A stretch of DNA of 64,000 nt. Origin: Shinella granuli. GTDB taxonomy: Bacteria > Pseudomonadota > Alphaproteobacteria > Rhizobiales > Rhizobiaceae. Shown here in pieces: positions 1 to 64,000 of this stretch (the stretch's first letter is position 1; the number at the start of each line of letters is the position of its first letter). Location: the NCBI RefSeq assembly GCF_004341885.1, contig NZ_SLVX01000022.1:1-64000 (forward strand), written 5' to 3'. The translations under genes were made by a program, and so were the position numbers. Below the pieces are notes generated by a model that was not told the origin of the DNA, did no database searches, and saw nothing but the letters and a program-made list of their open reading frames with translations.

Positions 1-99
1 GACCAGGGCCAGATCGTCGAGCAGAACTCGCCGGCCGAGTTCTTCGACAACCCGCAGCACGAGCGCACCAGGCTCTTCCTCAGCCAGATCCTGCATTGA
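1..99 (+). CDS. Amino-acid ABC transporter ATP-binding protein, C-terminal end only
   Basis: The window opens inside a frame that ends at a TGA at 97-99. The 32 visible residues read DQGQIVEQNSPAEFFDNP and finish ERTRLFLSQILH. This is the usual end of GlnQ/HisP-type ATPases of polar amino-acid importers: the strand after the H-loop, then 'P..FF.NP...RT..FL..IL'. The nucleotide-binding motifs lie outside the window, so substrate and completeness cannot be judged. The assignment rests on this tail alone, but the tail is characteristic. Confidence 0.8.
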   Translation, partial: DQGQIVEQNSPAEFFDNPQHERTRLFLSQILH

Positions 100-228
100 A
101 ACACGGTTTCGCCGGAGAGATGCTCCGGCGCTGCCTGCCGCCTGGATTCGATGCCATGGGTGCGATAGCTGCCGCTGGTCGTGCGCACCGGACCGACGCC
201 AGGGCGCTATCGGCGGGATCCTTGAATC

Positions 229-675
229 TCATGAGCAGAGCCCGTCGATCAACGCGATGCCGAGATCGGGGCGATGCCGGCGCCTCAACTCGGACGGCGT
301 CTCCCGCAGCACGACCTCCAGGGTCGGACGCACATGGCCTTCGAGGAAATGGCCGCCCTTGGTGCTTCCATCCGAAAAACCGAGCACGACATGCAGATGC
401 ACGCTCGGCTTGCCTTCGTCGTCCACCGCCACGTCGCCGATCATGCTGAGGACTTCCGATTGCACTTCGACGGGGATCTTCCTGTAGTTCTTCGTCTCGA
501 ACTCGAAGAAGGCGATCGTCGCCGCACGAAAGGCACCGATGGCCATGATCGAGGCTGCGGTTATACCCTCCCTCTCCACAAAATCGGTGATGCACTTGAA
601 GGCCTCGTCGCCCGTATCGAGAACGAGGATGAACGTGCGCTCGCCCGCGTCGCTTGCCAGAAGTTTGTGCTTCAT
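229..675 (-). CDS. PPC/DUF296 domain protein
   Basis: This 148-residue protein is nearly all one PPC (plant and prokaryote conserved, DUF296) domain. Visible marks are a beta-strand start 'RTFILVLDTGDEAF', a helix 'CITDFVEREGITAASI', the turn 'AIGAFRAATIAFFEFETK', and the core 'VHLHVVLGFSDGSTKGGHF' followed by 'LEGHVRPTLEVVL'. The His-rich core resembles the metal-site region of bacterial members, which form trimers of unknown function. The start has a good ribosome site (GGGAG about 7 nt upstream). It lies downstream of, and on the same strand as, the trehalose-phosphatase gene with a 56-bp gap, so co-transcription is possible. A cellular role cannot be assigned. Confidence 0.8.
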   Translation of the reverse strand: MKHKLLASDAGERTFILVLDTGDEAFKCITDFVEREGITAASIMAIGAFRAATIAFFEFETKNYRKIPVEVQSEVLSMIGDVAVDDEGKPSVHLHVVLGFSDGSTKGGHFLEGHVRPTLEVVLRETPSELRRRHRPDLGIALIDGLCS

Positions 676-731
676 CGTCTATCTCCCGTGATGAAGGGAA
701 AAGATCCGAAGCGCTCTTCTGTTCCGCCCGG

Positions 732-1544
732 TCAGGAGGCGGCCGTCGCTTTCCGGCCACCGGCCACGGCAATCGTCGCCAGCGCCGAGCGGATGGCCGA
801 CGGTGACGACGCCTTGGCAAGGGCGCAGGTGGCGGTCGTGAGCGAACCGACGCGGATCGACTGGCCGCCGCGGGCATTGGCGAGCGCGAACATGGTCTCA
901 TCCGTCAGGTCGTCGCCGATCGCGATCGGCAGGCGTCCTGCGAAGGCGGGCTGTTCCAGATAGCGTGCGACGGCCTCTCCTTTGTCGGCGCGGGAGGGGC
1001 GGATCTCGAAGACCATCTTGCCGGGCTGCAGCACCCAGGCGGGGCCAGCCTCCTCGGCAAAGTCGCGCATGATCTTTTCAAGCGTCGTGTCATAAGCGGG
1101 CGCCAGCCGGTAATGCGCGGCGACGGCAGCGCCCTTGTCCTCGATCAGCACGCCGTCCATCCAGGCCGTCTGCTCCACGAGGCGCTGTTTCAGTGCGGCA
1201 AAGGCCGGCGTCGCCGAGACAACCGAGGTCGCACCGTCCGCGCCCCTGAATTCCGCGCCGTGCAGGCCGGCGATGGGAAAGCGGAAGGGGGCGAACAGTC
1301 CATCGGCGAAAGGAAGACTTCGTCCGGTGACCAGCGCCAGCGCGCCGCCGAGGCGGGCGGAAACCGCATCAAGGTTCCCCGGAAGCGACAGGGGGACCTG
1401 GATGGCATCCGGCGTCGCCGCGAGATCGAGCAGCGTTCCGTCGATATCGAGGAAAAGCGCCCAGCGCTCCGGTTCGTCGGCAAGGCGGCGGACGAGATGA
1501 CGGGTTGCGGCATCCGACGGCTGCAATTTCTCCAGTTCGTTCAT
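732..1544 (-). CDS. otsB: Trehalose-6-phosphate phosphatase
   Basis: OtsB removes phosphate from trehalose 6-phosphate to give trehalose, an osmoprotectant, in the cytoplasm. The protein shows the HAD phosphatase motif I 'LFLDIDGTLLDLA' near residue 32, motif II in 'LALVTGRSL', the substrate-cap segment 'GLHGAEFRG', and motif IV 'IAIGDDLTDETMF'. The frame is open further upstream, to about 1712, but that extension is low-complexity and overlaps the start of the divergent ROK gene. Starting at MNELEK gives 270 residues, normal for the family. No trehalose-phosphate synthase (otsA) is in the window, so the substrate must be made by a gene elsewhere. Confidence 0.88.
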   Translation of the reverse strand: MNELEKLQPSDAATRHLVRRLADEPERWALFLDIDGTLLDLAATPDAIQVPLSLPGNLDAVSARLGGALALVTGRSLPFADGLFAPFRFPIAGLHGAEFRGADGATSVVSATPAFAALKQRLVEQTAWMDGVLIEDKGAAVAAHYRLAPAYDTTLEKIMRDFAEEAGPAWVLQPGKMVFEIRPSRADKGEAVARYLEQPAFAGRLPIAIGDDLTDETMFALANARGGQSIRVGSLTTATCALAKASSPSAIRSALATIAVAGGRKATAAS

Positions 1545-1656
1545 CGGCAAGCAAGTAGATCGCGATCGCCGGGCGGCAAGGGCTGACGTCGAAGTCCCTG
1601 CCGGAACAAGTTTTTCCCCGGCGCATTGTGCCCTCGCACCGGGCAGAGGAGCCGAC

Positions 1657-2736
1657 ATGGGCAAGCAGAAGAAGAAGCCGCGACAGACCGAAGACAACAG
1701 CGCCCCCGTCATTCACGGCGCGGATGATCTGCCCGCCGTCGCGGTGACCAGCTACAATCTCGAACTGAGCGACAAGGACGGCTTCATCGGCGACCAGGCC
1801 AACAAGTCCGCCTTCCGCGACGCCATCGAGGCATGGCGGAAACGGGTTCGCGCGGGCGGCGCGGATCCGCTGGGCGACGTGCCGACGGACGATCTTTCCA
1901 AGAAGGAGATCGACGCGCTGCTCAAGGAAGGGGAAACGGAGGCCGCATCCCTGGTGCTTGCGGCGATCGACGACTTTGCAACCGGTCTTGCGGGCGTTCT
2001 TGCGCGCTATCTCAAGGAGGAGGCCTGGAAAGGCACGGAGCGGATCGTGGTCGGCGGCGGCTTCAAGGACAGCCGGGCCGGCCTGATGGCGATCGCCCGC
2101 GCCCAGATCCGGCTCAAGGCCGAGGGGCTGAAGGTGGAAATCATGCCGATCGCCCATCATCCGGACGAGGCCGGGCTGCTCGGCGCGGTGCACCTCATTC
2201 CCTCGTGGATGCTGAAGGGCCACGATGCGATCCTCGCCGTCGATATCGGCGGCACCAACATCCGCGCAGGCCTCGTCAAGCTCAACCTCGACGACAAGCC
2301 GGATTTTTCCAGGGCCAAGGTCTGGAAGTCGGAGCTATGGCGCCATGCCGAAGACGAACCCCGCCGCACGGCCACCATCGAATATCTCGTGCGGATGATC
2401 GAAGCCCTCGTCGCCAAGGCAAAGAAGGCCAAGCTCGCGCTGGCACCGGTCATCGGCATCGGCTGCCCGGGCATCATCGCCCCCGACGGCTCGATCGCAC
2501 GGGGTGGCCAGAACCTGCCGGGCGGCAATTGGGAAAGCACGCATTTCAATCTTCCCGAGGCCTTGCGCAAGGCAATTCCCGAGATCGCCGGTCAGCCGAC
2601 CTTCATCATCATGCACAACGATGCCGTCGTGCAGGGCCTGTCGGAAGTGCCGCGCATGGCGGATGTAACGCGCTGGGCCGCCGTGACGATCGGTACCGGC
2701 CTCGGCAATGCCAGCTTCGCCCGCAAGGAAACGTGA
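1657..2736 (+). CDS. ROK-type (actin-like ATPase fold) protein with permuted domain order
   Basis: This 359-residue protein has the marks of ROK sugar kinases, but in an unusual order. The N-terminal ROK motifs lie in the second half: the phosphate loop 'AVDIGGTNIRAGLV' near residue 193, 'GIGCPG' near 268, 'NLPGGNWE' near 287, the catalytic-site 'HNDAV' near 321, and 'TIGTGLGN' at the very end. The first half contains what is normally the C-terminal lobe: helices around residues 95-125, 'RIVVGGGFKDSRAGL' near 129, and 'HHPDEAGLLGAVHL' near 168. The zinc motif (CxCGxxGCxE) of most ROK proteins is absent. The Asp expected from 'NDA' is present, so kinase activity is plausible. The substrate is unknown. 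It is divergent from otsB with a 112-bp gap. Confidence 0.75.
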   Translation: MGKQKKKPRQTEDNSAPVIHGADDLPAVAVTSYNLELSDKDGFIGDQANKSAFRDAIEAWRKRVRAGGADPLGDVPTDDLSKKEIDALLKEGETEAASLVLAAIDDFATGLAGVLARYLKEEAWKGTERIVVGGGFKDSRAGLMAIARAQIRLKAEGLKVEIMPIAHHPDEAGLLGAVHLIPSWMLKGHDAILAVDIGGTNIRAGLVKLNLDDKPDFSRAKVWKSELWRHAEDEPRRTATIEYLVRMIEALVAKAKKAKLALAPVIGIGCPGIIAPDGSIARGGQNLPGGNWESTHFNLPEALRKAIPEIAGQPTFIIMHNDAVVQGLSEVPRMADVTRWAAVTIGTGLGNASFARKET

Positions 2737-3011
2737 CCGGCCGAAGCTGGATCGCAAAGCCGGCAACCCGGTCCACCGGTAATCCCGGCTGAAGCGCTAC
2801 GTGCACAAACAATGATGTCGACGGCACGATCCGTCATCTTCGCTCCCGATGAGTGAAGGACCAGGCGCGCCTTGCAGATGGCTCACAATGCCGCAAGAAG
2901 CGCCCTGCCTCTCCCGTGCAGGAACACGCTCTGCGAAAAACAACGCCATATGAAGCGAAGAGTCTGTCCACCTCATCCGTTGAACAGACAGTCGCAGCAA
3001 ATTCGGCCTTG

Positions 3012-3032
3012 AAAGCACTAATGAAGTGCTTT
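3012..3032. promoter_or_regulatory. Perfect 7-bp inverted repeat just upstream of the TnpB-like frame
   Basis: Arms AAAGCAC (3012-3018) and GTGCTTT (3026-3032) are perfect complements around a 7-nt centre. The right arm ends 12 nt before the ATG at 3045 and is followed by the AT-rich run ATATATTTCATC. It could be a repressor operator or an RNA hairpin limiting initiation at 3045. No strong Shine-Dalgarno precedes 3045. Confidence 0.45.
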
Positions 3033-3044
3033 ATATATTTCATC

Positions 3045-3509
3045 ATGGCAACGAAGTTCACATCCAGTCTCAGGCTCATCCTTCAACCCACGCCGGACAT
3101 GCGCCGTGCGCTGTCCGAGACGCTGGCGGCCTACCAGCAGGCCATGGCGATCCTGGACCGGACAAAGGGCGCCAATGTCGTGGCGCTGCACCAGGCGGCC
3201 TATGAGGAGATCCGCGCGACGACGGGGCTTCCCGCCCGCCTTGTCACGCTCGCGCTGCGCGACCACGGCCGCCGCACGCCGGGAGAGGTCGTCGCGGATA
3301 TTCCGCTCGACTCCAAGCTCTTCGCGGTCAAGGGCCCGGACAGCGTGAGCATCGCGACGCTCGACGGCCGCATCGTGCTGCCCTACGCGGCAAGCGGCTA
3401 TCGCGAGGGCTGGGCGGATTTTGCCGAAGCGCGGCTCGTCTTTGCCGGGTCGTCCATCTGTCTCTATGCCGGCATCCAGGCCGGCATCCATTCGAAGAAG
3501 GAGGCTTCC
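3045..3509 (+). CDS. TnpB-like N-terminal domain, open in frame into PspA
   Basis: From ATG 3045, 155 codons run without a stop directly into the PspA start at 3510. The translation resembles the N-terminal part of TnpB/OrfB proteins of IS605- and IS1341-type elements. Matches are 'SLRLILQPTPDMRRALSETL', 'AAYQQAM', 'VALHQAAYEEIRATTGLPAR', 'IPLDSKLFAVKG', 'VSIATLDGRIVLPY' and 'AEARLVF'. It stops where the RuvC nuclease region would begin, so it cannot cleave DNA. The GC-rich third positions match the neighbours and the frame is intact, which argues for retention rather than decay. It may be made as a 369-residue TnpB-N/PspA fusion, or as a separate product with PspA re-initiating. The frame is also open upstream to about 2853, without family resemblance. 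Confidence 0.6.
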
Positions 3510-4154
3510 ATGTCCAACGAAGGTATCCTCGCCCGCCTCGGGCGCGTCATCGCCGGCGTCGTCAACACGGCGGTCGATGCCGCCGAGGCGTCGAACCCGG
3601 TCGCCGTGGCGCAGCAGGCCGTCCGCGAGATCGGCGCGATCGCCGAGGAAGCCCGCGCGGCGCTCGGCGTCGCCATGGCCGCCGGCCACCGGCTGAAGGC
3701 CAAGGCCGACGACCTCGACGCGGAGATCCGCGACCTCGACGAGAAGATCAAGGTCGGGCTGGAAAACGGCCGCGAAGACCTCGCCCGCGCCGCCACCGGC
3801 GTCCAGATCGACCTTGAGGCCCAGCGCGACGCGTTGTCCAAGGCCATCCTGGAGAATGCCGGCGAGATCGCCGATGCCGAGGCGACGCTGCGCAGCATCG
3901 CCTCGGCCCGCGCCGACGCGATGAAGCGGCTGGAGGATGCACGGCGCGCCGAGCGCGCTGCCCCGACGGCCGCCACCCCGTCCCAGCGCAACGACCGACG
4001 CCTTGCCGATGCGCTCGAAGCCGTCGAGCGTGTCACCGGCGTTCCTTCCAAGCCGGCCATGGAAGGAACGGCGGAGGTCGAGGAACTGGGCCGCCTGCAG
4101 CGCCAGAAGGCGATCGAGGCACGCCTTGCCGCCTTTAGGCAGGGTGAGCGCTGA
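3510..4154 (+). CDS. PspA/IM30-family phage-shock/membrane-stress protein
   Basis: This 214-residue protein is mostly long alpha-helix and coiled coil, as in PspA/Vipp1, which coat and stabilise the inner membrane under stress. The N-terminal amphipathic segment 'ILARLGRVIAGVVNTAVD' is followed by 'NPVAVAQQAVREI', the equivalent of the conserved 'DP..ml.q.i.em' segment. An Ala/Glu/Arg-rich coiled coil then runs to about residue 150. The start at 3510 is supported by a strong ribosome site (AAGGAGG, 5-nt spacing). The same frame stays open upstream into the TnpB-like segment. The stop overlaps the next start (ATGA), indicating translational coupling with the YqiJ-like gene. The PspA-YqiJ-YqiK order is a known bacterial flotillin arrangement. 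Confidence 0.85.
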   Translation: MSNEGILARLGRVIAGVVNTAVDAAEASNPVAVAQQAVREIGAIAEEARAALGVAMAAGHRLKAKADDLDAEIRDLDEKIKVGLENGREDLARAATGVQIDLEAQRDALSKAILENAGEIADAEATLRSIASARADAMKRLEDARRAERAAPTAATPSQRNDRRLADALEAVERVTGVPSKPAMEGTAEVEELGRLQRQKAIEARLAAFRQGER

Positions 4155-4810
4155 TGGAATCCATCGTCCACCCGGGGACCGCTCCCTTCTGGATCGCGCT
4201 CCTGACGGTGGCGGGCCTCGGCATCGTCGAACTGGTCTCGGTGCTGCTCGGCGCGTCCGCCTCCGGGCTGATCGACGACGGCCTCGACTTCAACGGGCCG
4301 GGTGATGCGGAATCCGGCCTTCTCGGCGGGTGGATGTCCTGGCTCAATGCCGGCGGCGTGCCGATCCTGGTGCTTGCCGTCATCCTGCTCTCCGCCTTCT
4401 CGGCAGCCGGCTTTGCGCTGCAGGCGGTCATCACGCAGTTCCGCGAGCCGCTGCCGCTCTACGCCGCCGTCACCGGCGCGCTCGCCGTCGCCATCCCCGT
4501 CACCCGCTGGTCATCGCGCGGGCTGGCGCGGATCATCCCGCGCGACGAGACGAGCGTGCAGGAACAGGCCGATTTCATCGGCCTCGTCGGAACGGTGACG
4601 CTCGGGCCGCTCGACCAGGGCCATCCCGGCACGGTGCGCATCAAGGACCGCTACGACAACATCCACACGCTGCGTGCCCGGGCCGTGCCGGGGCATGTGA
4701 TCGAGACGGGCGCGTCCGTGCTCATCGTCGACGGCAAGGACGGCCTCTTCCAGGCCATTCCCGCCCCGGCGGTGCTCGAAGACGGCCACTATCCCAACAA
4801 CGGAGGGTAA
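4154..4810 (+). CDS. YqiJ-type membrane protein with C-terminal OB fold
   Basis: This 218-residue protein has N-terminal hydrophobic segments (about residues 8-35, 65-95 and 100-115). A soluble C-terminal NfeD/OB-type beta domain follows: 'ADFIGLVGTVTLGPLDQGHP' near 138, then 'GTVRIKDRYDNIHTLRARAV' and 'VLIVDGKDGLFQAIP'. Proteins of this kind (YqiJ in E. coli) partner with flotillins in membrane microdomains. The start overlaps the PspA stop by 4 bp, and the flotillin gene follows 6 bp after the stop, so the three genes form one operon. No enzymatic activity is expected. Confidence 0.83.
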   Translation: MESIVHPGTAPFWIALLTVAGLGIVELVSVLLGASASGLIDDGLDFNGPGDAESGLLGGWMSWLNAGGVPILVLAVILLSAFSAAGFALQAVITQFREPLPLYAAVTGALAVAIPVTRWSSRGLARIIPRDETSVQEQADFIGLVGTVTLGPLDQGHPGTVRIKDRYDNIHTLRARAVPGHVIETGASVLIVDGKDGLFQAIPAPAVLEDGHYPNNGG

Positions 4811-4816
4811 ACGATC

Positions 4817-6526
4817 ATGGACTTCCTCTCGGTAGGAATCATCGCCGGGGTCATCGTGACGGCGATCGTCGTCATCGGCATCATCATGACCTCGCTCTAC
4901 ACCCGCGCCACACGCGACAAGGCCTATGTGCGCACCGGTCTCGGCGGCAAGAAGGTCGTGCTCGACGGCGGATCGGTCATCCTGCCGATCTTCCACTCCT
5001 ATTCCTGGGTGTCGCTCAGCACGCTGCGGCTAGAGGTCAAGCGCGCCGAAAACGAATCGCTGATCACCAAGGACCGCATGCGCGCCGACATCACCGCGGA
5101 GTTCTACGTCCGCGTGAAGCCGGATTCGGAGAACATCGCCCTCGCCGCCCAGACGCTCGGCGACCGCACGAACGACGCGGATGCGCTGAAGACGCTCGTC
5201 GAGGCGAAGTTCGTCGACGGCCTGCGCTCGGTGGCCGCCACCATGTCGCTGCGCGACCTGCAGGAGCAGCGCGCCGAATTCGTCAAATCCGTGCAGGCCG
5301 CCGTCGCGCATGACCTGCAATCGAACGGCCTCGAACTGGAATCGGTATCGCTGACCCGCCTCGACCAGACGGACATCAAGCATTTCAACCCGAACAACAG
5401 TTTTGACGCCGAGGGCCTCACCGCGCTCACCAAGATCACCGAGGAGCGCAAGCGCGAGCGCAACCAGATCGTCCGCGACAACGAGGTGGAGATCGCCACC
5501 AAGGACCGCGAAGCCGCGCTACGCCGCCTCACCATCGAGCGCGAGCAGCGCGACGCCGAGCTGACGCAGGAACGCGACATCGCCAACAAGACCGCAGAGA
5601 CGCGCGCGGAAGCGGCCAGGGCCGAACAGCTCGCCCGTCTCAGCGAGGAAACCGCCCGGCTCGACACCGAAAAGGGCATTGCCGAGCGCGACTCCCAGGC
5701 GCGCCAGGCCCGCGAGACTGCCCGGATCGATGCCGAACGCGGCATTGCCGAGCGCGAGGCGGAAGCCCGCCGCGTGACGGAGACCGCCCGCATCGACGCC
5801 GCCATCGCCGTCGCCGAGAAGAGCGAGCAGGAACAGGCCGCCCGCGCCAAGGCCGACGAGGCGAAGGCCGCCGCCATCACCGCCGAGGAACAGGTGACGA
5901 CGGCACGGGAAGTCGAGATCGCCGAGCGCGCCAAGCGCATCGCGGTGCTCGATGCGCGCAAGGCCGCCGAACAGGAGGCGACCGCCATCACCGTCAAGGC
6001 CGAGGCCGAGCGCCAGGCGGCCGAAAACCTCGCCGCCGCAACGAAGATCCAGGCGCAGGCTGATGCGGAAGCCGCCAAGATCAAGGCGACAGGCGTCATC
6101 GAGCTCGGCCAGGCCGAAGCCCAGGCCGAGCGTGCGCTCAACGAAGCCCGCAACGCCCTTTCGGCCAGCATCATCGAGTTCGAGCTCGCCCGCGCCCGCG
6201 TCGCCATCATCCCGCAGGCGCTGGAGCAGGCGATGAAGCCGATCGAGAAGATCTCCGACATCCGCATCTTCAGCGCCGGCGGCCTCGCCGGTGCGCTGGC
6301 GGGCAACGGCAGCAATGGCGGCGATGGGGCGGGACATGCCGTCGGCGACCTCAGCAGCCAGCTTCTCAGCTTCACGGCCCAGAAACCCATCCTCGACGAG
6401 ATCCTCGCACAGGCCGGCTTCAAGGGTGCCGACCCGACGCAGGCCCTGCTCGCCGCCTCCGTCGGCAACGCGGCGGCAAGGGTGCCCGCCGAAGGCGCCA
6501 AGGCAAGAACCGGGGACGCCGATTGA
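4817..6526 (+). CDS. Flotillin-like (SPFH) protein, YqiK family
   Basis: This 569-residue protein has one N-terminal membrane anchor, 'IIAGVIVTAIVVIGIIM'. The SPFH/band-7 domain follows (about residues 30-200), including 'VVLDGGSVILPIFHSYSWVS' and 'DMRADITAEFYVRV'-like strands. A very long Ala/Glu/Arg-rich coiled coil spans roughly residues 200-470, and a Gly-rich segment (near 495) leads to a short C-terminal domain. This is the flotillin/YqiK architecture: oligomeric inner-membrane scaffolds that organise membrane microdomains. It is the last gene of the PspA-YqiJ-YqiK operon, and a perfect inverted repeat lies 17 bp past its stop. It probably maintains the membrane together with PspA. Confidence 0.88.
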   Translation: MDFLSVGIIAGVIVTAIVVIGIIMTSLYTRATRDKAYVRTGLGGKKVVLDGGSVILPIFHSYSWVSLSTLRLEVKRAENESLITKDRMRADITAEFYVRVKPDSENIALAAQTLGDRTNDADALKTLVEAKFVDGLRSVAATMSLRDLQEQRAEFVKSVQAAVAHDLQSNGLELESVSLTRLDQTDIKHFNPNNSFDAEGLTALTKITEERKRERNQIVRDNEVEIATKDREAALRRLTIEREQRDAELTQERDIANKTAETRAEAARAEQLARLSEETARLDTEKGIAERDSQARQARETARIDAERGIAEREAEARRVTETARIDAAIAVAEKSEQEQAARAKADEAKAAAITAEEQVTTAREVEIAERAKRIAVLDARKAAEQEATAITVKAEAERQAAENLAAATKIQAQADAEAAKIKATGVIELGQAEAQAERALNEARNALSASIIEFELARARVAIIPQALEQAMKPIEKISDIRIFSAGGLAGALAGNGSNGGDGAGHAVGDLSSQLLSFTAQKPILDEILAQAGFKGADPTQALLAASVGNAAARVPAEGAKARTGDAD

Positions 6527-6542
6527 GCGCCTGAAGAAAACG

Positions 6543-6568
6543 AGGCCGCCGGATGAACCCGGCGGCCT
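6543..6568 (+). terminator. Inverted repeat after the flotillin gene, probable terminator or attenuator
   Basis: Perfect 10-bp GC-rich arms AGGCCGCCGG (6543-6552) and CCGGCGGCCT (6559-6568) flank a 6-nt loop. A short T-run follows (CCGCTTTT). It sits between the flotillin stop and the next start at 6597, so it should end or reduce transcription into the small periplasmic gene. Confidence 0.65.
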
Positions 6569-6596
6569 TGCCGCTTTTGACGGAAGGAGACAGATC

Positions 6597-7211
6597 ATGG
6601 CAGCCACCCGTTCGATCAGCCGCCCCGCCCGCCATCTCGGTACCGCGCTTGTCGCGCTCGTGCTTACCGCGACATCCGCCCTTGCCCAGGCCACCGATGT
6701 GCTCGGCATACCGGGCCCGATCGATTTCGAGGGTGACGCCTACAGGCTCGCCTGGAGCGCACAGCCCTCCGCAACCTACATCAAGCAGGAATATCTTCCG
6801 GACGGGCAGCGCGCCGAGCGATACGACCAGATGATCCTGGTCGAAACCGTCACAAGCGGCATCACCGTCATGGATGCTGTCCGCGCCCAGGTGGCGATGC
6901 TGAACCAGCGCAAGGCGACAGACCCGCTCGTCAACATGGACGTCATCCAGAACGAGGCGGCCGGCGAGGCGCTGCTCGACTTCATCGTCAGCAGCAAGGA
7001 TACCGACGGGCAGTATATCGTCGAATGGAACGCCTACCGCTATGCCCGCTACAGCGATGCCGGCGGCAAGCCCGGCGTCATGCTCTTCGGCATCAGCCGG
7101 CGCGCCTACGGCAACGCCGCCGCCAAGGACCTGCTGACGCAGCTAAAAGCGCTCAGGCCCGGCAGGGTCAAGGCGCTGACGCAAGTGCGCCTGCCCCGGC
7201 CTGCGCCGTGA
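6597..7211 (+). CDS. Putative periplasmic protein of unknown function
   Basis: I do not recognise the family. The 204-residue product starts with a clear Sec signal peptide: basic 'RSISRPARH', hydrophobic 'LGTALVALVLTATSALA', and AxA-type cleavage near residue 30. The mature part is a mixed alpha/beta domain with 'SATYIKQEYLPDGQRAERYD', 'MILVETVTSGITVMDAVRAQ' and a C-terminal 'VMLFGISRRAYG'. It has no cysteine pairs and no obvious catalytic motif. The start is fixed by a ribosome site (GGAAGGAG, about 8 nt upstream) and by the signal peptide. The gene follows the flotillin operon on the same strand after a hairpin, so it may be expressed with it at lower level. Confidence 0.7.
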   Translation: MAATRSISRPARHLGTALVALVLTATSALAQATDVLGIPGPIDFEGDAYRLAWSAQPSATYIKQEYLPDGQRAERYDQMILVETVTSGITVMDAVRAQVAMLNQRKATDPLVNMDVIQNEAAGEALLDFIVSSKDTDGQYIVEWNAYRYARYSDAGGKPGVMLFGISRRAYGNAAAKDLLTQLKALRPGRVKALTQVRLPRPAP

Positions 7212-7838
7212 ACCTGTGGGGCCGGTTTTCGCACGGCCCATGGGTCTGGTAAACGCAAGCAAGGGCGCGGCCGGTCTCACGTAGCGAGGACCGGTGACGG
7301 AACCTTCTTGCCAATTCCTCCGCCAATGCCTTACGCACGCCGCACCGCCCGCCCGCAATTCGGCTTCCGGAGGATCGGTGGGCACCAGCAAGAGTATGCA
7401 AGGGACATATCCGATCAGCGTGGGCATGCGGCTGAACATTACCAGCCGAACCGGAAAGAACAGGGATTGCATGCCACTGTTTTCTCGACAATACCGTCAG
7501 CATTGGAGACGTCCAAAGGGCGTACAACGCGGGATGGATAGCGATGCCGCTGGACAAATAGCCTGTCCATCGCGCACTCCGCGATAGCCAGAGCACCGGA
7601 TGGCTGAGCCGAGGCCAAACAGCTATCCTTACGACGGCAGATGCACTCTGCCCGCACAACAGAGCCCCGCCGGCGGCCGTCAATGTGCGGATAGGCATGG
7701 AGGGAGTGCCTCCATACGTTAAAATAAACGCCAGAAGTGCAGTTTCAGTCCATACCGAAGTCAGAACCGCACAGATTGTGCAGGCCGGAGGATGCCGGAT
7801 AAGATTGCCTTATCGGTCGTTTTGTTCATTATAGGGAA
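7212..7838. other. Long stretch with no supportable gene
   Basis: About 630 bp lie between the periplasmic protein and the recombinase. Short frames exist on both strands, the largest on the minus strand at 7168-7698, but they show no protein family, no ribosome site and no codon bias like that of the neighbours. The base composition is less GC-skewed than the flanks. The last 100 bp, with an AT-rich run near 7720-7740 and TTATAGGG near 7830, probably hold the recombinase promoter. The stretch may be decayed DNA. Confidence 0.5.
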
Positions 7839-8951
7839 ATGGACCGATTCGACGACGAAAACGCCGACAATTACCCCCCGCATTCCTCCGCGAAGCCGCA
7901 GGACGCAGCGATGGCCGAAGGCAAGTCCGCCACCGCCGTTGCGGCATCCGTGCCTCCCCGCCTGCCGACCCACCTGCAGGATCTCACGGATCGCGCCCGC
8001 GGGTATGTCGAGGCGGCGAGCTCCGTCAACACGCGAAAAGCCTACGCCTCCGACTGGAAGCATTTTTCCGCCTGGTGCCGGCGCCAGAACCTGGCTGCCC
8101 TTCCCCCCGATCCTGAGGTCGTCGGCCTCTATATCACCGCCTGCGCCTCCGGCACGGCCGAGCGTGGCGGCAAGCCCAACACCGTCTCCACGATCGAGCG
8201 CCGCCTTGCGGCAATCGGTTGGAACTGCGCGCAGCGCGGCACGAAGCTCGACCGCAAGGATCGCGCCATCGCCACCGTCATGGCCGGCATCCGCAACCGG
8301 CATGCCGCCCCGCCGCGCCAGAAGGAGGCCCTGCTTCCCGAAGACCTCATCGCCATGCTGGAAACGCTCGACCGCGGCACGCTGCGTGGCCTGCGCGACC
8401 GGGCCATGCTGCTCGTCGGCTTTGCCGGAGGCCTGCGCCGCTCGGAGATCACCGGCCTCGATCTGGGGCGCGACCAGAGCGAGGACGGGCGCGGCTGGAT
8501 CGAGATCTTCGACAAGGGCGTTCTGGTGACGCTGCGCGGCAAGACCGGCTGGCGCGAGGTGGAGATCGGCCGCGGTTCGTCCGACGCCACCTGCCCCGTC
8601 ACCGCGCTCGAAACCTGGATCCGCTTCGCGAAGATCGCCCGGGGTCCGCTGTTCCGCCGTGTCACCGGCCAGGGCAAGGATGTCGGTCCGGACCGGCTCA
8701 ACGACCAGGAGGTGGCGCGCCTCGTCAAGAAGGCGGCGCTGGCCGCCGGGGTGCGCGGCGACCTGTCGGAAGCCGAGCGGGCACAGAAATTCGCCGGCCA
8801 TTCGCTTCGCGCCGGCCTCGCCTCCTCGGCCGAAGTCGACGAGCGCCATGTGCAGAAGCAACTCGGCCACGCCTCGGCCGAAATGACCCGCCGCTACCAG
8901 CGCCGCCGCGATCGCTTCCGCGTCAATCTTACAAAGGCCGCGGGTCTCTAA
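7839..8951 (+). CDS. Tyrosine recombinase/integrase
   Basis: This 370-residue site-specific recombinase of the XerC/integrase superfamily has an N-terminal core-binding (SAM-like) domain around residues 55-150: 'ASSVNTRKAYASDWKHFSAW'. The C-terminal catalytic domain carries the first Arg in 'GGLRRSEITGL' (about 204), His-x-x-Arg in 'GHSLRAGLAS' (about 322), the second His in 'LGHASAEM' (about 346), and the nucleophilic Tyr in 'TRRYQRRRD' (about 354). All key residues are present, so it should be active. It lies next to the repABC cassette, where such enzymes often resolve multimers or mediate cointegration. No flanking att repeat was recognised. It may equally be a leftover mobile-element integrase. 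Confidence 0.88.
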   Translation: MDRFDDENADNYPPHSSAKPQDAAMAEGKSATAVAASVPPRLPTHLQDLTDRARGYVEAASSVNTRKAYASDWKHFSAWCRRQNLAALPPDPEVVGLYITACASGTAERGGKPNTVSTIERRLAAIGWNCAQRGTKLDRKDRAIATVMAGIRNRHAAPPRQKEALLPEDLIAMLETLDRGTLRGLRDRAMLLVGFAGGLRRSEITGLDLGRDQSEDGRGWIEIFDKGVLVTLRGKTGWREVEIGRGSSDATCPVTALETWIRFAKIARGPLFRRVTGQGKDVGPDRLNDQEVARLVKKAALAAGVRGDLSEAERAQKFAGHSLRAGLASSAEVDERHVQKQLGHASAEMTRRYQRRRDRFRVNLTKAAGL

Positions 8952-9227
8952 GACACGCTTGACGCCTTGCGCCTTCGCCCTGTGATTTTCGCACGTCACA
9001 CCAAGCGACATGCTTCAAGATCGCCTGCACAGGTTCGCAGCGGTGCTTCGAATGTTGAGGTCATCTCTCCGAGTAAAAATCTTGCCATTCCATCCGCCTG
9101 CACGATGAAAGAGACGAATGCTTTTTCTCACCGGCATCTCCAGGATTGCGCGCAAGGCTCGGGCGAGGTTTGTCAGGATAGATTCTCGGGAACTCGGCAC
9201 GGAACGCAGCGGCAACAGGACATCACA

Positions 9228-9545
9228 ATGAGCGAACTGCAGAACAAGGCGGTCACGCTGGCAACGCAAGAGGAAGGTGATCTCTCCTCGCAATTGCCCT
9301 CTGATCGCTGCGCCCCGTTTCTCAGGAGCGCGCTGGATCTTCATTTCGCCCTTGGCGGCGATGACGAGGCGCTGGATGCGCTTGTCCACGCACATCGTTC
9401 GGCCGATCGCCTCAGGGTGGATGCAGCGGTCGCCAATGTCGTGATCGAACTGGCCGTTGCCAGCCACCTCAACGATATCGACATGGTCCAGGCCACATAC
9501 AATCGCCTCGACGTGGAACTCGGCAATCCACGCCACTCGAAATAG
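9228..9545 (+). CDS. Small hypothetical protein downstream of repC
   Basis: I do not recognise this protein. The 105-residue frame from ATG 9228 (MSELQNKAVTL) has a modest ribosome site (AGGA, about 8 nt upstream). It reads as a soluble helical protein with 'FLRSALDLHFALGGDDEALD', 'ALVHAHRSADRLRVDAA' and 'VIELAVASHLNDIDMVQATY'. The composition is balanced rather than Arg/Pro-rich like shadow frames. It ends 73 bp before the inverted repeat that follows repC and is convergent with repC. The frame is open further upstream to about 8967, but that part looks non-coding. Confidence 0.5.
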   Translation: MSELQNKAVTLATQEEGDLSSQLPSDRCAPFLRSALDLHFALGGDDEALDALVHAHRSADRLRVDAAVANVVIELAVASHLNDIDMVQATYNRLDVELGNPRHSK

Positions 9546-9617
9546 GAACAAGGGCAGCGGTTGGCATCGGGTCGTGGAGCCAAAGGAAGAGGATGCGGGT
9601 GCGATATGCCGTATTTC

Positions 9618-9643
9618 AAAACCCTGACAGTTGGCAGGGTTTT
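9618..9643. promoter_or_regulatory. parS-like palindrome downstream of repC, possibly also its terminator
   Basis: The site has perfect 9-bp outer arms AAAACCCTG (9618-9626) and CAGGGTTTT (9635-9643) around ACAGTTGG. Its core CCTGACAGTTGGCAGG closely matches the perfect palindrome at 11052-11067. Two copies of the same element, one just after repB and one just after repC, suggest a centromere bound by RepB. The hairpin followed by TTTT on the repC strand could also stop repC transcription. Confidence 0.55.
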
Positions 9644-9657
9644 CCGATCTCCGGCCA

Positions 9658-10872
9658 TCACCCGGCCTTTCTGTTCCCCCCGCTCTGCCCCCGAAGAAGC
9701 GCCATAAGAACCGGCCCAAGGGAAAACTCTCCCCGTTCCGCCCGACGCGTCAAATCCCGAAGATAGCCTCCCGGGGAGTTGATGTGCCCTGCCCGTTCGA
9801 GAATGCAGGCCACCGCCACGGCCGCGTTCTCCGCCCCCATCACCTCGCAAGCTTCCTGGTAGGCAGAGGGGCTAATGCCGAGCATGGACCGCACCACCAC
9901 GGCGGCCGACATCAGGTCCTTCCATCCACCGATCTTGCCACCGGGGCCGTACATCGCAATGTCGGGGCATGCATTCAGGACCATGCCAAGCGGGAAATTG
10001 CGGAGCGGCGTGCTCGGCGCCTCATCGCTTCCCCCGGCCTTCGCCCCCTGCTCTTTTTCAGAGCGAGGTTCAAGTTCATGGATGGATTCGGGTTTTGAAT
10101 TCTGTATGTGACGCTCAACATGAGCATCATTGGTGCTGGTTTTCTCTGTATTCTGTTGCATTTCCAGGATGTTGATGATCTCGCCGCGGAGAAGCTCCAT
10201 TTCATCGAGGGCTGCATGGACATCGCTCTGCGCCGGAGTGCGCGGGAGCCTCGCGAGAACGCCGATATAGATCGCTTCGATCGCCTCCCAATCGCCCGGA
10301 GCGCCCTCCTCCATGGCGGCGGAAATCAGCTTGCGGACGTCGCGCCGGCAGATCGTCAGGTTCTCCTTCGCTCGGCGGAAAGCCAGGCGGTCCGCGACGA
10401 CCTTCTGGGCGAGCATCGCTAGCTCTTCGGCACGGGAAAGCAGCGGCGAAAGATCGAAGCCGAACGCCGTTTCGATACTACCCGCTTTGTCCTTGCGCGC
10501 ATAACGCTTACCGTTTGCGCTGTCCTTGCGCACGATCAGGCCCGCATCGACGAGCAGGCCGAGATGCCGCCGGAGCGTGGCGCCCGCGATGCCATGTGCA
10601 CGCAAGGCCAATTGCGCATTCGATGGAAAGACGATGAGCTGCGCGTCCTGACGCAGTTCATTGTCCGGATAGAAACTCAAAAGCGCATCCAGCACCGCCA
10701 GGCTTCTGTCCTGCAGGCCCAGCAATCCCCTCGCCTCCGAAGCGTCCCGAAAGACCTTCCATTTATCCGCTGTCTTGCCCGGCTTGATTCCAGCCGTCGC
10801 CAATTGCCGCTGCACAAGCGCAAGCGACATCGGCCGCCGCCCGAAGGGCGTCGTCACATATCCACTCTGCAT
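9658..10872 (-). CDS. repC: Replication initiator RepC
   Basis: RepC initiates replication of repABC replicons, and the origin normally lies inside the repC gene. The 404-residue protein shows the family start 'TTPFGRRPMSLALVQRQL', the conserved 'KWKVFRDASEARGLLGLQDR' region, 'VFPSNAQLALRAHGIAGATL' (winged-helix region) and 'RRHLGLLVDAGLIVRKDS'. The C-terminal domain 'ACPDIAMYGPGGKIGGWKDL' is followed by 'SAAVVVRSMLGISPSAYQEA'. Length and motifs are typical. It is the last gene of repA-repB-repC, separated from repB by 199 bp. Initiation may be limited by an RNA hairpin overlapping its ribosome site, and by a counter-transcribed RNA from the intergenic region. Confidence 0.93.
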   Translation of the reverse strand: MQSGYVTTPFGRRPMSLALVQRQLATAGIKPGKTADKWKVFRDASEARGLLGLQDRSLAVLDALLSFYPDNELRQDAQLIVFPSNAQLALRAHGIAGATLRRHLGLLVDAGLIVRKDSANGKRYARKDKAGSIETAFGFDLSPLLSRAEELAMLAQKVVADRLAFRRAKENLTICRRDVRKLISAAMEEGAPGDWEAIEAIYIGVLARLPRTPAQSDVHAALDEMELLRGEIINILEMQQNTEKTSTNDAHVERHIQNSKPESIHELEPRSEKEQGAKAGGSDEAPSTPLRNFPLGMVLNACPDIAMYGPGGKIGGWKDLMSAAVVVRSMLGISPSAYQEACEVMGAENAAVAVACILERAGHINSPGGYLRDLTRRAERGEFSLGPVLMALLRGQSGGNRKAG

Positions 10873-10902
10873 TTTCTTTCACCTTGCAAAAGGCAAAAGA
10901 AA
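10873..10902 (-). promoter_or_regulatory. Hairpin covering the repC ribosome-binding site
   Basis: On the repC mRNA the arms TTTCTTT and AAAGAAA (plus-strand positions 10896-10902 and 10873-10879) are perfect complements around a 16-nt loop. The loop holds the only Shine-Dalgarno-like sequence (AAGGTG). The ATG follows directly. Structures that hide the repC start are part of known repABC copy control. Here the pairing is visible but AT-rich and weak. Confidence 0.4.
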
Positions 10903-10932
10903 TCCGCTCGCCCAAAATGACGCCAAGGACTC

Positions 10933-11020
10933 TTGACTACGATTCGTGGAAATGCGATTCTCGAGGTGCTAAATCAGAGAGGGGCTTCCACGACGGCAAC
11001 GTTTTGGGGGCCTTTTTCTT
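10933..11020 (+). ncRNA. Probable counter-transcribed RNA of the repABC cassette
   Basis: repABC plasmids encode a small antisense RNA in the repB-repC gap that limits RepC synthesis, transcribed against repABC. That gap here is 10873-11071. The plus strand has a -35-like TTGACT at 10933-10938, a weak -10-like GATTCT 17 nt later, and a T-run (CCTTTTTCTTTT) near 11010-11020. CCCAAAA near 10912 and TTTTGGG near 11002 could pair on the repBC mRNA to form the alternative leader structure. The ends are approximate; the call rests mainly on conserved position. Confidence 0.45.
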
Positions 11021-11051
11021 TTGCTGCGCTTCCTTTCCTGTCATCCGAAAC

Positions 11052-11067
11052 CCTGACAGCTGTCAGG
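11052..11067. promoter_or_regulatory. Perfect 16-bp palindrome after repB, candidate parS
   Basis: CCTGACAGCTGTCAGG is fully self-complementary and lies 4 bp beyond the repB stop. Its context (AAACCCTGACAG to CAGGATT) is shared with the site at 9618-9643. repABC centromeres are 16-bp palindromes of this kind, often written GTTNNNNGCNNNNAAC. The sequence here differs but has the same length and symmetry. Confidence 0.6.
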
Positions 11068-11071
11068 ATTG

Positions 11072-12094
11072 TCACTCATCATCCCGCAGGCGGGAAAATC
11101 GATCGGCAAGGCCCGGCAATTCGGCCTCCACGAATTTCAGGAACGCGGCGCCAAGGGCGCCTTCCGCAGAAATCCGCACTTCCTTCGCCGAGGCCGTCAT
11201 CGCGCCGAGCTTCCGGCCGTTCCCATCGGCAAGCGCGGTCACCGCGGCGGTTTTTCCCGATGCGGCCGGTTTCACCGCATCGAGAATCCGCTGAAATCGC
11301 TGATCGGATGACTGGGCTTCACCGGCCTTGCTCGACAGGACCGCCCTGATGGTGTCGAGGGATTGACCGTCACCCGTCACGATTTTGGCAAGGTCGAGCC
11401 AGCGCGGCCTGCCGACCTTCGGCGCCCGTCCGATGGCCTCGATGATATCGGCCGGAAGCGCGCGGTAGACGCTGCGCATCCTTGCAAGCTCGGCGTCCTC
11501 GATCGAAAGCGCCGCATAGATGTGGCGCGCCTTTATCCCTGCCTCATCCATGCGCGATGCGAAGAGAGCGCGCTCGATCCACGTCAAATCCTGACGGCTG
11601 GCATTCTCGATGCCCTGCGCGAGAACCAGATCGAGATCCGATATCTCCACTTCGATCGCGCGGACGGGTTTGCCGAGCTGCTTGGCGGCACGCCAGCGGC
11701 GATGACCGTAGACGATCTGGTAGCGGCCAGCGGAGGAGGGGTGCTTGCGAACCTGGATGGGAACCTGTTGTCCCTCGCTCTCGATCGAGCGCTTGAACGC
11801 CTCGAAGCTGGTCGCGTCGTCGTCCGGCAATCGGTCGGGGTAGGGGGAGGGGTCGATCAGCGCGGCATCCAGCTCCCGAACGGATCCGCCACCCGCCTCC
11901 ACAAGCGCCTTCAGCCGGTCCCGCTCCGAGCGGATATCGTCGATCGCACGGTGGGCGGCGCCGATGACGCCAGCACCGACGCGCTGCGTCGGAACCGCTG
12001 GGGCCGGCTGTTCCACGTCCGCAAGCTTGTTCTCCAGTTCCGCCGACAGCAGGCCGAAGCTGGCGACGATCGATTTGCGGGATGATTTGCTCAT
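11072..12094 (-). CDS. repB: Partition protein RepB (ParB family)
   Basis: RepB binds the plasmid centromere and works with RepA to segregate copies. The 340-residue protein starts 'MSKSSRKSIVASFGLL' and carries the ParB/Srx-like segment around residues 90-170 with 'IQVRKHPSSAGRYQIVYGHR' and 'RRWRAAKQLGKPVRAIEVEI'. The helix-turn-helix region lies around 175-230 ('IENASRQDLTWIERALFASR', then 'GIKARHIYAALSI'). The C-terminal half is the RepB-specific domain. Its start overlaps the repA stop by 4 bp (ATGA), typical of translational coupling in this operon. Both parS-like palindromes are nearby. Confidence 0.92.
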   Translation of the reverse strand: MSKSSRKSIVASFGLLSAELENKLADVEQPAPAVPTQRVGAGVIGAAHRAIDDIRSERDRLKALVEAGGGSVRELDAALIDPSPYPDRLPDDDATSFEAFKRSIESEGQQVPIQVRKHPSSAGRYQIVYGHRRWRAAKQLGKPVRAIEVEISDLDLVLAQGIENASRQDLTWIERALFASRMDEAGIKARHIYAALSIEDAELARMRSVYRALPADIIEAIGRAPKVGRPRWLDLAKIVTGDGQSLDTIRAVLSSKAGEAQSSDQRFQRILDAVKPAASGKTAAVTALADGNGRKLGAMTASAKEVRISAEGALGAAFLKFVEAELPGLADRFSRLRDDE

Positions 12095-13314
12095 GTCCGC
12101 CCCCAGCTATTATTGATCAGCCGGACGATCGCCTCGTTGACGCCATCGACCGCTTCGCGCGCACGCTTGTGGGTGTCCCGCCCGATCTGGCCCATTTCGA
12201 GTTCATATATCGAGCGTTTCGCAAGGCCGGCCGCTTCGACCGCCGTGCTTTCGATCGCGGTCGGAAGAAGCACGTCCGTGCCGAACATGTGCCGCAGCAT
12301 CGCGACGACCTGCGACTGCGGCGCGTCGTTCGGATCATGACGGGTGACGAGATAGCGGATGAAATCCTGATCCAGTTGGGCGCCGCTTTCGTTCAGGACG
12401 CTGATGAGGTCGCCCATCATCAGCAGGAACTGGCTCATCGATGCGACATCCAGCATGGCCGGGTGCACGGTGATGATCATGCTGGTGGCTGCATAAATGG
12501 CGCTCAGGGTCAGGAAGCCGAGCGAGGGCGGCGTGTCCAGGATGACGACGTCATAATCTGCCTCGACCTCCGAAAGGGCGAGCTTCAGCCTTTCGAAGAA
12601 AATCGCGCCGGAACCCGACTTGTTCGCCAGGACGCGAGGCGTCTCATGCTCATATTCCATGACCTCCAGATTGCCGGGAACGAGGTCGATCCCTTCGAAA
12701 TAGGTCTTGCGAATGACCTCGCGGATCGGGCGCCGCTCGGTGTCGTCGTAGCGCAGGGCCGCATAGATCGTCTCGTTCGAACCGACATCCACCTCCGGCT
12801 GGAAACCGAACATGGCGGACAAGGATGCCTGCGGATCGAGGTCGAGCGCGAGAACGCGGTATCCCTGGAGCGCCAGATAGTGGGAAAGGTGCACGCAGGT
12901 CGTCGTTTTCGCACTGCCACCCTTGAAGTTCGCGATCGCGATGACCTGGAGATGCTCGCCGGCGCGGCGGCGGGGAAGAAACCGCAAGGCCTCGGCCGGC
13001 TTCTGCTTTGCGAACAGCGCGCGAAGCTCATTGATCTGGGCCAGCGTATAGACGCGGTGGTTGTTCTCCAGCCTGCTCGGGACCGGCCCGCGTCCTTCGA
13101 TGGACATGAGCTTCAAGGTGGAATCAGGTATGGAGGTGAGCTTCGACACCTCGTTGGTCAAAAACGAACGAAGGGTCTTCTCCGATTTCGGAGGATACAT
13201 GCGCGTTCTGAGCTGCTGCAATTGCGCCGACAGAAGCCCCGCATGGCGCATGATCTTGCCGCCTGCGTCTTCCTTGGTGCCAACAATTGGGTCTACTCGA
13301 TTTGCTATCGCCAT
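12091..13314 (-). CDS. repA: Partition ATPase RepA (ParA family)
   Basis: RepA is the Walker-type ATPase that moves plasmid copies apart and represses its own operon. The 407-residue protein has an N-terminal DNA-binding region with 'TLKLMSIEGRGPVPSRLENN' and 'HRVYTLAQINELR' (HTH, residues about 65-100). The deviant Walker A 'NFKGGSAKTTT' is near 128, Walker A' in 'LALDLDPQASLSAMFG' near 153, and Walker B 'DVVILDTPPSLGFLTLSA' near 250. The start has a good ribosome site (AGAGGAAG). It is the first gene of the cassette; the upstream region to 13565 should contain the autoregulated promoter. Confidence 0.94.
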   Translation of the reverse strand: MAIANRVDPIVGTKEDAGGKIMRHAGLLSAQLQQLRTRMYPPKSEKTLRSFLTNEVSKLTSIPDSTLKLMSIEGRGPVPSRLENNHRVYTLAQINELRALFAKQKPAEALRFLPRRRAGEHLQVIAIANFKGGSAKTTTCVHLSHYLALQGYRVLALDLDPQASLSAMFGFQPEVDVGSNETIYAALRYDDTERRPIREVIRKTYFEGIDLVPGNLEVMEYEHETPRVLANKSGSGAIFFERLKLALSEVEADYDVVILDTPPSLGFLTLSAIYAATSMIITVHPAMLDVASMSQFLLMMGDLISVLNESGAQLDQDFIRYLVTRHDPNDAPQSQVVAMLRHMFGTDVLLPTAIESTAVEAAGLAKRSIYELEMGQIGRDTHKRAREAVDGVNEAIVRLINNSWGRT

Positions 13315-13565
13315 GTCTTCCTCTTGGCGGCCTTAAGCCGGTTTGCCGGCCATTGCCCGCCAAAGATAGAACACGATTCTCCCGGACCGTCCAGAAGTTT
13401 AGGGTTAACAAAAGGTTAATAGGAACAGCCGGACATCCGCAACCACGCCGTTTTTCCAATGCCGCGCTGATGATCTCGCGGCAGTTTCCGTGCCGACCAG
13501 CAGGGCAAAAGCCGGCATTTTCAATTGCATGCAGCCGCCGGCGATCTTTCTTCGTGCGGCCAGAT
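13315..13565. other. repA upstream region
   Basis: This gap lies between repA and the DUF4143 ATPase, which is transcribed towards repA. It should hold the repABC promoter and operator. An AT-rich stretch with the repeat GGTTAAC-AAAA-GGTTAAT at 13403-13420 is the most promoter-like part. No convincing -35/-10 pair could be fixed by eye. Confidence 0.4.
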
Positions 13566-14819
13566 CTACATGGTCCACAGGACCGAAATCGGTACGGCCT
13601 GCAATTTCTCCCCGAAGGGGGTGATGCGATCATGATCGTGCAGGACCAGCCCGCGGACGAACCGGTCGCCCACGGCGTCCTGGAGCTGGCGCAATCCGCG
13701 GAAATCGTCCGGCTTCACCGTCGCGGAAGCCTTCACCTCGATGCCGATAATGCGGCCCCGACGATCCTCGATGATCACATCGACCTCATCCTGGTCCTTG
13801 GTTCGATAATGCGAGAATGCAAGGCGCCGCTCGGACCAGGAGGCAAGTTTCAGGATCTCCGAGACGACGAAGCTTTCGAGCAGGGGGCCGAACCGCGTCC
13901 GATCCCGGGCAAGCCGCTCCGCCTCGTCTTCCCGCAGTGCCGCGAGCAGCCCGGTATCGACGAAATGCAGTTTCGGCGTCTTGATCAGCCGGCTGAGGCG
14001 ATTGTTCGACCAGGGCGAAAGCGTTCTTACGAGAAACAGCCGCTCGAGAATCGCGACATATTTCTGGGCCGTGACACTCGACAGGCCGAGCGCCGCGCCG
14101 AAGCTGCTATGGTTGACCAGTTGCCCGGCATGCTCGGCGAGCACGTTCAAAAGGCGCGGCAGTCGATCGAGTTGATCGATATTTGCGATATCGCGCACGT
14201 CGCGATCCAGGATAAGCGCCACATAGTCCTCAAGCCACGCGGTTCGGCGCGGTGCGGTCGACCGACGCAGGACTTCCGGAAAGCCGCCCTTCAAGACCAC
14301 GTCCACCAGGCCACCGCCAAAGACGGCCTCATCGCCGGTGGCCGGCTCCTCGCCATCAAAGAGACGATCGAGCAAGCGGCCAGGGGTGGAGAGGATTTCG
14401 GACTGGGCGAACGGGAAAAGGGAGATGACGGCCATGCGCCCGGCCAGGGAATCGGCAATGGCCGGCATCGTCGCCAGATTGGCCGAGCCCGTCAGCAGGA
14501 ACCGGCCCGGTTCCTCATCCCGGTCGACACTCTCCTTGATCGCCAGCATCAGGTCGGGCGCGCGCTGCACCTCATCGATGACAGCCCGCCTGATGCCGCG
14601 TATGAAGCCGATCGGATCTGACTTCGCGGCACTGAGCGTGCCGGCGTCGTCCAATGTCATGAACGGTCGGTCGTCACTGGCAAACATGCGCGCCAATGTC
14701 GTCTTGCCGGCCTGGCGAGGACCGGCGATCAGCACCACGCGCGTATCGGCCAAGGCGGTTTCGACGTTCTGGCGAACCTTGCGTTCGATATGGAGGCGGG
14801 GCAGGGGGGGCGAGGTCAT
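13566..14819 (-). CDS. AAA ATPase with C-terminal DUF4143 domain
   Basis: This 417-residue protein belongs to the widespread 'ATP-binding protein, DUF4143' family. It has Walker A 'IAGPRQAGKTTLARMF' near residue 32, Walker B 'RAVIDEVQRAPDL' near 78, and the sensor-like 'RFLLTGSANLA' near 105. A winged-helix segment ('GLSSVTAQKYVAILERLFLV') lies in the middle. The C-terminal DUF4143 domain has a PD-(D/E)xK-like signature 'DEVDVIIEDRRGRIIGIEVK'. Functions are largely unproven; members are frequent on mobile DNA and have been suspected as toxins or antitoxin-like factors. It sits alone, tandem to repABC, with no small partner gene beside it. Confidence 0.85.
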   Translation of the reverse strand: MTSPPLPRLHIERKVRQNVETALADTRVVLIAGPRQAGKTTLARMFASDDRPFMTLDDAGTLSAAKSDPIGFIRGIRRAVIDEVQRAPDLMLAIKESVDRDEEPGRFLLTGSANLATMPAIADSLAGRMAVISLFPFAQSEILSTPGRLLDRLFDGEEPATGDEAVFGGGLVDVVLKGGFPEVLRRSTAPRRTAWLEDYVALILDRDVRDIANIDQLDRLPRLLNVLAEHAGQLVNHSSFGAALGLSSVTAQKYVAILERLFLVRTLSPWSNNRLSRLIKTPKLHFVDTGLLAALREDEAERLARDRTRFGPLLESFVVSEILKLASWSERRLAFSHYRTKDQDEVDVIIEDRRGRIIGIEVKASATVKPDDFRGLRQLQDAVGDRFVRGLVLHDHDRITPFGEKLQAVPISVLWTM

Positions 14820-15045
14820 GCGGCCGTTCTTAACGGATAATCCGTCTGATTTAAAGTCTATTCCCGTCCATTTTTAAATCCAAATGCGTCCAAACTTGAC
14901 CGCACCCGCTCTCCGACACGAAATGGCGGCCCTGCGCGGCCTTGGCGTACGGAATGTCCACCCTCCCGTGCGACCACCTCGACAAAACGGTCCGCAGCGA
15001 TAGCGATCCTACCTGGAGCGCAGGCATCCTGGAAGAGTGACATGC

Positions 15046-16068
15046 TCAGCCGCCGCTACGCGGTCCCCATTGCCGGGCGAGCGAAAGGCAGTCGCGCCAG
15101 AACAGCATGGCACCGGTCGTCGACACGCTGCGCAACGAGACGGCGGCGGCGGCATGGGCGAGTTCGAGGCACTGGGCGAGGGGCCATCCCTCGTGGAGGC
15201 CGTAGAGCATGCCGGCGGCGAAGGCGTCGCCCGCCCCGTTCGCGCCCTTGATCTCCGCCTCGGGAATGGCGATGGAGGGTAGGATCGCGCTTTCTCCCGC
15301 ACGGGTGATGGCGATGGCGAAGGCGGGGCAATGCACGGTGACCAGCTTCAGCGCGCCGCGCTCCAAGACCGCGCGCGCGGCGCGCAGGCAGGCATCCTTG
15401 TCGGACGCACCGTCCACGATAGTCTCGACGCCGGCGATCGCGCCGATCTCCATGTCGTTGACAATAAGGAAATCGAGATGCGGCAGGCAGGGCGCGACGA
15501 GCCGGGCCATCAGGCCGCGGTCGATGCTCGCCAGTTCCAGGTTTGTCTGAAGGCCCGCCGCGCGCGCCTTCTTCAGCACCGCCACCCAGCCGTTCGGCTC
15601 GTCCCGCCAGGGCGCGTCGAGAATGCGGTGCACGCCCGGCAGGCCGAGATGCAGGTAGCGCATGCGCGTTCCGGAAAAGTCGAAATGATCGGGCGTCAAA
15701 AGCGCGCCCGTTCCGGCATGGAAGATGTGGGTGCGCCGATGCGAGCGCAGCGAGACATAGGCGTCGCAAAACTGTGTGGCGGCGTCCGGCGTCACGGTCA
15801 TCTGGCGCGCGTCGATGCCGGCGGCAATGGCCGTCTCCCTCAGGTAGCGCCCGTCGTCGTCATCCCCGACAAGGCCGATCGTCTCGACGGGGATCGACGG
15901 GTCGAGGCGCTTGATGTCGAGCGCCAGGTTGCAGCTCGAACCGCCGCCATGGCGCTCCTCCTCGAAGAGCTCGGCGAGGCCGTCCTCGCCCGGCCAGTGG
16001 CTGACCGTGCGGTTGTAGTCCGCGCACCAGGTCCCGCCCGTGAGAACGCCCCGCCGTCCGCCAGTCAT
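15046..16068 (-). CDS. PfkB-family carbohydrate kinase
   Basis: This cytoplasmic ribokinase-type sugar kinase has 340 residues. The N-terminal PfkB signature region is present ('RHGGGSSCNLALDIKRLDP' and 'VGLVGDDDDGRYL'), with the central lid strands and the C-terminal 'KGANGAGDAFAAGMLYGLHE'. The catalytic Asp of GAGD is kept, but the usual leading Asp of the DTxGAGD signature is Asn, a mild deviation. The start overlaps the preceding aldolase-like gene by 4 bp, so it is the last gene of a minus-strand sugar operon: binding protein, permease, ATPase, aldolase-like, PfkB. It probably phosphorylates the imported sugar or a derivative. Confidence 0.85.
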   Translation of the reverse strand: MTGGRRGVLTGGTWCADYNRTVSHWPGEDGLAELFEEERHGGGSSCNLALDIKRLDPSIPVETIGLVGDDDDGRYLRETAIAAGIDARQMTVTPDAATQFCDAYVSLRSHRRTHIFHAGTGALLTPDHFDFSGTRMRYLHLGLPGVHRILDAPWRDEPNGWVAVLKKARAAGLQTNLELASIDRGLMARLVAPCLPHLDFLIVNDMEIGAIAGVETIVDGASDKDACLRAARAVLERGALKLVTVHCPAFAIAITRAGESAILPSIAIPEAEIKGANGAGDAFAAGMLYGLHEGWPLAQCLELAHAAAAVSLRSVSTTGAMLFWRDCLSLARQWGPRSGG

Positions 16069-17096
16069 CTGCTCTCTTCCGGCTTGAGCACGGCTTCCGT
16101 GACGACGTTGTCGTCGGAGAGCTCGCGCAGCGGCTTGATCCCGTCCCCGGAAAGGCTCGCGTGATAGGCCTTCACCGCCTCCGACGGGGAGATCGACCCG
16201 GACGCGACCTCACGCATGAAGCGCACCATCGCCAGCGGGTCTTCTGCGAGATTGATCTTGCGCCCGAACAGCGCGACGCGCGCGCCAAACCGCTCGGCCT
16301 GGTGAAGAAGCTCGAAGCAGTCGCGCGTCGTGCCCGCGCCGCCGCCGAGAACGCCGACGATGACGCTCGGATCGTAGGAGGCGAGTTCGTCCAGCGCCTT
16401 TGCGCCGTTGAACGGGATTTTCAGGAACTGCGGCCGGTCCGCCTTGGTGACGCCGGCAAGGCACCGCATCATCACGTCGTTGACGTAGTGGGGAACCAGT
16501 TCGGGGTCGATTCCACACTCCACATTGGGATTGAAGACCTCGAGGAAATACTTGAAATTGTTGCGTGCCGCATCCTCGCGGAACCAATGGAACGCCTCCA
16601 GCGCCTCGTAGTCGCGGTCGAGGTCGTTGTTGAAGGTGATGGAATAGAGGCCGAGATCCGTGCCGGTGATCGGCGCGCCGGGCGCGGGGTCGATCGTGCC
16701 GGTGGCGACGCGCGAGAGGGACGCCGTGCGGAAAGGACGCGAGGGCTGTTTCGAATAGGTCGCGCCGCGGCAGACCCAGACGTCGGTCGTGTCGTTGGCG
16801 CGGATCGCCGGCTTGACGGCGCTTCCCCGGAAGACACCCATATCCGTCAGCGCCTCCATGTTGGAGGCAGAGGTGAGCATGATGTCGACGATGTCCTGCT
16901 CGACGACCGCGCGGATGTTCTGCAGGAATTCCGGGCGGGTGTAATGGCGCGACCAGCTGCCGTCCTTCGCCCGCTTCGGGCCGCAGGAGGTGATGGACGG
17001 GCCCATGTCGCCGTCCTTGGCGTCGGCGATGATGAAATCGCTGCGGGTGTAGTTTCCGGCGCGGATGCGCGCGAGCTTCTGGTCAAGGCGGTACAT
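16065..17096 (-). CDS. Class I aldolase-like TIM-barrel protein
   Basis: The 343-residue protein reads like a DeoC/LacD/FbaB-type (beta/alpha)8 Schiff-base aldolase. 'DFIIADAKDGDMG' near residue 20 is the first strand, 'VDIMLTSASNMEAL' near 72 the second, 'YFLEVFNPN' near 186 a central strand, and 'PQFLKIPFNGAKALDEL' near 227 carries a Lys well placed to form the Schiff base. 'VIVGVLGGGAGTTRDCFELL' near 250 is the phosphate-binding Gly-rich strand. It is coupled by a 4-bp overlap to the PfkB kinase, so it probably cleaves the phosphorylated sugar that kinase makes. The exact substrate is unknown, and the family call is from motifs only. Confidence 0.65.
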   Translation of the reverse strand: MYRLDQKLARIRAGNYTRSDFIIADAKDGDMGPSITSCGPKRAKDGSWSRHYTRPEFLQNIRAVVEQDIVDIMLTSASNMEALTDMGVFRGSAVKPAIRANDTTDVWVCRGATYSKQPSRPFRTASLSRVATGTIDPAPGAPITGTDLGLYSITFNNDLDRDYEALEAFHWFREDAARNNFKYFLEVFNPNVECGIDPELVPHYVNDVMMRCLAGVTKADRPQFLKIPFNGAKALDELASYDPSVIVGVLGGGAGTTRDCFELLHQAERFGARVALFGRKINLAEDPLAMVRFMREVASGSISPSEAVKAYHASLSGDGIKPLRELSDDNVVTEAVLKPEESR

Positions 17097-17119
17097 GTCT
17101 TGCTCCGTTCGGGACAGGG

Positions 17120-17887
17120 TCAGGCGGTCGCCGCGCCGGTCATGATGGCGACGACGTCGTTCATGGAATGGGTCTTGGGGGTGACCACGGCCGCGCGCCG
17201 GCCGAGGCGCATGATATGGATGCGGTCGGCGATGTCGAAGACGTTCGGCATGTTGTGGCTGATCAGGACGACCGGCAGGCCGCGGTCGCGGATCGAGCGG
17301 ATCAGCTCCAGCACCTGGCCGGTCTCACGGACGCCCAGCGCCGCCGTCGGCTCGTCCATGATGACGAGCTTGCGGGCGAAGAGCGCAGCGCGCGCCACCG
17401 CGACGCCCTGCCGCTGGCCGCCCGACAACGACTCCACCGGATTGTCGATCGCCGGCAGGCGGAACTTCAGTTCGCCCATGGCCCGGCGCGCCTCCTCGCG
17501 CATGCGCTTCTTGTCGAGGCGGCGGAAGAGACTGCCAAGCAGGCCCGGTGCGCGCAATTCGCGGCCGAGGAAGAGGTTGGCGGCAATGTCGAGCGCGGGC
17601 GCGACGGCGAGGTCCTGGTAGACCGTCTCGATGCCGGCGTGGCGCGCGTCAAGGGGGCCCTTGAAATGCACCGGCGCGCCATCGAGCAGGATGTCGCCGC
17701 TGGTCGGATGCACGGCCCCGGTCAACGTCTTGATGAGTGTCGACTTGCCGGCGCCGTTGTCGCCGACGACGGCGAGGATCTCGCCGGCGCGCAGCTCGAA
17801 ATCGACGCCGTCGAGCGCGGTGACATGGCCGTAGGTCTTCACCACATTGCGCGCTTCGAGAACCACATGCGGGGAATGGTCGGCCAT
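17120..17887 (-). CDS. Sugar ABC transporter ATP-binding protein (FrcA-like)
   Basis: This single-domain 255-residue ATPase belongs to a CUT2-type monosaccharide importer. Walker A is 'VVGDNGAGKSTLIKTLTG' near residue 35, the Q-loop lies in 'ETVYQDLAVAP', the ABC signature 'ESLSGGQRQGVAVARAALFA' is near 145, and Walker B 'KLVIMDEPTAAL' is near 165. The H-loop His in 'VVLISHNMPN' is present. Most CUT2 ATPases have two fused ABC domains; this one-domain form is typical of the fructose (Frc) subgroup. The start overlaps the permease stop by 1 bp (TGATG). Confidence 0.9.
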   Translation of the reverse strand: MADHSPHVVLEARNVVKTYGHVTALDGVDFELRAGEILAVVGDNGAGKSTLIKTLTGAVHPTSGDILLDGAPVHFKGPLDARHAGIETVYQDLAVAPALDIAANLFLGRELRAPGLLGSLFRRLDKKRMREEARRAMGELKFRLPAIDNPVESLSGGQRQGVAVARAALFARKLVIMDEPTAALGVRETGQVLELIRSIRDRGLPVVLISHNMPNVFDIADRIHIMRLGRRAAVVTPKTHSMNDVVAIMTGAATA

Positions 17888-18888
17888 CAGCTCCTCCTCC
17901 GGGACATCTGGTCGAGCGCCACGGCGATGATGACGAGGATGCCGGTCACGAGGTCCTGCCAGAGCGGATCGATGCCGGCGAGCGTCAGGCCGTTGCGCAA
18001 AACGCCGACGATGAGCGCGCCGATCAGCGTGCCGATGAGGCCGCCACGCCCGCCGAACAGGCTGGTGCCGCCGATCACCACGGCGGTGATGGAATCGAGA
18101 TTGGCGCTCTGCATGGCATTCGGGTCCGCATTCGGGATGCGCCCGAGCGCAAGCCAGGCCGCGATGCCGTAGATGAGGCCGGCCAGCACGTAGACCGAGA
18201 GCAGGTGGCGGCGCACCGGGATGCCGACGAGGCGGGCGGCCTCGGCATTGTTGCCGATGGCGTAGACGTGGCGGCCCCATTTCGTCTGGTTCAGGAGATA
18301 CCAGACAATGGCATAGAGCGTGAACATGATCAGCACGCCATAGGTCAGCACGAAGCCACCGAGCTTCATCGTGTTGCCCATCCAGGCGAGGAAGGGGTCG
18401 CGCACCGGAAAGGCGCCCCCTTCGGAGATCAGCCGCAGCGCGGCGGTCAGGATGCCGAGAATGCCGAGCGTGACGATGAAGGGCGGGAGCCTGAGGCCGG
18501 AAACGAGGCCCCCTGCCGCAAGGCCCGCAGCCGTGCAGAGCAGGATGGCAAAGCCCATGGACAGCACGGGGTCGTAACCGAGATTGACCAGCTTGCCGGC
18601 GACGATGGTGCCGAGCACGCAGATCGCCCCGACGGCAAGGTCGATGCCGGCCGTCAGGATCACCAGCGTCTGGCCGATCGCCAGAACGCCGATGATGACC
18701 GTCTGCTGCAAAATGATCGACAGGTTGTGGGTCGCGAGAAAACGGGGATTGGTCAGCGCGAAGATCACGCAGAAGCCGAGAAGGACCAGGAGCGGGCCCA
18801 CCGAGGGCGTTCCCAGGATGCGGGCCGTGAGGCTCCGCGGCGTCTCGGCGTCGGAAACGGTGGCTGTGTTCATGGGCATCCCGTGCAT
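17887..18888 (-). CDS. Sugar ABC transporter permease (CUT2 family)
   Basis: This inner-membrane permease of about 330 residues has around ten hydrophobic segments. Family signatures are 'VIIGVLAIGQTLVILTAGID' followed by 'LAVGAICVLGTIVAG' (near residues 65-95), 'YAIGNNAEAARLVGIPVRR' near 210, and 'AVVIGGTSLFGGRGGLIGTL' near 270. These match RbsC/FrcC-type permeases. Possible starts are 18888, 18879 and 18873; the last (MNTATVSD) is also plausible. It lies between the binding-protein and ATPase genes in one operon. Confidence 0.9.
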   Translation of the reverse strand: MHGMPMNTATVSDAETPRSLTARILGTPSVGPLLVLLGFCVIFALTNPRFLATHNLSIILQQTVIIGVLAIGQTLVILTAGIDLAVGAICVLGTIVAGKLVNLGYDPVLSMGFAILLCTAAGLAAGGLVSGLRLPPFIVTLGILGILTAALRLISEGGAFPVRDPFLAWMGNTMKLGGFVLTYGVLIMFTLYAIVWYLLNQTKWGRHVYAIGNNAEAARLVGIPVRRHLLSVYVLAGLIYGIAAWLALGRIPNADPNAMQSANLDSITAVVIGGTSLFGGRGGLIGTLIGALIVGVLRNGLTLAGIDPLWQDLVTGILVIIAVALDQMSRRRS

Positions 18889-18966
18889 CAGGTTTTGCGC
18901 GGCCGATCACCCGGTCGGGACCGCGGCGACGCAAGGCCGCGCACGATCCCGCCGGGAGAAAGAGGA

Positions 18967-19956
18967 TCAGTCACCCCAGCAGTTTTCGAGACCCCAGGCG
19001 GTATCCTTCGATTCCAGGCCCTCGACGGGCTTGTCGGTGATCAGGAAGGAGCCGGTGTTGACGAAGCCGCTCGGCTTCGTGCCGGAGGCTGCATATTCCA
19101 CGACAGCGTCGACACCCATGGAGGCCATCTTGTAGGGGAACTGCATGACGGTCGCGGCGATCTTGCCGTCCTTCACGTCGCGCACACCGGCGCAGCCGCC
19201 GTCGATCGAGGTGAGCATAACATCGGCTTCCTTGCCGAAGGATTTCAGCGCCGCATAGGCGCCGGCCGCGGCCGGTTCGTTGATCGTATAGACGGCGTTG
19301 ATATCGCCGTTCTTGGAAAGCAGGTTCTCCATGCCGACCTGGCCCTTGTCCTGCGCGCCGTTGGTGATGGCCGCGCCCGCGATCGACGGATCGCCCTCGG
19401 CGATGCCGAAGCCCTTGAGGTAACCGTCGTGGCGGAAGGTGTCGACCGTGCCGCCGGGCGTGCCGTCCAGCATGGCGACGACCGCCTGCTTGTCGCCCAT
19501 CGCCTTGCGGGCATAGGCGCCCTGCTGCACGCCGGCCTCGAAATTGTCCGTGGCAAAGGTGGCGTCGACGGCGTCTGCCGGGTCCGTCGCCGTGTCGAGC
19601 GCGATGACGAGCACGCCAGCCTCGCGAGCCTTCTTGATGACATCGAGCATGCCCGACGAATTGTTCGGTGTGACGAGGATGCCCTTGGCACCGGCGCTGA
19701 TCAGGTCCTCGATGGCGGCGACCTGGCCTTCGTTGTCGCCGTCGAACTTGCCGGCGCGGGCGATCAGCTTGACGCCCTTCTCCGCGGCTCGGGCCTCGGC
19801 GGCCTGGCGCATCTTGACGAAGAACGGGTTGACCTCGGTTTTCGTGACGAGGCCGACGATGACCTCCTGGGCGCTCGCCGAGCCTGCGCCAAGCGCAAGA
19901 CCGAGCGCGAGCCCGACGGCGGAATATGCGGATGCGCGAATGCGATGAAGCGACAT
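18967..19956 (-). CDS. Periplasmic sugar-binding protein (RbsB/FrcB type)
   Basis: This 329-residue type-1 periplasmic binding protein has a clear signal peptide ('SAVGLALGLALGAGSASAQE', cleavage near residue 27). The mature part begins 'VIVGLVTKTEVNPFFVKMRQ'. The conserved substrate-region elements 'GILVTPNNSSGMLDVIKKA', 'VIALDTATDPADAVD' and 'FATDNFEAGVQQGAYA' are present. The protein delivers a monosaccharide to the permease and ATPase encoded next. The start is supported by GGAGG about 5 nt upstream. A promoter and a long-spaced operator lie at 20038-20104, directly in front. Confidence 0.92.
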   Translation of the reverse strand: MSLHRIRASAYSAVGLALGLALGAGSASAQEVIVGLVTKTEVNPFFVKMRQAAEARAAEKGVKLIARAGKFDGDNEGQVAAIEDLISAGAKGILVTPNNSSGMLDVIKKAREAGVLVIALDTATDPADAVDATFATDNFEAGVQQGAYARKAMGDKQAVVAMLDGTPGGTVDTFRHDGYLKGFGIAEGDPSIAGAAITNGAQDKGQVGMENLLSKNGDINAVYTINEPAAAGAYAALKSFGKEADVMLTSIDGGCAGVRDVKDGKIAATVMQFPYKMASMGVDAVVEYAASGTKPSGFVNTGSFLITDKPVEGLESKDTAWGLENCWGD

Positions 19957-20037
19957 GAAATCCTCCCAGATCCAACGGCGCCGCGGAGCCCCTCCGGCTC
20001 TTTTGGCGGGCACGGCCTCTCCTCAAAGGCCAAGGGG

Positions 20038-20066
20038 ATTAGGTCATCTCTTTTGGATAAAGTCAA
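20038..20066 (-). promoter_or_regulatory. Promoter of the sugar transporter operon
   Basis: On the minus strand, TTGACT (20066-20061) and CCTAAT (20043-20038) are separated by exactly 17 nt. The binding-protein ATG is 81 nt downstream of the -10. One arm of the flanking inverted repeat (TTATCCAAAA) fills the spacer between -35 and -10, so a bound repressor would block polymerase. Confidence 0.6.
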
Positions 20067-20104
20067 ATGGCGATTACATGTCTTTTGTATATTTTTATCC
20101 AAAA
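20051..20104. promoter_or_regulatory. Operator: 11-bp inverted repeat with 32-nt spacing
   Basis: TTTTGGATAAA (20051-20061) and TTTATCCAAAA (20094-20104) are perfect complements. Their centres are 43 bp apart, about four helical turns, so two protein dimers could face the same side of the DNA. The left copy overlaps the transporter promoter. The divergent ROK protein of this locus is the natural candidate, but another sugar regulator is possible. Confidence 0.6.
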
Positions 20105-20113
20105 AGATTGTCG

Positions 20114-21679
20114 TCACACGACGGGACCGGTTTCCAGCCCGCGCAGCGCGCGAAGGGCGGCGCGCACATGTTCCCTGCCCGCAAGGTCGCGATAGATGTC
20201 ATAGGCCACCTGGTAGCGCCGCGCGTGGGCAGCCCGCGGCGAGACCTGCCCGACGCTCCTCGCACCGAACCGCTCCGCGCCTTCGGCGTAGGTGGCGACG
20301 GTTCCGGCCGCCACCGCACCGTGGATCGCCGCGCCCACCGCGGTGGCGTTGGCGATTTCAGGCACCTCCACGGGATGGTCGAGCACATCGGCCATGATCT
20401 GGATCAGCAGCGGATTGGCGCGGGCAAGGCCGCTCGCCATCAGCACGCGCTCGGCCGGCAGCCCGCCGGCGGGAAAGAGGTCGTGGATCGCCCGCGCGCC
20501 GAAACAGAGGCTTTCCATCAAGGCAAGGTAGATTTCCGCCGCCGTCGTTTCCCGCGTCAGGCCTGCGAGGAGCCCGGAAAGCGCGCCGTCCGCATAGGGC
20601 ACGCGGTTGCCGCCGAGCCAGTCGAGCGCGACGAGCCGCCCCGCCGCGGGCGCAAGTTCCGCCGCCTCGGCGTTATAGGCGCGAAAACTCTCCTCCCTAT
20701 CCGCCCCACGCGGAAAGGTGCGCACGAACCAGGCGAGCGTGTCGCCGAAACTCGGCTGGCCGGCCTCATAACACCAGAGCTGGCGCATGGAGCCGTCGAA
20801 GGCGACGCCCTCGATACCCGGCGGCAGCGGCCGATAGACGTCGCTGAGATAGAGATAGGCTGCCGACGTGCCGAGCGCGCCGACGAAGGCGCCCGGTGTC
20901 ACGCCGCCGATCGCCGGCAGCATGACATGGGAATCGATGACCGCGACGGCGACGATCGCCTCTCCCTCGATCCCCGTCAGGTCGCGCCATTGCGGCGACA
21001 GCGCCCCGGCGGGCGAGCCGACGGGGAGCGGCGTCGCCAGCCGCCGGTCGAGATCCGCCACGACGTCCTGCGGATAACCGGTCGCCGCGGAAAACTGCGC
21101 CTTGTAGGCGGCAAAGCCGAGGCCACGCGCCTCCCGCCCCGTCAACTGCCAGGCGAGCCAGTCGCCACCCTCGATGAAGCGGTCCGTCTCCGCCCAGAGC
21201 GCTGGCGCCTCCGCGGCGATCTGCGCGGCCTTCGCCAGCAGCCATTCCCCGGAAACCCGCCCACCGAAATTGGCGAGGAACGGGCCGGGTCGCGCATTGA
21301 TCGTGTCGGCATAGGCCTGGGCGTTGTGCTTCCACAGCTTGACATAGGCATGCGGCGCTTCGGGATAAAGACGCGAGAGCGGCACGCCATCGGCCCGGGC
21401 GGGCAGGGGCGAACTTGCGGTGAAGCCGAGGCCGATCCCCTCGACGGTCCGCCCGCGCCCCAGCCGCGAAAGAATCTCGAAGGCCGCCTCCGTATAGTCC
21501 TCGGCGTTCTGCAGCGCGAAATCCGGTGGCAGCGGCGTTCCGTCCGGAAGCGACCGGGTCATGATCCCGTATCGGTAGGGATGGACATGATGCGCCACCT
21601 GCCGCCCGCTCTCGACCTCGACCAGCACGCCCCGCGCCGATTCCGATCCGTAGTCCAGTCCGATGAGATAGGTGGTCAC
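20114..21679 (-). CDS. FGGY-family carbohydrate kinase (ribulokinase-like)
   Basis: This 521-residue sugar kinase has the N-terminal phosphate loop 'YLIGLDYGSESARGVLVEVE' at the start. Other marks are 'WKHNAQAYADTIN' (ribulokinase-like), 'FIEGGDWLAWQLTGREARG' near 180, the catalytic-Asp region 'VAVIDSHVMLPAIGG' near 255, and the C-terminal adenosine motif 'VLMASGLARANPLLIQIMAD' near 435. FGGY kinases of this branch phosphorylate ketopentoses or similar sugars. The GTG start at 21679 is chosen because GGAGAGG precedes it and the conserved motif begins at once; upstream ATGs fall in the AT-rich operator region. It is the first gene of the minus-strand locus, transcribed ahead of the transporter. 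Confidence 0.88.
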   Translation of the reverse strand: MTTYLIGLDYGSESARGVLVEVESGRQVAHHVHPYRYGIMTRSLPDGTPLPPDFALQNAEDYTEAAFEILSRLGRGRTVEGIGLGFTASSPLPARADGVPLSRLYPEAPHAYVKLWKHNAQAYADTINARPGPFLANFGGRVSGEWLLAKAAQIAAEAPALWAETDRFIEGGDWLAWQLTGREARGLGFAAYKAQFSAATGYPQDVVADLDRRLATPLPVGSPAGALSPQWRDLTGIEGEAIVAVAVIDSHVMLPAIGGVTPGAFVGALGTSAAYLYLSDVYRPLPPGIEGVAFDGSMRQLWCYEAGQPSFGDTLAWFVRTFPRGADREESFRAYNAEAAELAPAAGRLVALDWLGGNRVPYADGALSGLLAGLTRETTAAEIYLALMESLCFGARAIHDLFPAGGLPAERVLMASGLARANPLLIQIMADVLDHPVEVPEIANATAVGAAIHGAVAAGTVATYAEGAERFGARSVGQVSPRAAHARRYQVAYDIYRDLAGREHVRAALRALRGLETGPVV

Positions 21680-21740
21680 TGGGCGCCTCTCCGCAGGGGG
21701 GTCATACGCCATATACACAAATCCATACATAAATAGCAAT

Positions 21741-21764
21741 CTTATGTATATTATCATACATAAG
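21741..21764. promoter_or_regulatory. Operator: 9-bp perfect inverted repeat between FGGY kinase and ROK regulator
   Basis: CTTATGTAT (21741-21749) and ATACATAAG (21756-21764) are perfect complements with a 6-nt AT spacer. A further half-site ATACATAAA lies at 21725-21733. The position between divergent kinase and ROK genes fits autoregulation and kinase control by the ROK repressor. Confidence 0.65.
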
Positions 21765-21840
21765 TATCTGTCGCCACAAAACTCCACGCTTTATCTCATC
21801 CGCCTTTGTCGCTAAACCGGTGCGGAAACGGGAGTTTTGC

Positions 21841-23085
21841 ATGGCGCGCGCGGACGAGGGGCACGAGAAAACAACGCTTGACGGCGCGGGCGGCATCCTG
21901 TCGCTGATCGCGGGCGGCGAGGCCGCCTCGCGGGCCGAACTGCTCGCCGCCTCGGGCCTCTCGCGCGTGACGGTGACACAGCGGCTCAACGCGCTGCTCG
22001 CCAGCGGCCTGGTGCGCGAGACGGAAAAGACCCTGCCGAGCGGCGGCCGGCCGACCCGGGTGCTGGCGATCAACGCGGCGAGCGGCTTTCTCCTCGTCGC
22101 CAATATCGGCGAGACGCACATCCATCTCGCCGCCATGGACCTGACACCGGCGATCCTTGCCCAGACGACACTGCCCTTCTCCGTCGCAAGCGGCCCCGAA
22201 GCCACGCTGACACAGATCGGCGACGCCTTCGACGCCCTGGCGGCGGAAGCCGAAAGGACCCATGGCTTCTTCCTCGGCATCAGCCTCAGCCTGCCGACAC
22301 CCGTCGATTTCAAGCGCGGCTGCGTCGTCGGTCCTTCGGTCCTGCCAGGCTGGGACGAGTTCGACATCATCGGCCGCCTCAAGGCGCGTTTCGACGTGCC
22401 CGTCTATGTCGAGAACGACGTGAACCTGATGACGATCTGCGAGCACAAGCGTCGCTTCCCGGCGGTCGACGACATGCTTTTCGTGAAGGTCGGCACGGGC
22501 ATGGGCAGTGGCATGATCGCCGGCGGGCGACTGTTTCGCGGGGCGCAGGGCGCGGCGGGCGATATCGGCCATATCCAGTTCCTTTCCGACGACGCCCCGC
22601 TCTGCCGCTGCGGCAAGTTCGGCTGCGTGGAAGCGCGCGCCGCCGGCTGGGCGATCGCCCGCGACCTCTCCGCCCGCGGCTTTCGCGCCGAGACCGCGCG
22701 CGACGTGATCGACCTCGTCGAACAGCGCAAGCCCGAGGCGCTGATGTTGCTGCGCGCCGCCGGCCGCACGATCGGCGAAGTCATCTCCGACGTCGTCAGC
22801 ATCATCAATCCGAGCCTCATCGTCATTGGCGGCACCCTTGCGCGCGGCGGCGACCTCATGCTCTCGGGCATCCGCGAACTCGTCTACCAGCGCTGTCTGC
22901 CGCTCGCCACGCGCGATCTCTCCATCGTGCTCTCCACCGTGCGCGAGGACGGCGCGCTTTTCGGCGCAGCATATCTGCTGCTGGACGATCTTTTCGCGCC
23001 CGCAAGGGCCGACCGCCTGCTGGAGCGCTACGACACCGCCCGGCACAGGCAGACGCCGGCGGCCGTACGGCGGCAAGCGCCCTGA
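21841..23085 (+). CDS. ROK-family transcriptional repressor
   Basis: This regulator of 414 residues has an N-terminal winged helix ('ASRAELLAASGLSRVTVTQR' and 'LNALLASGLVRE', residues about 27-65). A ROK sugar-binding domain follows: 'VYVENDVNLMTICEHKRR', 'FVKVGTGMGSGMIAGGRLF', the zinc site 'GDIGHIQF' with 'CRCGKFGCVE' near 265, and 'PSLIVIGGTLARGG' near 335. The zinc cysteines are intact. Starting at MARADEG (ribosome site GGGAG) is preferred over an ATG 21 nt upstream. It is divergent from the sugar kinase and transporter genes and most likely controls them through the AT-rich repeats nearby. Confidence 0.9.
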   Translation: MARADEGHEKTTLDGAGGILSLIAGGEAASRAELLAASGLSRVTVTQRLNALLASGLVRETEKTLPSGGRPTRVLAINAASGFLLVANIGETHIHLAAMDLTPAILAQTTLPFSVASGPEATLTQIGDAFDALAAEAERTHGFFLGISLSLPTPVDFKRGCVVGPSVLPGWDEFDIIGRLKARFDVPVYVENDVNLMTICEHKRRFPAVDDMLFVKVGTGMGSGMIAGGRLFRGAQGAAGDIGHIQFLSDDAPLCRCGKFGCVEARAAGWAIARDLSARGFRAETARDVIDLVEQRKPEALMLLRAAGRTIGEVISDVVSIINPSLIVIGGTLARGGDLMLSGIRELVYQRCLPLATRDLSIVLSTVREDGALFGAAYLLLDDLFAPARADRLLERYDTARHRQTPAAVRRQAP

Positions 23086-23177
23086 AAAGGACCGTCACCC
23101 GAAATCGCTCGCCCGAACCCTTCCGGCCGATTAAACCTGAGCCGGACAGGCCCACGGGCTGAACAACAGGGTAGCGC

Positions 23178-24260
23178 ATGAAAGAGATCACCGTCCCCTC
23201 CATCGGCATTCTGGATGGCGCCCGGCTGCCCGAGACGACCTTGCGCCTGGCCCTCATCTACGCCGCGGCCGAATTCGTGATCAGCAGCCCCACATGGTTC
23301 TCCATCGGGGACAATCCGATCAAGCCATTCATGGGCAAGCTTGTCCTCGAGGTGGTTTTCGTTCTCCTGGCAATCCTCTTCGCCTGCCTGCTCAGCCGCA
23401 TCAGGCAGCAATCCTATAGCGTGCAGCTTCTCGCCTGCCTGCTCCTTTCCCTCTGCAGTTCCCTGGGCATGTCGCTGCTTGACTACTACCTCTACAGCCT
23501 GATCATGCTGCCGGCCGTCATACCGCTCGATCTCACGGAATACGGCTATGCGGTCTGCTACCGCATGTCGATCTTCTTCGGCTGGTCGTTCCTCTTCGTC
23601 GCGCTGCTCAACCACATCGACGTGCGCGACCGGGACCTGAAGCTGATGGCCTCGCGGGAAGAAGCCCTCGCCGCACAGATGCGCGCCTTGCACTATCAGA
23701 TAAACCCGCATTTTCTCTTCAACACCCTGAACTCGATTACCGGCCTCGTCGAGGAAGGCGCATCGCAGCGGGCCGAGCGGATGATCATGTCGCTCTCGGC
23801 CTTCCTGCGCGCGACATTGCAGCTCGATCCCTTGCGCGAACTGCGGCTTGCCGACGAGATGGCCCTGCAGAAGGAATATCTGGACATCGAGAAGGAGCGG
23901 TTTTCAGACAGGATGATCGTTCGCATCGACATACCGGCCGAACTCCAAGACGCGCTGGTGCCAAGCCTGATCTTGCAGCCCCTGATCGAAAACGCCGTAA
24001 AACACGGCGTCGGCCCCTCGACCGGCAGGGCCGAAATTCATGTCAGCGCGGTCAGGACCGGGCCGACGCTCTGCGTGTCTGTGGAAAACGACGTCGCAAC
24101 GGCCGCATCAGGCAAAGCCGGCCAGGGCCTCGGCATCGGCCTTGCCAATGTCGCCCATCGCGTCAAAACCCATTTCCCCGCCGGCGCCGCCCTGACCGCG
24201 GGCCATGTCGCGCCCGGGCGGTTCCGGGCAACGCTCACCATGCCGTTCAGGACGGGGTGA
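23178..24260 (+). CDS. LytS/YehU-type sensor histidine kinase, orphan
   Basis: This 360-residue membrane histidine kinase has four to five hydrophobic segments in residues 20-155. A short linker and the His_kinase domain follow, with the phospho-acceptor in 'LHYQINPHFLFNTLNSITGL' near residue 173. The HATPase region holds 'LQPLIENAVKHG' (N-box) near 268 and 'GLGIGLANVAHRV' (G-box) near 315. Kinases of this class normally pair with a LytTR response regulator, but none is adjacent: the ROK gene precedes it and convergent aminotransferase genes follow. The signal and partner are unknown. Confidence 0.88.
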   Translation: MKEITVPSIGILDGARLPETTLRLALIYAAAEFVISSPTWFSIGDNPIKPFMGKLVLEVVFVLLAILFACLLSRIRQQSYSVQLLACLLLSLCSSLGMSLLDYYLYSLIMLPAVIPLDLTEYGYAVCYRMSIFFGWSFLFVALLNHIDVRDRDLKLMASREEALAAQMRALHYQINPHFLFNTLNSITGLVEEGASQRAERMIMSLSAFLRATLQLDPLRELRLADEMALQKEYLDIEKERFSDRMIVRIDIPAELQDALVPSLILQPLIENAVKHGVGPSTGRAEIHVSAVRTGPTLCVSVENDVATAASGKAGQGLGIGLANVAHRVKTHFPAGAALTAGHVAPGRFRATLTMPFRTG

Positions 24261-24296
24261 GCCCTGCGGGCCTTCCGGGATCCCGGCACGGCAGGG

Positions 24297-25274
24297 TCAG
24301 CGGCCGCCGGCGCGATAGTCTTCGACCGCGAAGCTCAGCTCCGGGTCGGCATGGGCGTCCCAGTAGCCCTTCCAGAGGGCCTTGCTGATGGGGCCGACCT
24401 TGCCGTCGCCGACCGGCTGATCGTCGAGCGTGGTGATCGGCATGACGCCGCCGGCGGTCGTGACGAAGAGAATCTCGTCGCATTGATAGGCGAGTTCCAC
24501 CGGCACATCGTCGATCGTGTAGGGATAACCGAGCTTTTCGGCGACGGCGAGCACCGACTTGCGCGTCACGCCCTCCAGCACGCCCTTTCTCGGTGTATAG
24601 AGCTTGCCGTCCTTGATCAGGATGACGTTGAAGCCGGAGCCTTCCGTGAGGTTGGCGTCGCCATCGGTCAGGATCGGATACATCGCGCCGCGATCGCGCG
24701 CCTCCATCAGGCCGCGGGTGAAATCGCCCCATTGCAGGTTCTTCACGGTCGGATCGATGGCGCCCGGCGGCACGCGGCGCACCGTGCGGGTGATGACGGC
24801 GCTGCCGCCGGTCTTCTGCGTCGCCTCGTCCATGACCCAGAGATAGGGCATGACCATGAGATAGCAGACATTGTCGCACTCCTCGGGCGCATACTGGCGC
24901 ACGAAGCGCAGGCCGCGGGTCACGATCATCATGACATAGGCATCGCGGATGCCGCTCTTGACCGTCATCTCGACGAGCCGGTCGCGGATTTCCTGGCGCG
25001 GCAGCGGGCTCTTGAGGCGCAACTGGGCGCAGCTCTTCTCGAAGCGGTCGAGATGGTCCTCCAGCCGGAAGAACCGGCCATTCCAGACGGCCGGCACGTC
25101 ATAGGTCAAGTCCGAATGCAGGAAACCCTGGTCGAGGATAGGGATGCGCGCCTCGTGCAGCGGCACATATTCCCCCGCAATATAGGCGATGCCCCTGGCG
25201 AACGGATTGTCGCTGGCTTCGAGTTCTTTCACGCGCCGGCGATACTCCGTGAAGATGTGGTCCGTATAGGACAT
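24297..25274 (-). CDS. Fold-type IV aminotransferase, (R)-selective amine transaminase-like
   Basis: This PLP enzyme has 325 residues. It shows '[20 protein letters not shown]' near residue 43, '[16 protein letters not shown]' near 63, '[11 protein letters not shown]' near 113, and '[17 protein letters not shown]' near 174, where the Lys binds PLP. '[16 protein letters not shown]' lies near 205, and '[13 protein letters not shown]' near 262 is the phosphate-cup turn. These segments resemble (R)-selective amine:pyruvate transaminases (Arthrobacter and Aspergillus type) more than ordinary branched-chain or D-alanine transaminases; that comparison is from memory. The start at MSYTDH follows GGAGG. 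It probably works with the class III aminotransferase next to it on an imported amine or amino acid. Confidence 0.82.
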
Positions 25275-25358
25275 GATGCCTGCCTCCAAAAAGGGATGTC
25301 ATGACACGCCGTTGCGCGCCGCCTGCAAGACGGCGCGCAGGGTGTCGAACGGCGATCG

Positions 25359-26603
25359 TCAGGCGGCGAGGATGCCCGCGGAGACGATGTCGCCGAAGGC
25401 ACCGTCCGCGGCCTCGAGCGCCCGGTCGATATCCTCGGGCGTATGGGCGGCGCACAGGAACATGTTGTGCTTGGGGTGCAGGTAGATGCCGCGCCGAAGG
25501 GCCGCCAGGCAGAAGGCATTGGCGATCTTCAGCTCCTCGTCGCCGTCGAAGAGCACCATGGGCATCTGCGCCGGCCCCGTCTGCCGCAGCTTGAAGCCGT
25601 GCCGGGCGGAGATCGCCGAAAGGCCGTCCCGGAAACGCTCGCCCATGGTTTCCGTATGCGCAAGGGCGTCGCTGTCGCGGAGGATCCGGACGGTCTTGAC
25701 CGCGGCCGCCATGGCGGCCGAGCCGTACCAGAAGGAGCCGGTGACGAAGACCTTGCCGGCGCCCTCCCGGAAGCGTTCCGAGCCCGCCACGGCAGCAAGC
25801 GGCCAGCCATTGGCGATGGCCTTCGAATAGGCCGCAAGGTCGGGCTTGACGCCGTAGCGCGCCCAGCTTCCCCGGACGTCGAGGCGGAAGCCTGCGCGCA
25901 CGTCGTCGAGAATGAGGGCGGCGCCCGTGCGGTCGCAGATTTTGCGCGCATGGGCGAGGAAGGCGGCCTGCGGCAGGTGCTGGTCCTTGCCGACATCGTG
26001 CTGGAAGGCGGTCAGCAGGACGCCCGCGAGATCGTCGCCGGCGGCATCGACCGCGGCATCGAGGCTGGCGGCATCGTTATAGTCGAAGACGATGATATGG
26101 GCACGATCCTCCGCCGTCACGCCGAGCAGCGACGGCGAGCACCACGGAACGGCGCCGTGATAGGCGCCACGGGCGACGAGGATCTTGCGGCGTTCGGTGG
26201 CCGCGCGCGCGATGGTGACGCAGGCCGTCGTCGCATCTGTGCCGTTCTTCTGGAAGAGCGTCCAGTCGGCGTGATCGAGCGTATCGACGAGCAGTTCGGC
26301 AAGCTCCACCATGCTTTCGGTCGGCCCGTTGCCGACGTCGCCCGCATCGATCCGGGCGAGGGCGGCGGCGTCCACCTCGGGGTGGCGATAACCGAGCACG
26401 TTCGGCCCCCAGGCGCACATGAAGTCGATATATTCGTTGCCGTCCGCATCCCAGACGCGGCAACCGTCCGAGCGCGAGAAGAATTGCGGATAGCCCGGCG
26501 CGATCGCCCGGGTCGCCATATGGCCCCACATGCCGTTCGGCACGACGCGCCGGGCGCGCTCGACGAGTTCCGTGTCGCGGCTGTTCAGCAGTTTCGCTGT
26601 CAT
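25359..26603 (-). CDS. Class III aminotransferase (glutamate-1-semialdehyde mutase-like)
   Basis: This 414-residue PLP enzyme has a fold-type I core. Visible marks are 'VPNGMWGHMATRAIAPGYPQ' at the start, 'DADGNEYIDFMCAWGPNVLG' near 52, 'FQKNGTDATTACVTIARAAT' near 118 (phosphate-binding turn), 'YHGAVPWCSP' near 147, 'LILDDVRAGFRL' near 227 (Asp to the PLP nitrogen), and 'KPDLAAYSKAIANGWPLAAV' near 248 with the Schiff-base Lys. It resembles hemL-type aminotransferases, but its context is catabolic, so a true role in heme synthesis is unlikely. GGAGG precedes the chosen ATG. It is followed on the same strand by the class IV enzyme. Confidence 0.87.
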   Translation of the reverse strand: MTAKLLNSRDTELVERARRVVPNGMWGHMATRAIAPGYPQFFSRSDGCRVWDADGNEYIDFMCAWGPNVLGYRHPEVDAAALARIDAGDVGNGPTESMVELAELLVDTLDHADWTLFQKNGTDATTACVTIARAATERRKILVARGAYHGAVPWCSPSLLGVTAEDRAHIIVFDYNDAASLDAAVDAAGDDLAGVLLTAFQHDVGKDQHLPQAAFLAHARKICDRTGAALILDDVRAGFRLDVRGSWARYGVKPDLAAYSKAIANGWPLAAVAGSERFREGAGKVFVTGSFWYGSAAMAAAVKTVRILRDSDALAHTETMGERFRDGLSAISARHGFKLRQTGPAQMPMVLFDGDEELKIANAFCLAALRRGIYLHPKHNMFLCAAHTPEDIDRALEAADGAFGDIVSAGILAA

Positions 26604-26655
26604 CTTGCGTGTCCTCCTTGGCGGGAGAGGCGCACCGCCTCTCCCGATAGCTTGG

Positions 26656-28254
26656 TCAGTTCGTGATTTCGGCCAGCGGCAGGTTGCAGCAGGCACTGTA
26701 GCGAACGCCCTTGACGTCCGGGCTGTGCGCCAGGATGAGGTCGGGGCTGACCATCGGGATGATGATCCGGGCCTTGGCCATCAGCTCGCCGGCCTCGAAC
26801 CAGAGCTTCTCGGCTTCCTCAGCCGGCGCGGCGAGCGCCTGTTCGCGCAGCTTGCCGGTTTCCGTGCTGATGATCGAGGGATCGGTTTCGCCCCCCGCGC
26901 GCTTGGCCCAGACAGAGCCTTCCGACAGGCCGAAGACGTCGACATATTGCGAGGTGCCGAAGAAGTCGGGCGCGAAGAAGACGGCGGTCAGCGGAATGTG
27001 GTCGCCATTGGCCGCTTCGCGCCAGTTGGCGAAGGGAACCGGCGAGAGCTCGACCGTGATGCCCACCTTGGCCAGGTCCTGCTGGATCTTCTGCATCATC
27101 AGCGAGAAATCGACGCCGTAGACGTTCATGTCCGGATAGATCGACTTCAGCGTGAAGCCGTCGCCGACGCCGGCCGCCGCCAGCAGTTCCTTGGCACGGT
27201 CCGGGTCGTAGGCGGGGATCTCGTGGTTGTCGCCGCCCGGGAAGCCGAGCGGGATCGGCGTTGCGATCGCGCGGCCGGCGCCGCCGACGGTGAAGTCGAT
27301 CAGCGATGTCCGGTCGATGGCGATCGAGATGGCTTCACGCACCTCTGGCGTCAATTTGACGGTGTTGGCCTTGGCGCCCGGCGACAGCGCGATATAGACG
27401 AAATTGTAGGACGGCACCTTGTCCACCACCACATTGCTGCCTTCGAGCGTCTTGGCGGTTTCCGCATCGATCTGCATGGCGATGTCGGCCGCGCCGGACT
27501 GCAGCATCTGCGCCTGCGCCACGGCATCCTTCACCTGGCGGAAGACGACCTGCGGGATGACAGGGGCCTTGCGCCAGTAATTTTCGTTGCGCTTCAGGCG
27601 CAGCTCCGCGTTCGGCTCGTAGGATTCGAGGACGAAAGGCCCGCTGCCGGCGGAATTGCTCAGGAACCAGTTTTCCGACGTGTCCTTGTCGACGGCCGTC
27701 GCATCCGACAGCGCGCCGTTGGCGGCGGCGACATCGCTGTTGATGATGCCGAGGAAGCCCGCGGACGCCTGGTTGAGGAATTCCGAATTCGGCGCGGAGA
27801 GCTTGACGACGACCGTCTGCGCGTCGGGAATGTCGATCGAACTGATGGGGTCGGCGATGAAGGCGCCGTTACCCTTGATGTTCTTCAACCGCTCGAACGA
27901 CCATTTCACATCCTTCGCCTCGACCGGCGAACCGTCGGAGAACTTTGCTGCTGGGTCGAGCTTGAAGGTCAGCTCGGTCTGCTCCGGGTTGATCTCCCAG
28001 CTCGAGGCGATCAGCGGCTGCACCTTGTTGTCCTTGTCGAGCGTCACGAGCTGCTCGTAGACGGAGGTGTTGTAGATCTGGCAGGTGTCGCACCAGGCGC
28101 GGGCCGGATCGAGCGAATTGACGTCCATGTCACGGGCGATCACCAGCGCGCGCTCCTCGGCCGATGCCGGCTGGATGGCCCCGCCCAGCATCGTGGCGGA
28201 GAGGGCGAGCGAAAGAAAGGCCAGTCTGGATTTCGATGGAAGAAGTCGTTTCAT
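26656..28254 (-). CDS. Dipeptide/oligopeptide-type ABC transporter substrate-binding protein
   Basis: This SBP_bac_5 family periplasmic protein has 532 residues. Its signal peptide is 'LAFLSLALSATMLGGAIQPA', cleaved near residue 32. Family marks are 'SLDPARAWCDTCQIYNTSVY' near 50, 'FKLDPAAKFSDGSPVEAKDV' near 95, and 'VREAISIAIDRTSLI' near 303. The C-terminal lobe ends with a Cys-containing 'GVRYSACCNLPLAEITN'. Such proteins bind peptides, but also opines, amines and glycosides. The matching permeases and ATPases are 9 kb away at 36052-39932 in the same cluster. It lies between the aminotransferase and E1 genes on the same strand. Confidence 0.9.
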   Translation of the reverse strand: MKRLLPSKSRLAFLSLALSATMLGGAIQPASAEERALVIARDMDVNSLDPARAWCDTCQIYNTSVYEQLVTLDKDNKVQPLIASSWEINPEQTELTFKLDPAAKFSDGSPVEAKDVKWSFERLKNIKGNGAFIADPISSIDIPDAQTVVVKLSAPNSEFLNQASAGFLGIINSDVAAANGALSDATAVDKDTSENWFLSNSAGSGPFVLESYEPNAELRLKRNENYWRKAPVIPQVVFRQVKDAVAQAQMLQSGAADIAMQIDAETAKTLEGSNVVVDKVPSYNFVYIALSPGAKANTVKLTPEVREAISIAIDRTSLIDFTVGGAGRAIATPIPLGFPGGDNHEIPAYDPDRAKELLAAAGVGDGFTLKSIYPDMNVYGVDFSLMMQKIQQDLAKVGITVELSPVPFANWREAANGDHIPLTAVFFAPDFFGTSQYVDVFGLSEGSVWAKRAGGETDPSIISTETGKLREQALAAPAEEAEKLWFEAGELMAKARIIIPMVSPDLILAHSPDVKGVRYSACCNLPLAEITN

Positions 28255-28299
28255 CGGTTGGATACCTCCAGTTTGACGGGCTGCGGATGCCCTGTTCCA

Positions 28300-30474
28300 C
28301 TATTTTTCCGCAATTCGAAGCAAGGCGTCCCGCACGTCGGCAACCGTCGCAAGCGCTGCGCGATTGAGGGCGGCCGAGACCGTGGGGGCGGCAAGCCCGC
28401 CGGTCACGCGCAGGATTTCGTGGTCGAGACAGTCGAAGAAGCGTTCCTGGATCTCGGCGGCCCAGGTGCCGCCCATCGACAGGCTGCGGGCGGTCTGCTC
28501 GGCAATGACGACCCGGCCGGTCTTGTCGATGGATTGGCCGATGAGCTGCCAGTCGATGCCGTGGTGGTCGATGTTGCGCAGGTCGATGACCTCGGCATCG
28601 ATGCCCGCCTCCTCCGTCGCCCTGATCGCGTTCTGGACCATGACGGAGGTCGCCAGGACCGTGCAGGCGCTTCCGGGCCGCACGATGCGCGCCGAGCCGA
28701 AGGGGATGAAGAAGTCCCGGTCGCCGGCCGGCACCTCGAATTCCTTCTGGTAGAGTTCGGTATGCTCGAAGACGACGACGGGGTCGTCGCAGGCAAGCGC
28801 CGAATTCATGAGGCCGATATAGTCGAAGGCGTTCGACGGCGTGACGATGCGCCAGCCGGGAAACAGGCCGAAAAGGGCCGACGGATCGCCGGAATGCTGC
28901 GAGCCGTAGCCGGTATGGGGCGAGATGCGCACGCGCATGACGATCGGAACGGGAAAGCCGTCGCCGAACATGTGGCGCACCTTGCCGACGCCGTTGGCGA
29001 TCTGGTCGGCCGCGGTGAAACAGAAATCGCCGAACATGATCTCGACCACCGGCCGCAAGCCGTTGAGCGCCGCGCCGAGGGCGACGCCCGTGAACCCGTT
29101 CTCGGCGATCGACATGGGCAGGACGCGCTCGGGCCAGCGTTCCAGCGCGCCCTTGGTGAAGCCGCTGACGCCGCCGCGCATCTGGTGGGCGTCCTCGCCC
29201 ATGACGATGATGCGCGGATCGCGCGCCATCGCGGCGGCCAGCGTCTCGGAGGCGGCGGCGACGAATTTCACCTTCTCGACGGCATCGGGGCGCATGTCGT
29301 CGTGGTCGAGGAAGCGCTTGTCGGCAAGCTCGGAAAGGTCGCCCAGAATGCCATGGTCGTGCGTCGCCGGATCCGGCCAGAGGCTGTCGGGAATACGCAG
29401 CGTGTTGCCGCCGGGGACCGGTTCGGTCAGCTTTCCGGCCGCTGCCGCGACCCGGTCCGTCACCAGCGCATCGATCTGCGCGAACTCTTCCGGGGAGAGC
29501 AGGCCGAGCGCCGCCAGGCGCGCCTCGGCGAGCGCGATGGGGTCGCGCTCACGCCATGCGGCTTCCTCTTCCTTCGTGCGATAGCCGAAATCGCTGCCGC
29601 TGCGGGATCCGGATTGATGGAAATGGCGGTAGCAGAGGGCCTCGATCACGACGGGACCGCCCGTCTCGCGGATGATGCGGCGGGCCTCCACCATGGCCCG
29701 ATGCACGGCGACGACATCCATGCCGTCGCATTCGATCGCGGCGATGCCGAGCATCGCGCCGCGGGACGACAGCCGCGTCTCGCGCGTCACGTCGGAAATA
29801 TGCGTGGAGACGCCGTAGAGGTTGTTCTCGATGAAGAAGATCACCGGCAGGCCTTGCGCGGCGGCGATGTTCATCGCCTCGTAGCTCGCGCCGTTCTGGG
29901 CCGCGCCGTCGCCGAAGAAGGCGACGGAGATGTGGTCGCGGCCGAGCATCTTGTCGGCGAGCGCATAACCTGCCGCATGGGGCGGATTGCCGCCGACGAT
30001 CGCCGAGGTGCCGACGACGCCGGCGCCGGCGAAACGCATGTGCATGGAGCCGCCCCGGCCGCCGCAATAGCCGGGGGTCAGGCCCATGATCTCGGCCATG
30101 AAACGGTAGATCGCCTCGTCCATGCCGGGCGTGAAGGCATCCTTGCGGATGTCGAAGCCTTCGGGAACCGAGGGATTGAGCAGCTTCAGCAGCACCTGGT
30201 GGTGGGCGCGGTGCGTGCCGTTGATCTTGTCGTCTGTACCGAGCGCGGCCATGGCGCCGACCGCACCTGCCTCCTGGCCGATGCTGGCATGGGCCGGGCC
30301 GTGGATGAGGCCCGCCTTCTCCAGATCGAGCAGCTTTTCCTCGAACCGGCGGATGAGCAGCATCTGGCCGTACCAGTGGACGAGGTCTCGTGCCTGCTCC
30401 CCGCTCCAGTCCGCTTCGTCCAGCTCCAGCCGGAACCAGGGCGCGGAAGGGGCGAGCGGTATCTGGCGTGCCAT
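28300..30474 (-). CDS. Fused E1 alpha/beta thiamine-dependent 2-oxoacid (or acetoin) dehydrogenase
   Basis: A single 724-residue chain holds both E1 subunits. The alpha half (about residues 1-340) shows 'RFEEKLLDLEKAGLIHGPAH' and 'FTPGMDEAIYRFMAEIMG'. Its thiamine-diphosphate motif runs from 'FFGDGAAQNGASYEA' to 'FFIENNLYGVS', near 185-215. The beta half (about 390-724) starts 'KVKFVAAASETLAAAMARDP' and has 'VMGEDAHQMRGGVSGFTKG', 'ENGFTGVALGAALNGLRPVV' and 'FEHTELYQKE'. The enzyme decarboxylates a 2-oxoacid or cleaves acetoin and passes the acyl group to a lipoyl E2. A matching E2 is at 33689-34987. E3 is not in the window. GAGGA precedes the ATG. Confidence 0.9.
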   Translation of the reverse strand: MARQIPLAPSAPWFRLELDEADWSGEQARDLVHWYGQMLLIRRFEEKLLDLEKAGLIHGPAHASIGQEAGAVGAMAALGTDDKINGTHRAHHQVLLKLLNPSVPEGFDIRKDAFTPGMDEAIYRFMAEIMGLTPGYCGGRGGSMHMRFAGAGVVGTSAIVGGNPPHAAGYALADKMLGRDHISVAFFGDGAAQNGASYEAMNIAAAQGLPVIFFIENNLYGVSTHISDVTRETRLSSRGAMLGIAAIECDGMDVVAVHRAMVEARRIIRETGGPVVIEALCYRHFHQSGSRSGSDFGYRTKEEEAAWRERDPIALAEARLAALGLLSPEEFAQIDALVTDRVAAAAGKLTEPVPGGNTLRIPDSLWPDPATHDHGILGDLSELADKRFLDHDDMRPDAVEKVKFVAAASETLAAAMARDPRIIVMGEDAHQMRGGVSGFTKGALERWPERVLPMSIAENGFTGVALGAALNGLRPVVEIMFGDFCFTAADQIANGVGKVRHMFGDGFPVPIVMRVRISPHTGYGSQHSGDPSALFGLFPGWRIVTPSNAFDYIGLMNSALACDDPVVVFEHTELYQKEFEVPAGDRDFFIPFGSARIVRPGSACTVLATSVMVQNAIRATEEAGIDAEVIDLRNIDHHGIDWQLIGQSIDKTGRVVIAEQTARSLSMGGTWAAEIQERFFDCLDHEILRVTGGLAAPTVSAALNRAALATVADVRDALLRIAEK

Positions 30475-30522
30475 TCGTATCCTCGGGTCGCAGGGGAGCC
30501 GCGTCGGGCTCTGTTCTCGTTT

Positions 30523-30540
30523 ATGGAAATAAATTCCGAT
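30523..30540. promoter_or_regulatory. IclR-like operator between E1 and acyl-CoA dehydrogenase genes
   Basis: ATGGAAATAAATTCCGAT has GGAA and TTCC half-sites around a 5-bp AT centre, like the GGAAAT-ATTTCC sites of IclR-type regulators. It lies in the divergent gap between the E1 gene (start 30474) and the acyl-CoA dehydrogenase gene (start 30623). A matching copy is at 35936-35953, next to the iclR-type gene. Confidence 0.55.
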
Positions 30541-30622
30541 TTCTGTTGAATGGCACACTAAGCTGTGCCAGCCTTTGGATGCAACAGAAATTTTCACGCG
30601 CCGCCAAAGAGGAAGACATGCG

Positions 30623-31762
30623 ATGATCCGCGACGCCAACGTGCTGAACGCCCTGGTTGAGATTGTGCGCCGGTTCGTGCGCGAGCGGCTGCTGCCGGCG
30701 GAGGCCCGGGTGGAGGACGAAAACGCCATCCCGCCCGAAATCATCGCGGAGATGCGCACACTCGGTCTTTTCGGCCTGTCCATCCCGGAGGAGCATGGCG
30801 GGCTCGGCCTGACGATGGAGGAGGAGGTGCGCGTCGCCTTCGAGCTCGGTTATGCCTCTCCCGCCTTCCGCTCCGTCATCGGCACGAACAACGGCATCGG
30901 CTCGCAGGGCATCATCGTCGATGGCACCGAGGCGCAGAAGCAATACTGGTTGCCACGCATGGCGACGGGCGAGGTCATCGGCTCCTTCGCCCTGACCGAG
31001 CCGGACGTCGGCTCGGATGCGGGCGCCGTGAAGACCACGGCGCGGAGAGACGGTGACCACTATGTCCTTAACGGCACGAAACGCTACATCACCAATGCCC
31101 CGGTGGCCGACGTCTTCACCGTCATGGCGCGCACCGGCGGTCCGGGGCCTGCGGGCGTGACCGCCTTCCTGGTGCCGAAGGACAGCCCCGGCCTCAGCCT
31201 TGGCCCGATCGACAGGAAGATGGGGCAGCGCGGCACCCGCACCTCGGACGTCATCTTCGACAATTGCCGCATCCCGGCCGACAGCGTCATCGGCGGCGTG
31301 GAGGGCGTCGGCTTCAAGACCGCGATGAAGGTGCTCAACCGCGGCCGACTGCATATCTCGGCGGTCTGCGTCGGCGCCGCGGAGCGGCTGTGCGACGAGG
31401 CCGTGCGCTTCGCGCGCGAGCGGGTGCAGTTCGGCAAGCCGATCGCGGAGCACCAGCTCATCCAGGCCATGCTCGCCGACAGCTCGACCGAGGCCTTTGC
31501 CGGACGCGCCATGGTTCTGGAGGCCGCGCGGCGGTTCGATGCGGGCGATCGTGTCATCCAGCAGGCGGCGAGCGCAAAGCTGTTCTGCTCGGAGATGGTC
31601 GGCCGTGTCGCCGACCGCGCGGTGCAAATCCATGGCGGCGCCGGCTACATGCAGGACTATCCGGTCGAGCATTTCTACCGCGATGTCCGGCTGTTCCGGC
31701 TCTACGAGGGCACATCGCAGATCCAGCAGCTCATCATCGCCCGCGAAATGCTGAACGCCTGA
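30623..31762 (+). CDS. Acyl-CoA dehydrogenase
   Basis: This FAD enzyme of 379 residues oxidises an acyl-CoA to the 2-enoyl-CoA. Family segments are 'GLFGLSIPEEHGGLGLTMEE' near 47, 'SFALTEPDVGSDAGAVKTTA' near 116 (FAD/substrate strand), 'KRYITNAPVADVFTVMA' near 152, 'KMGQRGTRTSDVIFDNCRIP' near 196, and 'QIHGGAGYMQDYPVEHFYRD' near 333. The catalytic Glu is in 'LFRLYEGTSQIQQLIIA' near 360. The chosen start MIRDANVL follows AGAGGA. It is the first gene of a plus-strand unit with the DUF1537 kinase and class II aldolase. It acts in the same beta-oxidation-like sequence as the FadJ-type enzyme downstream. Confidence 0.92.
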   Translation: MIRDANVLNALVEIVRRFVRERLLPAEARVEDENAIPPEIIAEMRTLGLFGLSIPEEHGGLGLTMEEEVRVAFELGYASPAFRSVIGTNNGIGSQGIIVDGTEAQKQYWLPRMATGEVIGSFALTEPDVGSDAGAVKTTARRDGDHYVLNGTKRYITNAPVADVFTVMARTGGPGPAGVTAFLVPKDSPGLSLGPIDRKMGQRGTRTSDVIFDNCRIPADSVIGGVEGVGFKTAMKVLNRGRLHISAVCVGAAERLCDEAVRFARERVQFGKPIAEHQLIQAMLADSSTEAFAGRAMVLEAARRFDAGDRVIQQAASAKLFCSEMVGRVADRAVQIHGGAGYMQDYPVEHFYRDVRLFRLYEGTSQIQQLIIAREMLNA

Positions 31763-31772
31763 GGCCGGACCG

Positions 31773-33041
31773 ATGCAGCGAGCTCTTGGAATCGTCGCGG
31801 ATGACTTTACCGGCGCCCTCATGGTCGCCGGCTATCTGGAGAGCGCCGGCATCCACTGTCCCGTGCTCTTCCGTCCCGAGGCAAAGATCCCGCCTGCGGC
31901 CGTGGTGATGGCCGGCACCCGGACGCGCACGGTGCCCGTTGCGGAGGCGCTTGCCGAGCTAGGCCGTTTCACCGACGCCTTCCTGCGGGCCGGCTGCAGG
32001 CGGATCGCCTACAAGGCCTGCGCCACGTTCGATTCCACCGAAGACGGCAATATCGGCCCGGCCGCCGATTATCTCGCCGATCGCGCGGGCATGCGGCCGG
32101 TGCTGATGAGCGCCGGCTTTCCCCGTTTCGGCACCACGGTCCACCAGGGCTACATGTTCTATCGCGGCCGCCTCGTTTCCGAATCGATCAAACGTTTCGA
32201 CCCGCTGACCCCGATGTCCGATCCCGATCTCGTCCGTTTCCTGGGGCGGCAGACGCCGCACCGGATCGCGCTCCTGAACCATGCCACCCTTCGCAGCGGC
32301 GCCGACGCGGCCCTTGCTGCCATCGAGGCCTTCGCCGACGAAGGAGTGGGCCACGTCTTCCTGGACACCACCGATGACGGCGACGTCGAGACCGCGGCCG
32401 AGGTCGCGGCGGCGATGAACCGCGTCGTCGTCGCCAGCGATCCCCTGATCATCGCCTACGCGACCCGCCTCGGCCACGCCATGCAGCCGGATCCGGTGCC
32501 CTCACCGCAGCAGGTCGACGGCCCCACGGCCGTCATTGCCGGAAGCGTCGGGCCGGTCGTCCTGGCGCAGCTTGCTGCTTTCTCGGCCAATCATCCCTTA
32601 TTGACGCTGGATCTGCTCGATCCCGCCGGGGAGGAGGGGCTGGTTTCCGCCGCGCTCGACTGGGCCTCGCGACGGCTCGGCGCAGCACCCCTCGCCATTT
32701 CGACGGCGACAGGACCGGAAGGTGTCGCCGCCGTGCAGGCCGCCTTCGGCCGTGTAGAGGCGGCCCGCCGCGCGGAGCGCATCCTCGGCGCCATCGCGAG
32801 GGGTTTGCGCGATCGCGGGGTTCGACGCTTTATCGTTGCGGGCGGCGAGACGTCGGGCGCGGTCGTCGATGCGCTCGGCATCGCGGCCGTTCGGGCCCTG
32901 CCGGAAGGCCCGCTCGGAACCGGCTTCTGCATATCCTGCGGGCCGACGCCCCTTTCGCTATATCTCAAACCCGGCAAGCTGGGCGCCGACGACATCCTGC
33001 TGAGCGCCGTCGAGGCGATGAACCAATGGAGTGGACGATAA
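31773..33041 (+). CDS. DUF1537 four-carbon acid sugar kinase (OtnK/DtnK type)
   Basis: This 422-residue kinase opens with the family signature 'LGIVADDFTGALMVAGYLES' and contains 'KACATFDSTEDGNIGPAADY' near 75. The C-terminal nucleotide-binding lobe has 'IVAGGETSGAVVDALGIAAV' near 360 and 'PLSLYLKPGKLGADDILLSA' near 395. Known members phosphorylate 3-oxo-tetronates, erythronate or threonate-type acids. Its stop overlaps the class II aldolase start, matching known OtnK-OtnC pairs. The 2-hydroxyacid dehydrogenase and isomerase normally found with such pairs are absent from the window. Confidence 0.88.
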   Translation: MQRALGIVADDFTGALMVAGYLESAGIHCPVLFRPEAKIPPAAVVMAGTRTRTVPVAEALAELGRFTDAFLRAGCRRIAYKACATFDSTEDGNIGPAADYLADRAGMRPVLMSAGFPRFGTTVHQGYMFYRGRLVSESIKRFDPLTPMSDPDLVRFLGRQTPHRIALLNHATLRSGADAALAAIEAFADEGVGHVFLDTTDDGDVETAAEVAAAMNRVVVASDPLIIAYATRLGHAMQPDPVPSPQQVDGPTAVIAGSVGPVVLAQLAAFSANHPLLTLDLLDPAGEEGLVSAALDWASRRLGAAPLAISTATGPEGVAAVQAAFGRVEAARRAERILGAIARGLRDRGVRRFIVAGGETSGAVVDALGIAAVRALPEGPLGTGFCISCGPTPLSLYLKPGKLGADDILLSAVEAMNQWSGR

Positions 33042-33685
33042 TGGACGAAACGGCGGCGAGGACGGCCCTGGTCGAGGCGAGCCGGCGATCGGTGGCACTC
33101 GGCCTCAACAGCGGAACGGTCGGCAATTTCAGCCTGCGCCACGGCGAGGGCATGCTGATCACGCCGACGGGCATCGCCCCCGATGCCCTCGCGCCCGAAC
33201 AGATCGTCGCGATGGATCTCGACGGCGCCTGGATCGGCGGCTGGCGGCCGTCCTCGGAATGGGCCATTCACGCCCGGCTCTACGCCACGACGAATGCCGG
33301 CGCCGTCGTCCATACCCACCCCGACCACTGCGTCGCCCTTGCCGCGCTGCGCCGGCCGATCCCGCTGTTCCACTACATGGTCGCCGGCTTCGGCGGCAGC
33401 GAGATCCCCTGTGCGGACTATGCCTGTTTCGGGAGCGCCGCGCTTGCGGAAACGGTGGTCGCCGCCATGGGCACGACCCATTCCGCCTGCCTGATGGCCA
33501 ATCACGGCGCGGTTACCATCGGGCCCGATGTCGGGACGGCGCTGGCACGCGCGGAGAAGCTGGAAACGCTGGCGCGGCAATACGTGCTCGCCCGTTCGAT
33601 CGGCGAGCCCGTTCTCCTGACGCAAGCGGAACTTGCCGATGTGCGCGCCCGCTACGGCACCTACGGCCAGCAGGCGAAACGCTGA
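33041..33685 (+). CDS. Class II aldolase/adducin family protein (OtnC-like)
   Basis: This zinc-dependent class II aldolase-fold enzyme has 214 residues. Metal ligands are visible in 'VVHTHPDHCVALAAL' near 88 (HxH) and a further His in 'CLMANHGAVTIGPDVGTALA' near 150; the acidic residue lies in 'PSSEWAIHARLYA'. 'GNFSLRHGEGMLITPTGI' near residue 28 is the phosphate-binding loop. In OtnK-OtnC pairs this protein decarboxylates 3-oxo-tetronate 4-phosphate to dihydroxyacetone phosphate. The start overlaps the kinase stop (TAATG). It is convergent with the E2 gene, with only 3 bp between stops. Confidence 0.88.
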   Translation: MDETAARTALVEASRRSVALGLNSGTVGNFSLRHGEGMLITPTGIAPDALAPEQIVAMDLDGAWIGGWRPSSEWAIHARLYATTNAGAVVHTHPDHCVALAALRRPIPLFHYMVAGFGGSEIPCADYACFGSAALAETVVAAMGTTHSACLMANHGAVTIGPDVGTALARAEKLETLARQYVLARSIGEPVLLTQAELADVRARYGTYGQQAKR

Positions 33686-33688
33686 CTG

Positions 33689-34987
33689 TCAGCCGCTGCG
33701 ACACACCTCGCCGAGGATCCGCATCACCAGCGCCGGATATTCGAGATGCGGCATGTGCCCGCAAGCGTCGAGGGCATGCAGCCCGACATTGCCGGGCAGG
33801 CCGGCCGTGGCGCTGAACGGCAGGATACGGTCCTGCCGGCCGAAGACGATCCGCACCGGCCGGGACAGGCGGGCAAGGTCGTCACGGATGGCGATCGCCT
33901 GCGTTCCATCCGGGAAGAACCGCTCGGCAAAGGCACGCATCGCCGCCGTCAGGTCCGTGTCGTCGCGCTGCTGCACCACCGCCTGCAGGAAGGCGGGCGA
34001 GATGACGGCGGCATCGTGAACCAGGAGGTCGAGCCAAGGTTTCAGGCTCTCCCGCTGCCGTGCGCGCAACACGCCCTCGACAAAGGCGCCGTTGATCTGG
34101 GGCCCGAGGCCCGCAGGGGAGACGAGGCAGAGGCCGCGGATATCCAGTTGCCCGCGGCTCGCCAGCCGCGCCGCCAGCGCGCCGCCGAAGGAATGGCCGG
34201 CCAGAACGAGCGGACCATCGTGTTGCGCGGCAACGGTCGCCTCGATGCTTCCGGCCATCCGGTCGAGGTCTTCGGGAACCGCATGCGGCGAGCGCCCGTG
34301 CGCGGGAAGGTCGATGGCCAGCGCCGGCCAGTCCGCGCGCGCGGCAGCGAGCATGCCGCGCCAGTTGTTGAGGTCCGCACTGAAACCATGGAGGAGCACG
34401 ACGGGCAGGCCTTCGCCCTTGCGCAGCCAGACCGCATTCAGCGTTGCAGGACTACCGTCTTTTCGGACCGCAGGCAGAATGGCAGGGTTTTCGACTGTTG
34501 CGGGCCGGCGGGCCGGGCCGGCGTCACCGATCCTCGCAACGACGTCGGTCTTCTGGATCCGCCCGCCCGGGCCGGTGCCGGTGAGGCCGTCCAGCGCGAT
34601 GCCATGCTCGCGAGCGATGCGGCGGGCGAGGGGAGTGGGATTGGGGCCGCGCCCGCTTCGGCGCACGCCTGGCACGAGAATGGCGCGGGTTGCTTCATTC
34701 GCAGGCTCCCCGGCCGCAGTCTCCTGCGGCTCCGTCTCACCGTAGGTTTCCCCGGCTCCATAGATGCGTGCGACATCCGCCCCGACATCCACCTCGACCT
34801 CGCTGTCGACCAGGGCATGAATGACACCGGTCGCCGGGGATTCGACCTCGACGGCGGCCTTGTCGTTGTCGATCTCGAAAAGGACCTGCCCCTGCCGGAC
34901 GGTCTCACCCTCGGAAACGAGCCAGCGGGCGATGCGGCCGCTCGACATTTCGAGGCTGACCTTCGGATAGACGACATGGGTGGGCAT
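33689..34987 (-). CDS. E2 component with lipoyl domain and alpha/beta-hydrolase (AcoC-like)
   Basis: This 432-residue protein has an N-terminal lipoyl domain with the lipoylated Lys in 'VLFEIDNDKAAVEVESPATG' near residue 42. A peripheral-subunit-binding domain follows ('TPLARRIAREHGIALDGLTG', then 'TGPGGRIQKTDVV', near 118-148). The C-terminus is an alpha/beta-hydrolase ('VVLLHGFSADLNNW', nucleophile elbow 'VLAGHSFGGALAARLA' near 268, and 'GHMPHLEYP' with the His) instead of the usual acyltransferase. This architecture is that of acetoin dehydrogenase AcoC. It should serve the fused E1 at 28300-30474. It is downstream of the iclR-type gene on the same strand, 23 bp away. Confidence 0.87.
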   Translation of the reverse strand: MPTHVVYPKVSLEMSSGRIARWLVSEGETVRQGQVLFEIDNDKAAVEVESPATGVIHALVDSEVEVDVGADVARIYGAGETYGETEPQETAAGEPANEATRAILVPGVRRSGRGPNPTPLARRIAREHGIALDGLTGTGPGGRIQKTDVVARIGDAGPARRPATVENPAILPAVRKDGSPATLNAVWLRKGEGLPVVLLHGFSADLNNWRGMLAAARADWPALAIDLPAHGRSPHAVPEDLDRMAGSIEATVAAQHDGPLVLAGHSFGGALAARLASRGQLDIRGLCLVSPAGLGPQINGAFVEGVLRARQRESLKPWLDLLVHDAAVISPAFLQAVVQQRDDTDLTAAMRAFAERFFPDGTQAIAIRDDLARLSRPVRIVFGRQDRILPFSATAGLPGNVGLHALDACGHMPHLEYPALVMRILGEVCRSG

Positions 34988-35010
34988 GGGGGATCCCTTG
35001 AGGCTTGAGC

Positions 35011-35868
35011 CTATTCGGCCGAGGTTTTCCAGTTGGGTGGTCGTTGTGACGTCGGGAACGGATCGGGCTCCCCGGCAAGCCGCGCGCGCAGGCGGCGCGT
35101 GAGCCGGAGCAGCCCGGGACCGACGGATTCCCGGCAATGGTTGCGCGAGAGGATGTCGACGATCCCGCCGCAGGTGAGCGCGACGAGGGGCGAACCATCC
35201 GTCGGCCGAAAGGCGACGCCGACGGCATTGATATAGCTGTGCCAGCTACCGAAGGCGCTGATGAAGCCGTCCCGCCGGTAATCCTCGATGGCGTGCGTAA
35301 CGAGACGATCGAGTTCCTCGGCCCTTTCAGGCTCGGCCGCGACCAGTTGCTCGATCACGGATTGACGAATGTCCGGCTGCATTTCCGCAAGATAGGCAAG
35401 GCCCATGGCCGTGCGGTAGATCGGCAGGCGCGATCCGACATTGAGGCGCAGCGAAACCGGGCTCATCGAGCGGCAATTGGCGAGATAGACCATTTCCAGC
35501 CCGTCGCGCGTGCCGAGAGCGACGGCAGCGCCCGTCTGGTCCGCCAGTTCCTGCATCAGGGGCCTCGCCATATGGATGACGGCGCTGGAGCTGAGCGCCG
35601 AATAGCCGAGCGAAACCGTCGCCGGCCCGATGCTGTAGCGGCCGAGCATGTCGTCGTAATGGAGATAACCGAGGCCGACGAGCGTCGAGGTCAGGCGCGA
35701 GACGGTTGCTTTCGGCAGGCCCGTCCGTTCGATGAGATCCTGGTTGCCGAGCGTGGCGTCGTCGGCGGTGAAGGCCCGCAGGATTTCCAGGCCGCGTGTC
35801 AGCGAAGCGGCCGAATTCCCGCCCTCCACGCCTTCGCTGCCGTCTGCCGGTTTGGTCCGTTTACGCAT
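35011..35868 (-). CDS. IclR-family transcriptional regulator
   Basis: This 285-residue regulator has an N-terminal winged helix ('GNQDLIERTGLPKATVSRLT', residues about 42-62, then 'LVGLGYLHYDDMLGRYS'). The C-terminal IclR effector domain shows 'QTGAAVALGTRDGLEMVYLA', 'RLPIYRTAMGLAYLAEM', 'AFGSWHSYINAVGVAFRP' and 'VALTCGGI'. It sits in the middle of the catabolic island and is divergent from the transporter operon. Two copies of an IclR-like site are found, one in this divergent gap and one in front of the E1/acyl-CoA dehydrogenase pair. It therefore probably controls both, including its own gene and E2. Confidence 0.92.
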   Translation of the reverse strand: MRKRTKPADGSEGVEGGNSAASLTRGLEILRAFTADDATLGNQDLIERTGLPKATVSRLTSTLVGLGYLHYDDMLGRYSIGPATVSLGYSALSSSAVIHMARPLMQELADQTGAAVALGTRDGLEMVYLANCRSMSPVSLRLNVGSRLPIYRTAMGLAYLAEMQPDIRQSVIEQLVAAEPERAEELDRLVTHAIEDYRRDGFISAFGSWHSYINAVGVAFRPTDGSPLVALTCGGIVDILSRNHCRESVGPGLLRLTRRLRARLAGEPDPFPTSQRPPNWKTSAE

Positions 35869-35935
35869 GTCTTGCCTTTCGTTTCAGCGCTGCTGGAGCC
35901 ATAGCGGATTTTCGCGATCTGTCGATCTACCGTAA

Positions 35936-35953
35936 ATGGAATATAATTTCATT
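35936..35953. promoter_or_regulatory. IclR-like operator between the IclR gene and the ABC transporter operon
   Basis: ATGGAATATAATTTCATT is a near-palindrome extending outwards (AAATGGAAT to ATTTCATTT). It shares ATGGAA, the AT centre and TTYC with the site at 30523-30540. It lies 68 bp from the regulator's start and 99 bp from the permease start. Confidence 0.6.
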
Positions 35954-36051
35954 TATGTTGACGTCCGCTGCGCCTGTTGTCAATAATGCCTGCATCGATC
36001 TCCCATTCGCCGGTCGGCACGGGATGGCACACGGGTTAAAGGACGCGATTT

Positions 36052-37065
36052 GTGACACGATACATTCTGCGACGCCTGGTCGCGATGCCCTTCCTTGTTC
36101 TCGGCATCGTGACGCTCGCCTTCCTGCTCACGACCGTGACCAAGGGTGACCCGCTGACGGCGATCGTGTCGGACCGGCAGATGAACGATCCGGTGGCGGT
36201 GGCCGCCGCGAAGGCGCGCTGGGGGCTCGATCGCAGCCTGCCGGAACGCTACGTCATCTATGTCGGCAACCTTCTGACCGGCGACATGGGCACCTCCTTC
36301 ATCACGCGCCGGCCCGTCGCGCAGGACGTGTTCTTCCGCCTGCCGGCCACGATGGAGCTCGTCCTTGCCGCGATGCTCATCGGCTCGACGATCGGCATCA
36401 CGCTGGGCGTGCTGGCGGCCTATTTCCGCAACACGGTCATCGACCATGCGGCGCGTTTCTTCGCCCTGTTCGGGTCGTCCATTCCGGTCTTCTGGCTGGG
36501 ACTGGCGCTGCTTTACGTCTTCTCGGTCAAATGGGGCATCCTGCCCGGCCCCGGCCGGCTGGATCCGCGGGCGCCCCCGCCGCCGTCCGTCACCGGCTTC
36601 ATGACCATCGACACCCTGATCGCCGGGAACTTGAAGCTCTTTCTGGATGCGCTCTGGCACCTGATCCTGCCCGCCTTCGTGCTCGGCTGGGCCGTCGCCG
36701 GCACCATATCCCGCCTGGTGCGCGCCAATATGCTGGAGGTGCTGGACCGGGAATTCATCCTGACGGCGCGCGCGAAGGGGGCGGGAGAGCTTCGTGTCGT
36801 GGTCCGCCATGCGCTGCGCAACACGCTCGTGCCGACGCTGACCGTCATCGGCTATTCCTTCGCCTACCTGCTCACGGGGGCGGTCCTGACCGAGACGATC
36901 TTCTCCTGGCCGGGCATGGGGTCCTACGCGGTGGAGGCGGCGCGCGGCCTCGATTTTCCCGCCATCATCGGGGTCACCATCGTCGGGGGCGTCGTCTTCC
37001 TGCTGACCAACCTCATCACCGACATTGCCTATGTCATTGCCAATCCACGCGTCCGTCTGGGGTGA
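36052..37065 (+). CDS. ABC transporter permease, DppB/OppB type
   Basis: This inner-membrane permease has 337 residues and about six membrane helices. The N-terminus 'RYILRRLVAMPFLVLGIVTL' is typical. 'RWGLDRSLPERYVIYVGNLL' near residue 59 and the EAA-loop region 'VLDREFILTARAKGAGELRV' near 228 are family marks, followed by 'RHALRNTLVPTLTVIG'. Translation starts at a GTG with AAAGGA upstream. It is the first gene of the plus-strand transporter operon divergent from the IclR gene, and should serve the binding protein at 26656-28254. Confidence 0.9.
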   Translation: MTRYILRRLVAMPFLVLGIVTLAFLLTTVTKGDPLTAIVSDRQMNDPVAVAAAKARWGLDRSLPERYVIYVGNLLTGDMGTSFITRRPVAQDVFFRLPATMELVLAAMLIGSTIGITLGVLAAYFRNTVIDHAARFFALFGSSIPVFWLGLALLYVFSVKWGILPGPGRLDPRAPPPPSVTGFMTIDTLIAGNLKLFLDALWHLILPAFVLGWAVAGTISRLVRANMLEVLDREFILTARAKGAGELRVVVRHALRNTLVPTLTVIGYSFAYLLTGAVLTETIFSWPGMGSYAVEAARGLDFPAIIGVTIVGGVVFLLTNLITDIAYVIANPRVRLG

Positions 37066-37069
37066 GAAC

Positions 37070-37906
37070 ATGATCGCGACGACCCTCGTTCTCTTCCGCC
37101 GGCCGGTATGGCTGTCGATTCCCCTGGCCATCGGGATCGCGATCGTGGTCTTCTGGCTCGCCGTCACGGTGCTCGCGCCGCTGATGAGCCCCTATGCGCC
37201 GCTCGACATGGTCGGACGGCGGCTTCAGGCGCCGAGCTGGAGCCATTGGCTGGGGACCGACGCGCTGGGGCGGGACGTCCTCAGCCGGACCCTCTACGGC
37301 GCGCAGCATTCGATCCCGATCGCCATCGTCGTGGTCGCCCTCTCCGTCACGATCGGGGCCATGCTGGGCGCGATTTCCGGTTATGCCGGCGGTCTGCTCG
37401 GTTCGGCGATCATGCGGCTCGTCGACGTCACCCTCTCCTTTCCCCCGATGCTCCTCGCCATGGCCGTCGCGGCCTCGCTGGGTCCCGGTCTTGAAAATGC
37501 GACCGTCGCCATGGTGATCGTCTGGTGGCCCGTCTATGCCCGCCTCATGCGCGCGCAGGTTCTGGAAATCCGCGAGCGCGAGCATGTCGAGGCCGCGGTC
37601 GCGGCGGGCGCCGGCAAGGGGCGCATCCTCTTCAAGCATATCCTGCCGCTCTGTTGGACGCCGGTGCTGATCAGCGCGACGATGGATCTCGGCCAGGTGA
37701 TCCTTCTTGCCGCATCGCTCAGCTTCATCGGCCTCGGCGCCACGCCGCCGACACCGGAATGGGGCTCGATGATCTCAGACGGCGCGGCGCAGTTCTATTC
37801 CTGGTGGGTCGCCCTCGGGCCGGGCCTTGCCATCCTGACCATCGTGCTCGGCTTCAACTTCATCGGCGACGGCCTGCACGACTACTTCGATCCGAAGTCG
37901 AAATGA
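37070..37906 (+). CDS. ABC transporter permease, DppC/OppC type
   Basis: This second permease has 278 residues. Family features are 'LMSPYAPLDMVGRRLQAPSW' and 'HWLGTDALGRDVLSRTLYGA' near residue 57, 'LVDVTLSFPPMLLAMAVAAS' near 120, the EAA loop 'REREHVEAAVAAGAGKGRIL' near 168, and 'LSFIGLGATPPTPEWGSMIS' near 222. The start MIATTL, 4 bp after the previous stop, is preferred over one inside the preceding gene. It forms the membrane channel together with the DppB-type protein. Confidence 0.9.
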   Translation: MIATTLVLFRRPVWLSIPLAIGIAIVVFWLAVTVLAPLMSPYAPLDMVGRRLQAPSWSHWLGTDALGRDVLSRTLYGAQHSIPIAIVVVALSVTIGAMLGAISGYAGGLLGSAIMRLVDVTLSFPPMLLAMAVAASLGPGLENATVAMVIVWWPVYARLMRAQVLEIREREHVEAAVAAGAGKGRILFKHILPLCWTPVLISATMDLGQVILLAASLSFIGLGATPPTPEWGSMISDGAAQFYSWWVALGPGLAILTIVLGFNFIGDGLHDYFDPKSK

Positions 37907-37914
37907 GGCGCACC

Positions 37915-38897
<983 letters not shown>

Positions 38898-38901
<4 letters not shown>

Positions 38902-39932
38902 CCGGGCCGGAACCCATCCTCTCCGTCAGGGACCTCTCGAAGCGTTTCTCCGTCACCGGCGGCCTGATCTTCGAGCGCGAGATTGCCGAGGTCAACGCGG
39001 TGACCGGCGTGTCCTTCGACGTCAAGCCCGGCGAAACGCTGGGGCTGGTCGGCGAATCCGGCTGCGGCAAGTCCACCCTCGGCCGCTGCATCCTGCGGCT
39101 GATCGAGCCCTCCAACGGGCAGACCCTGTTCCGCGGACGCGATATCAACGCGGCGAGCCCCGCGGAGATGCGTGCCCTGCGCCGCAAGATCCAGCTGGTC
39201 TTCCAGGATCCCTATGCATCGCTGCATCCGCGCATGCGGGTGGCCGAAAACATCGCCGAGCCGTTGCGCATCAGCGACCTCTCGCAGGTTCAGCGCAAGG
39301 AACGGGTCGCCGAGATGCTCGATCTCGTCCGCCTCAACCCGGAGCACGGCCAGCGCTATCCGCACGAACTGTCCGGCGGCCAGCGCCAGCGCGTGGTGAT
39401 CGCCCGGGCCCTCGCACTGAAGCCGGAACTGCTCGTGCTCGACGAGCCGGTCTCCGCGCTCGACGTCTCCGTGCAGGCGGGCGTGCTCAACCTCCTCAAG
39501 GATATCCAGCGGGATTTCGGCACCGCCTATGTCTTCATCGCGCATGACCTGTCCGTCGTGCAGCACATCTCGCACCGGGTGGCCGTCATGTATCTCGGCA
39601 AGATCGTCGAGATCGCCGAAAAGCGCCGGCTCTACCGGGCACCGATGCATCCCTATACCCAGGCCCTGATGTCCGCCGTGCCGCTGGCCGACCCCGCGCT
39701 CGAGCGCAGTCGCTCGCGCATCGTGCTGAAGGGCGACCTGCCGAGCCCGCTCAATCCGCCATCCGGGTGTCGCTTCCGCACGCGCTGCCCCATCGCCCAG
39801 AAGCTCTGCGCGGAGGTGGAGCCGCCGCTGAACGAACGAGAGGAAGGCCATTCGGTCGCCTGCCACTTTCCGAATGCCATGGAGACCGGTTTGTCGGCCC
39901 GTCAGAAGAGCGGGCCTGGAGGAATGGAATGA
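38898..39932 (+). CDS. ABC transporter ATP-binding protein, DppF/OppF type
   Basis: This second ATPase of the importer has 344 residues. Walker A is '[19 protein letters not shown]' near residue 49, Q-loop '[20 protein letters not shown]' near 99, signature '[20 protein letters not shown]' near 155, Walker B '[20 protein letters not shown]' near 177, and H-loop '[14 protein letters not shown]' near 213. The C-terminal Cys segment '[14 protein letters not shown]' is present. The start overlaps the previous stop by 4 bp, and the stop overlaps the CoA-transferase start by 4 bp, so transport and catabolism are translationally linked. Confidence 0.9.
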
Positions 39933-41188
39933 CGCAATTGAAATTGCCGCTCGAGGGCATTCGCGTCCTCGACCTGACGCGCGTTCTTGCGGGGCCGTGG
40001 ACGACCATGAGCCTCGGGGATCTCGGCGCCGAGGTCTGGAAGATCGAGAACATCAAGGGCGGCGACGATACGCGCGCCTGGTCCGTGCCGAACTTCAAGG
40101 GGGTCAGCACCTATTATCTGTGCGCCAACCGCGGCAAGCAGAGCATCGCGCTCGACCTGAAGACGCCGGAGGGCCGGCAGATCGTGCTCGATCTCGCGGC
40201 CAGGGCCGATGTCGTGGTGGAGAATTTCCGTGCCGGCACGGTCGACCGGCTGGGCATCGGCTACGCGGATATCCGGAAGATCAATCCGGGCATCGTCTAC
40301 TGCGCGATTTCCGGATACGGCCAGACGGGTCCAGAGCGCGACAGGCCGGGCTACGATTTCATCATGCAGGCGGAAAGCGGCCTGATGTCCATCACGGGCG
40401 AGGAGGACGGCCCACCCAACCGGCTCGGCGTCGCCTTCACCGATGTGGTGGCGGGCATGGTCGCCACCCAGTCGATCCTCGCTGCGCTCTACCAGCGCCG
40501 GGATACGGGCGAGGGGCAGTATATCGATGTGGCCCTGCTCGATGCCACGCTCAACCTCCTGATCAATGTCGGAACGGGATATCTCAACGCCGGCGTGGAG
40601 CCGATACGCTACGGCAACGCGCATCCGACGGTCGTGCCCTACCAGATCTTCAAGGCAAGCGACGGCACCTTCGCGCTTGCCGTCGGCAACGACCGCATGT
40701 TCGTCGATTTCTGCGAAAAGGTCATCGGCCGGCCCGACCTTGCCCGCGACCCGCGGTTCGTTACCTCCCACCAGCGCGCCCTGCACAGGGACGAGCTGCT
40801 GCCGCTCCTTGCGGCGATCATCGGCGGCGAGACCTGCGAGCACTGGCTTGCCGCCTGCCTTGCGGCGAGCGTGCCGGCCGGGCAGGTGAAGTCCGTCTCC
40901 GAGGCGCTGCAGAGCCCGAGCGTGACGGAACGGGGCGTCGTGCAGCGTCTTGAACACCCGGAGCTCGGCGTCGTCGCGCTGATCCGCCCCGCTCACGGGC
41001 TTGTCGCACAGGCAAGTGCCGATGCGAAGGCGCCGCCGCTCCTCGGCGAGGATACACGCGGCGTGCTGCGCGATGTGCTGGGCTTCGAGGAGGCGCGGAT
41101 CGAGAGCCTGGCCCTTGCCGGCGTCATCGCCTGCCGAGACGTCAGAAGCGCACCTTCGCCGCAACCCGTCCAAAGCGCGATCGCATAG
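39929..41188 (+). CDS. Class III CoA transferase (CaiB/BaiF family)
   Basis: This 419-residue enzyme moves CoA between acids. The N-terminal signature '[20 protein letters not shown]' continues '[19 protein letters not shown]'. '[20 protein letters not shown]' near 68 and '[20 protein letters not shown]' near 128 are conserved; the catalytic Asp is in 'GYDF'. The C-terminal part contains '[20 protein letters not shown]'. The start, with GGAGGA upstream, overlaps the DppF stop. In this cluster it probably activates an imported or derived carboxylic acid to its CoA ester for the acyl-CoA dehydrogenase and FadJ-like enzymes. Relatives use glutarate, formate, carnitine and others; specificity is not predictable here. 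Confidence 0.88.
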
Positions 41189-41231
41189 GCGTGTGGCTGC
41201 ACGATAGGAGCCCGCAACATCGGGGAACGAG

Positions 41232-43184
41232 ATGACCGTCAACGTCGATATCGACGGCGGGATCGCGATCGTCACGATCGCAAATCCGCCGGTCAATGCC
41301 ATCAACAAGACCGTGCGGGAGCGGCTGCTGGCCTTGGCGCAGGAGCTCGACGGCGACCCGGCGATCCGGGCCGTCGTCCTGACCGGCGCCGGCACCCTCT
41401 TCGTCGCGGGAGCCGATATCGCCGAATTCGACCGGCCGGTGGAACCGCCGTTCCTTCCCGATGTCATCGCGCGCATCGAGCGGGCGGAAAAGCCGTGGAT
41501 CGCGGCGATCCGCGGTGCGGCGCTCGGCGGAGGCCTTGAACTTGCGCTCGGATGCCGCCTGCGGGTCGCGACCGGAACCGCGCGTTTCGCCCTGCCGGAG
41601 GTCAATCTCGGCATCATTCCGGGTGCCGGCGGCACGCAGCGCCTGCCGCGGGTGACCGGTGTCGCCGAGGCGATCCGGGTTGTTGCGGAAAACCACACGG
41701 TGGACGCCGCGGAGGCGGTACGGCTCGGGCTGGTCGATGCGCTGATCGAGGAACCGCTGCTGCCGGGCGCCATCGCCTTCGTGCGTGAAGCGCTCGAAAA
41801 GACCTTGCCCCCGCCAAGCCTCGATCGTCGGCCATCCGCCCCCGCGCAAGAGGTCTGGACGGAGGCGGAAAAGAGGATCGCATCGCGCACGAAGGGCGCG
41901 TCAGCGCCCCTGCAGGCCCTGGAGGCCCTGAAATGCGGGATCGAGCAGGGTGCAGAGGCCGGCCTTGCGCGCGAGCGGTCGACTTTCCTTTCGTTGCGCG
42001 GGAGCGAGGAGACGGCCGCCCTGCGCCACCTGTTCTTCGCCGAACGCGCGGCGCTCCGGCCGGCAGACATCCGCGGGATAGCACCGAGGCTTGTCGCGAC
42101 GGCGGGCGTCGTCGGTGGCGGGACGATGGGCAGTGGGATCGCCGCGGCGCTTCTCAATGCCGGTCTTTCCGTCGTGCTTGTCGAGCAGGACACGGCCGGC
42201 GTTTCGCGGGCACGCGACGCGATCGCGGGCCTCTTCGAGGCGTCCCGGCGCCGGGGGCAGATAACGGGCGATGAGGCGGCGGAGCGGTTGAACCGTCTCG
42301 AAACGAGCATCGGCTATGACGGCGTGGACCGGTGCGATCTCGTGATCGAAGCCGTGTTCGAGGATCTCGCGGTCAAGCGCGCCGTCTTCGCCGCGCTGGG
42401 GCACATCTGCCGGCCGGATGCGATTCTTGCCACCAACACCTCCTACATCGATCCGCGGCTGATCGCGGAAGGCCTGCCGGGACCGGAGCGTTTTCTGGGC
42501 CTGCATTTCTTCAGCCCGGCGCAGATCATGAAACTCCTGGAGATCGTGCCGACGCCGGAAACGGCGCCGGACGTGCTGGCGACAGGCTTCGACCTTGCCC
42601 GCCGCCTCGGCAAGATTCCCGTGCGCGCGGGCATCTGCGACGGGTTCATCGGCAACCGCATCCTCCGCCGGTTCCGGGCGGAAGCGGAGGCGCTGGCCCG
42701 TGGTGGCGTTCCCATTGCCGCCGTGGATGCAGCGATGCGCGGCTTCGGCTTCGCCATGGGGCCGTTCGAAATGCAGGACATGGCGGGCCTCGATATCGCG
42801 TTCCTCCATCGCGAGGCGGCCCGCGCGCGGGGCGAGCCCGTGCCGGTTCTGCCTGGCGACCTTCTCGTGCGCGCGGGGCGCAAGGGGCAGAAGACCGGTG
42901 GCGGCTGGTATGACTATGCGCCCGGTGACCGCCGTCCCCGGCCCTCCGCCGAAGCGGAGCGGATCATCGCGCCGCTCGTGGGACCACGAACGGAGATGGC
43001 GGGCGAGGCAATCGTTGCCAGATTGATGGCCGCGATGGCACAGGAAGGGCAGGCGATCCTGAAGGAAGGCATTGCGGCAAGCGCTGCCGATATCGACCTC
43101 GTCGAGGTCCACGGCTACGGTTTTCCACGGACGCGCGGCGGGCCGATGTTCCAGATGGGCCGCGCCGAAGCAAAGCCCATATGA
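41232..43184 (+). CDS. Bifunctional enoyl-CoA hydratase/3-hydroxyacyl-CoA dehydrogenase (FadJ-like)
   Basis: This 650-residue fusion has an N-terminal crotonase domain (about residues 1-200) with the oxyanion-hole loop '[20 protein letters not shown]' and both catalytic Glu residues (in 'GLELALG' and '[20 protein letters not shown]'). The NAD domain begins at '[20 protein letters not shown]' near 293. The dehydrogenase catalytic His is in '[20 protein letters not shown]' near 425, and a C-terminal 3HCDH repeat contains '[18 protein letters not shown]'. It catalyses two successive beta-oxidation steps. No thiolase is in the window. It follows the CoA transferase by 43 bp and is probably co-transcribed. 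Confidence 0.92.
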
Positions 43185-43203
43185 TACGAGCGAGGATTTT
43201 ACG

Positions 43204-44640
43204 ATGACGACCTATCCCGACACATTGCTTTTCATCGACGGTATGTGGCGCCCGGCCTCCGGCGGCCGGACCATTCCCGTCCTCAACCCGGCAACGGCCC
43301 AGCCGATCGGCACCGTCGCCTGGGCGGATCGTGCCGATCTCGACGAGGCGCTGGCGGCTGTCGACCGGACCTTCCCGCAGTGGAGCGCCACATCGGCCCA
43401 TGAGCGCGCGAGGCTGATGCGCCGCGCCGCCGATATCCTGCGCGAGCGGGCGGACGAGATCGCCGTCATGATGACGCTGGAACAGGGCAAGCCGGTGTCG
43501 CAGGCGCGGATGGAGACGCTCGCCGGCGCCGATGTCATCGAGTGGTTCGCCGGCGAAGCGCAGCGCGCCTACGGGCAGGTCATCCCCTCCCGTGCGCCGG
43601 ATGTGCTGCAGATCACCCTGAAGCGTCCCGTCGGGCCGGTTGCCGCCTTCACCCCGTGGAACTTCCCCATCAACCAGGTCGTCCGCAAGCTTTCCGCAGC
43701 GCTTGCCGCCGGCTGCACGATCATCGTCAAGGCCCCGGAGGAAACTCCGGCATCGCCCGCAGCCCTCATCCAAGCCTTCGCCGATGCGGGTATCCCGGCC
43801 GGCGTCATCAATCTCGTCTATGGCGTTCCGGCCGAGATTTCGGAATATCTCATCCCGCACCCGGTCATCCGCAAGATTAGCTTCACCGGATCGACACCGG
43901 TCGGCAAGCAGCTTGCCGCGCTCGCCGGCGCGCATATGAAACGCGCCACGATGGAGCTCGGCGGCCATGCGCCGGTCATCGTTGCCGAGGATGCGGACCT
44001 CGACCTCGCCGTGAACCTGATGGTCGGCAACAAGTTCCGCAATGCCGGGCAGGTCTGCGTCTCACCCACGCGCTTCCTCGTGCAGGAGAAGATCGCCGAT
44101 GCCTTCACCGAGCGGTTCACGGCAGGGGCGAAGGCGGTTCGGGTGGGCAATGGCCTCGATGCCGACATCGAGATGGGACCGCTGGCGAACGACCGCCGCA
44201 TTCCGGCGCTGGAAAGCCTGATCGGCGACGCCGTCGAGCATGGGGCGACGCTGAAGACGGGCGGCCGCCGCATCGGCAATGAAGGGTGGTTCTTCGAGCC
44301 GACCGTGCTGGCCGACGTGCCGGTGGCGGCACGCATCATGAACGAGGAGCCCTTCGGTCCCGTCGCGGTCGTCAACCGCTTCGGCGATCTCGGCGAGGCG
44401 ATCAGCGAGGCGAACCGCCTGCCCTACGGCCTTGCCGCCTTCGCCTTTACGCGCAGCAGCGCCACCGCGACGCGGCTCGGCAACGAGGTGGAGGCCGGAA
44501 TGGTCTCCATCAACCATCTTGGCCTGGCCCTGCCCGAAGTTCCCTTCGGCGGCATCAAGGATTCGGGCCACGGCACGGAGGGAGGATCCGAAGCGCTGCA
44601 GGCCTATCTCGATACCCGGCTGGTGACCCGCAAGGGCTGA
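43204..44640 (+). CDS. NAD(P)-dependent succinate/glutarate-semialdehyde dehydrogenase family protein
   Basis: This aldehyde dehydrogenase has 478 residues. It shows '[20 protein letters not shown]' near residue 147, '[20 protein letters not shown]' near 223, the catalytic Glu in '[18 protein letters not shown]' near 250, the catalytic Cys in '[14 protein letters not shown]' near 285, and '[15 protein letters not shown]' near 380. The sequence is GabD/DavD-like, so a 4- or 5-carbon semialdehyde acid is likely. An omega-amino acid processed by the cluster's aminotransferases would give such a semialdehyde; this is inference. GAGGA precedes the ATG, and it is the last gene of the transporter/catabolic operon. 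Confidence 0.9.
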
Positions 44641-44913
44641 CGCGCCGCTACTTTGGCGCCGCCGACGGGAGGAAGGATCCGACTCCCATCGACAAACCGG
44701 ATTGTTCAGGCCGGCCCATATTGCTGGCCAGAATGCACCTCCGCGGCGCAGGTCGCGGGGGTGCATCCGTATTCCTTTCCATTTCACCGACTTGCCTCTT
44801 GAGCGCGTGGCCGTATCTTGATGTGCCTTTGCTCCGCGCCACCGGATCCACGGGCCGTTTCGAAGCGGTGAGCCTTCCACCGGCCGATTTCGAGCAACAG
44901 CGGGAGAACCAGG

Positions 44914-46353
44914 ATGTCGGAGACCGAACTGAAGCTGGATATCACACCCGATGATCTGGAGGCCCTCGCGGCGTCGGAACTGTTCGGTGAACCGGCCGGC
45001 ACCCTCGAACAGCACGCGACCTATTTCGACACCCCTGAGAACAGCCTCGGGAGGGCGGGCTTTTCGCTCTGCATATGCCGCTCTGGTGCCGCGCTCGTTC
45101 AGACCGTCAAGGCAACCGGTCCGGCGGCGGCCCGCTTTGCCCGGCCGCAGTGGGAAATGCCCGTGACGTCGGAGCAGCCTGTCATCGACGGAACGACCCC
45201 CTTGGTGTCCAGGTTTGGAGACATCGCCCCTGCGCTTTCGCCCCTGTTCGAGGTCAATGTTCTCCGCCAGACCTGGACCATGGTCGAGAACACATCCCGC
45301 ATCGAGGTTTCGGCCGACCGCGGTGAGCTCATCGCGGGGGAAAGGCGGCTTGCCGTTTGCGAACTGGAACTCGTACTGAAGGACGGCGAGCTGGTCGATG
45401 TTTTCCGGCTGGCGCGAAAGATCGAAGCGATCGCACCGGTGACGATTGGCGTCCAATCCAGGGCGGAACGCGGTTACCGCCTTCTCGACGCAGCGCCCGT
45501 GGCCATCAAGGCCGAGCCTATCCACCTCGACATGGACGATACCGCAGGGCATGCGTTTCGCGTGATCGCCGGATCCTGCTTTCGCCAGTTCCGGCTCAAC
45601 GAAGCGATCCTGCTTCGTCGGCAAAACGCGGAGGAGGCCCTCCACCAGGCGCGGGTCGCCCTGCGGCGGCTTCGCTCCGCACTCTCGGTGTTCAAGGCCC
45701 ATCTCGGGGATGAGGCAAAACGATTGTCCGATGCGTTCCGCTGGCTCGCCGGGCTGCTTGGGGACGCCCGTGATCTCGATGTGCTGGTGGCAAAGACGGC
45801 GTCGCCTGCGGCACGCGGAAACCTTCAGGAGGCGCGAAGGGCCGCCCATGAAGCCGCTCTTGCTGCGCTGTCGTCACCCCAGGCCCGGGCTCTCATGATC
45901 GATTTCAACGAGTGGCTCCAGTCGGGGAGCTACCGCCGAGAACCCGCCCTCGGCAAGCCCGCGGTCGATTTTGCCGCGCATGCCCTCGACAGACAGCGCA
46001 AGAGGCTGAAGAAGAACGGCAAGGACCTCGCCGGGCTGACCGACGGCGAACGGCACCAGATCCGCAAGGACGCCAAGAAGCTGCGCTATGCGGCCGAGTT
46101 CTTCTGCTCGCTGTTCGAAGAGAAACGCGGGGCGCGCCGCTTCGCGCTTTTCTCTGACGCGATGGAAAAGTTGCAGGATCGGCTCGGCGCCTTGAACGAC
46201 CTCGTCACCGGCCCGGACGTCGCAGCGAAATATGGTCTGGACGACCTGGAAGGGTCGGAGCAGGAGCGCAGTCCCCGCAACAAAACGAAACTGATCGAGC
46301 GCTCGCAGGCCGCGTTGGACGACCTGCTCGACACAAAGAAATTCTGGCGCTGA
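44914..46353 (+). CDS. CYTH and CHAD domain protein
   Basis: This 479-residue protein has an N-terminal CYTH triphosphate-tunnel domain (EXEXK motif 'ETELKLD' at residue 3) and a C-terminal CHAD domain (about 205-470). The CHAD domain has the expected His/Arg helices 'HQARVALRRLRSALSVFKAH' near 246 and 'GERHQIRKDAKKLRYAAEFF' near 377. CHAD domains bind polyphosphate; CYTH domains hydrolyse tripolyphosphate. The strand that normally reads LRIR contains 'SLCICRSG', so two expected Arg residues are Cys (both TGC codons), which may weaken catalysis. The gene has its own ribosome site and stands alone between the catabolic island and the TetR gene. Confidence 0.85.
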   Translation: MSETELKLDITPDDLEALAASELFGEPAGTLEQHATYFDTPENSLGRAGFSLCICRSGAALVQTVKATGPAAARFARPQWEMPVTSEQPVIDGTTPLVSRFGDIAPALSPLFEVNVLRQTWTMVENTSRIEVSADRGELIAGERRLAVCELELVLKDGELVDVFRLARKIEAIAPVTIGVQSRAERGYRLLDAAPVAIKAEPIHLDMDDTAGHAFRVIAGSCFRQFRLNEAILLRRQNAEEALHQARVALRRLRSALSVFKAHLGDEAKRLSDAFRWLAGLLGDARDLDVLVAKTASPAARGNLQEARRAAHEAALAALSSPQARALMIDFNEWLQSGSYRREPALGKPAVDFAAHALDRQRKRLKKNGKDLAGLTDGERHQIRKDAKKLRYAAEFFCSLFEEKRGARRFALFSDAMEKLQDRLGALNDLVTGPDVAAKYGLDDLEGSEQERSPRNKTKLIERSQAALDDLLDTKKFWR

Positions 46354-46524
46354 ACCGCCCACCGACACACGAATGCCGGGAGAACCTCCAGCGCCGTCGC
46401 CACCCGGCATCGCCCGCGCACGATGTCAGGGTGGATTCTTGTCCCGAACTTGATATCCCTCATGCCTTGCTCAACGTGGCGCCCGTCCATCGGGTGTCGG
46501 ACAGGCCTGCCAGGAGGAGACATC

Positions 46525-47187
46525 GTGAGCGCTACGCGACCCCCGAGGGCGAAAGCGTCTGCCGGAAAACAGGCAGCCGGCCGCATGACGCGGGAGGCCT
46601 GGATCGAGGCGGGCATTGCAGCGCTTGTCGAGGAGGGTATCGCCAATGTGAAGATCCAGGTCATGGCGAAGACGCTCGCCGTGTCGCGCTCGAGCTTCTA
46701 CTGGTTCTTCACCGATTTGCAGGAACTGCATGGGGAACTGCTCGAACACTGGCTGCGCAAGAACACCAGCCCGATCATCGAACGGGCGCTCCGCCCCGCG
46801 CCGACGGTCACGAAGGCCGTGTGCCACATCTTCGAATGCTGGGTGGATCCAAGCCTCTTCAGCCCCCGCCTCGATGCGGCGGTCCGCTCCTGGGCGCAGG
46901 TGGACGCGTCGGTGCGCGACGTCGTCGACCAGGCGGACGATCAGCGCGTGGACGCCGTCACGCGCATGTTCCAGCGCTACGGCTATCCGGACGACGAGGC
47001 CTTCATCCGCGCGCGCGTCCTCTACTTCACGCAGATCGGCCACTACACGCTCGGCATGCGCGACGACCGCGAAATGCGGCTGCGCTTCCTGCGGCCCTAT
47101 CTACTCAGTTTCACGGGCCGCACGGCATCGGACGACGAGGTCGAGGCTTTCGAGACATTGATGCGGCGCGTTCAGCCGGACGGCTGA
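46525..47187 (+). CDS. TetR/AcrR-family transcriptional regulator
   Basis: This 220-residue regulator has an N-terminal TetR helix-turn-helix around residues 20-70: 'TREAWIEAGIAALVEEGIAN', then 'VKIQVMAKTLAVSRSSFYWF'. A C-terminal ligand domain follows. The GTG start is chosen for its strong ribosome site (AGGAGGAG, 5-7 nt upstream). Just downstream and on the same strand is soxBDAG, with a 20-bp inverted repeat between them, so it probably regulates sarcosine oxidase expression. The upstream frame to 46423 looks non-coding. Confidence 0.87.
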   Translation: MSATRPPRAKASAGKQAAGRMTREAWIEAGIAALVEEGIANVKIQVMAKTLAVSRSSFYWFFTDLQELHGELLEHWLRKNTSPIIERALRPAPTVTKAVCHIFECWVDPSLFSPRLDAAVRSWAQVDASVRDVVDQADDQRVDAVTRMFQRYGYPDDEAFIRARVLYFTQIGHYTLGMRDDREMRLRFLRPYLLSFTGRTASDDEVEAFETLMRRVQPDG

Positions 47188-47277
47188 CCGATGGACATGT
47201 TTGTACGCTTCAGGTTTTTGGTTCTTGAGGCGGCGTTCGGCCAGCGGTCCGTTTTCCCGTGTATTGTGCCGCAATCT

Positions 47278-47297
47278 TCTGGACATTAGTGTCCAGA
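47278..47297. promoter_or_regulatory. Candidate operator upstream of soxB
   Basis: TCTGGAC (47278-47284) and GTCCAGA (47291-47297) form a perfect inverted repeat with a 6-nt centre, a size typical for TetR dimers. A -10-like CATAAT lies at 47307-47312. The soxB start is 126 bp downstream of the repeat. Confidence 0.55.
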
Positions 47298-47422
47298 GAG
47301 AATACGCATAATGCCTGCCGAGCGGAGACGGCTCGGAGGGGATGGTCTTCAGCCATGGGGCGGCACATGAAGCAGCACTCAGCCTTGTCATCGTGCGGCC
47401 GCGCAAGCGGCAACGGCGCGCG

Positions 47423-48676
47423 ATGACACGGCATTACTCCGCCTTCTCGCTCTTCAAGGAGGGCCTCAGGGGCCAGAAGGGCTGGCAGCAGGCCTGGCGC
47501 TCGCCGCAACCGAAGCCGCGCTACGACATCCTGATCATCGGCGGCGGCGGACATGGCCTTGCGACGGCCTATTACCTCGCCAGAGCGCACAATATCCGCA
47601 ATGTCGCTGTCATCGAGAAGGGCTGGCTGGGCGGCGGCAATACCGGCCGCAACACGACCGTCGTGCGCTCGAACTATTTCTTTCCGGAAAGCACGGCGCT
47701 CTACGACCTTGCGCTGCGCCTCTATGAAACGCTCGGCCGGGATATCAACTACAACATCATGCTTTCCCAGCGCGGCATCATCACCCTTGCCCATAGCGAG
47801 GCGGAGATGGAAATGGCGGCGCGGACCGTCAACGCCATGCAGATCAACGGCACGGATGCCGAACTCTTCGATGCGAAAGACGTGCGGCGCGTGCTGCCGC
47901 TGCTCAACGTCTCGCCGCAGGCGCGCTATCCGGTTTTCGGCGGTGTCTGGCAGGGCAGGGCAGGGACGGCGCGCCACGATGCGGTCGCGTGGGGCTATGC
48001 CCGCGCCGCCGACAGGCTGGGCGTCGACATCATCCAGTCCTGCGAGGTGGAGGAATTCCTGGTCGAGGGCGGGCGCTGCCGGGGCGTCAGGACGAGCCGC
48101 GGCGAGATCCGCGCCGAACGGACGGGCATGGTCGTCGCCGGCCATTCCTCGCATCTTGCGGCCAAGGCCGGCTTCCGCCTGCCGATCACCTCCTATGCCT
48201 TGCAGGCCTGCGTTTCCGAGCCGATCAAGCCGGTGCTCGACACGGTCGTGCTGTCCCCCGGAACCGGCACCTATGCCAGCCAGTCGGACAAGGGCGAGCT
48301 CGTCATCGGCGGTGCCCTCGACCGGGTTCCCTCCTACGGGCAACGCGGCAACCTGCCGGTGCTGGAAGATGTCGTCTCGGGCCTTCTCGAAATGTTCCCG
48401 TCGTTCCGCCAGCTCCGGCTGATGCGGCAATGGGCCGGCATCGTCGACGTGACCCCGGATTCATCGCCCATCCTCGGGGAGAGCCCCCTGCCGGGTCTCT
48501 TCCTGAACTGCGGCTGGGGAACGGGCGGCTTCAAGGCCATTCCGGCCGGCGGCACGCTGCTCGCCCACCTGCTGGCGACGGGCACGCACCACGACATCAG
48601 CCGCCCCTTCGATCTCGACCGCTTCGCACGCGGCCGCTTGATCGATGAAGCCGCCGGCTCCGGCATCGCGCACTAG
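47423..48676 (+). CDS. soxB: Sarcosine oxidase subunit beta
   Basis: The beta subunit of heterotetrameric sarcosine oxidase holds the FAD site where sarcosine is demethylated. The 417-residue protein begins 'RHYSAFSLFKEGLRGQKGWQ' and has the dinucleotide motif 'DILIIGGGGHGLATAYYLAR' near residue 36. The covalent-flavin region 'TGRNTTVVRSNYF' lies near 76, and 'DVTPDSSPILGESPLPGLFL' and 'NCGWGTGGFKAIPAGG' near the end. It is the first gene of soxB-soxD-soxA-soxG. The chosen ATG gives the usual family length; the frame is open another 27 codons upstream. Confidence 0.95.
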   Translation: MTRHYSAFSLFKEGLRGQKGWQQAWRSPQPKPRYDILIIGGGGHGLATAYYLARAHNIRNVAVIEKGWLGGGNTGRNTTVVRSNYFFPESTALYDLALRLYETLGRDINYNIMLSQRGIITLAHSEAEMEMAARTVNAMQINGTDAELFDAKDVRRVLPLLNVSPQARYPVFGGVWQGRAGTARHDAVAWGYARAADRLGVDIIQSCEVEEFLVEGGRCRGVRTSRGEIRAERTGMVVAGHSSHLAAKAGFRLPITSYALQACVSEPIKPVLDTVVLSPGTGTYASQSDKGELVIGGALDRVPSYGQRGNLPVLEDVVSGLLEMFPSFRQLRLMRQWAGIVDVTPDSSPILGESPLPGLFLNCGWGTGGFKAIPAGGTLLAHLLATGTHHDISRPFDLDRFARGRLIDEAAGSGIAH

Positions 48677-48685
48677 GAGGCACCC

Positions 48686-48970
48686 ATGCAGCTCTTTCCC
48701 TGCCCCTTCTGCGGCCCGCGAAGCGAGAGCGAATTCCATTTCGGCGGAGATGCCGGCAACCATCGCCCGGAAGGGTTTCGCGCCGTGACGGATGGCGAAT
48801 GGAGCAATTACCTCCATGCACGCAACAATCCGCGCGGGGCGGCAAACGAAATCTGGATGCACATGACCTGCGGCGAGGTCTTCCGCATGGAACGGGACAC
48901 CGTGCATCACCGCGTGGCACGGTCCTTCGCACCGGGAGAGGGAGACGGTCATGACGGCATGGCGCACTGA
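48686..48970 (+). CDS. soxD: Sarcosine oxidase subunit delta
   Basis: This small 94-residue subunit has the typical zinc-binding pattern: 'FPCPFCGPRSESEFHFGGDA' at the start and 'EIWMHMTCGEVFRMERDTVH' in the second half, giving CxxC, His and a later Cys. The delta subunit stabilises the heterotetramer. It starts 9 bp after soxB and its 3' end overlaps the soxA start by 20 bp. AGGAGG precedes its ATG. Confidence 0.95.
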   Translation: MQLFPCPFCGPRSESEFHFGGDAGNHRPEGFRAVTDGEWSNYLHARNNPRGAANEIWMHMTCGEVFRMERDTVHHRVARSFAPGEGDGHDGMAH

Positions 48971-51758
48971 GGGCGGCTCCGCCATCGACCGTTCGCGGCC
49001 GCTGCGCTTTTCCTTCGACGGGCGCGAGGTCGAGGGCTTTGCCGGCGATACGGTAGCCTCGGCGCTCCTGGCCGGCGGCATCTCCGTCCTCGGCCGCAGC
49101 TTCAAGTATCATCGCCCGCGGGGCCTCTGGGGCGCGGGCGTCGAAGAGCCGAACGCCCTTGTCGACATCGCCGGAGGCATGCCGAACACCCGGGCCACGC
49201 AGGCGCTCGCCGCCGACGGCATGGCGGTGCGCAGCGTGAATGCCGAACCGAGCGCGCAGAAGGACCGCCATGCCTTCCTCGATGCCTTCTCACGCTTCAT
49301 TCCGGCGGCCTTCTACTACAAGACCTTCATGTTTCCGGACTGGCACCTCTTCGAGCCGCGCATCCGGCAGATGGCAGGCCTCGGGACGCTTGACGCGGCG
49401 GCGCAAGGCCCCGCCTTCGCCGAGCAGGTGAACCACCATTGCGACGTGCTGGTGGTCGGCGCGGGACCGGCGGGCCTGCTTGCCGCCCGCAAGGCGCTGC
49501 GCGCCGGTAAGCGCGTGGTTCTCTGCGACGACGGCCGGCAGGCCGGCGGCAGCCTGCTCTTCCGCGCCGCGACCATCGAGGGCAAAACCGGCTCGGAATG
49601 GGCGGCGGACATGGCCGCGGAACTGGCGGGGGGCGGAGCTCTCGTCCTGGCCGGCACGACGGCCTTCGGCATCTACGACCATCATCTGGCCGGCCTCAAC
49701 CAGAAGGGCGGGGACGGCGCGCCGGATCGCCTCTGGCGGATCCGCGCCGGGTCGATCGTGCTTGCCACCGGCGCCATCGAACGGCCGCTGCCCTTCGGCA
49801 ACAATGACCTGCCGGGCATCATGTCGGCGGAAGCCGCGCTCGTCTATCTCCGCCGCTTCGGCGTCGCCGCGGGGCGCAAGGTCGTGGTCGCGACGAACAA
49901 CGGCCTTGCCTATGAGACGGCGGAGGCCCTGGCCGCGGCCGGGGCGGATGTCACCGTCGTCGATTATCGCGCCGATGCGCCGCCGCCCGCCGGCGTTCGC
50001 GTGCTCGCGGGACGCACCATCCTCTCCGCCAGCGGCCGCGGTGCCGTCCATGCCGTCAGGCTTTCCGACGGCAGCGTGCTCGAGGCCGACGCCGTGCTTG
50101 CCTCCGGCGGCTTCACGCCGACCGTGCATCTTTATTGCCAGGCGCAGGGCAAGCTCGACTGGCGCGACGATATTCTCGCCTTCGTGCCCGGCAGGCCAGT
50201 CGAGGGCGTCACGGTGGTGGGTGCCGCTGCCGGCGATTTCGGCCTTCCGGCGGAACTTGCGGAGCGCGCCGGCCGGGCGCTCGGCATCGTCGCGGCCTGG
50301 CCGGAACCGGGCACCAGGGAGCGGGTCTGGATCGACCTCCAGAACGACGTCACCGCCAAGGACGTGGAACTCGCCGTGCGGGAAAACTTCGTCTCCGTCG
50401 AGCACCTGAAGCGCTATACGACGCTCGGCATGGCGACGGACCAAGGCAAGACCTCCAACGTCAACGGCCTGGCGCTGATGGCGGAACTCACCGGCCGCCG
50501 CATTCCCGAGGTCGGCACGACGACCTACCGCCCGCCCTTCACGCCGGTCCCGTTCGCCTGCTTCGCAGGCGCCCGCTCCGGCACGCGCATGAGCCCGCTC
50601 CGCCGCCTGCCGCTGGAAAAGCAACATCGCGCCGATGGCGCCGTGTTCCGCGACTATGGCGGCTGGCTGCGCCCCGCCTATTATGGCGCCGGCCCCGCGG
50701 ACACACGCATCCAGGCGGAAGCCCGCGCGGCGCGCGAGGGCGTTGCACTCTTCGACGGCTCGCCGCTCGGCAAGATCGAGGTCATCGGCCCGGATGCCGC
50801 AGGGTTTCTCGACTTCATCTATTACAACACCATGTCGACGCTTCCGCCCGGCCGCTGCCGCTACGGTTTCATCCTCACGGAGGGTGGCAACGTCTATGAT
50901 GACGGCGTGCTGGTCCGGCTCGACGAGAATCGCTTCGTCGTCTCGTGCTCCTCCTCGCATGTGGCGGGCGTGCACGCCCTTCTGGAGGAGTGGCGGCAGG
51001 ACCACTTCGACCGGCGGCGCATCTTCATCCACAACGCGACGGCCGAGATGGCGACGCTGACCGTCACCGGCCCACGGGCACGGGCGCTGATGGAGGCCGT
51101 CGGCTTCGATATCCCGCTGGACGACGCGGCCCTGCCGCACATGGCCGTCGCTGCCAGCACGTTCGAAGGCATCGCGGTGCGGATCGCCCGCATCAGCTTC
51201 ACGGGCGACCGCTCCTACGAGATCTCGGTACCCGCCGACCGGGCCGCGGCACTCTGGGCACGGCTGCGACGGGAAGGCGAGGCCTTCGGTGCGACGTTGC
51301 TCGGCCTCGAAGCCCTCATGATCCTGCGCGCCGAAAAAGGCTATATCGTCATCGGCAAGGACACCGACGGCACCAGCCGCCCGATGGATTTCGGCCTCAC
51401 CGCGCCGCTGCAGCGCAAGAAGGCCGAGTTCATCGGTCGCCGGTCGCTGATCACGGAGGATGCTACACGCGCGGACCGGCGACAGTTCGTGGGCCTCGAA
51501 GCCGTCGACGGCAAGGGCGTATTGCCGACCGGTGCGCACGGCATCGCACGCGAGGGGCGTGGCGTGCGCAGCGCCGGCTATGTCACCTCCAGCTATTTCA
51601 GCCCCGCGCTGCAGAAGCCGATCGCGCTGGGGCTGATCGAGCGCGGCCTTTCCCGCATGGGCGACATCATCGAGCTGCAGCACCTTCGGGAGATCAGGCG
51701 CGCCCGCATCATCTCCGCCTGCGCCTTCGACGAGGAAGGAAGCCGCCTCCATGCTTGA
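48951..51758 (+). CDS. soxA: Sarcosine oxidase subunit alpha
   Basis: The large subunit of sarcosine oxidase has 935 residues. The N-terminal 2Fe-2S-like domain ('LRFSFDGREVEGFAGDTVAS') is followed by an NAD-binding domain with 'DVLVVGAGPAGLLAARKALR' near 164 and 'IVLATGAIERPLPFGNNDLP' near 270. The C-terminal half is a folate-binding GcvT-like aminomethyltransferase domain ('GVALFDGSPLGKIEVIGPDA', then 'KDTDGTSRPMDFGLT'). It channels formaldehyde from demethylation to tetrahydrofolate. The first ATG has a good ribosome site (GGGAGAGGGAG). It overlaps soxG by 8 bp. Confidence 0.95.
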   Translation: MTAWRTEGGSAIDRSRPLRFSFDGREVEGFAGDTVASALLAGGISVLGRSFKYHRPRGLWGAGVEEPNALVDIAGGMPNTRATQALAADGMAVRSVNAEPSAQKDRHAFLDAFSRFIPAAFYYKTFMFPDWHLFEPRIRQMAGLGTLDAAAQGPAFAEQVNHHCDVLVVGAGPAGLLAARKALRAGKRVVLCDDGRQAGGSLLFRAATIEGKTGSEWAADMAAELAGGGALVLAGTTAFGIYDHHLAGLNQKGGDGAPDRLWRIRAGSIVLATGAIERPLPFGNNDLPGIMSAEAALVYLRRFGVAAGRKVVVATNNGLAYETAEALAAAGADVTVVDYRADAPPPAGVRVLAGRTILSASGRGAVHAVRLSDGSVLEADAVLASGGFTPTVHLYCQAQGKLDWRDDILAFVPGRPVEGVTVVGAAAGDFGLPAELAERAGRALGIVAAWPEPGTRERVWIDLQNDVTAKDVELAVRENFVSVEHLKRYTTLGMATDQGKTSNVNGLALMAELTGRRIPEVGTTTYRPPFTPVPFACFAGARSGTRMSPLRRLPLEKQHRADGAVFRDYGGWLRPAYYGAGPADTRIQAEARAAREGVALFDGSPLGKIEVIGPDAAGFLDFIYYNTMSTLPPGRCRYGFILTEGGNVYDDGVLVRLDENRFVVSCSSSHVAGVHALLEEWRQDHFDRRRIFIHNATAEMATLTVTGPRARALMEAVGFDIPLDDAALPHMAVAASTFEGIAVRIARISFTGDRSYEISVPADRAAALWARLRREGEAFGATLLGLEALMILRAEKGYIVIGKDTDGTSRPMDFGLTAPLQRKKAEFIGRRSLITEDATRADRRQFVGLEAVDGKGVLPTGAHGIAREGRGVRSAGYVTSSYFSPALQKPIALGLIERGLSRMGDIIELQHLREIRRARIISACAFDEEGSRLHA

Positions 51759-52299
51759 CGTTTCCTCGAAATGGCGGCCCGAGCCGGACTGGGCGCTTGC
51801 CCGCCTCTCCGGCCCCGGCATCACGATCTGCCCCGTCACCGGTCTCACACAGCGCCTCGTCAGCGGTGATGTCGACCGCTTTCTTGCCCGATACGATCTC
51901 GGCAGGGATGTTGGCGCGCTGGGCCTTGCCCTTGGCGAGCGCTATGCGGTGCGCGTTGCCCGCGATCGGCTGCTGGTTGTCGGGGTTTCCCCTGCGGAGC
52001 TGGCGGACGGGTGGCACGACGAGGGCTGGGCCGTGACGACCGTCAGCGCCGCCCTTCGCGTCGTCGAAGCGAGGGGAGAAGGCATCCGCGATCTCCTGGC
52101 ACGGGGAACGACGCTGGACCCGGACGATCCCGGGCCTTGCGCCGCCATGTCGTTTGCCGGGATGATGGCGACGATCTACGGGCATGCCGAGGCCGGGACC
52201 CTGCGGATACATGTCGACCGGGGGCTTGCTTCCTATCTGTGGGAGTGGCTCGAATGTCAGCCTCTTCTGGGCGGGATTGGTGAACCCGCCCCAAGATGA
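51751..52299 (+). CDS. soxG: Sarcosine oxidase subunit gamma
   Basis: This 182-residue protein is the fourth subunit of sarcosine oxidase and is GcvT-like in fold. 'PDWALARLSGPGITICPVTG' lies at the N-terminus, and 'RLLVVGVSPAELADGWHDEG' and 'VSAALRVVEARGEGIRDLLA' further on. The start overlaps the soxA stop, as usual for this operon. Later, 'RIHVDRGLASYLWEWLECQP' ends the conserved part. Confidence 0.9.
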   Translation: MLDVSSKWRPEPDWALARLSGPGITICPVTGLTQRLVSGDVDRFLARYDLGRDVGALGLALGERYAVRVARDRLLVVGVSPAELADGWHDEGWAVTTVSAALRVVEARGEGIRDLLARGTTLDPDDPGPCAAMSFAGMMATIYGHAEAGTLRIHVDRGLASYLWEWLECQPLLGGIGEPAPR

Positions 52300-52357
52300 C
52301 GTTTCGTTGTGGAAGGAACGACCCGCGCTGGTGCGGGCGAAAAAGGGAGTTGAGACA

Positions 52358-53473
52358 GTGAGAAACATTCTGATTATCGGCACGGCCCTCGGCCTGCTCA
52401 TGAGCACCGCCGCCCGGGCGGAGGACCTGACATTCGCCGTTGCCGGCCCGCTGACCGGGCCGCTCGCCACGATCGGCGACCAGTTCAAGCAGGGTGCGCA
52501 GGCCGCCGCCGACGCCATCAACGCCAAGGGCGGCGTGCTGGGCCGCCAGATCAAGCTGCAGTTCGAGGACGACCAGTGCGACCCGAAGCAGGCGGTTTCG
52601 GTTGCAAACCGCATCGCCGCCAGCGGCATCCAGTTCGTCGATGGCCATGCCTGCTCGGGCTCCAGCATTCCGGCATCGGCGGTCTATGCCGAGAACGGCA
52701 CGCTGATGATGAGCCCGGCCTCCTCGAACCCGGTCATGACGGACGATGCCGCCGCCAAGGGCTGGACCAACATCATGCGCCTCTATACCCGCGACGACGC
52801 CCAGGGCGCCTTCATCGGCCCCTGGATCGCCAAGCAATATGCCGGCAAGAACGTCGCGGTCCTGCACGACAAGACGGCCTACGGCCAGGGCGTTGCGGAT
52901 GCCGTGCGCGCCACGATGAATGAAAACGGCCTCAAGGAGATCCTTGCCGAAGGCATCAATGCCGGCGAGAAGGACTACAACGCGCTGGTGACCAAGCTGA
53001 AGGATGCCAAGATCGATGTCGTCTACTTCGGCGGCTACCACCCGGAAGCTGGCCTCATCCTGCGCCAGGCCGCCGAGCAGGGCTACTCGTTCCAGCTGAT
53101 CATGCCGGACTCCATCGCCTCGCCGGAATTCTGGCAGGTCGCAGGCCCGGCCGGCGAAGGCACGATGTTCGTCTTCCCGTCCGATCCGCAGGCCAAGCCC
53201 GAAGCGAAGGAAGCCGTCGAGAAGATCCAGGCCGGCGGCTTCAAGCCGGAAGGCTTCACCCTCTTCTCCTACGCCGTGATCCAGGCCTTCGCCCAGGGTA
53301 TCGAGCGCGCCGGCTCGGACGATCCGACCAAGGTGGCCGAAGCCCTGAAGAACGGCCAGCCGATCGACACCGTCGTCGGAACCGTCACCTTCGACGAAAA
53401 GGGCGACCTGAAGAACGCCAGCTACGACATCAACCGCTGGAGCAACGGCAACTACGCGCCGATCGCACAGTAA
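52358..53473 (+). CDS. Branched-chain amino-acid type ABC transporter substrate-binding protein (LivK-like)
   Basis: This 371-residue periplasmic binding protein of the HAAT family has the signal peptide 'LIIGTALGLLMSTAARAEDL'. The mature start is 'TFAVAGPLTGPLATIGDQFK'. Family marks are 'DDQCDPKQAVSVANRIAASG', 'VDGHACSGSSIPASAVYA', 'DYNALVTKLKDAKIDVVYFG' and 'PEAGLILRQAAEQGYSFQ'. GTG is used as start, with GGGAG upstream. It follows soxG by 58 bp on the same strand, without permease or ATPase genes nearby, so it must share a transporter encoded elsewhere. A terminator lies past its stop. Confidence 0.9.
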   Translation: MRNILIIGTALGLLMSTAARAEDLTFAVAGPLTGPLATIGDQFKQGAQAAADAINAKGGVLGRQIKLQFEDDQCDPKQAVSVANRIAASGIQFVDGHACSGSSIPASAVYAENGTLMMSPASSNPVMTDDAAAKGWTNIMRLYTRDDAQGAFIGPWIAKQYAGKNVAVLHDKTAYGQGVADAVRATMNENGLKEILAEGINAGEKDYNALVTKLKDAKIDVVYFGGYHPEAGLILRQAAEQGYSFQLIMPDSIASPEFWQVAGPAGEGTMFVFPSDPQAKPEAKEAVEKIQAGGFKPEGFTLFSYAVIQAFAQGIERAGSDDPTKVAEALKNGQPIDTVVGTVTFDEKGDLKNASYDINRWSNGNYAPIAQ

Positions 53474-53535
53474 CGGCGCGGGTCGGATGGCGCACGTCCG
53501 GCGGCGCCATCCTTCGAGGATGCGTTCTCTGCAAC

Positions 53536-53566
53536 AAACAGGCCCGGCAACACACCGGGCCTGTTT
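53536..53566. terminator. Bidirectional rho-independent terminator
   Basis: Perfect 12-bp arms AAACAGGCCCGG (53536-53547) and CCGGGCCTGTTT (53555-53566) flank a 7-nt loop, with T/A runs at both edges. It lies between the convergent binding-protein and cytochrome genes and should stop both transcripts. Confidence 0.85.
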
Positions 53567-53592
53567 GCCCAGTGCATGGCGAGCACGGCCTT

Positions 53593-53973
53593 CTATCGGG
53601 CCGGGGCAAGGGAGCGGAGATAGGCGATGACGTCATCGGCGTCGTCGGGTTTCAGGCCGGAAAACGCCATGCGTGTTTTCGGAATCATTTTCTTCGGCCC
53701 GGCCAGATAGGCGGCCAGCGTCGCCTCGTCCCATCTGAGGCCCTTCCCGCCTTCCGCCTTCATCGCCTCGGAGTATTTTCCATAGTCACCGAGGGAGGCG
53801 GCCGGGCGGTCGATGATGCCGACCAGGTGGGGGCCGACCTTGTTCACGGGCTGCTCGGCGTTGTGGCAGGCGGTGCATTTCTTGAAGACGGCGGCGCCGG
53901 CTTCCGCCGAGCCATCGGCGGCATTTGCGGCGACGGGAAGCACCAAAACGGTGAGAACGGCGAGACTTTTCAT
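53593..53973 (-). CDS. Class I cytochrome c, periplasmic
   Basis: This 126-residue exported c-type cytochrome has the signal peptide 'LAVLTVLVLPVAANAADG', the heme site 'VFKKCTACHNAEQPVNKVGP' near residue 29 (CxxCH plus 'GPHL'), and the distal Met ligand, probably in 'MIPKTRMAFSGLK' near 97. It ends 'DVIAYLRSLAPAR', like cytochrome c2. It follows the GMC flavoprotein and subunit-3 genes on the same strand and is the likely electron acceptor of that dehydrogenase. Confidence 0.92.
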   Translation of the reverse strand: MKSLAVLTVLVLPVAANAADGSAEAGAAVFKKCTACHNAEQPVNKVGPHLVGIIDRPAASLGDYGKYSEAMKAEGGKGLRWDEATLAAYLAGPKKMIPKTRMAFSGLKPDDADDVIAYLRSLAPAR

Positions 53974-54093
53974 GCTTGCTCCGCATTGACGGCAAAAAGC
54001 GGCCGGCTGAAGCCGGCCAAAGGTGGCGCGGCCTCACCAGCCGCACGCGATCACCGGCCACCCTTGGGCGACCGGGGAGGATCGCGGTTTTGC

Positions 54094-55665
54094 TCAGATC
54101 GTGCCGGCGCCCATTTCCCTGGCGAGGTAGTCGGCCTGGCGGATGGCGAGCGTGACGATCGTCAGCGTCGGGTTTTCCGCTGCCCCCGTGGTGAACTGGC
54201 TGCCATCGGAGACGAACAGGTTCTTGATGTCGTGCGTCTGGCCCCATTTGTTGACGACGCCGTCCTGCGGCTTCTCGCTCATGCGGTTGGTGCCGAGATT
54301 GTGCGTCGAGGGATAGGGCGGCGTCGGGAAGCTGCGCGTCGCGCCGACGGCGGCATAGATCGCCTGCCCCTGCTGGTAGGCATGGTTGCGCATGGCGATA
54401 TCGTTCGCATGGTCGGTGAACCAGACGTCGGGGATCGGCATGCCGTATTTGTCCTTCAATTCGCCATGCAGCTTCACGGCATTCTGTTCCTGCGGCATGT
54501 CCTCGCCGACGATCCACAGACCCGCCATGTTGGCGTAGCTGTCCATGGCGGAGGCGAAGGAACGGCCCCAGCCGCCGGGATCGAGGAAGGCCGCCATGAA
54601 CGGCACGCCGAGCGCCAGCGTCTCCAGCTCGTAGCCGCCGACGAAGCCGCGCGACGGATCGTGTTTGGCCTCGTCGCGGATGATGCCGGCCATGGTCGTG
54701 CCGCGGTAGAAATGAACGGGCTTTTCGAACACGGCATAGACCGAACCGGTCGTGTGGCGCATGTAGTTCTTGCCGACCTGGCCGGAAGAGTTGGCAAGCC
54801 CGTCCGGATATTTGCTCGACGCGGAATTGAGCAGCAGGCGCGGGCTTTCGATGGAATTGCCGGCGACGCAGACGATGCGCGCCTTCTGGCTCTGCAGCGT
54901 GCCGTCCTTGTCGGCGTAGACGACGGCCGTGACCTTGCCGCTGTCGTCATGCTCGATCTTGACGACGTGGGAATTCGGCCGCACCTCCAGCTTGCCGGTC
55001 GCCTCGCCCTTCGGGATCTCGGTATAGAGCGTCGACCATTTGGCGCCCCATTTGCAGCCCTGGAAACAGAAGCCGGTCTGCTGACAGCTCATGCGGTCGT
55101 CGCGATCGGCCGAGTTGATCGCCATGTTGCCGGTGTGACAGTCCTTGTAGCCGAGCTTGTCGGCGCCGGCCTTGAGGATCTTGAAATTGTTGTTGCCGGG
55201 CAGGCCCTCGATGCCGTTGGTGCGGGTCACGCCCATCTTGTCCTCGGCCTTGGCGTAATAGGGCTCCAGCTCGGCCAGCGTCAGCGGCCAGTCGAGCAGG
55301 TTGGCGCCCTCGACCTTGCCGTAGTGCGTCAGCGTCTTGAACTCGTGCTCCTGGAAGCGCAGCGAGGCGCCTGCCCAGTGCGTCGTCGTGCCGCCGACCG
55401 CCTTGACGATCCAGGCCGGCAGGTTGGGAAAGTCCTTCGAGACGCGCCAGCCGCCGCCGGTCGTGCGGTGATCCAGCCAGGCGAGCTGGGCGAAGCTGTC
55501 CCATTCGTCGTTGATGAAGTCCTCGTGTTCGATGCGCGCGCCGGCTTCGAGCACGACGACGTCGATGCCCTTCTGCGCCAGTTCGTTGCCGAGCGTGCCG
55601 CCGCCGGCACCCGAACCGATGATGACGACCACGCTGTCGTCGTTGAGATCATAAGGAGCTGCCAT
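54094..55665 (-). CDS. GMC-family oxidoreductase (large flavoprotein subunit of a periplasmic dehydrogenase)
   Basis: This 523-residue FAD protein has the dinucleotide motif 'VVVIIGSGAGGGTLGNELAQ' near residue 11, 'VVVLEAGARIEHEDF' near 35, 'AVGGTTTHWAGASLRFQEHE' near 85, 'QTGFCFQGCKWGAKWSTLYT' near 195, 'TGAAENPTLTIVTLAIRQAD' at the end, and the GMC active-site region 'STHNLGTNRMSEKPQ' near 455. This is the gluconate/2-keto-gluconate or sorbitol dehydrogenase type of large subunit. It has no signal peptide; in such complexes it is exported with the Tat-signal small subunit encoded upstream. GGAGG precedes the chosen ATG. The substrate is unknown. Confidence 0.9.
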   Translation of the reverse strand: MAAPYDLNDDSVVVIIGSGAGGGTLGNELAQKGIDVVVLEAGARIEHEDFINDEWDSFAQLAWLDHRTTGGGWRVSKDFPNLPAWIVKAVGGTTTHWAGASLRFQEHEFKTLTHYGKVEGANLLDWPLTLAELEPYYAKAEDKMGVTRTNGIEGLPGNNNFKILKAGADKLGYKDCHTGNMAINSADRDDRMSCQQTGFCFQGCKWGAKWSTLYTEIPKGEATGKLEVRPNSHVVKIEHDDSGKVTAVVYADKDGTLQSQKARIVCVAGNSIESPRLLLNSASSKYPDGLANSSGQVGKNYMRHTTGSVYAVFEKPVHFYRGTTMAGIIRDEAKHDPSRGFVGGYELETLALGVPFMAAFLDPGGWGRSFASAMDSYANMAGLWIVGEDMPQEQNAVKLHGELKDKYGMPIPDVWFTDHANDIAMRNHAYQQGQAIYAAVGATRSFPTPPYPSTHNLGTNRMSEKPQDGVVNKWGQTHDIKNLFVSDGSQFTTGAAENPTLTIVTLAIRQADYLAREMGAGTI

Positions 55666-55745
55666 GGTTTCCTCCCGAAACATGGGCGATCGGCGTTACA
55701 CGCCTTGCAGCCGCGCCTCCTCCGGCGCCGGCTGCCGGATCGCCG

Positions 55746-56276
55746 TCAAAGCCATTCGATGTCGTCGAAACCGCGGGCGATGTAGCCGCCCTTGGAATAG
55801 GATTCGCCCTCGTAGCCGAAATGCGGCCAGAGCTCCTTCTGGTTATACAGGGAGACCACGAGGTCGCCGCGCACCGCCTGGAAGAAGGGCGTCGCCTCGA
55901 TCTGCTTGAGAATATCGACGCGGTCGTCCTCCCAGCCGAGGCCGCGATAGCCGCCCGCGCCGGCGCGCGCATCGAGGTCGGCGATGCCCGCCTCGATCAG
56001 TTCCCTGTGCGCACCATCCGTGCCGGCCTTCGTGTCATGGCCCTTCACGGCGATGGCATAGAACCGATCGGCGATGGAATCGTGCGGATAGATGTCACGG
56101 GCGAGCTTGATGAGGGTCGCCATGGTGTCCGGCTTCAGCGCCGCCGTCTCCAGGCCCCAGGCCTTGTCGGGACTGATCACCGCATTGCCGGTGATGATGA
56201 GCGCAGCGCCGATCGTGCCGCGCTTGAGAAGCTCGCGCCGGGAGAGCCCGGGGCGCTGCTCGTAGATGGTCGTCAT
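55746..56276 (-). CDS. Gluconate 2-dehydrogenase subunit 3-like, Tat-exported
   Basis: This 176-residue protein has a Tat-type signal: 'LSRRELLKRGTIGAALIITG' (SRRELLK) near residue 10, then 'NAVISPDKAWG'. The mature part matches subunit 3 of flavin-dependent periplasmic dehydrogenases: 'TMATLIKLARDIYPHDSIAD', 'AGGYRGLGWEDDRVDILKQI', 'LVVSLYNQKELWPHFGYEGE' and 'SYSKGGYIARGFDDIEWL'. It precedes the GMC flavoprotein on the same strand, with a cytochrome c gene after that, giving a three-component sugar or alcohol dehydrogenase. The start MTTIYEQ is supported by GGAGGAATG upstream. Confidence 0.88.
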   Translation of the reverse strand: MTTIYEQRPGLSRRELLKRGTIGAALIITGNAVISPDKAWGLETAALKPDTMATLIKLARDIYPHDSIADRFYAIAVKGHDTKAGTDGAHRELIEAGIADLDARAGAGGYRGLGWEDDRVDILKQIEATPFFQAVRGDLVVSLYNQKELWPHFGYEGESYSKGGYIARGFDDIEWL

Positions 56277-56333
56277 GTCGCATTCCTCCCGTTGCATCTG
56301 GAACGGGCGGCCCTCCTCCGGCCGCCCGTCCGT

Positions 56334-56729
56334 TCATTTGAAGCGGCCGTGCCGTTGCAGGACCTCGATCTTGTAGCCGTCAGGATCGGTGACGAAGAAG
56401 AAGCGGGCGAGCAGGCCGCCGTCGCGATTGAACTCGACGATCTTGCCCGTCGTGAAGCCGAGCGCCGATATGCGGGCGTGCTCGCCGTCGAGGTCGGAGA
56501 CGGAGACGGCGAAATGGCCGTAGCCGTCGCCCAGATTATAGGCTTCGCTGCGGCCCTTGTTGATCGTCAGCTCGAGCTCGAATTCGCTTTCGGCATTGCT
56601 CATATAGACGAGCGTGAAGGTCTCGAAGTCGAGCCGGTCGGCCACGTCGAGCCCAAACGCCTTGTTGTAGAAATCCACGGACCGGTCCTCGTCCAGAACC
56701 CGGATCATGGAGTGGATCGACTTCGCCAC
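56334..56729 (-). CDS. Glyoxalase I-like VOC-family protein
   Basis: This 131-residue vicinal-oxygen-chelate protein is similar to lactoylglutathione lyase. The metal ligands of GlxI can be followed: His in 'SIHSMIRVLDEDRSVDFYNK', Glu in 'ESEFELELTINKG', His in 'GYGHFAVSVSDLDGEHAR', and Glu in 'DPDGYKIEVLQRHGRFK'. It starts at GTG (GGGAGAAG upstream); an ATG 21 codons earlier would add a non-conserved tail. It is transcribed ahead of the subunit-3/GMC/cytochrome genes with a 57-bp gap, so co-expression is possible. It may detoxify 2-oxoaldehydes. Confidence 0.88.
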   Translation of the reverse strand: MAKSIHSMIRVLDEDRSVDFYNKAFGLDVADRLDFETFTLVYMSNAESEFELELTINKGRSEAYNLGDGYGHFAVSVSDLDGEHARISALGFTTGKIVEFNRDGGLLARFFFVTDPDGYKIEVLQRHGRFK

Positions 56730-56879
56730 GCTGTTCTTCTCCCGTCTGCAATTCGCGTTGTGAGGAGATTTTGCGCCCGGAATCACGGCCATGGGTAGCA
56801 GCCCGTTACCGCACGCAGATTTTCATTTCCGGAGTTTCATGCGAAGGATTTTTCGCCGATCCGGCGCCACTGGGATGAT

Positions 56880-56908
56880 TTGACCAAAGCCGGGGGCCGC
56901 CGCATAAT
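56880..56908 (+). promoter_or_regulatory. Sigma-70 promoter of the ribbon-helix-helix gene
   Basis: TTGACC (56880-56885) and CATAAT (56903-56908) are separated by exactly 17 nt; each matches consensus at five of six positions. The start codon is 34 nt past the -10 and is preceded by GGAGG. Confidence 0.75.
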
Positions 56909-56941
56909 CACGGCCATAAGAACAAGACTGGAGGATAAACC

Positions 56942-57250
56942 ATGTGTGAGGTCTTTGCGGGCCAGGACCCGCAACGCTATCGGCCTGTCAACCGTTCCGT
57001 GCGGATCGGCGGACATTCGACCAGTATCCAGATCGAAGCCGCGTTCTGGGACCTGATCGACGAGATGGCCGCAGGCCAGGGCCTGTCGACGTCCCGCTTC
57101 CTCTCGACGCTCTATGACGAGGCGCTTGAGATCAACGGCTCGGTGTCGAATTTCGCCTCGCTGCTGAGGACGAGCTGTCTCATCTACATCATGGCCGGCA
57201 CGGGAAAATGTGACGGCGCGCGCCAATTCCATATCGTCGCGGCGGAATAG
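56942..57250 (+). CDS. Ribbon-helix-helix domain protein
   Basis: This 102-residue protein has an RHH_4-type DNA-binding fold: beta-strand 'NRSVRIGGHSTSIQIEAAFW', helices 'DLIDEMAAGQGLSTSRFLST' and 'LYDEALEINGSVSNFASLLR'. The C-terminal tail ends 'RQFHIVAAE'. Members occur widely in alphaproteobacteria, mostly of unknown target. GGAGG about 6 nt upstream and a strong promoter support expression. It stands alone, so it does not appear to be an antitoxin with an adjacent toxin. Confidence 0.88.
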   Translation: MCEVFAGQDPQRYRPVNRSVRIGGHSTSIQIEAAFWDLIDEMAAGQGLSTSRFLSTLYDEALEINGSVSNFASLLRTSCLIYIMAGTGKCDGARQFHIVAAE

Positions 57251-57446
57251 CCCCGCCATCGACATCATCGATGCCTCCGCCGCGATGCGCCGCACGCAGC
57301 CGGCCTGGAGATGCTTGACGATCCGTCACAAGCGGGTGGCCGATTTGGCGCGCGGATATACGGTTAGCTGATGACATTCGGCTCCTGATTGCCATATTTA
57401 AGGGACTGTCGGATTGGACATGGCCTTTGCAACGGGAGTTACATCA

Positions 57447-58157
57447 GTGAGCGGACTGCAGAAGGGTATGCTTCTTGGCTTCTTCGCGGCATGCCTGGTG
57501 ATGGCCGCAGGTCTTCCCTTCCGCCAAGCCGATGCCGCGGATTGCCGGGCGGACCCCGAGCCCGAAGTGGATTGGAGCGCCTGCAGCAAGAAGAACCTGA
57601 TGCTGGGCGGCAGCAATTTCACCGGTGCGAATTTCCGGGATGCCGACCTCAGCTACACAGACATGCGCGAGACGAACCTGACGGCGGCCGTCCTGGAAAA
57701 GGCGACGATGATCCGGACCTGGTTCACCGGCGCGCGTATGGAAAAGGCGAACTTCGCACGGGTGGAAGCCTATCGCTCCAGCTTTCAGAAGGTCGTTGCG
57801 AAGGGGGCCTCGTTTGCATCCGCCGAACTCCAGCGCGCGGCATTCGACGGCGCCGACCTCAGTTATGCGAGCTTCGAGAAGGCCGATCTCAGCCGCGCGT
57901 CCTTCGACGAGACGGTGCTTTCGGGCGCAAGCTTTGCCTATGCGAACCTTTCCCGCGCCGATCTGAGCAAGGCAAGCGTCGCGGGAACGATCGGCCTCGA
58001 CAGGGCCTTCATGCTGTTGACGCGGATCGAAGGGCTCGATCTTTCCCGCGCGACCGGTCTCGACCAGTCCCAGATCGACATGGCCTGCGGCGATGCCAAG
58101 ACCAGGCTTCCGGAGGGCCTCGCGGCGCCGGCAAGCTGGCCGTGCCCGAGGGACTGA
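57447..58157 (+). CDS. Exported pentapeptide-repeat protein
   Basis: The 236-residue product has an N-terminal signal or anchor segment 'GMLLGFFAACLVMAAGLPFR'. A run of A(D/N)LXX pentapeptide repeats follows, from about residue 60 to 190: 'GANFRDADLSYTDMRETNLT', 'AELQRAAFDGADLSYASFEK' and 'ADLSRASFDETVLSGASF'. Such repeats form a right-handed beta-helix. 'DCRADPEPEVDWSACSKKNL' before the repeats has two Cys. The GTG at 57447 has GGGAG 8 nt upstream; an ATG at 57420 is an alternative. The function of exported members is generally unknown. Confidence 0.83.
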   Translation: MSGLQKGMLLGFFAACLVMAAGLPFRQADAADCRADPEPEVDWSACSKKNLMLGGSNFTGANFRDADLSYTDMRETNLTAAVLEKATMIRTWFTGARMEKANFARVEAYRSSFQKVVAKGASFASAELQRAAFDGADLSYASFEKADLSRASFDETVLSGASFAYANLSRADLSKASVAGTIGLDRAFMLLTRIEGLDLSRATGLDQSQIDMACGDAKTRLPEGLAAPASWPCPRD

Positions 58158-58244
58158 GACGTTTCTCTCCGTCATCGCGGCACATCTCCTACGCTTCGCG
58201 TTTCGGAAAAACCTTGTCCCCGAATGGCGTTGCCGGGGCCGGCT

Positions 58245-58769
58245 CTATTTGCCGGCGCTCCCGGTGTCGAAATCCTTCGCCTGTGCTTCGAGCCGCTCGA
58301 TGAAGCGGGTATAGAGATCTGCGAAGGTCGCCATCTCCTCCTCCGTCCAGTCGCACAGGACCTTTGACAACACCTCTTCCTTGACGCCGTTCACCTGGTC
58401 GAGCCAGTGCATGCCGGCCTTCGTCAGCGTGACGATGGTGCGCCGCCCGTCCTCCTGGGACGCCGCGCGGCGCACGACGCCGCGCTTGACGAGATCCGCG
58501 ACGATGCGGCTCGCGCGCGAATGGTCGATCCGCAACTGCTCGGCGAGCGCACCGACCGTGACCTCCTGTTCGAGGCCGAGGCGCCGGACCAGGGACAGGG
58601 CGTCGAGATGCGAAAGCTCCAATCCCGCGCCGACGCGCGAAATGGCGAGGCGCCCGATATAGCGCCGGCCGGTCATGATCCGCATCCGTCCCATTGCCGC
58701 GCCGATGCGGGCGAAGGCGCTGGTGCCGGCGGCGCCGGTCTTCTGTTCGTCATCGCTGCTCATGTCCAT
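58245..58769 (-). CDS. MarR-family transcriptional regulator
   Basis: This 174-residue regulator has the winged helix 'VTVGALAEQLRIDHSRASRI' near residue 70, then 'VADLVKRGVVRRAASQEDGR'. The wing 'RRTIVTLTKAGMHW' and a C-terminal dimerisation helix follow. It is divergent from the MFS efflux gene; a perfect 17-bp inverted repeat lies between them. The likely role is ligand-responsive repression of the pump and of itself. Confidence 0.9.
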   Translation of the reverse strand: MDMSSDDEQKTGAAGTSAFARIGAAMGRMRIMTGRRYIGRLAISRVGAGLELSHLDALSLVRRLGLEQEVTVGALAEQLRIDHSRASRIVADLVKRGVVRRAASQEDGRRTIVTLTKAGMHWLDQVNGVKEEVLSKVLCDWTEEEMATFADLYTRFIERLEAQAKDFDTGSAGK

Positions 58770-58805
58770 GGGTTAGCAGATTTCCGCCGGCGTCAAAACA
58801 TATTT

Positions 58806-58852
58806 GTGCCTTTATCACATATGTGCGATTGACATATATGTGATAAAGGCAC
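58806..58852. promoter_or_regulatory. MarR operator: perfect 17-bp inverted repeat
   Basis: GTGCCTTTATCACATAT (58806-58822) and ATATGTGATAAAGGCAC (58836-58852) are exact complements with a 13-nt spacer, 36 bp upstream of the marR-type start. A -35-like TTGACA (58829-58834) sits in the spacer on the plus strand. The centres are 30 bp apart, close to three helical turns. Confidence 0.8.
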
Positions 58853-58894
58853 ACAAACCCTCACCCCAGGAAAGACAGAGACCGAGTTGCCGCC

Positions 58895-60451
58895 ATGGAT
58901 GCCCGTCCGCGCCCCGACAAAGACAACGAAACAGCCTATGCATCGCTCGTACCCGACCCGCGCCGCCGGATGCTGGTCGTCTGCCTGCTGATGACGGGCA
59001 TCTTCATGGCGGCGCTGGACAACCAGATCGTCTCGACCGCACTGCCGACCATCGTCGGCGAATTCGGCGAGCTGGAGCGGTTCGGCTGGGTGGGCTCGGC
59101 CTATCTGCTGGCGACCAGCGCCGTGATGCCGGTCTATGGCAAGCTGGGCGACCTCTTCGGCCGCAAATATGTGATGATGACCGCGATCTTCATCTTCGCG
59201 CTGGGCTCGCTTGCCTGCGGCCTTGCCGTTTCGATGAATACGCTCATTGTCGCCCGCGTGCTGCAGGGGCTGGGCGGCGGCGGCATCATGGTCTCGATCT
59301 TCTCGATCAATGCCGATCTTTTCGAACCGCGCGTGCGGGCGCGCTACCAGAGTTATTCGAGCCTGATGCTGATGGCGGCCGGCGCGGTCGGCCCCACGCT
59401 GGGCGGCGTGCTCTCCGACCTCTTCGGCTGGCGCTCGATCTTTCTCGTCAACCTGCCCATCGGCATCGTCGTGCTCACGGGCCTTGCCCTGATCCTGCCC
59501 TATCGCAAGCCGAGCCGCCGGCCGAAGATCGATTTTACCGGGGCAATCCTGCTTGCCGCCGTGGTGTCGAGCGTGGTGCTGTGGGCCGACAGCCGGGAGA
59601 TCTTCGGTTCGCTCGTCTCCGCCGGAAGCCTTGCCGTCGTCGCCTTCGGCGCGGTCTGCCTGGTCGCGTGGGTCCGTGTCGAGCGCCGCGTTCCCGAGCC
59701 GATCGTTCCGCTCGGCCTGTTCCGCAACCAGACCGTCAACCTTCTCCTGGTCGTCTCGCTGGTGAGCGGAGCGATCGGCATCGGTTCGATCAACTATATC
59801 GCCCTCTTCCTGCAGACCACCACCGGCCTTTCCCCTTCGCAGGCCGGCCTCCTGTTCATGGCGCTGACGGCCGGCATCGCCGCCGGTTCCCTGACAGCCG
59901 GGCGGCTGATCTCGCTGACGGGCCGATACAAGGTCTTTTCCGTCGTCAGCACGGCCGGCGGGCTGGTGACCTTCCTCCTGTTCGCCACCGTCCATCCCGG
60001 CACGCCGGTCTACCTGATCGGCCTCTTGATGCTCCTGCAGGGCCTCAGCGTCGGTTTCGGCCAGCAGGTCCCGGTGATCGGGGTGCAGAATGCCGCCAAT
60101 GCGGCCGATCTCGGCGCCGCCACCGGCGCCGTCACGCTGACCCGCATGGCAGGAGCCTCGATCGCCATCAGCATCTACGGCGCCATGCTCGCCGCCTTCG
60201 TCTCCGGGCAGGGGCACAGCATTCCCGGCGTCACCAGCATCGAAGGGCTGACCCCGGCGGAACTCGCCGCACTGCCCGAACAGGTCCGCGCGCTGGTCGC
60301 GGCCGTCTATACGGACGCCTTCCGGCCCGTGTTCCTCAGCATGGCCGGCATGATCGCGCTGGGCCTGCTGGCCGCGCTTTCCTTGAAGAACGTCCGGCTT
60401 CAGGCGACCCCAGCAAAGCCGAATAGCATGGGAAGCGGAACAGCCCCCTGA
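58895..60451 (+). CDS. MFS multidrug efflux transporter, DHA2 (14-TM) family
   Basis: This 518-residue inner-membrane proton antiporter starts with 'LLMTGIFMAALDNQIVSTAL' and 'PTIVGEFGELERFGWVGSAY' (TM1 with the D(N/Q)-IV-ALP motif). Motif A is 'GKLGDLFGRKYVMM' near 84, and 'GGIMVSIFSINADLFEPRVR' and 'GPTLGGVLSDLFGWRSIFLV' (motif C) are near 135-180. The length fits 14 helices. It is divergent from the MarR gene and probably exports the ligand that MarR senses. A terminator follows the gene. Confidence 0.9.
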   Translation: MDARPRPDKDNETAYASLVPDPRRRMLVVCLLMTGIFMAALDNQIVSTALPTIVGEFGELERFGWVGSAYLLATSAVMPVYGKLGDLFGRKYVMMTAIFIFALGSLACGLAVSMNTLIVARVLQGLGGGGIMVSIFSINADLFEPRVRARYQSYSSLMLMAAGAVGPTLGGVLSDLFGWRSIFLVNLPIGIVVLTGLALILPYRKPSRRPKIDFTGAILLAAVVSSVVLWADSREIFGSLVSAGSLAVVAFGAVCLVAWVRVERRVPEPIVPLGLFRNQTVNLLLVVSLVSGAIGIGSINYIALFLQTTTGLSPSQAGLLFMALTAGIAAGSLTAGRLISLTGRYKVFSVVSTAGGLVTFLLFATVHPGTPVYLIGLLMLLQGLSVGFGQQVPVIGVQNAANAADLGAATGAVTLTRMAGASIAISIYGAMLAAFVSGQGHSIPGVTSIEGLTPAELAALPEQVRALVAAVYTDAFRPVFLSMAGMIALGLLAALSLKNVRLQATPAKPNSMGSGTAP

Positions 60452-60476
60452 TCGGCGGGATCGATGCCATGGGCAA

Positions 60477-60525
60477 GCCGACGGTCGCGCCGCGCCTGCG
60501 ACCGTCGGCGTATTTGTGCTTTTTC
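60477..60525 (+). terminator. Rho-independent terminator after the MFS gene
   Basis: Perfect 12-bp arms GCCGACGGTCGC (60477-60488) and GCGACCGTCGGC (60498-60509) with a 9-nt loop are followed by a T-rich tail (GTATTTGTGCTTTTT). Confidence 0.8.
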
Positions 60526-60584
60526 CGGCCCCGCGAAGGCGCTATTGCTCGATCCGACCAGTCCCGTCAAAGATGGAGGTTTTC

Positions 60585-61583
60585 GTGAGCGTCGGCCTGA
60601 TTGCCCTTCTCGATGATGTCGCGGCACTTGCCAAGGCGGCGGCGGCCTCGCTGGATGACGTCGCCGCACAGGCCGGCAAGGCCGGCGCCAAGGCGGCGGG
60701 CGTCGTCATCGACGATGCGGCCGTGACGCCGCGCTACGTCACCGGTTTTTCACCCGCGCGGGAACTGCCGATCATCGGCAAGATCGCGCTCGGCTCGCTG
60801 AAGAACAAGCTTCTCTTCCTGCTGCCCGCCGCCATCGCGCTCAGCCTCGTCGCGCCCCAGGCGATCACGCCGCTGCTGATGGCCGGCGGCCTCTTCCTTT
60901 GCTACGAAGGCGCCGAAAAGATCTACGAACTCATCTCGCCCCATGGCGCCCATCACCATGAGGAGCAGCTCGATCCGGCAGGCGCCGATGCGAAAGCCTT
61001 CGAGGACGGCAAAGTCGCCGGTGCCATCCGCACCGATTTCATCCTCTCCGCCGAGATCATGGCGATCACGCTCGCCTCGGTGCCCGATGCCGGCCCCGTC
61101 ATGCAGGCGCTGATCCTCGCGCTTGTCGGCATCGTCATCACCGCCGGCGTCTATGGCGTCGTCGCGCTGATCGTGAAGGCGGACGATGTGGGCCTCTGGC
61201 TTGCCGGCCGCCCCTCGCGCTCGCCGGTCGATACAGCCCTTCGCCTCCTCGGCCATGGTCTCGTCAAGGGCATGCCCTATCTCCTGAAACTGCTCGGCGC
61301 GGTCGGTACGGCGGCGATGATCTGGGTCGGCGGCGGAATCCTGGTGCACGGCGCGGAGATATTCGGCTTCTCTGCACCCGCCCACATGCTGCACGATGCC
61401 GGCGAGGCCGCCGCGCACGCCGTTCCCGCCCTCGGTGGCCTCGTCTCCTGGCTGGTTCAGGCCGCCGGCTCTGGGGTCATCGGGCTTGTCGTCGGCGCCG
61501 TTTTGATCCCCGTCGTCAGCATGGCCGTTGCGCCGGGCTGGCGCTGGCTGAGCCGCCGGCTCCGCAAGTTGCGCGCGGCCTGA
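60585..61583 (+). CDS. DUF808 (YedI-type) membrane protein
   Basis: This 332-residue inner-membrane protein has several hydrophobic helices. The family start is '[20 protein letters not shown]', then '[20 protein letters not shown]'. '[20 protein letters not shown]' and '[10 protein letters not shown]' near 105 are conserved, and '[20 protein letters not shown]' near 150 marks the second half. Function is unknown for the family. The GTG start is fixed by GGAGG at 5-nt spacing. It has its own unit behind the MFS terminator. Confidence 0.87.
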
Positions 61584-61647
61584 CGGCCCTCGCATTCCCG
61601 CCCCACTGCCAGTGGAGACCGGAGCGGGGCTCGATCAGGAGGACACC

Positions 61648-61998
61648 ATGGCAGGACACCGCATTTATTCCATCAGCGTCGCCAGCGTTTATCCCCACTA
61701 TGTCGCGAAGGCCGAGAAGAAAGGCCGCACGAAGGCGGAGGTCGACGAGATCATCTGCTGGTTGACCGGATACAGCCTCGCGGCCTTCAACGATCAACTG
61801 GCACGGAAAACCAGCTTCGAGGACTTTTTTGCCCGGGCACCCGCAATGAACCCGGCGCGATCCGCGATAAAGGGCACGGTCTGCGGCGTCCGCGTCGAGG
61901 AGATCGAGGAGCCGACCATGCGGGAGATCCGCTATCTCGACAAGCTGATCGACGAACTTGCGAAAGGCAAGGCGATGGAAAAGATCCTGCGGGCCTGA
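61648..61998 (+). CDS. DUF2200 family protein
   Basis: This 116-residue cytoplasmic protein starts '[20 protein letters not shown]' and contains '[20 protein letters not shown]', '[20 protein letters not shown]' and '[20 protein letters not shown]', all typical of DUF2200. The function is unknown. GGAGG about 6 nt upstream supports the ATG. It is 64 bp downstream of the DUF808 gene on the same strand and may be co-transcribed. Confidence 0.87.
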
Positions 61999-62153
61999 TC
62001 TGTGGCGCCGGCCGCTCATCCTCTCGGGGCGAGGCCGCCCAGCGGGAAGGCGAAGCTTTTCCTGAAGGCGCCGTCCCAAAGCTCGCCCCGGTGGTCCGCC
62101 TCCGCCGCGCCGGCTTTCGACAGACCCCTGCCGAGCAAGTCCAGGCGGAGAAG

Positions 62154-62177
62154 GGAATGCCGGCAAGCCGGCATTCC
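62154..62177. terminator. Hairpin downstream of aztD and the DUF2200 gene
   Basis: Arms GGAATGCCGGC (62154-62164) and GCCGGCATTCC (62167-62177) are perfect over 11 bp, with a very short central AA. It lies between convergent genes and probably stops aztD transcripts, although no T-run follows. Confidence 0.5.
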
Positions 62178-62191
62178 TCGGCGAAACGGCC

Positions 62192-63421
62192 TCAGTGGGT
62201 GGCGCCCGATCCGCCGGCGGCAACGATCGCAAAGGGCTGACCCTCGACGGCGATGATGCGCGTCTCCTTCAACGTCTCCGGATCGACGAGACGCACGAGA
62301 CCCTTGCGCGGGTCGGTGACGGCAATGTGATCGCCGGCAACCGCCAGACGCGGGCGCGGGTCTCGCCAATGCCCGTCCTTGCTGTAGGGTTCGGTGACGG
62401 TTTCGGACTTGGTGATCGCGCCGTCCACGACGTCCAGCAGATGGAGCTTGCCGTCTTCCGTCAGGATATAGCCGTTGCGCGGCCTGGCGGGATCGAGGAT
62501 GAAATCGACCCGCCGCAGCGGCAGTTCGACCAGGCGGTAGGGCTCCCTGGCGTCCGCGTCGATGAGCACGACCTTGTCTTCGCCGTAGTTCCCCAGGAAG
62601 AACTGCATGGACGTGCCGCCGAGCAGGGTGGAGACCTTGCCCTCCGGCAGCGTGTCGCCATAGGCGAGCATGTCGAGCTTCGGACCGTCCAGGCCGCCCG
62701 GGCGGGCGACAAGCACGCCCTCCGCGCAGCCGAAAGCCACCAGGCGCGCCGAGGTCGCTTCGCCGTGCAGCCCCGTGCAGGTCGCGACGTCGCCCACCTG
62801 CTTTCCGTCCCCGTCCAGCACGCGCAGGCCAAGACGGAGCGGCAGTTCGCCCTCCTTCACCGCCGCTTCCATGTCCGGCACGGAAACGAGCAGATGATTG
62901 CCCATCGGGACGGCGACGCCGTGGTGCGCTGCTATCGTGTCATAGGGTTTCAGGTCCGCCTTGCCCTCCAGAAGCGCGCTTTCCTTGACGAGATCGAACT
63001 TGCCGCCGCGGTCGTAGAAGATCGCGAGATCATCGCCATGGGCCACCACATGGCCGGGCTTCTCGCCGCTGATGGTCGTGGCAAGGAGTCTTGGCTCCCT
63101 GACCTCGATATCGCGATGTTCGCCATGGTCCGAAAGCGCAATGCCGGTATCGATCACGTGGATCACATTCTGATCGCCCTGGACAGCGAAGACGGTGCGT
63201 CCCGTCTCACTCAGGGAAAGGGCCGCATAGCCCTTCAGGTCAAAGCGGCCGATTTCCTTATCCGTGCCCAGATCGATGGCGCGAACCACGGGCTGCGTGT
63301 GATCGGCGACGAACAGCCGCCATGTCGCACGCGGCTCCTCGTCCGCATGGACGGCCAGTGGAAGGGCGAGGGTCGCGAGGATGGTGGTGGCGAGAAGGAC
63401 GCCGGAACCGGAGCGGGGCAT
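62192..63421 (-). CDS. aztD: Zinc metallochaperone AztD
   Basis: This periplasmic beta-propeller protein of 409 residues has the signal peptide 'VLLATTILATLALPLAVHAD'. Repeating strands include 'WRLFVADHTQPVVRAIDLGT', 'VFAVQGDQNVIHVIDTG', 'HHGVAVPMGNHLLVSVPDME', 'LLGGTSMQFFLGNYGEDKVV' and 'DHIAVTDPRKGLVRLVDPET'. Several His/Asp clusters (e.g. 'DHGEHRD') could bind zinc. AztD passes zinc to the binding protein AztC of the AztABC importer. Those genes are not in the window, so they lie elsewhere. Two Zur-like half-sites sit at 63435-63474, right before the ATG (ribosome site AGGAG), which suggests zinc-starvation control. Confidence 0.85.
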   Translation of the reverse strand: MPRSGSGVLLATTILATLALPLAVHADEEPRATWRLFVADHTQPVVRAIDLGTDKEIGRFDLKGYAALSLSETGRTVFAVQGDQNVIHVIDTGIALSDHGEHRDIEVREPRLLATTISGEKPGHVVAHGDDLAIFYDRGGKFDLVKESALLEGKADLKPYDTIAAHHGVAVPMGNHLLVSVPDMEAAVKEGELPLRLGLRVLDGDGKQVGDVATCTGLHGEATSARLVAFGCAEGVLVARPGGLDGPKLDMLAYGDTLPEGKVSTLLGGTSMQFFLGNYGEDKVVLIDADAREPYRLVELPLRRVDFILDPARPRNGYILTEDGKLHLLDVVDGAITKSETVTEPYSKDGHWRDPRPRLAVAGDHIAVTDPRKGLVRLVDPETLKETRIIAVEGQPFAIVAAGGSGATH

Positions 63422-63434
63422 ATGATCTCCTATT

Positions 63435-63474
63435 AATGTAATAACGTAACATAGTTTTGTTATAGCGTTACATT
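63435..63474. promoter_or_regulatory. Zur-like operator pair upstream of aztD
   Basis: AATGTAATAACGTAACA (63435-63451) and TGTTATAGCGTTACATT (63458-63474) are inverted copies sharing TGTTA and TTACATT, with 6 nt between. They resemble alphaproteobacterial Zur sites (TGTTATAnTATAACA), and the gene they precede is a zinc-uptake accessory. Binding is inferred. Confidence 0.6.
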
Positions 63475-63848
63475 TCGATTGTCCAGCGTCCGCGGCGGCA
63501 TCAGGAAGGCTCCTGCCAGTCCAGCGGCCGCTTGAGTTGCGGCCCTGCAGGTCTCATCCGGCCGCGATATGCTCCAGCAGGCGGCAGGCGAGGGATCGAG
63601 CGACCGGGATCGTTGAGTGGAGCAGCAGGCGGCGTATCACCAGAGCGTGCGCAGCCGAATGCAGTTGGCCGGCAGGCTGTGCCGGCAGAGCCGGGCCGCG
63701 ATCCTCCGGAAGACGACCGACACCAGCGGCCATGGCCACCAGACGGCAGATCGCCGCGAATGTCCGCAGGGGAATCGGGCAGTCCACCCGGCAACCATCC
63801 GCCGCGGCCCTTGTCTGCCTCTTGCTGCGGGTCGTGGCGGGAGCGGGC
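63475..63848. other. Gap without a supportable gene
   Basis: About 370 bp lie between the Zur-like site and the amidohydrolase end. A minus-strand frame of 77 codons (63554-63787) exists, but it shows no family, weak initiation and Arg/Pro/Ala-rich composition. No terminator or promoter could be fixed by eye. Confidence 0.45.
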
Positions 63849-64000
63849 TTAGCGCGCCTGCGGCGGCACGACGTGGCGGCGGTTGATGCTTGCCGGGCGG
63901 CCCTCGATCGAGAGAGCGGTCTCGCGCTTTTCGCGCTCGGCCACGACCTTGCCCTTCGAGACGACGCAGAGTCGTTCGGCGCGCAGGCGCACTGCCTCGA
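63849..64000 (-). CDS. Cytosine deaminase-like amidohydrolase, C-terminal end only
   Basis: The minus-strand frame enters from the right edge and stops at 63849. The 49 visible residues include 'EAVRLRAERLCVVSKGKVVA', 'EREKRETALSIEGRPASINR' and 'RHVVPPQAR'. This is the usual end of CodA/AtzC-type metal-dependent deaminases: a beta strand after the barrel, then 'GRP..I..RHV.P'. The metal site lies outside the window. The substrate (cytosine, isopropylammelide or another) cannot be told. Confidence 0.7.
   Translation of the reverse strand, partial: EAVRLRAERLCVVSKGKVVAEREKRETALSIEGRPASINRRHVVPPQAR

What the first reader, a model, noticed from the sequence alone, without database searches (positions are those of the whole stretch)
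3045..4154. TnpB-like N-terminal domain fused in frame to a PspA membrane-stress protein
A 155-codon stretch resembling the N-terminal part of TnpB (the ancestor of Cas12) ends before the RuvC nuclease and runs with no stop into pspA, just ahead of yqiJ and the flotillin gene. The frame is intact and its codon use is host-like, so it looks kept rather than decaying. Known repurposed TnpB proteins (TldRs) keep a nearly full-length nuclease-dead protein; a nuclease-less N-terminal module tied to a membrane-stress operon would be different. It could bind RNA or DNA and control the operon, or be part of a fusion protein. pspA also has its own strong ribosome site, so two products are possible.
Basis: partly seen in the sequence, partly recalled or inferred. 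Interest (0 to 1): 0.8.

Follow-up and report, generated by a model that had tools for sequence, protein, structure and literature searches.

The report
TnpB DNA-reading lobe fused to PspA
In many alphaproteobacteria the front half of a TnpB protein (the ancestor of Cas12), stripped of its nuclease, is joined to the membrane-stress protein PspA and probably works as an ordinary gene switch that reads a short palindrome in front of its own operon.

Summary
Window 3045-4154 is one open frame: 155 residues homologous to the WED+REC lobe of TnpB/Cas12, ending before RuvC, then a complete PspA. I collected 50 rows (48 distinct loci) from four alphaproteobacterial orders. In 49 rows the module is fused in frame to PspA; in one it stands alone before yqiJ-yqiK. 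dN/dS is 0.04-0.18 in 16 pairs. Each row has a 21-bp palindrome (AAAGNAC-N7-GTNCTTT type, at least 5 of 7 arm pairs) near the start codon. Of 155 columns scanned, residue 65 alone splits cleanly by operator position 5 (Arg with C, 37/37; Gln with G/T, 13/13). That rests on only three concordant switches. Of six yqiJ loci lacking the module, three have unfused pspA behind a separate small gene and different repeats. Best reading: a guide-free transcription factor made from TnpB's TAM-reading lobe, tied to an ESCRT-III-type membrane protein and controlling pspA-yqiJ-yqiK; an internal ribosome site probably also makes free PspA. DNA binding, RNA independence and sensing are inferred, not shown.

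The parts
3009..3014 (+). -35-like hexamer TTGAAA
   Evidence: sequence; TTGAAA is invariant in the 12-row alignment; 17 bp from TATATA
3012..3032 (.). operator-like palindrome AAAGCAC-N7-GTGCTTT
   Evidence: a 21-mer in the same register was assigned in all 50 rows, with 7, 6 or 5 of 7 arm pairs in 27, 17 and 6 rows
3032..3037 (+). -10-like hexamer TATATA; +1 is predicted at or next to the ATG, so a leaderless mRNA
   Evidence: by eye; 0 of 39 first ATGs tested has a Shine-Dalgarno of 4 nt or more; inferred
3045..3509 (+). TnpB REC-lobe module (WED strand 1, REC helices, rest of WED), no RuvC
   Evidence: purifying selection
3237..3239 (+). codon of Arg65, the residue that covaries with operator position 5
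3498..3504 (+). internal Shine-Dalgarno AAGGAGG for free PspA
   Evidence: 46 of 49 fused rows have at least 4 nt of it, other internal Met codons 24 of 177
3510..4154 (+). PspA/IM30 (ESCRT-III type) part
   Evidence: Pfam; Foldseek VIPP1/PspA
4154..4810 (+). yqiJ
   Evidence: Pfam YqiJ_N and YqiJ_OB
4817..6526 (+). yqiK/flotillin
   Evidence: Pfam Band_7 and Flot

Best explanation
The 155-residue module is the REC lobe (WED+REC) of a TnpB that lost its whole nuclease lobe and was captured, apparently once, as the regulator of a membrane-stress operon. It most likely binds, as a dimer or through the PspA oligomer, the palindrome that overlaps the promoter and represses pspA-yqiJ-yqiK; specificity lies in the protein (residue 65 reads position 5 of each half-site), not in a guide RNA. 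Fusion directly before the first helix of PspA (membrane-binding in known PspA, recalled) would make it a one-protein sensor: when PspA engages damaged membrane the DNA part is pulled off the operator. The leaderless start gives the fused regulator, and the internal ribosome site gives free PspA. Shown by computation: homology, fold, fusion, selection, palindrome, covariation, operon swap, stand-alone copy. Inferred: actual DNA binding, repression rather than activation, independence from RNA, membrane release, leaderless start, two products.
For: Homology to TnpB and fold. In ISDra2 TnpB the TAM duplex lies in the cleft of WED and REC, while the guide RNA scaffold binds WED and RuvC (passages of PMC10097598). 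Fusion in frame: 49 of 50 rows. dN/dS 0.04-0.18 in 16 pairs. Palindrome: on 26 distinct operators 92.9% of cells paired against 31-58% when slid, covariation score reached by 0 of 500 shuffles; 44 of 50 rows have at least 6 of 7 arm pairs, 11% of shuffled segments do. In 26 genomes the loose pattern finds the promoter copy in 20, and 29 other places against 63 for the reversed pattern; none of the 29 has the inner AC and GT of the AAAGNAC-N7-GTNCTTT form. In L051 and L117 the palindrome lies elsewhere relative to the promoter-like hexamers (by eye). Covariation: residue 65 is the only one of 155 columns scanned with no letter shared between the two operator classes; three switches of residue and three of operator, all together. 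Simulated columns with each class uniform and different: 0 of 300,000, and 0, 3 and 0 of 400,000, at most 0.0012 expected per 158 columns. Operon swap: 3 of 6 yqiJ loci without the module have unfused pspA, a separate small upstream ORF and CATTTG-type repeats. L111/L125: module alone, then yqiJ and yqiK.
Against: No binding, expression or structure data. The covariation rests on three switches (two independent pairs on well-supported branches, three in all); the sign test on such pairs cannot reach 0.05. Under a weaker criterion, no letter shared between the classes, 0.47 columns per 158 are expected by simulation and one is seen, so significance depends on the strict criterion. The operator class was defined after seeing the operators. 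In one search the number of pairs with a change on both sides (2) was reached by 64 of 500 shuffles. The palindrome has only 5 of 7 pairs in L027, L029, L031, L032, L051 and L114. In six of 26 genomes the pattern did not find the promoter copy. The family is patchy: 6 of 21 genomes of the window's genus have it. Which ISDra2 residue corresponds to residue 65 is unresolved: two MAFFT alignments disagree with my hand alignment. Symmetric binding is assumed although ISDra2 TnpB is reported as a monomer.
Confidence: 0.72

Rival explanations
1. The module still works with RNA: a TldR-like, guide-RNA-dependent regulator, with the guide supplied from elsewhere in the genome.
For: The lobe comes from an RNA-guided protein, and WED contacts guide RNA in ISDra2 TnpB. 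TldRs are RNA-guided repressors (PMC13418256 passages).
Against: RuvC, which carries part of the RNA contact, is absent. No Rfam match near its gathering score in 1500-7500. No 12-mer of 2990-3044 recurs in the 64 kb window. The operator is palindromic and follows a protein residue, which a guide would not require. The whole genome could not be scanned for guides.
Confidence: 0.1
2. The module is a structural or RNA-binding extension of PspA, and an unrelated regulator binds the palindrome.
For: It is nearly always fused to PspA (49 of 50 rows). No binding data exist.
Against: The module persists without PspA before yqiJ-yqiK with the same kind of palindrome (L125). In 26 genomes no second site of the full form was seen, which does not look like a regulon. 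Residue 65 covaries with the operator. An unrelated small gene stands in its place elsewhere, with other repeats.
Confidence: 0.14
3. A decaying TnpB remnant that happens to be in frame with pspA.
For: A truncated TnpB lies on a Rhodothermus plasmid (L054), so remnants occur.
Against: 48 distinct loci, 47 fused in frame without a stop, dN/dS 0.04-0.18 in 16 pairs.
Confidence: 0.02

Closest known systems
TldR (TnpB-like nuclease-dead repressors)
   Same: TnpB-derived, nuclease-inactive, domesticated next to host genes, transcriptional control (here proposed).
   Different: TldRs are described as RNA-guided with an inactivated RuvC (passages of PMC13418256). Here RuvC is absent altogether, no guide was seen, and specificity follows a protein residue and a palindrome.
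TnpB / Cas12f REC lobe (WED+REC)
   Same: Same fold and order of parts; in ISDra2 TnpB this lobe holds the TAM duplex.
   Different: No NUC lobe; fused to PspA in 49 of 50 rows; no transposon gene seen beside it in the window.
PspA-YqiJ-flotillin operons of the PSP survey (PMC11237479, 12 of 40 passages seen)
   Same: pspA with band-7/flotillin and YqiJ; membrane-stress role.
   Different: The passages seen name PspA fusions to NlpC/P60 and PspAA and regulators such as PspF, ClgR and RHH proteins; the word transposase occurs 0 times in the main text.
PutA-type repressors that move to the membrane (recalled, no call)
   Same: A DNA-binding domain fused to a protein that goes to the membrane.
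   Different: Other DNA-binding fold and other sensor.

Membership tests
TnpB/Cas12 REC lobe | WED barrel with REC helices inserted after the first strand | tested here: met
   AF2 elements E7-13, helices 17-75, then strands 85-144; hhalign and Foldseek
TnpB (RNA-guided nuclease) | RuvC with catalytic acids and TNB zinc ribbon | tested here: not met
   module ends where RuvC would begin; the next residues are PspA
TldR | near full-length TnpB with mutated RuvC | tested here: not met
   no RuvC follows the module in the 50 rows read
TldR | adjacent guide RNA matching a host promoter | tested here: inconclusive
   no Rfam match near a gathering score in 1500-7500, no repeated 12-mer in the window; whole genome not scanned
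PspA/IM30 | PspA_IM30 domain, ESCRT-III-like helices | tested here: met
   Pfam above cut-off, Foldseek VIPP1/PspA; it scores far below NCBIfam's cut-off for the equivalog PspA
IS200/IS605 element | tnpA and element ends, several copies | tested here: inconclusive
   the module occurs once in the genome; ends and tnpA were not searched for
Transcription factor with palindromic operator | sequence-specific DNA binding | not testable with these tools
   only indirect: palindrome and covariation

The most novel reading that the evidence does not exclude
The TAM/PAM-reading lobe of the Cas12 ancestor has become a free-standing, guide-free DNA-binding domain with a protein-coded specificity switch (Arg65 for GTGC half-sites, Gln65 for others), and by fusion to an ESCRT-III-type membrane protein it forms a one-protein envelope-stress repressor; a new class of transcription factor.
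Probability: 0.6. Interest if true: 0.92.

Novelty: categorically new. Interest (0 to 1): 0.85.

Why it matters
The TnpB-derived regulators in the passages I saw are RNA-guided, and the listings (open-licence PMC papers only) show no guide-free one. If this lobe reads DNA alone, PAM/TAM recognition can be separated from both guide and nuclease. That offers a compact DNA-binding fold to engineer, a natural code for how the REC helices pick bases, and a new way of wiring membrane damage to transcription. The Arg65/Gln65 prediction can be tested by a simple gel-shift.

Tried and rejected
Rejected: a one-off fusion; chance similarity to other folds (the unrelated hits are weak and unlike each other); hits L007-L011 and L046, L047 (E 5.8e-4 or weaker; L007 looked at, L046 and L047; L008-L011 set aside unread). 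The PDB sequence search with the profile found no TnpB. Pfam and NCBIfam give nothing above cut-off for the three separate upstream ORFs of unfused loci: that they look like ribbon-helix-helix proteins is my reading of the sequence, not a test. Sigma54 and RpoH promoters were considered by eye only. The phages collection has no match to the window module (E up to 0.1).

Counts: 50 rows include L019/L023 and L020/L024, which are the same loci fetched twice, so 48 distinct loci; without the duplicates the operator classes are 35 and 13. Plasmid hits H2-H7, H9 and H10 were not read row by row. YqiJ directly follows in 43 of 50 rows by the script, read by eye; L111 and L039, L033 and L038, L015; L035 and L044 were not resolved. 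The first-ATG count (39) covers only rows of the first set of 41 that begin with Met.

Full report
What is there. The frame 3045-4154 is open, and NCBI annotates the same CDS on Shinella plasmid pShin-08 as a PspA/IM30 family protein. Residues 156-369 are PspA. Residues 1-155 have no family above cut-off in Pfam or NCBIfam and nothing better than E 0.18 in PHROGs.

Is it TnpB? A single-sequence tblastn of plasmids reaches an annotated TnpB at E 6e-4. The profile of 12 relatives reaches L052 at E 7.6e-7, a full-length TnpB with RuvC and zinc-ribbon motifs by my reading. Profile against profile gives 98.9% and E 3.9e-17 for one comparison, the alignment ending just before RuvC. AlphaFold2 gives a good model (mean pLDDT 81); the first 21 Foldseek PDB hits are Cas12f, TnpB, other Cas12, TranC and Fanzor2, though only two have E <= 0.001. 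In the viral library the top three hits are uncharacterised or unnamed and many of the next named ones are transposases. The full fusion (pLDDT 70) matches VIPP1/PspA, and at rank 13 a TnpB. Against: a sequence profile search of the PDB finds no TnpB.

How widespread? In 61 near genomes the module is in 6 of 21 of the same genus and in none of the other 40 (weak hits left out). GTDB contigs gave 11 loci. The order search gave 24 loci in 397 genomes (26 matches, two rejected after reading), the class search 6 in 385, the phylum search 9 in 398 plus one TnpB and one rejected hit. Further searches, overlapping with earlier ones, matched 4 of 17, 8 of 76, 1 of 10, 4 of 5 and 1 of 15 genomes; those are three further orders of the class. 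The set used below is 50 rows, 48 distinct loci. In 49 rows the frame runs from the module into PspA without a stop. dN/dS of the module is 0.04-0.18 in 16 pairs, that of PspA 0.03-0.11. The modules form one clade against six TnpB (100/100).

The operon and its control region. In an alignment of 12 upstream regions all but one of the invariant columns before the start codon lie in a block TTGAAAGCA..GTGCTTTATAT next to it. In it lies a 21-bp palindrome; where the pattern found it (31 of 41 rows) it ends 10-15 nt before the start in 29, the others being L051 (39 nt) and L050, whose row began too late. Across 26 distinct versions the arms pair in 92.9% of cells against 31-58% for slid versions; changes on both sides occur at positions 4 and 5 (2 pairs, a number that 64 of 500 shuffles reach; 6 cells, which 0 of 500 reach). 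Over the 50 rows the arms match at 7, 6 and 5 of 7 places in 27, 17 and 6. In 26 genomes a loose pattern finds the promoter copy in 20; the 29 other matches, against 63 for the pattern reversed, include none of the full AAAGNAC-N7-GTNCTTT form. The promoter-like hexamers put the transcription start at or next to the first ATG, so the message is probably leaderless: none of 39 first ATGs tested has a Shine-Dalgarno. The ATG of PspA has one of 4 nt or more in 46 of 49 rows, against 24 of 177 for other internal Met codons. So two products are likely.

Who reads the palindrome? I scanned 155 alignment columns (141 vary) for association with the base at operator position 5. Residue 65 alone is perfect: Arg in 37 of 37 rows with C in at least one half-site, Gln in 13 of 13 without; the next column scores 0.75. 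On a tree built without that column both traits change three times, on matching places, and every independent pair is concordant (2 starred; 3 pairs on all branches), too few for a sign test. Simulations along the same tree gave 0 of 300,000, then 0, 3 and 0 of 400,000 columns as clean as this, at most 0.0012 expected per 158. With the weaker demand that the classes share no letter, 0.47 are expected and one is seen. The six TnpB relatives have Gln (4) or Asn (2) there. By hand I align residue 65 with F77 of ISDra2 TnpB, next to K76 and Q80, which read the TAM (paper passages); automatic alignments disagree, so the residue match is not established.

Natural experiments. Of 18 yqiJ-bearing genomes among 249 in the order, 12 have the module. 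Of the six without, three (L065, L066, L068) show unfused pspA with a separate small ORF in front and CATTTG-type repeats upstream of it, by eye; L067 is a near relative in which I did not find the upstream ORF, L069 is cut off, L082 has no pspA directly upstream. In G1133 the module stands alone and is followed by yqiJ and a flotillin gene, with its own palindrome; no pspA shows among the same-strand ORFs of 130 aa or more in 8.5 kb, and the rest of that genome was not searched. In L117 the palindrome sits at the start codon and in L051 further upstream, so it is not simply a promoter element.

Mechanism. ISDra2 TnpB holds the TAM duplex between WED and REC, and its guide RNA scaffold on WED and RuvC. 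Losing RuvC removes cleavage and part of the RNA site but leaves the duplex-reading cleft. Together with the palindrome and the covariation this makes a guide-free DNA-binding domain the best reading. Fused to the start of PspA it could leave the DNA when PspA engages the membrane; that step is inference.

Novelty. Searches of open-licence papers for TnpB with PspA, TldR, PspA with YqiJ, domesticated TnpB, truncated TnpB (which lists gene-editing work) and exaptation list nothing of the kind by title and abstract start. I saw passages of three papers and no whole text. Papers outside that library were not searched.

Noticed in passing
L055:4951-4985: The annotated GTG start (4965) of the R. 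leguminosarum pSK03 fusion lies inside the operator (4951-4971); the ATG at 4983 fits the family better.
   Followed up: partly
L054, about 2456-3030: A TnpB N-terminal remnant without RuvC, unannotated, upstream of a Phd/YefM-VapC pair on a Rhodothermus marinus plasmid; probably decay.
   Followed up: partly
L065, L066, L068: Small ORFs with a ribbon-helix-helix-like start (my reading) precede unfused pspA-yqiJ; no Pfam or NCBIfam family above cut-off.
   Followed up: partly
window 1-9000: The gene order (PPC domain protein, otsB, ROK protein, pspA fusion, yqiJ, flotillin, integrase) looks like that of Shinella sp. HZN7 plasmid pShin-08, so the window may be plasmid-borne.
   Followed up: partly
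L053:2444-3571, residues 33-80 of the TnpB: The REC helices of a TnpB give a sub-threshold Pfam match to the Mor transcription activator family (E 0.019).
   Followed up: no
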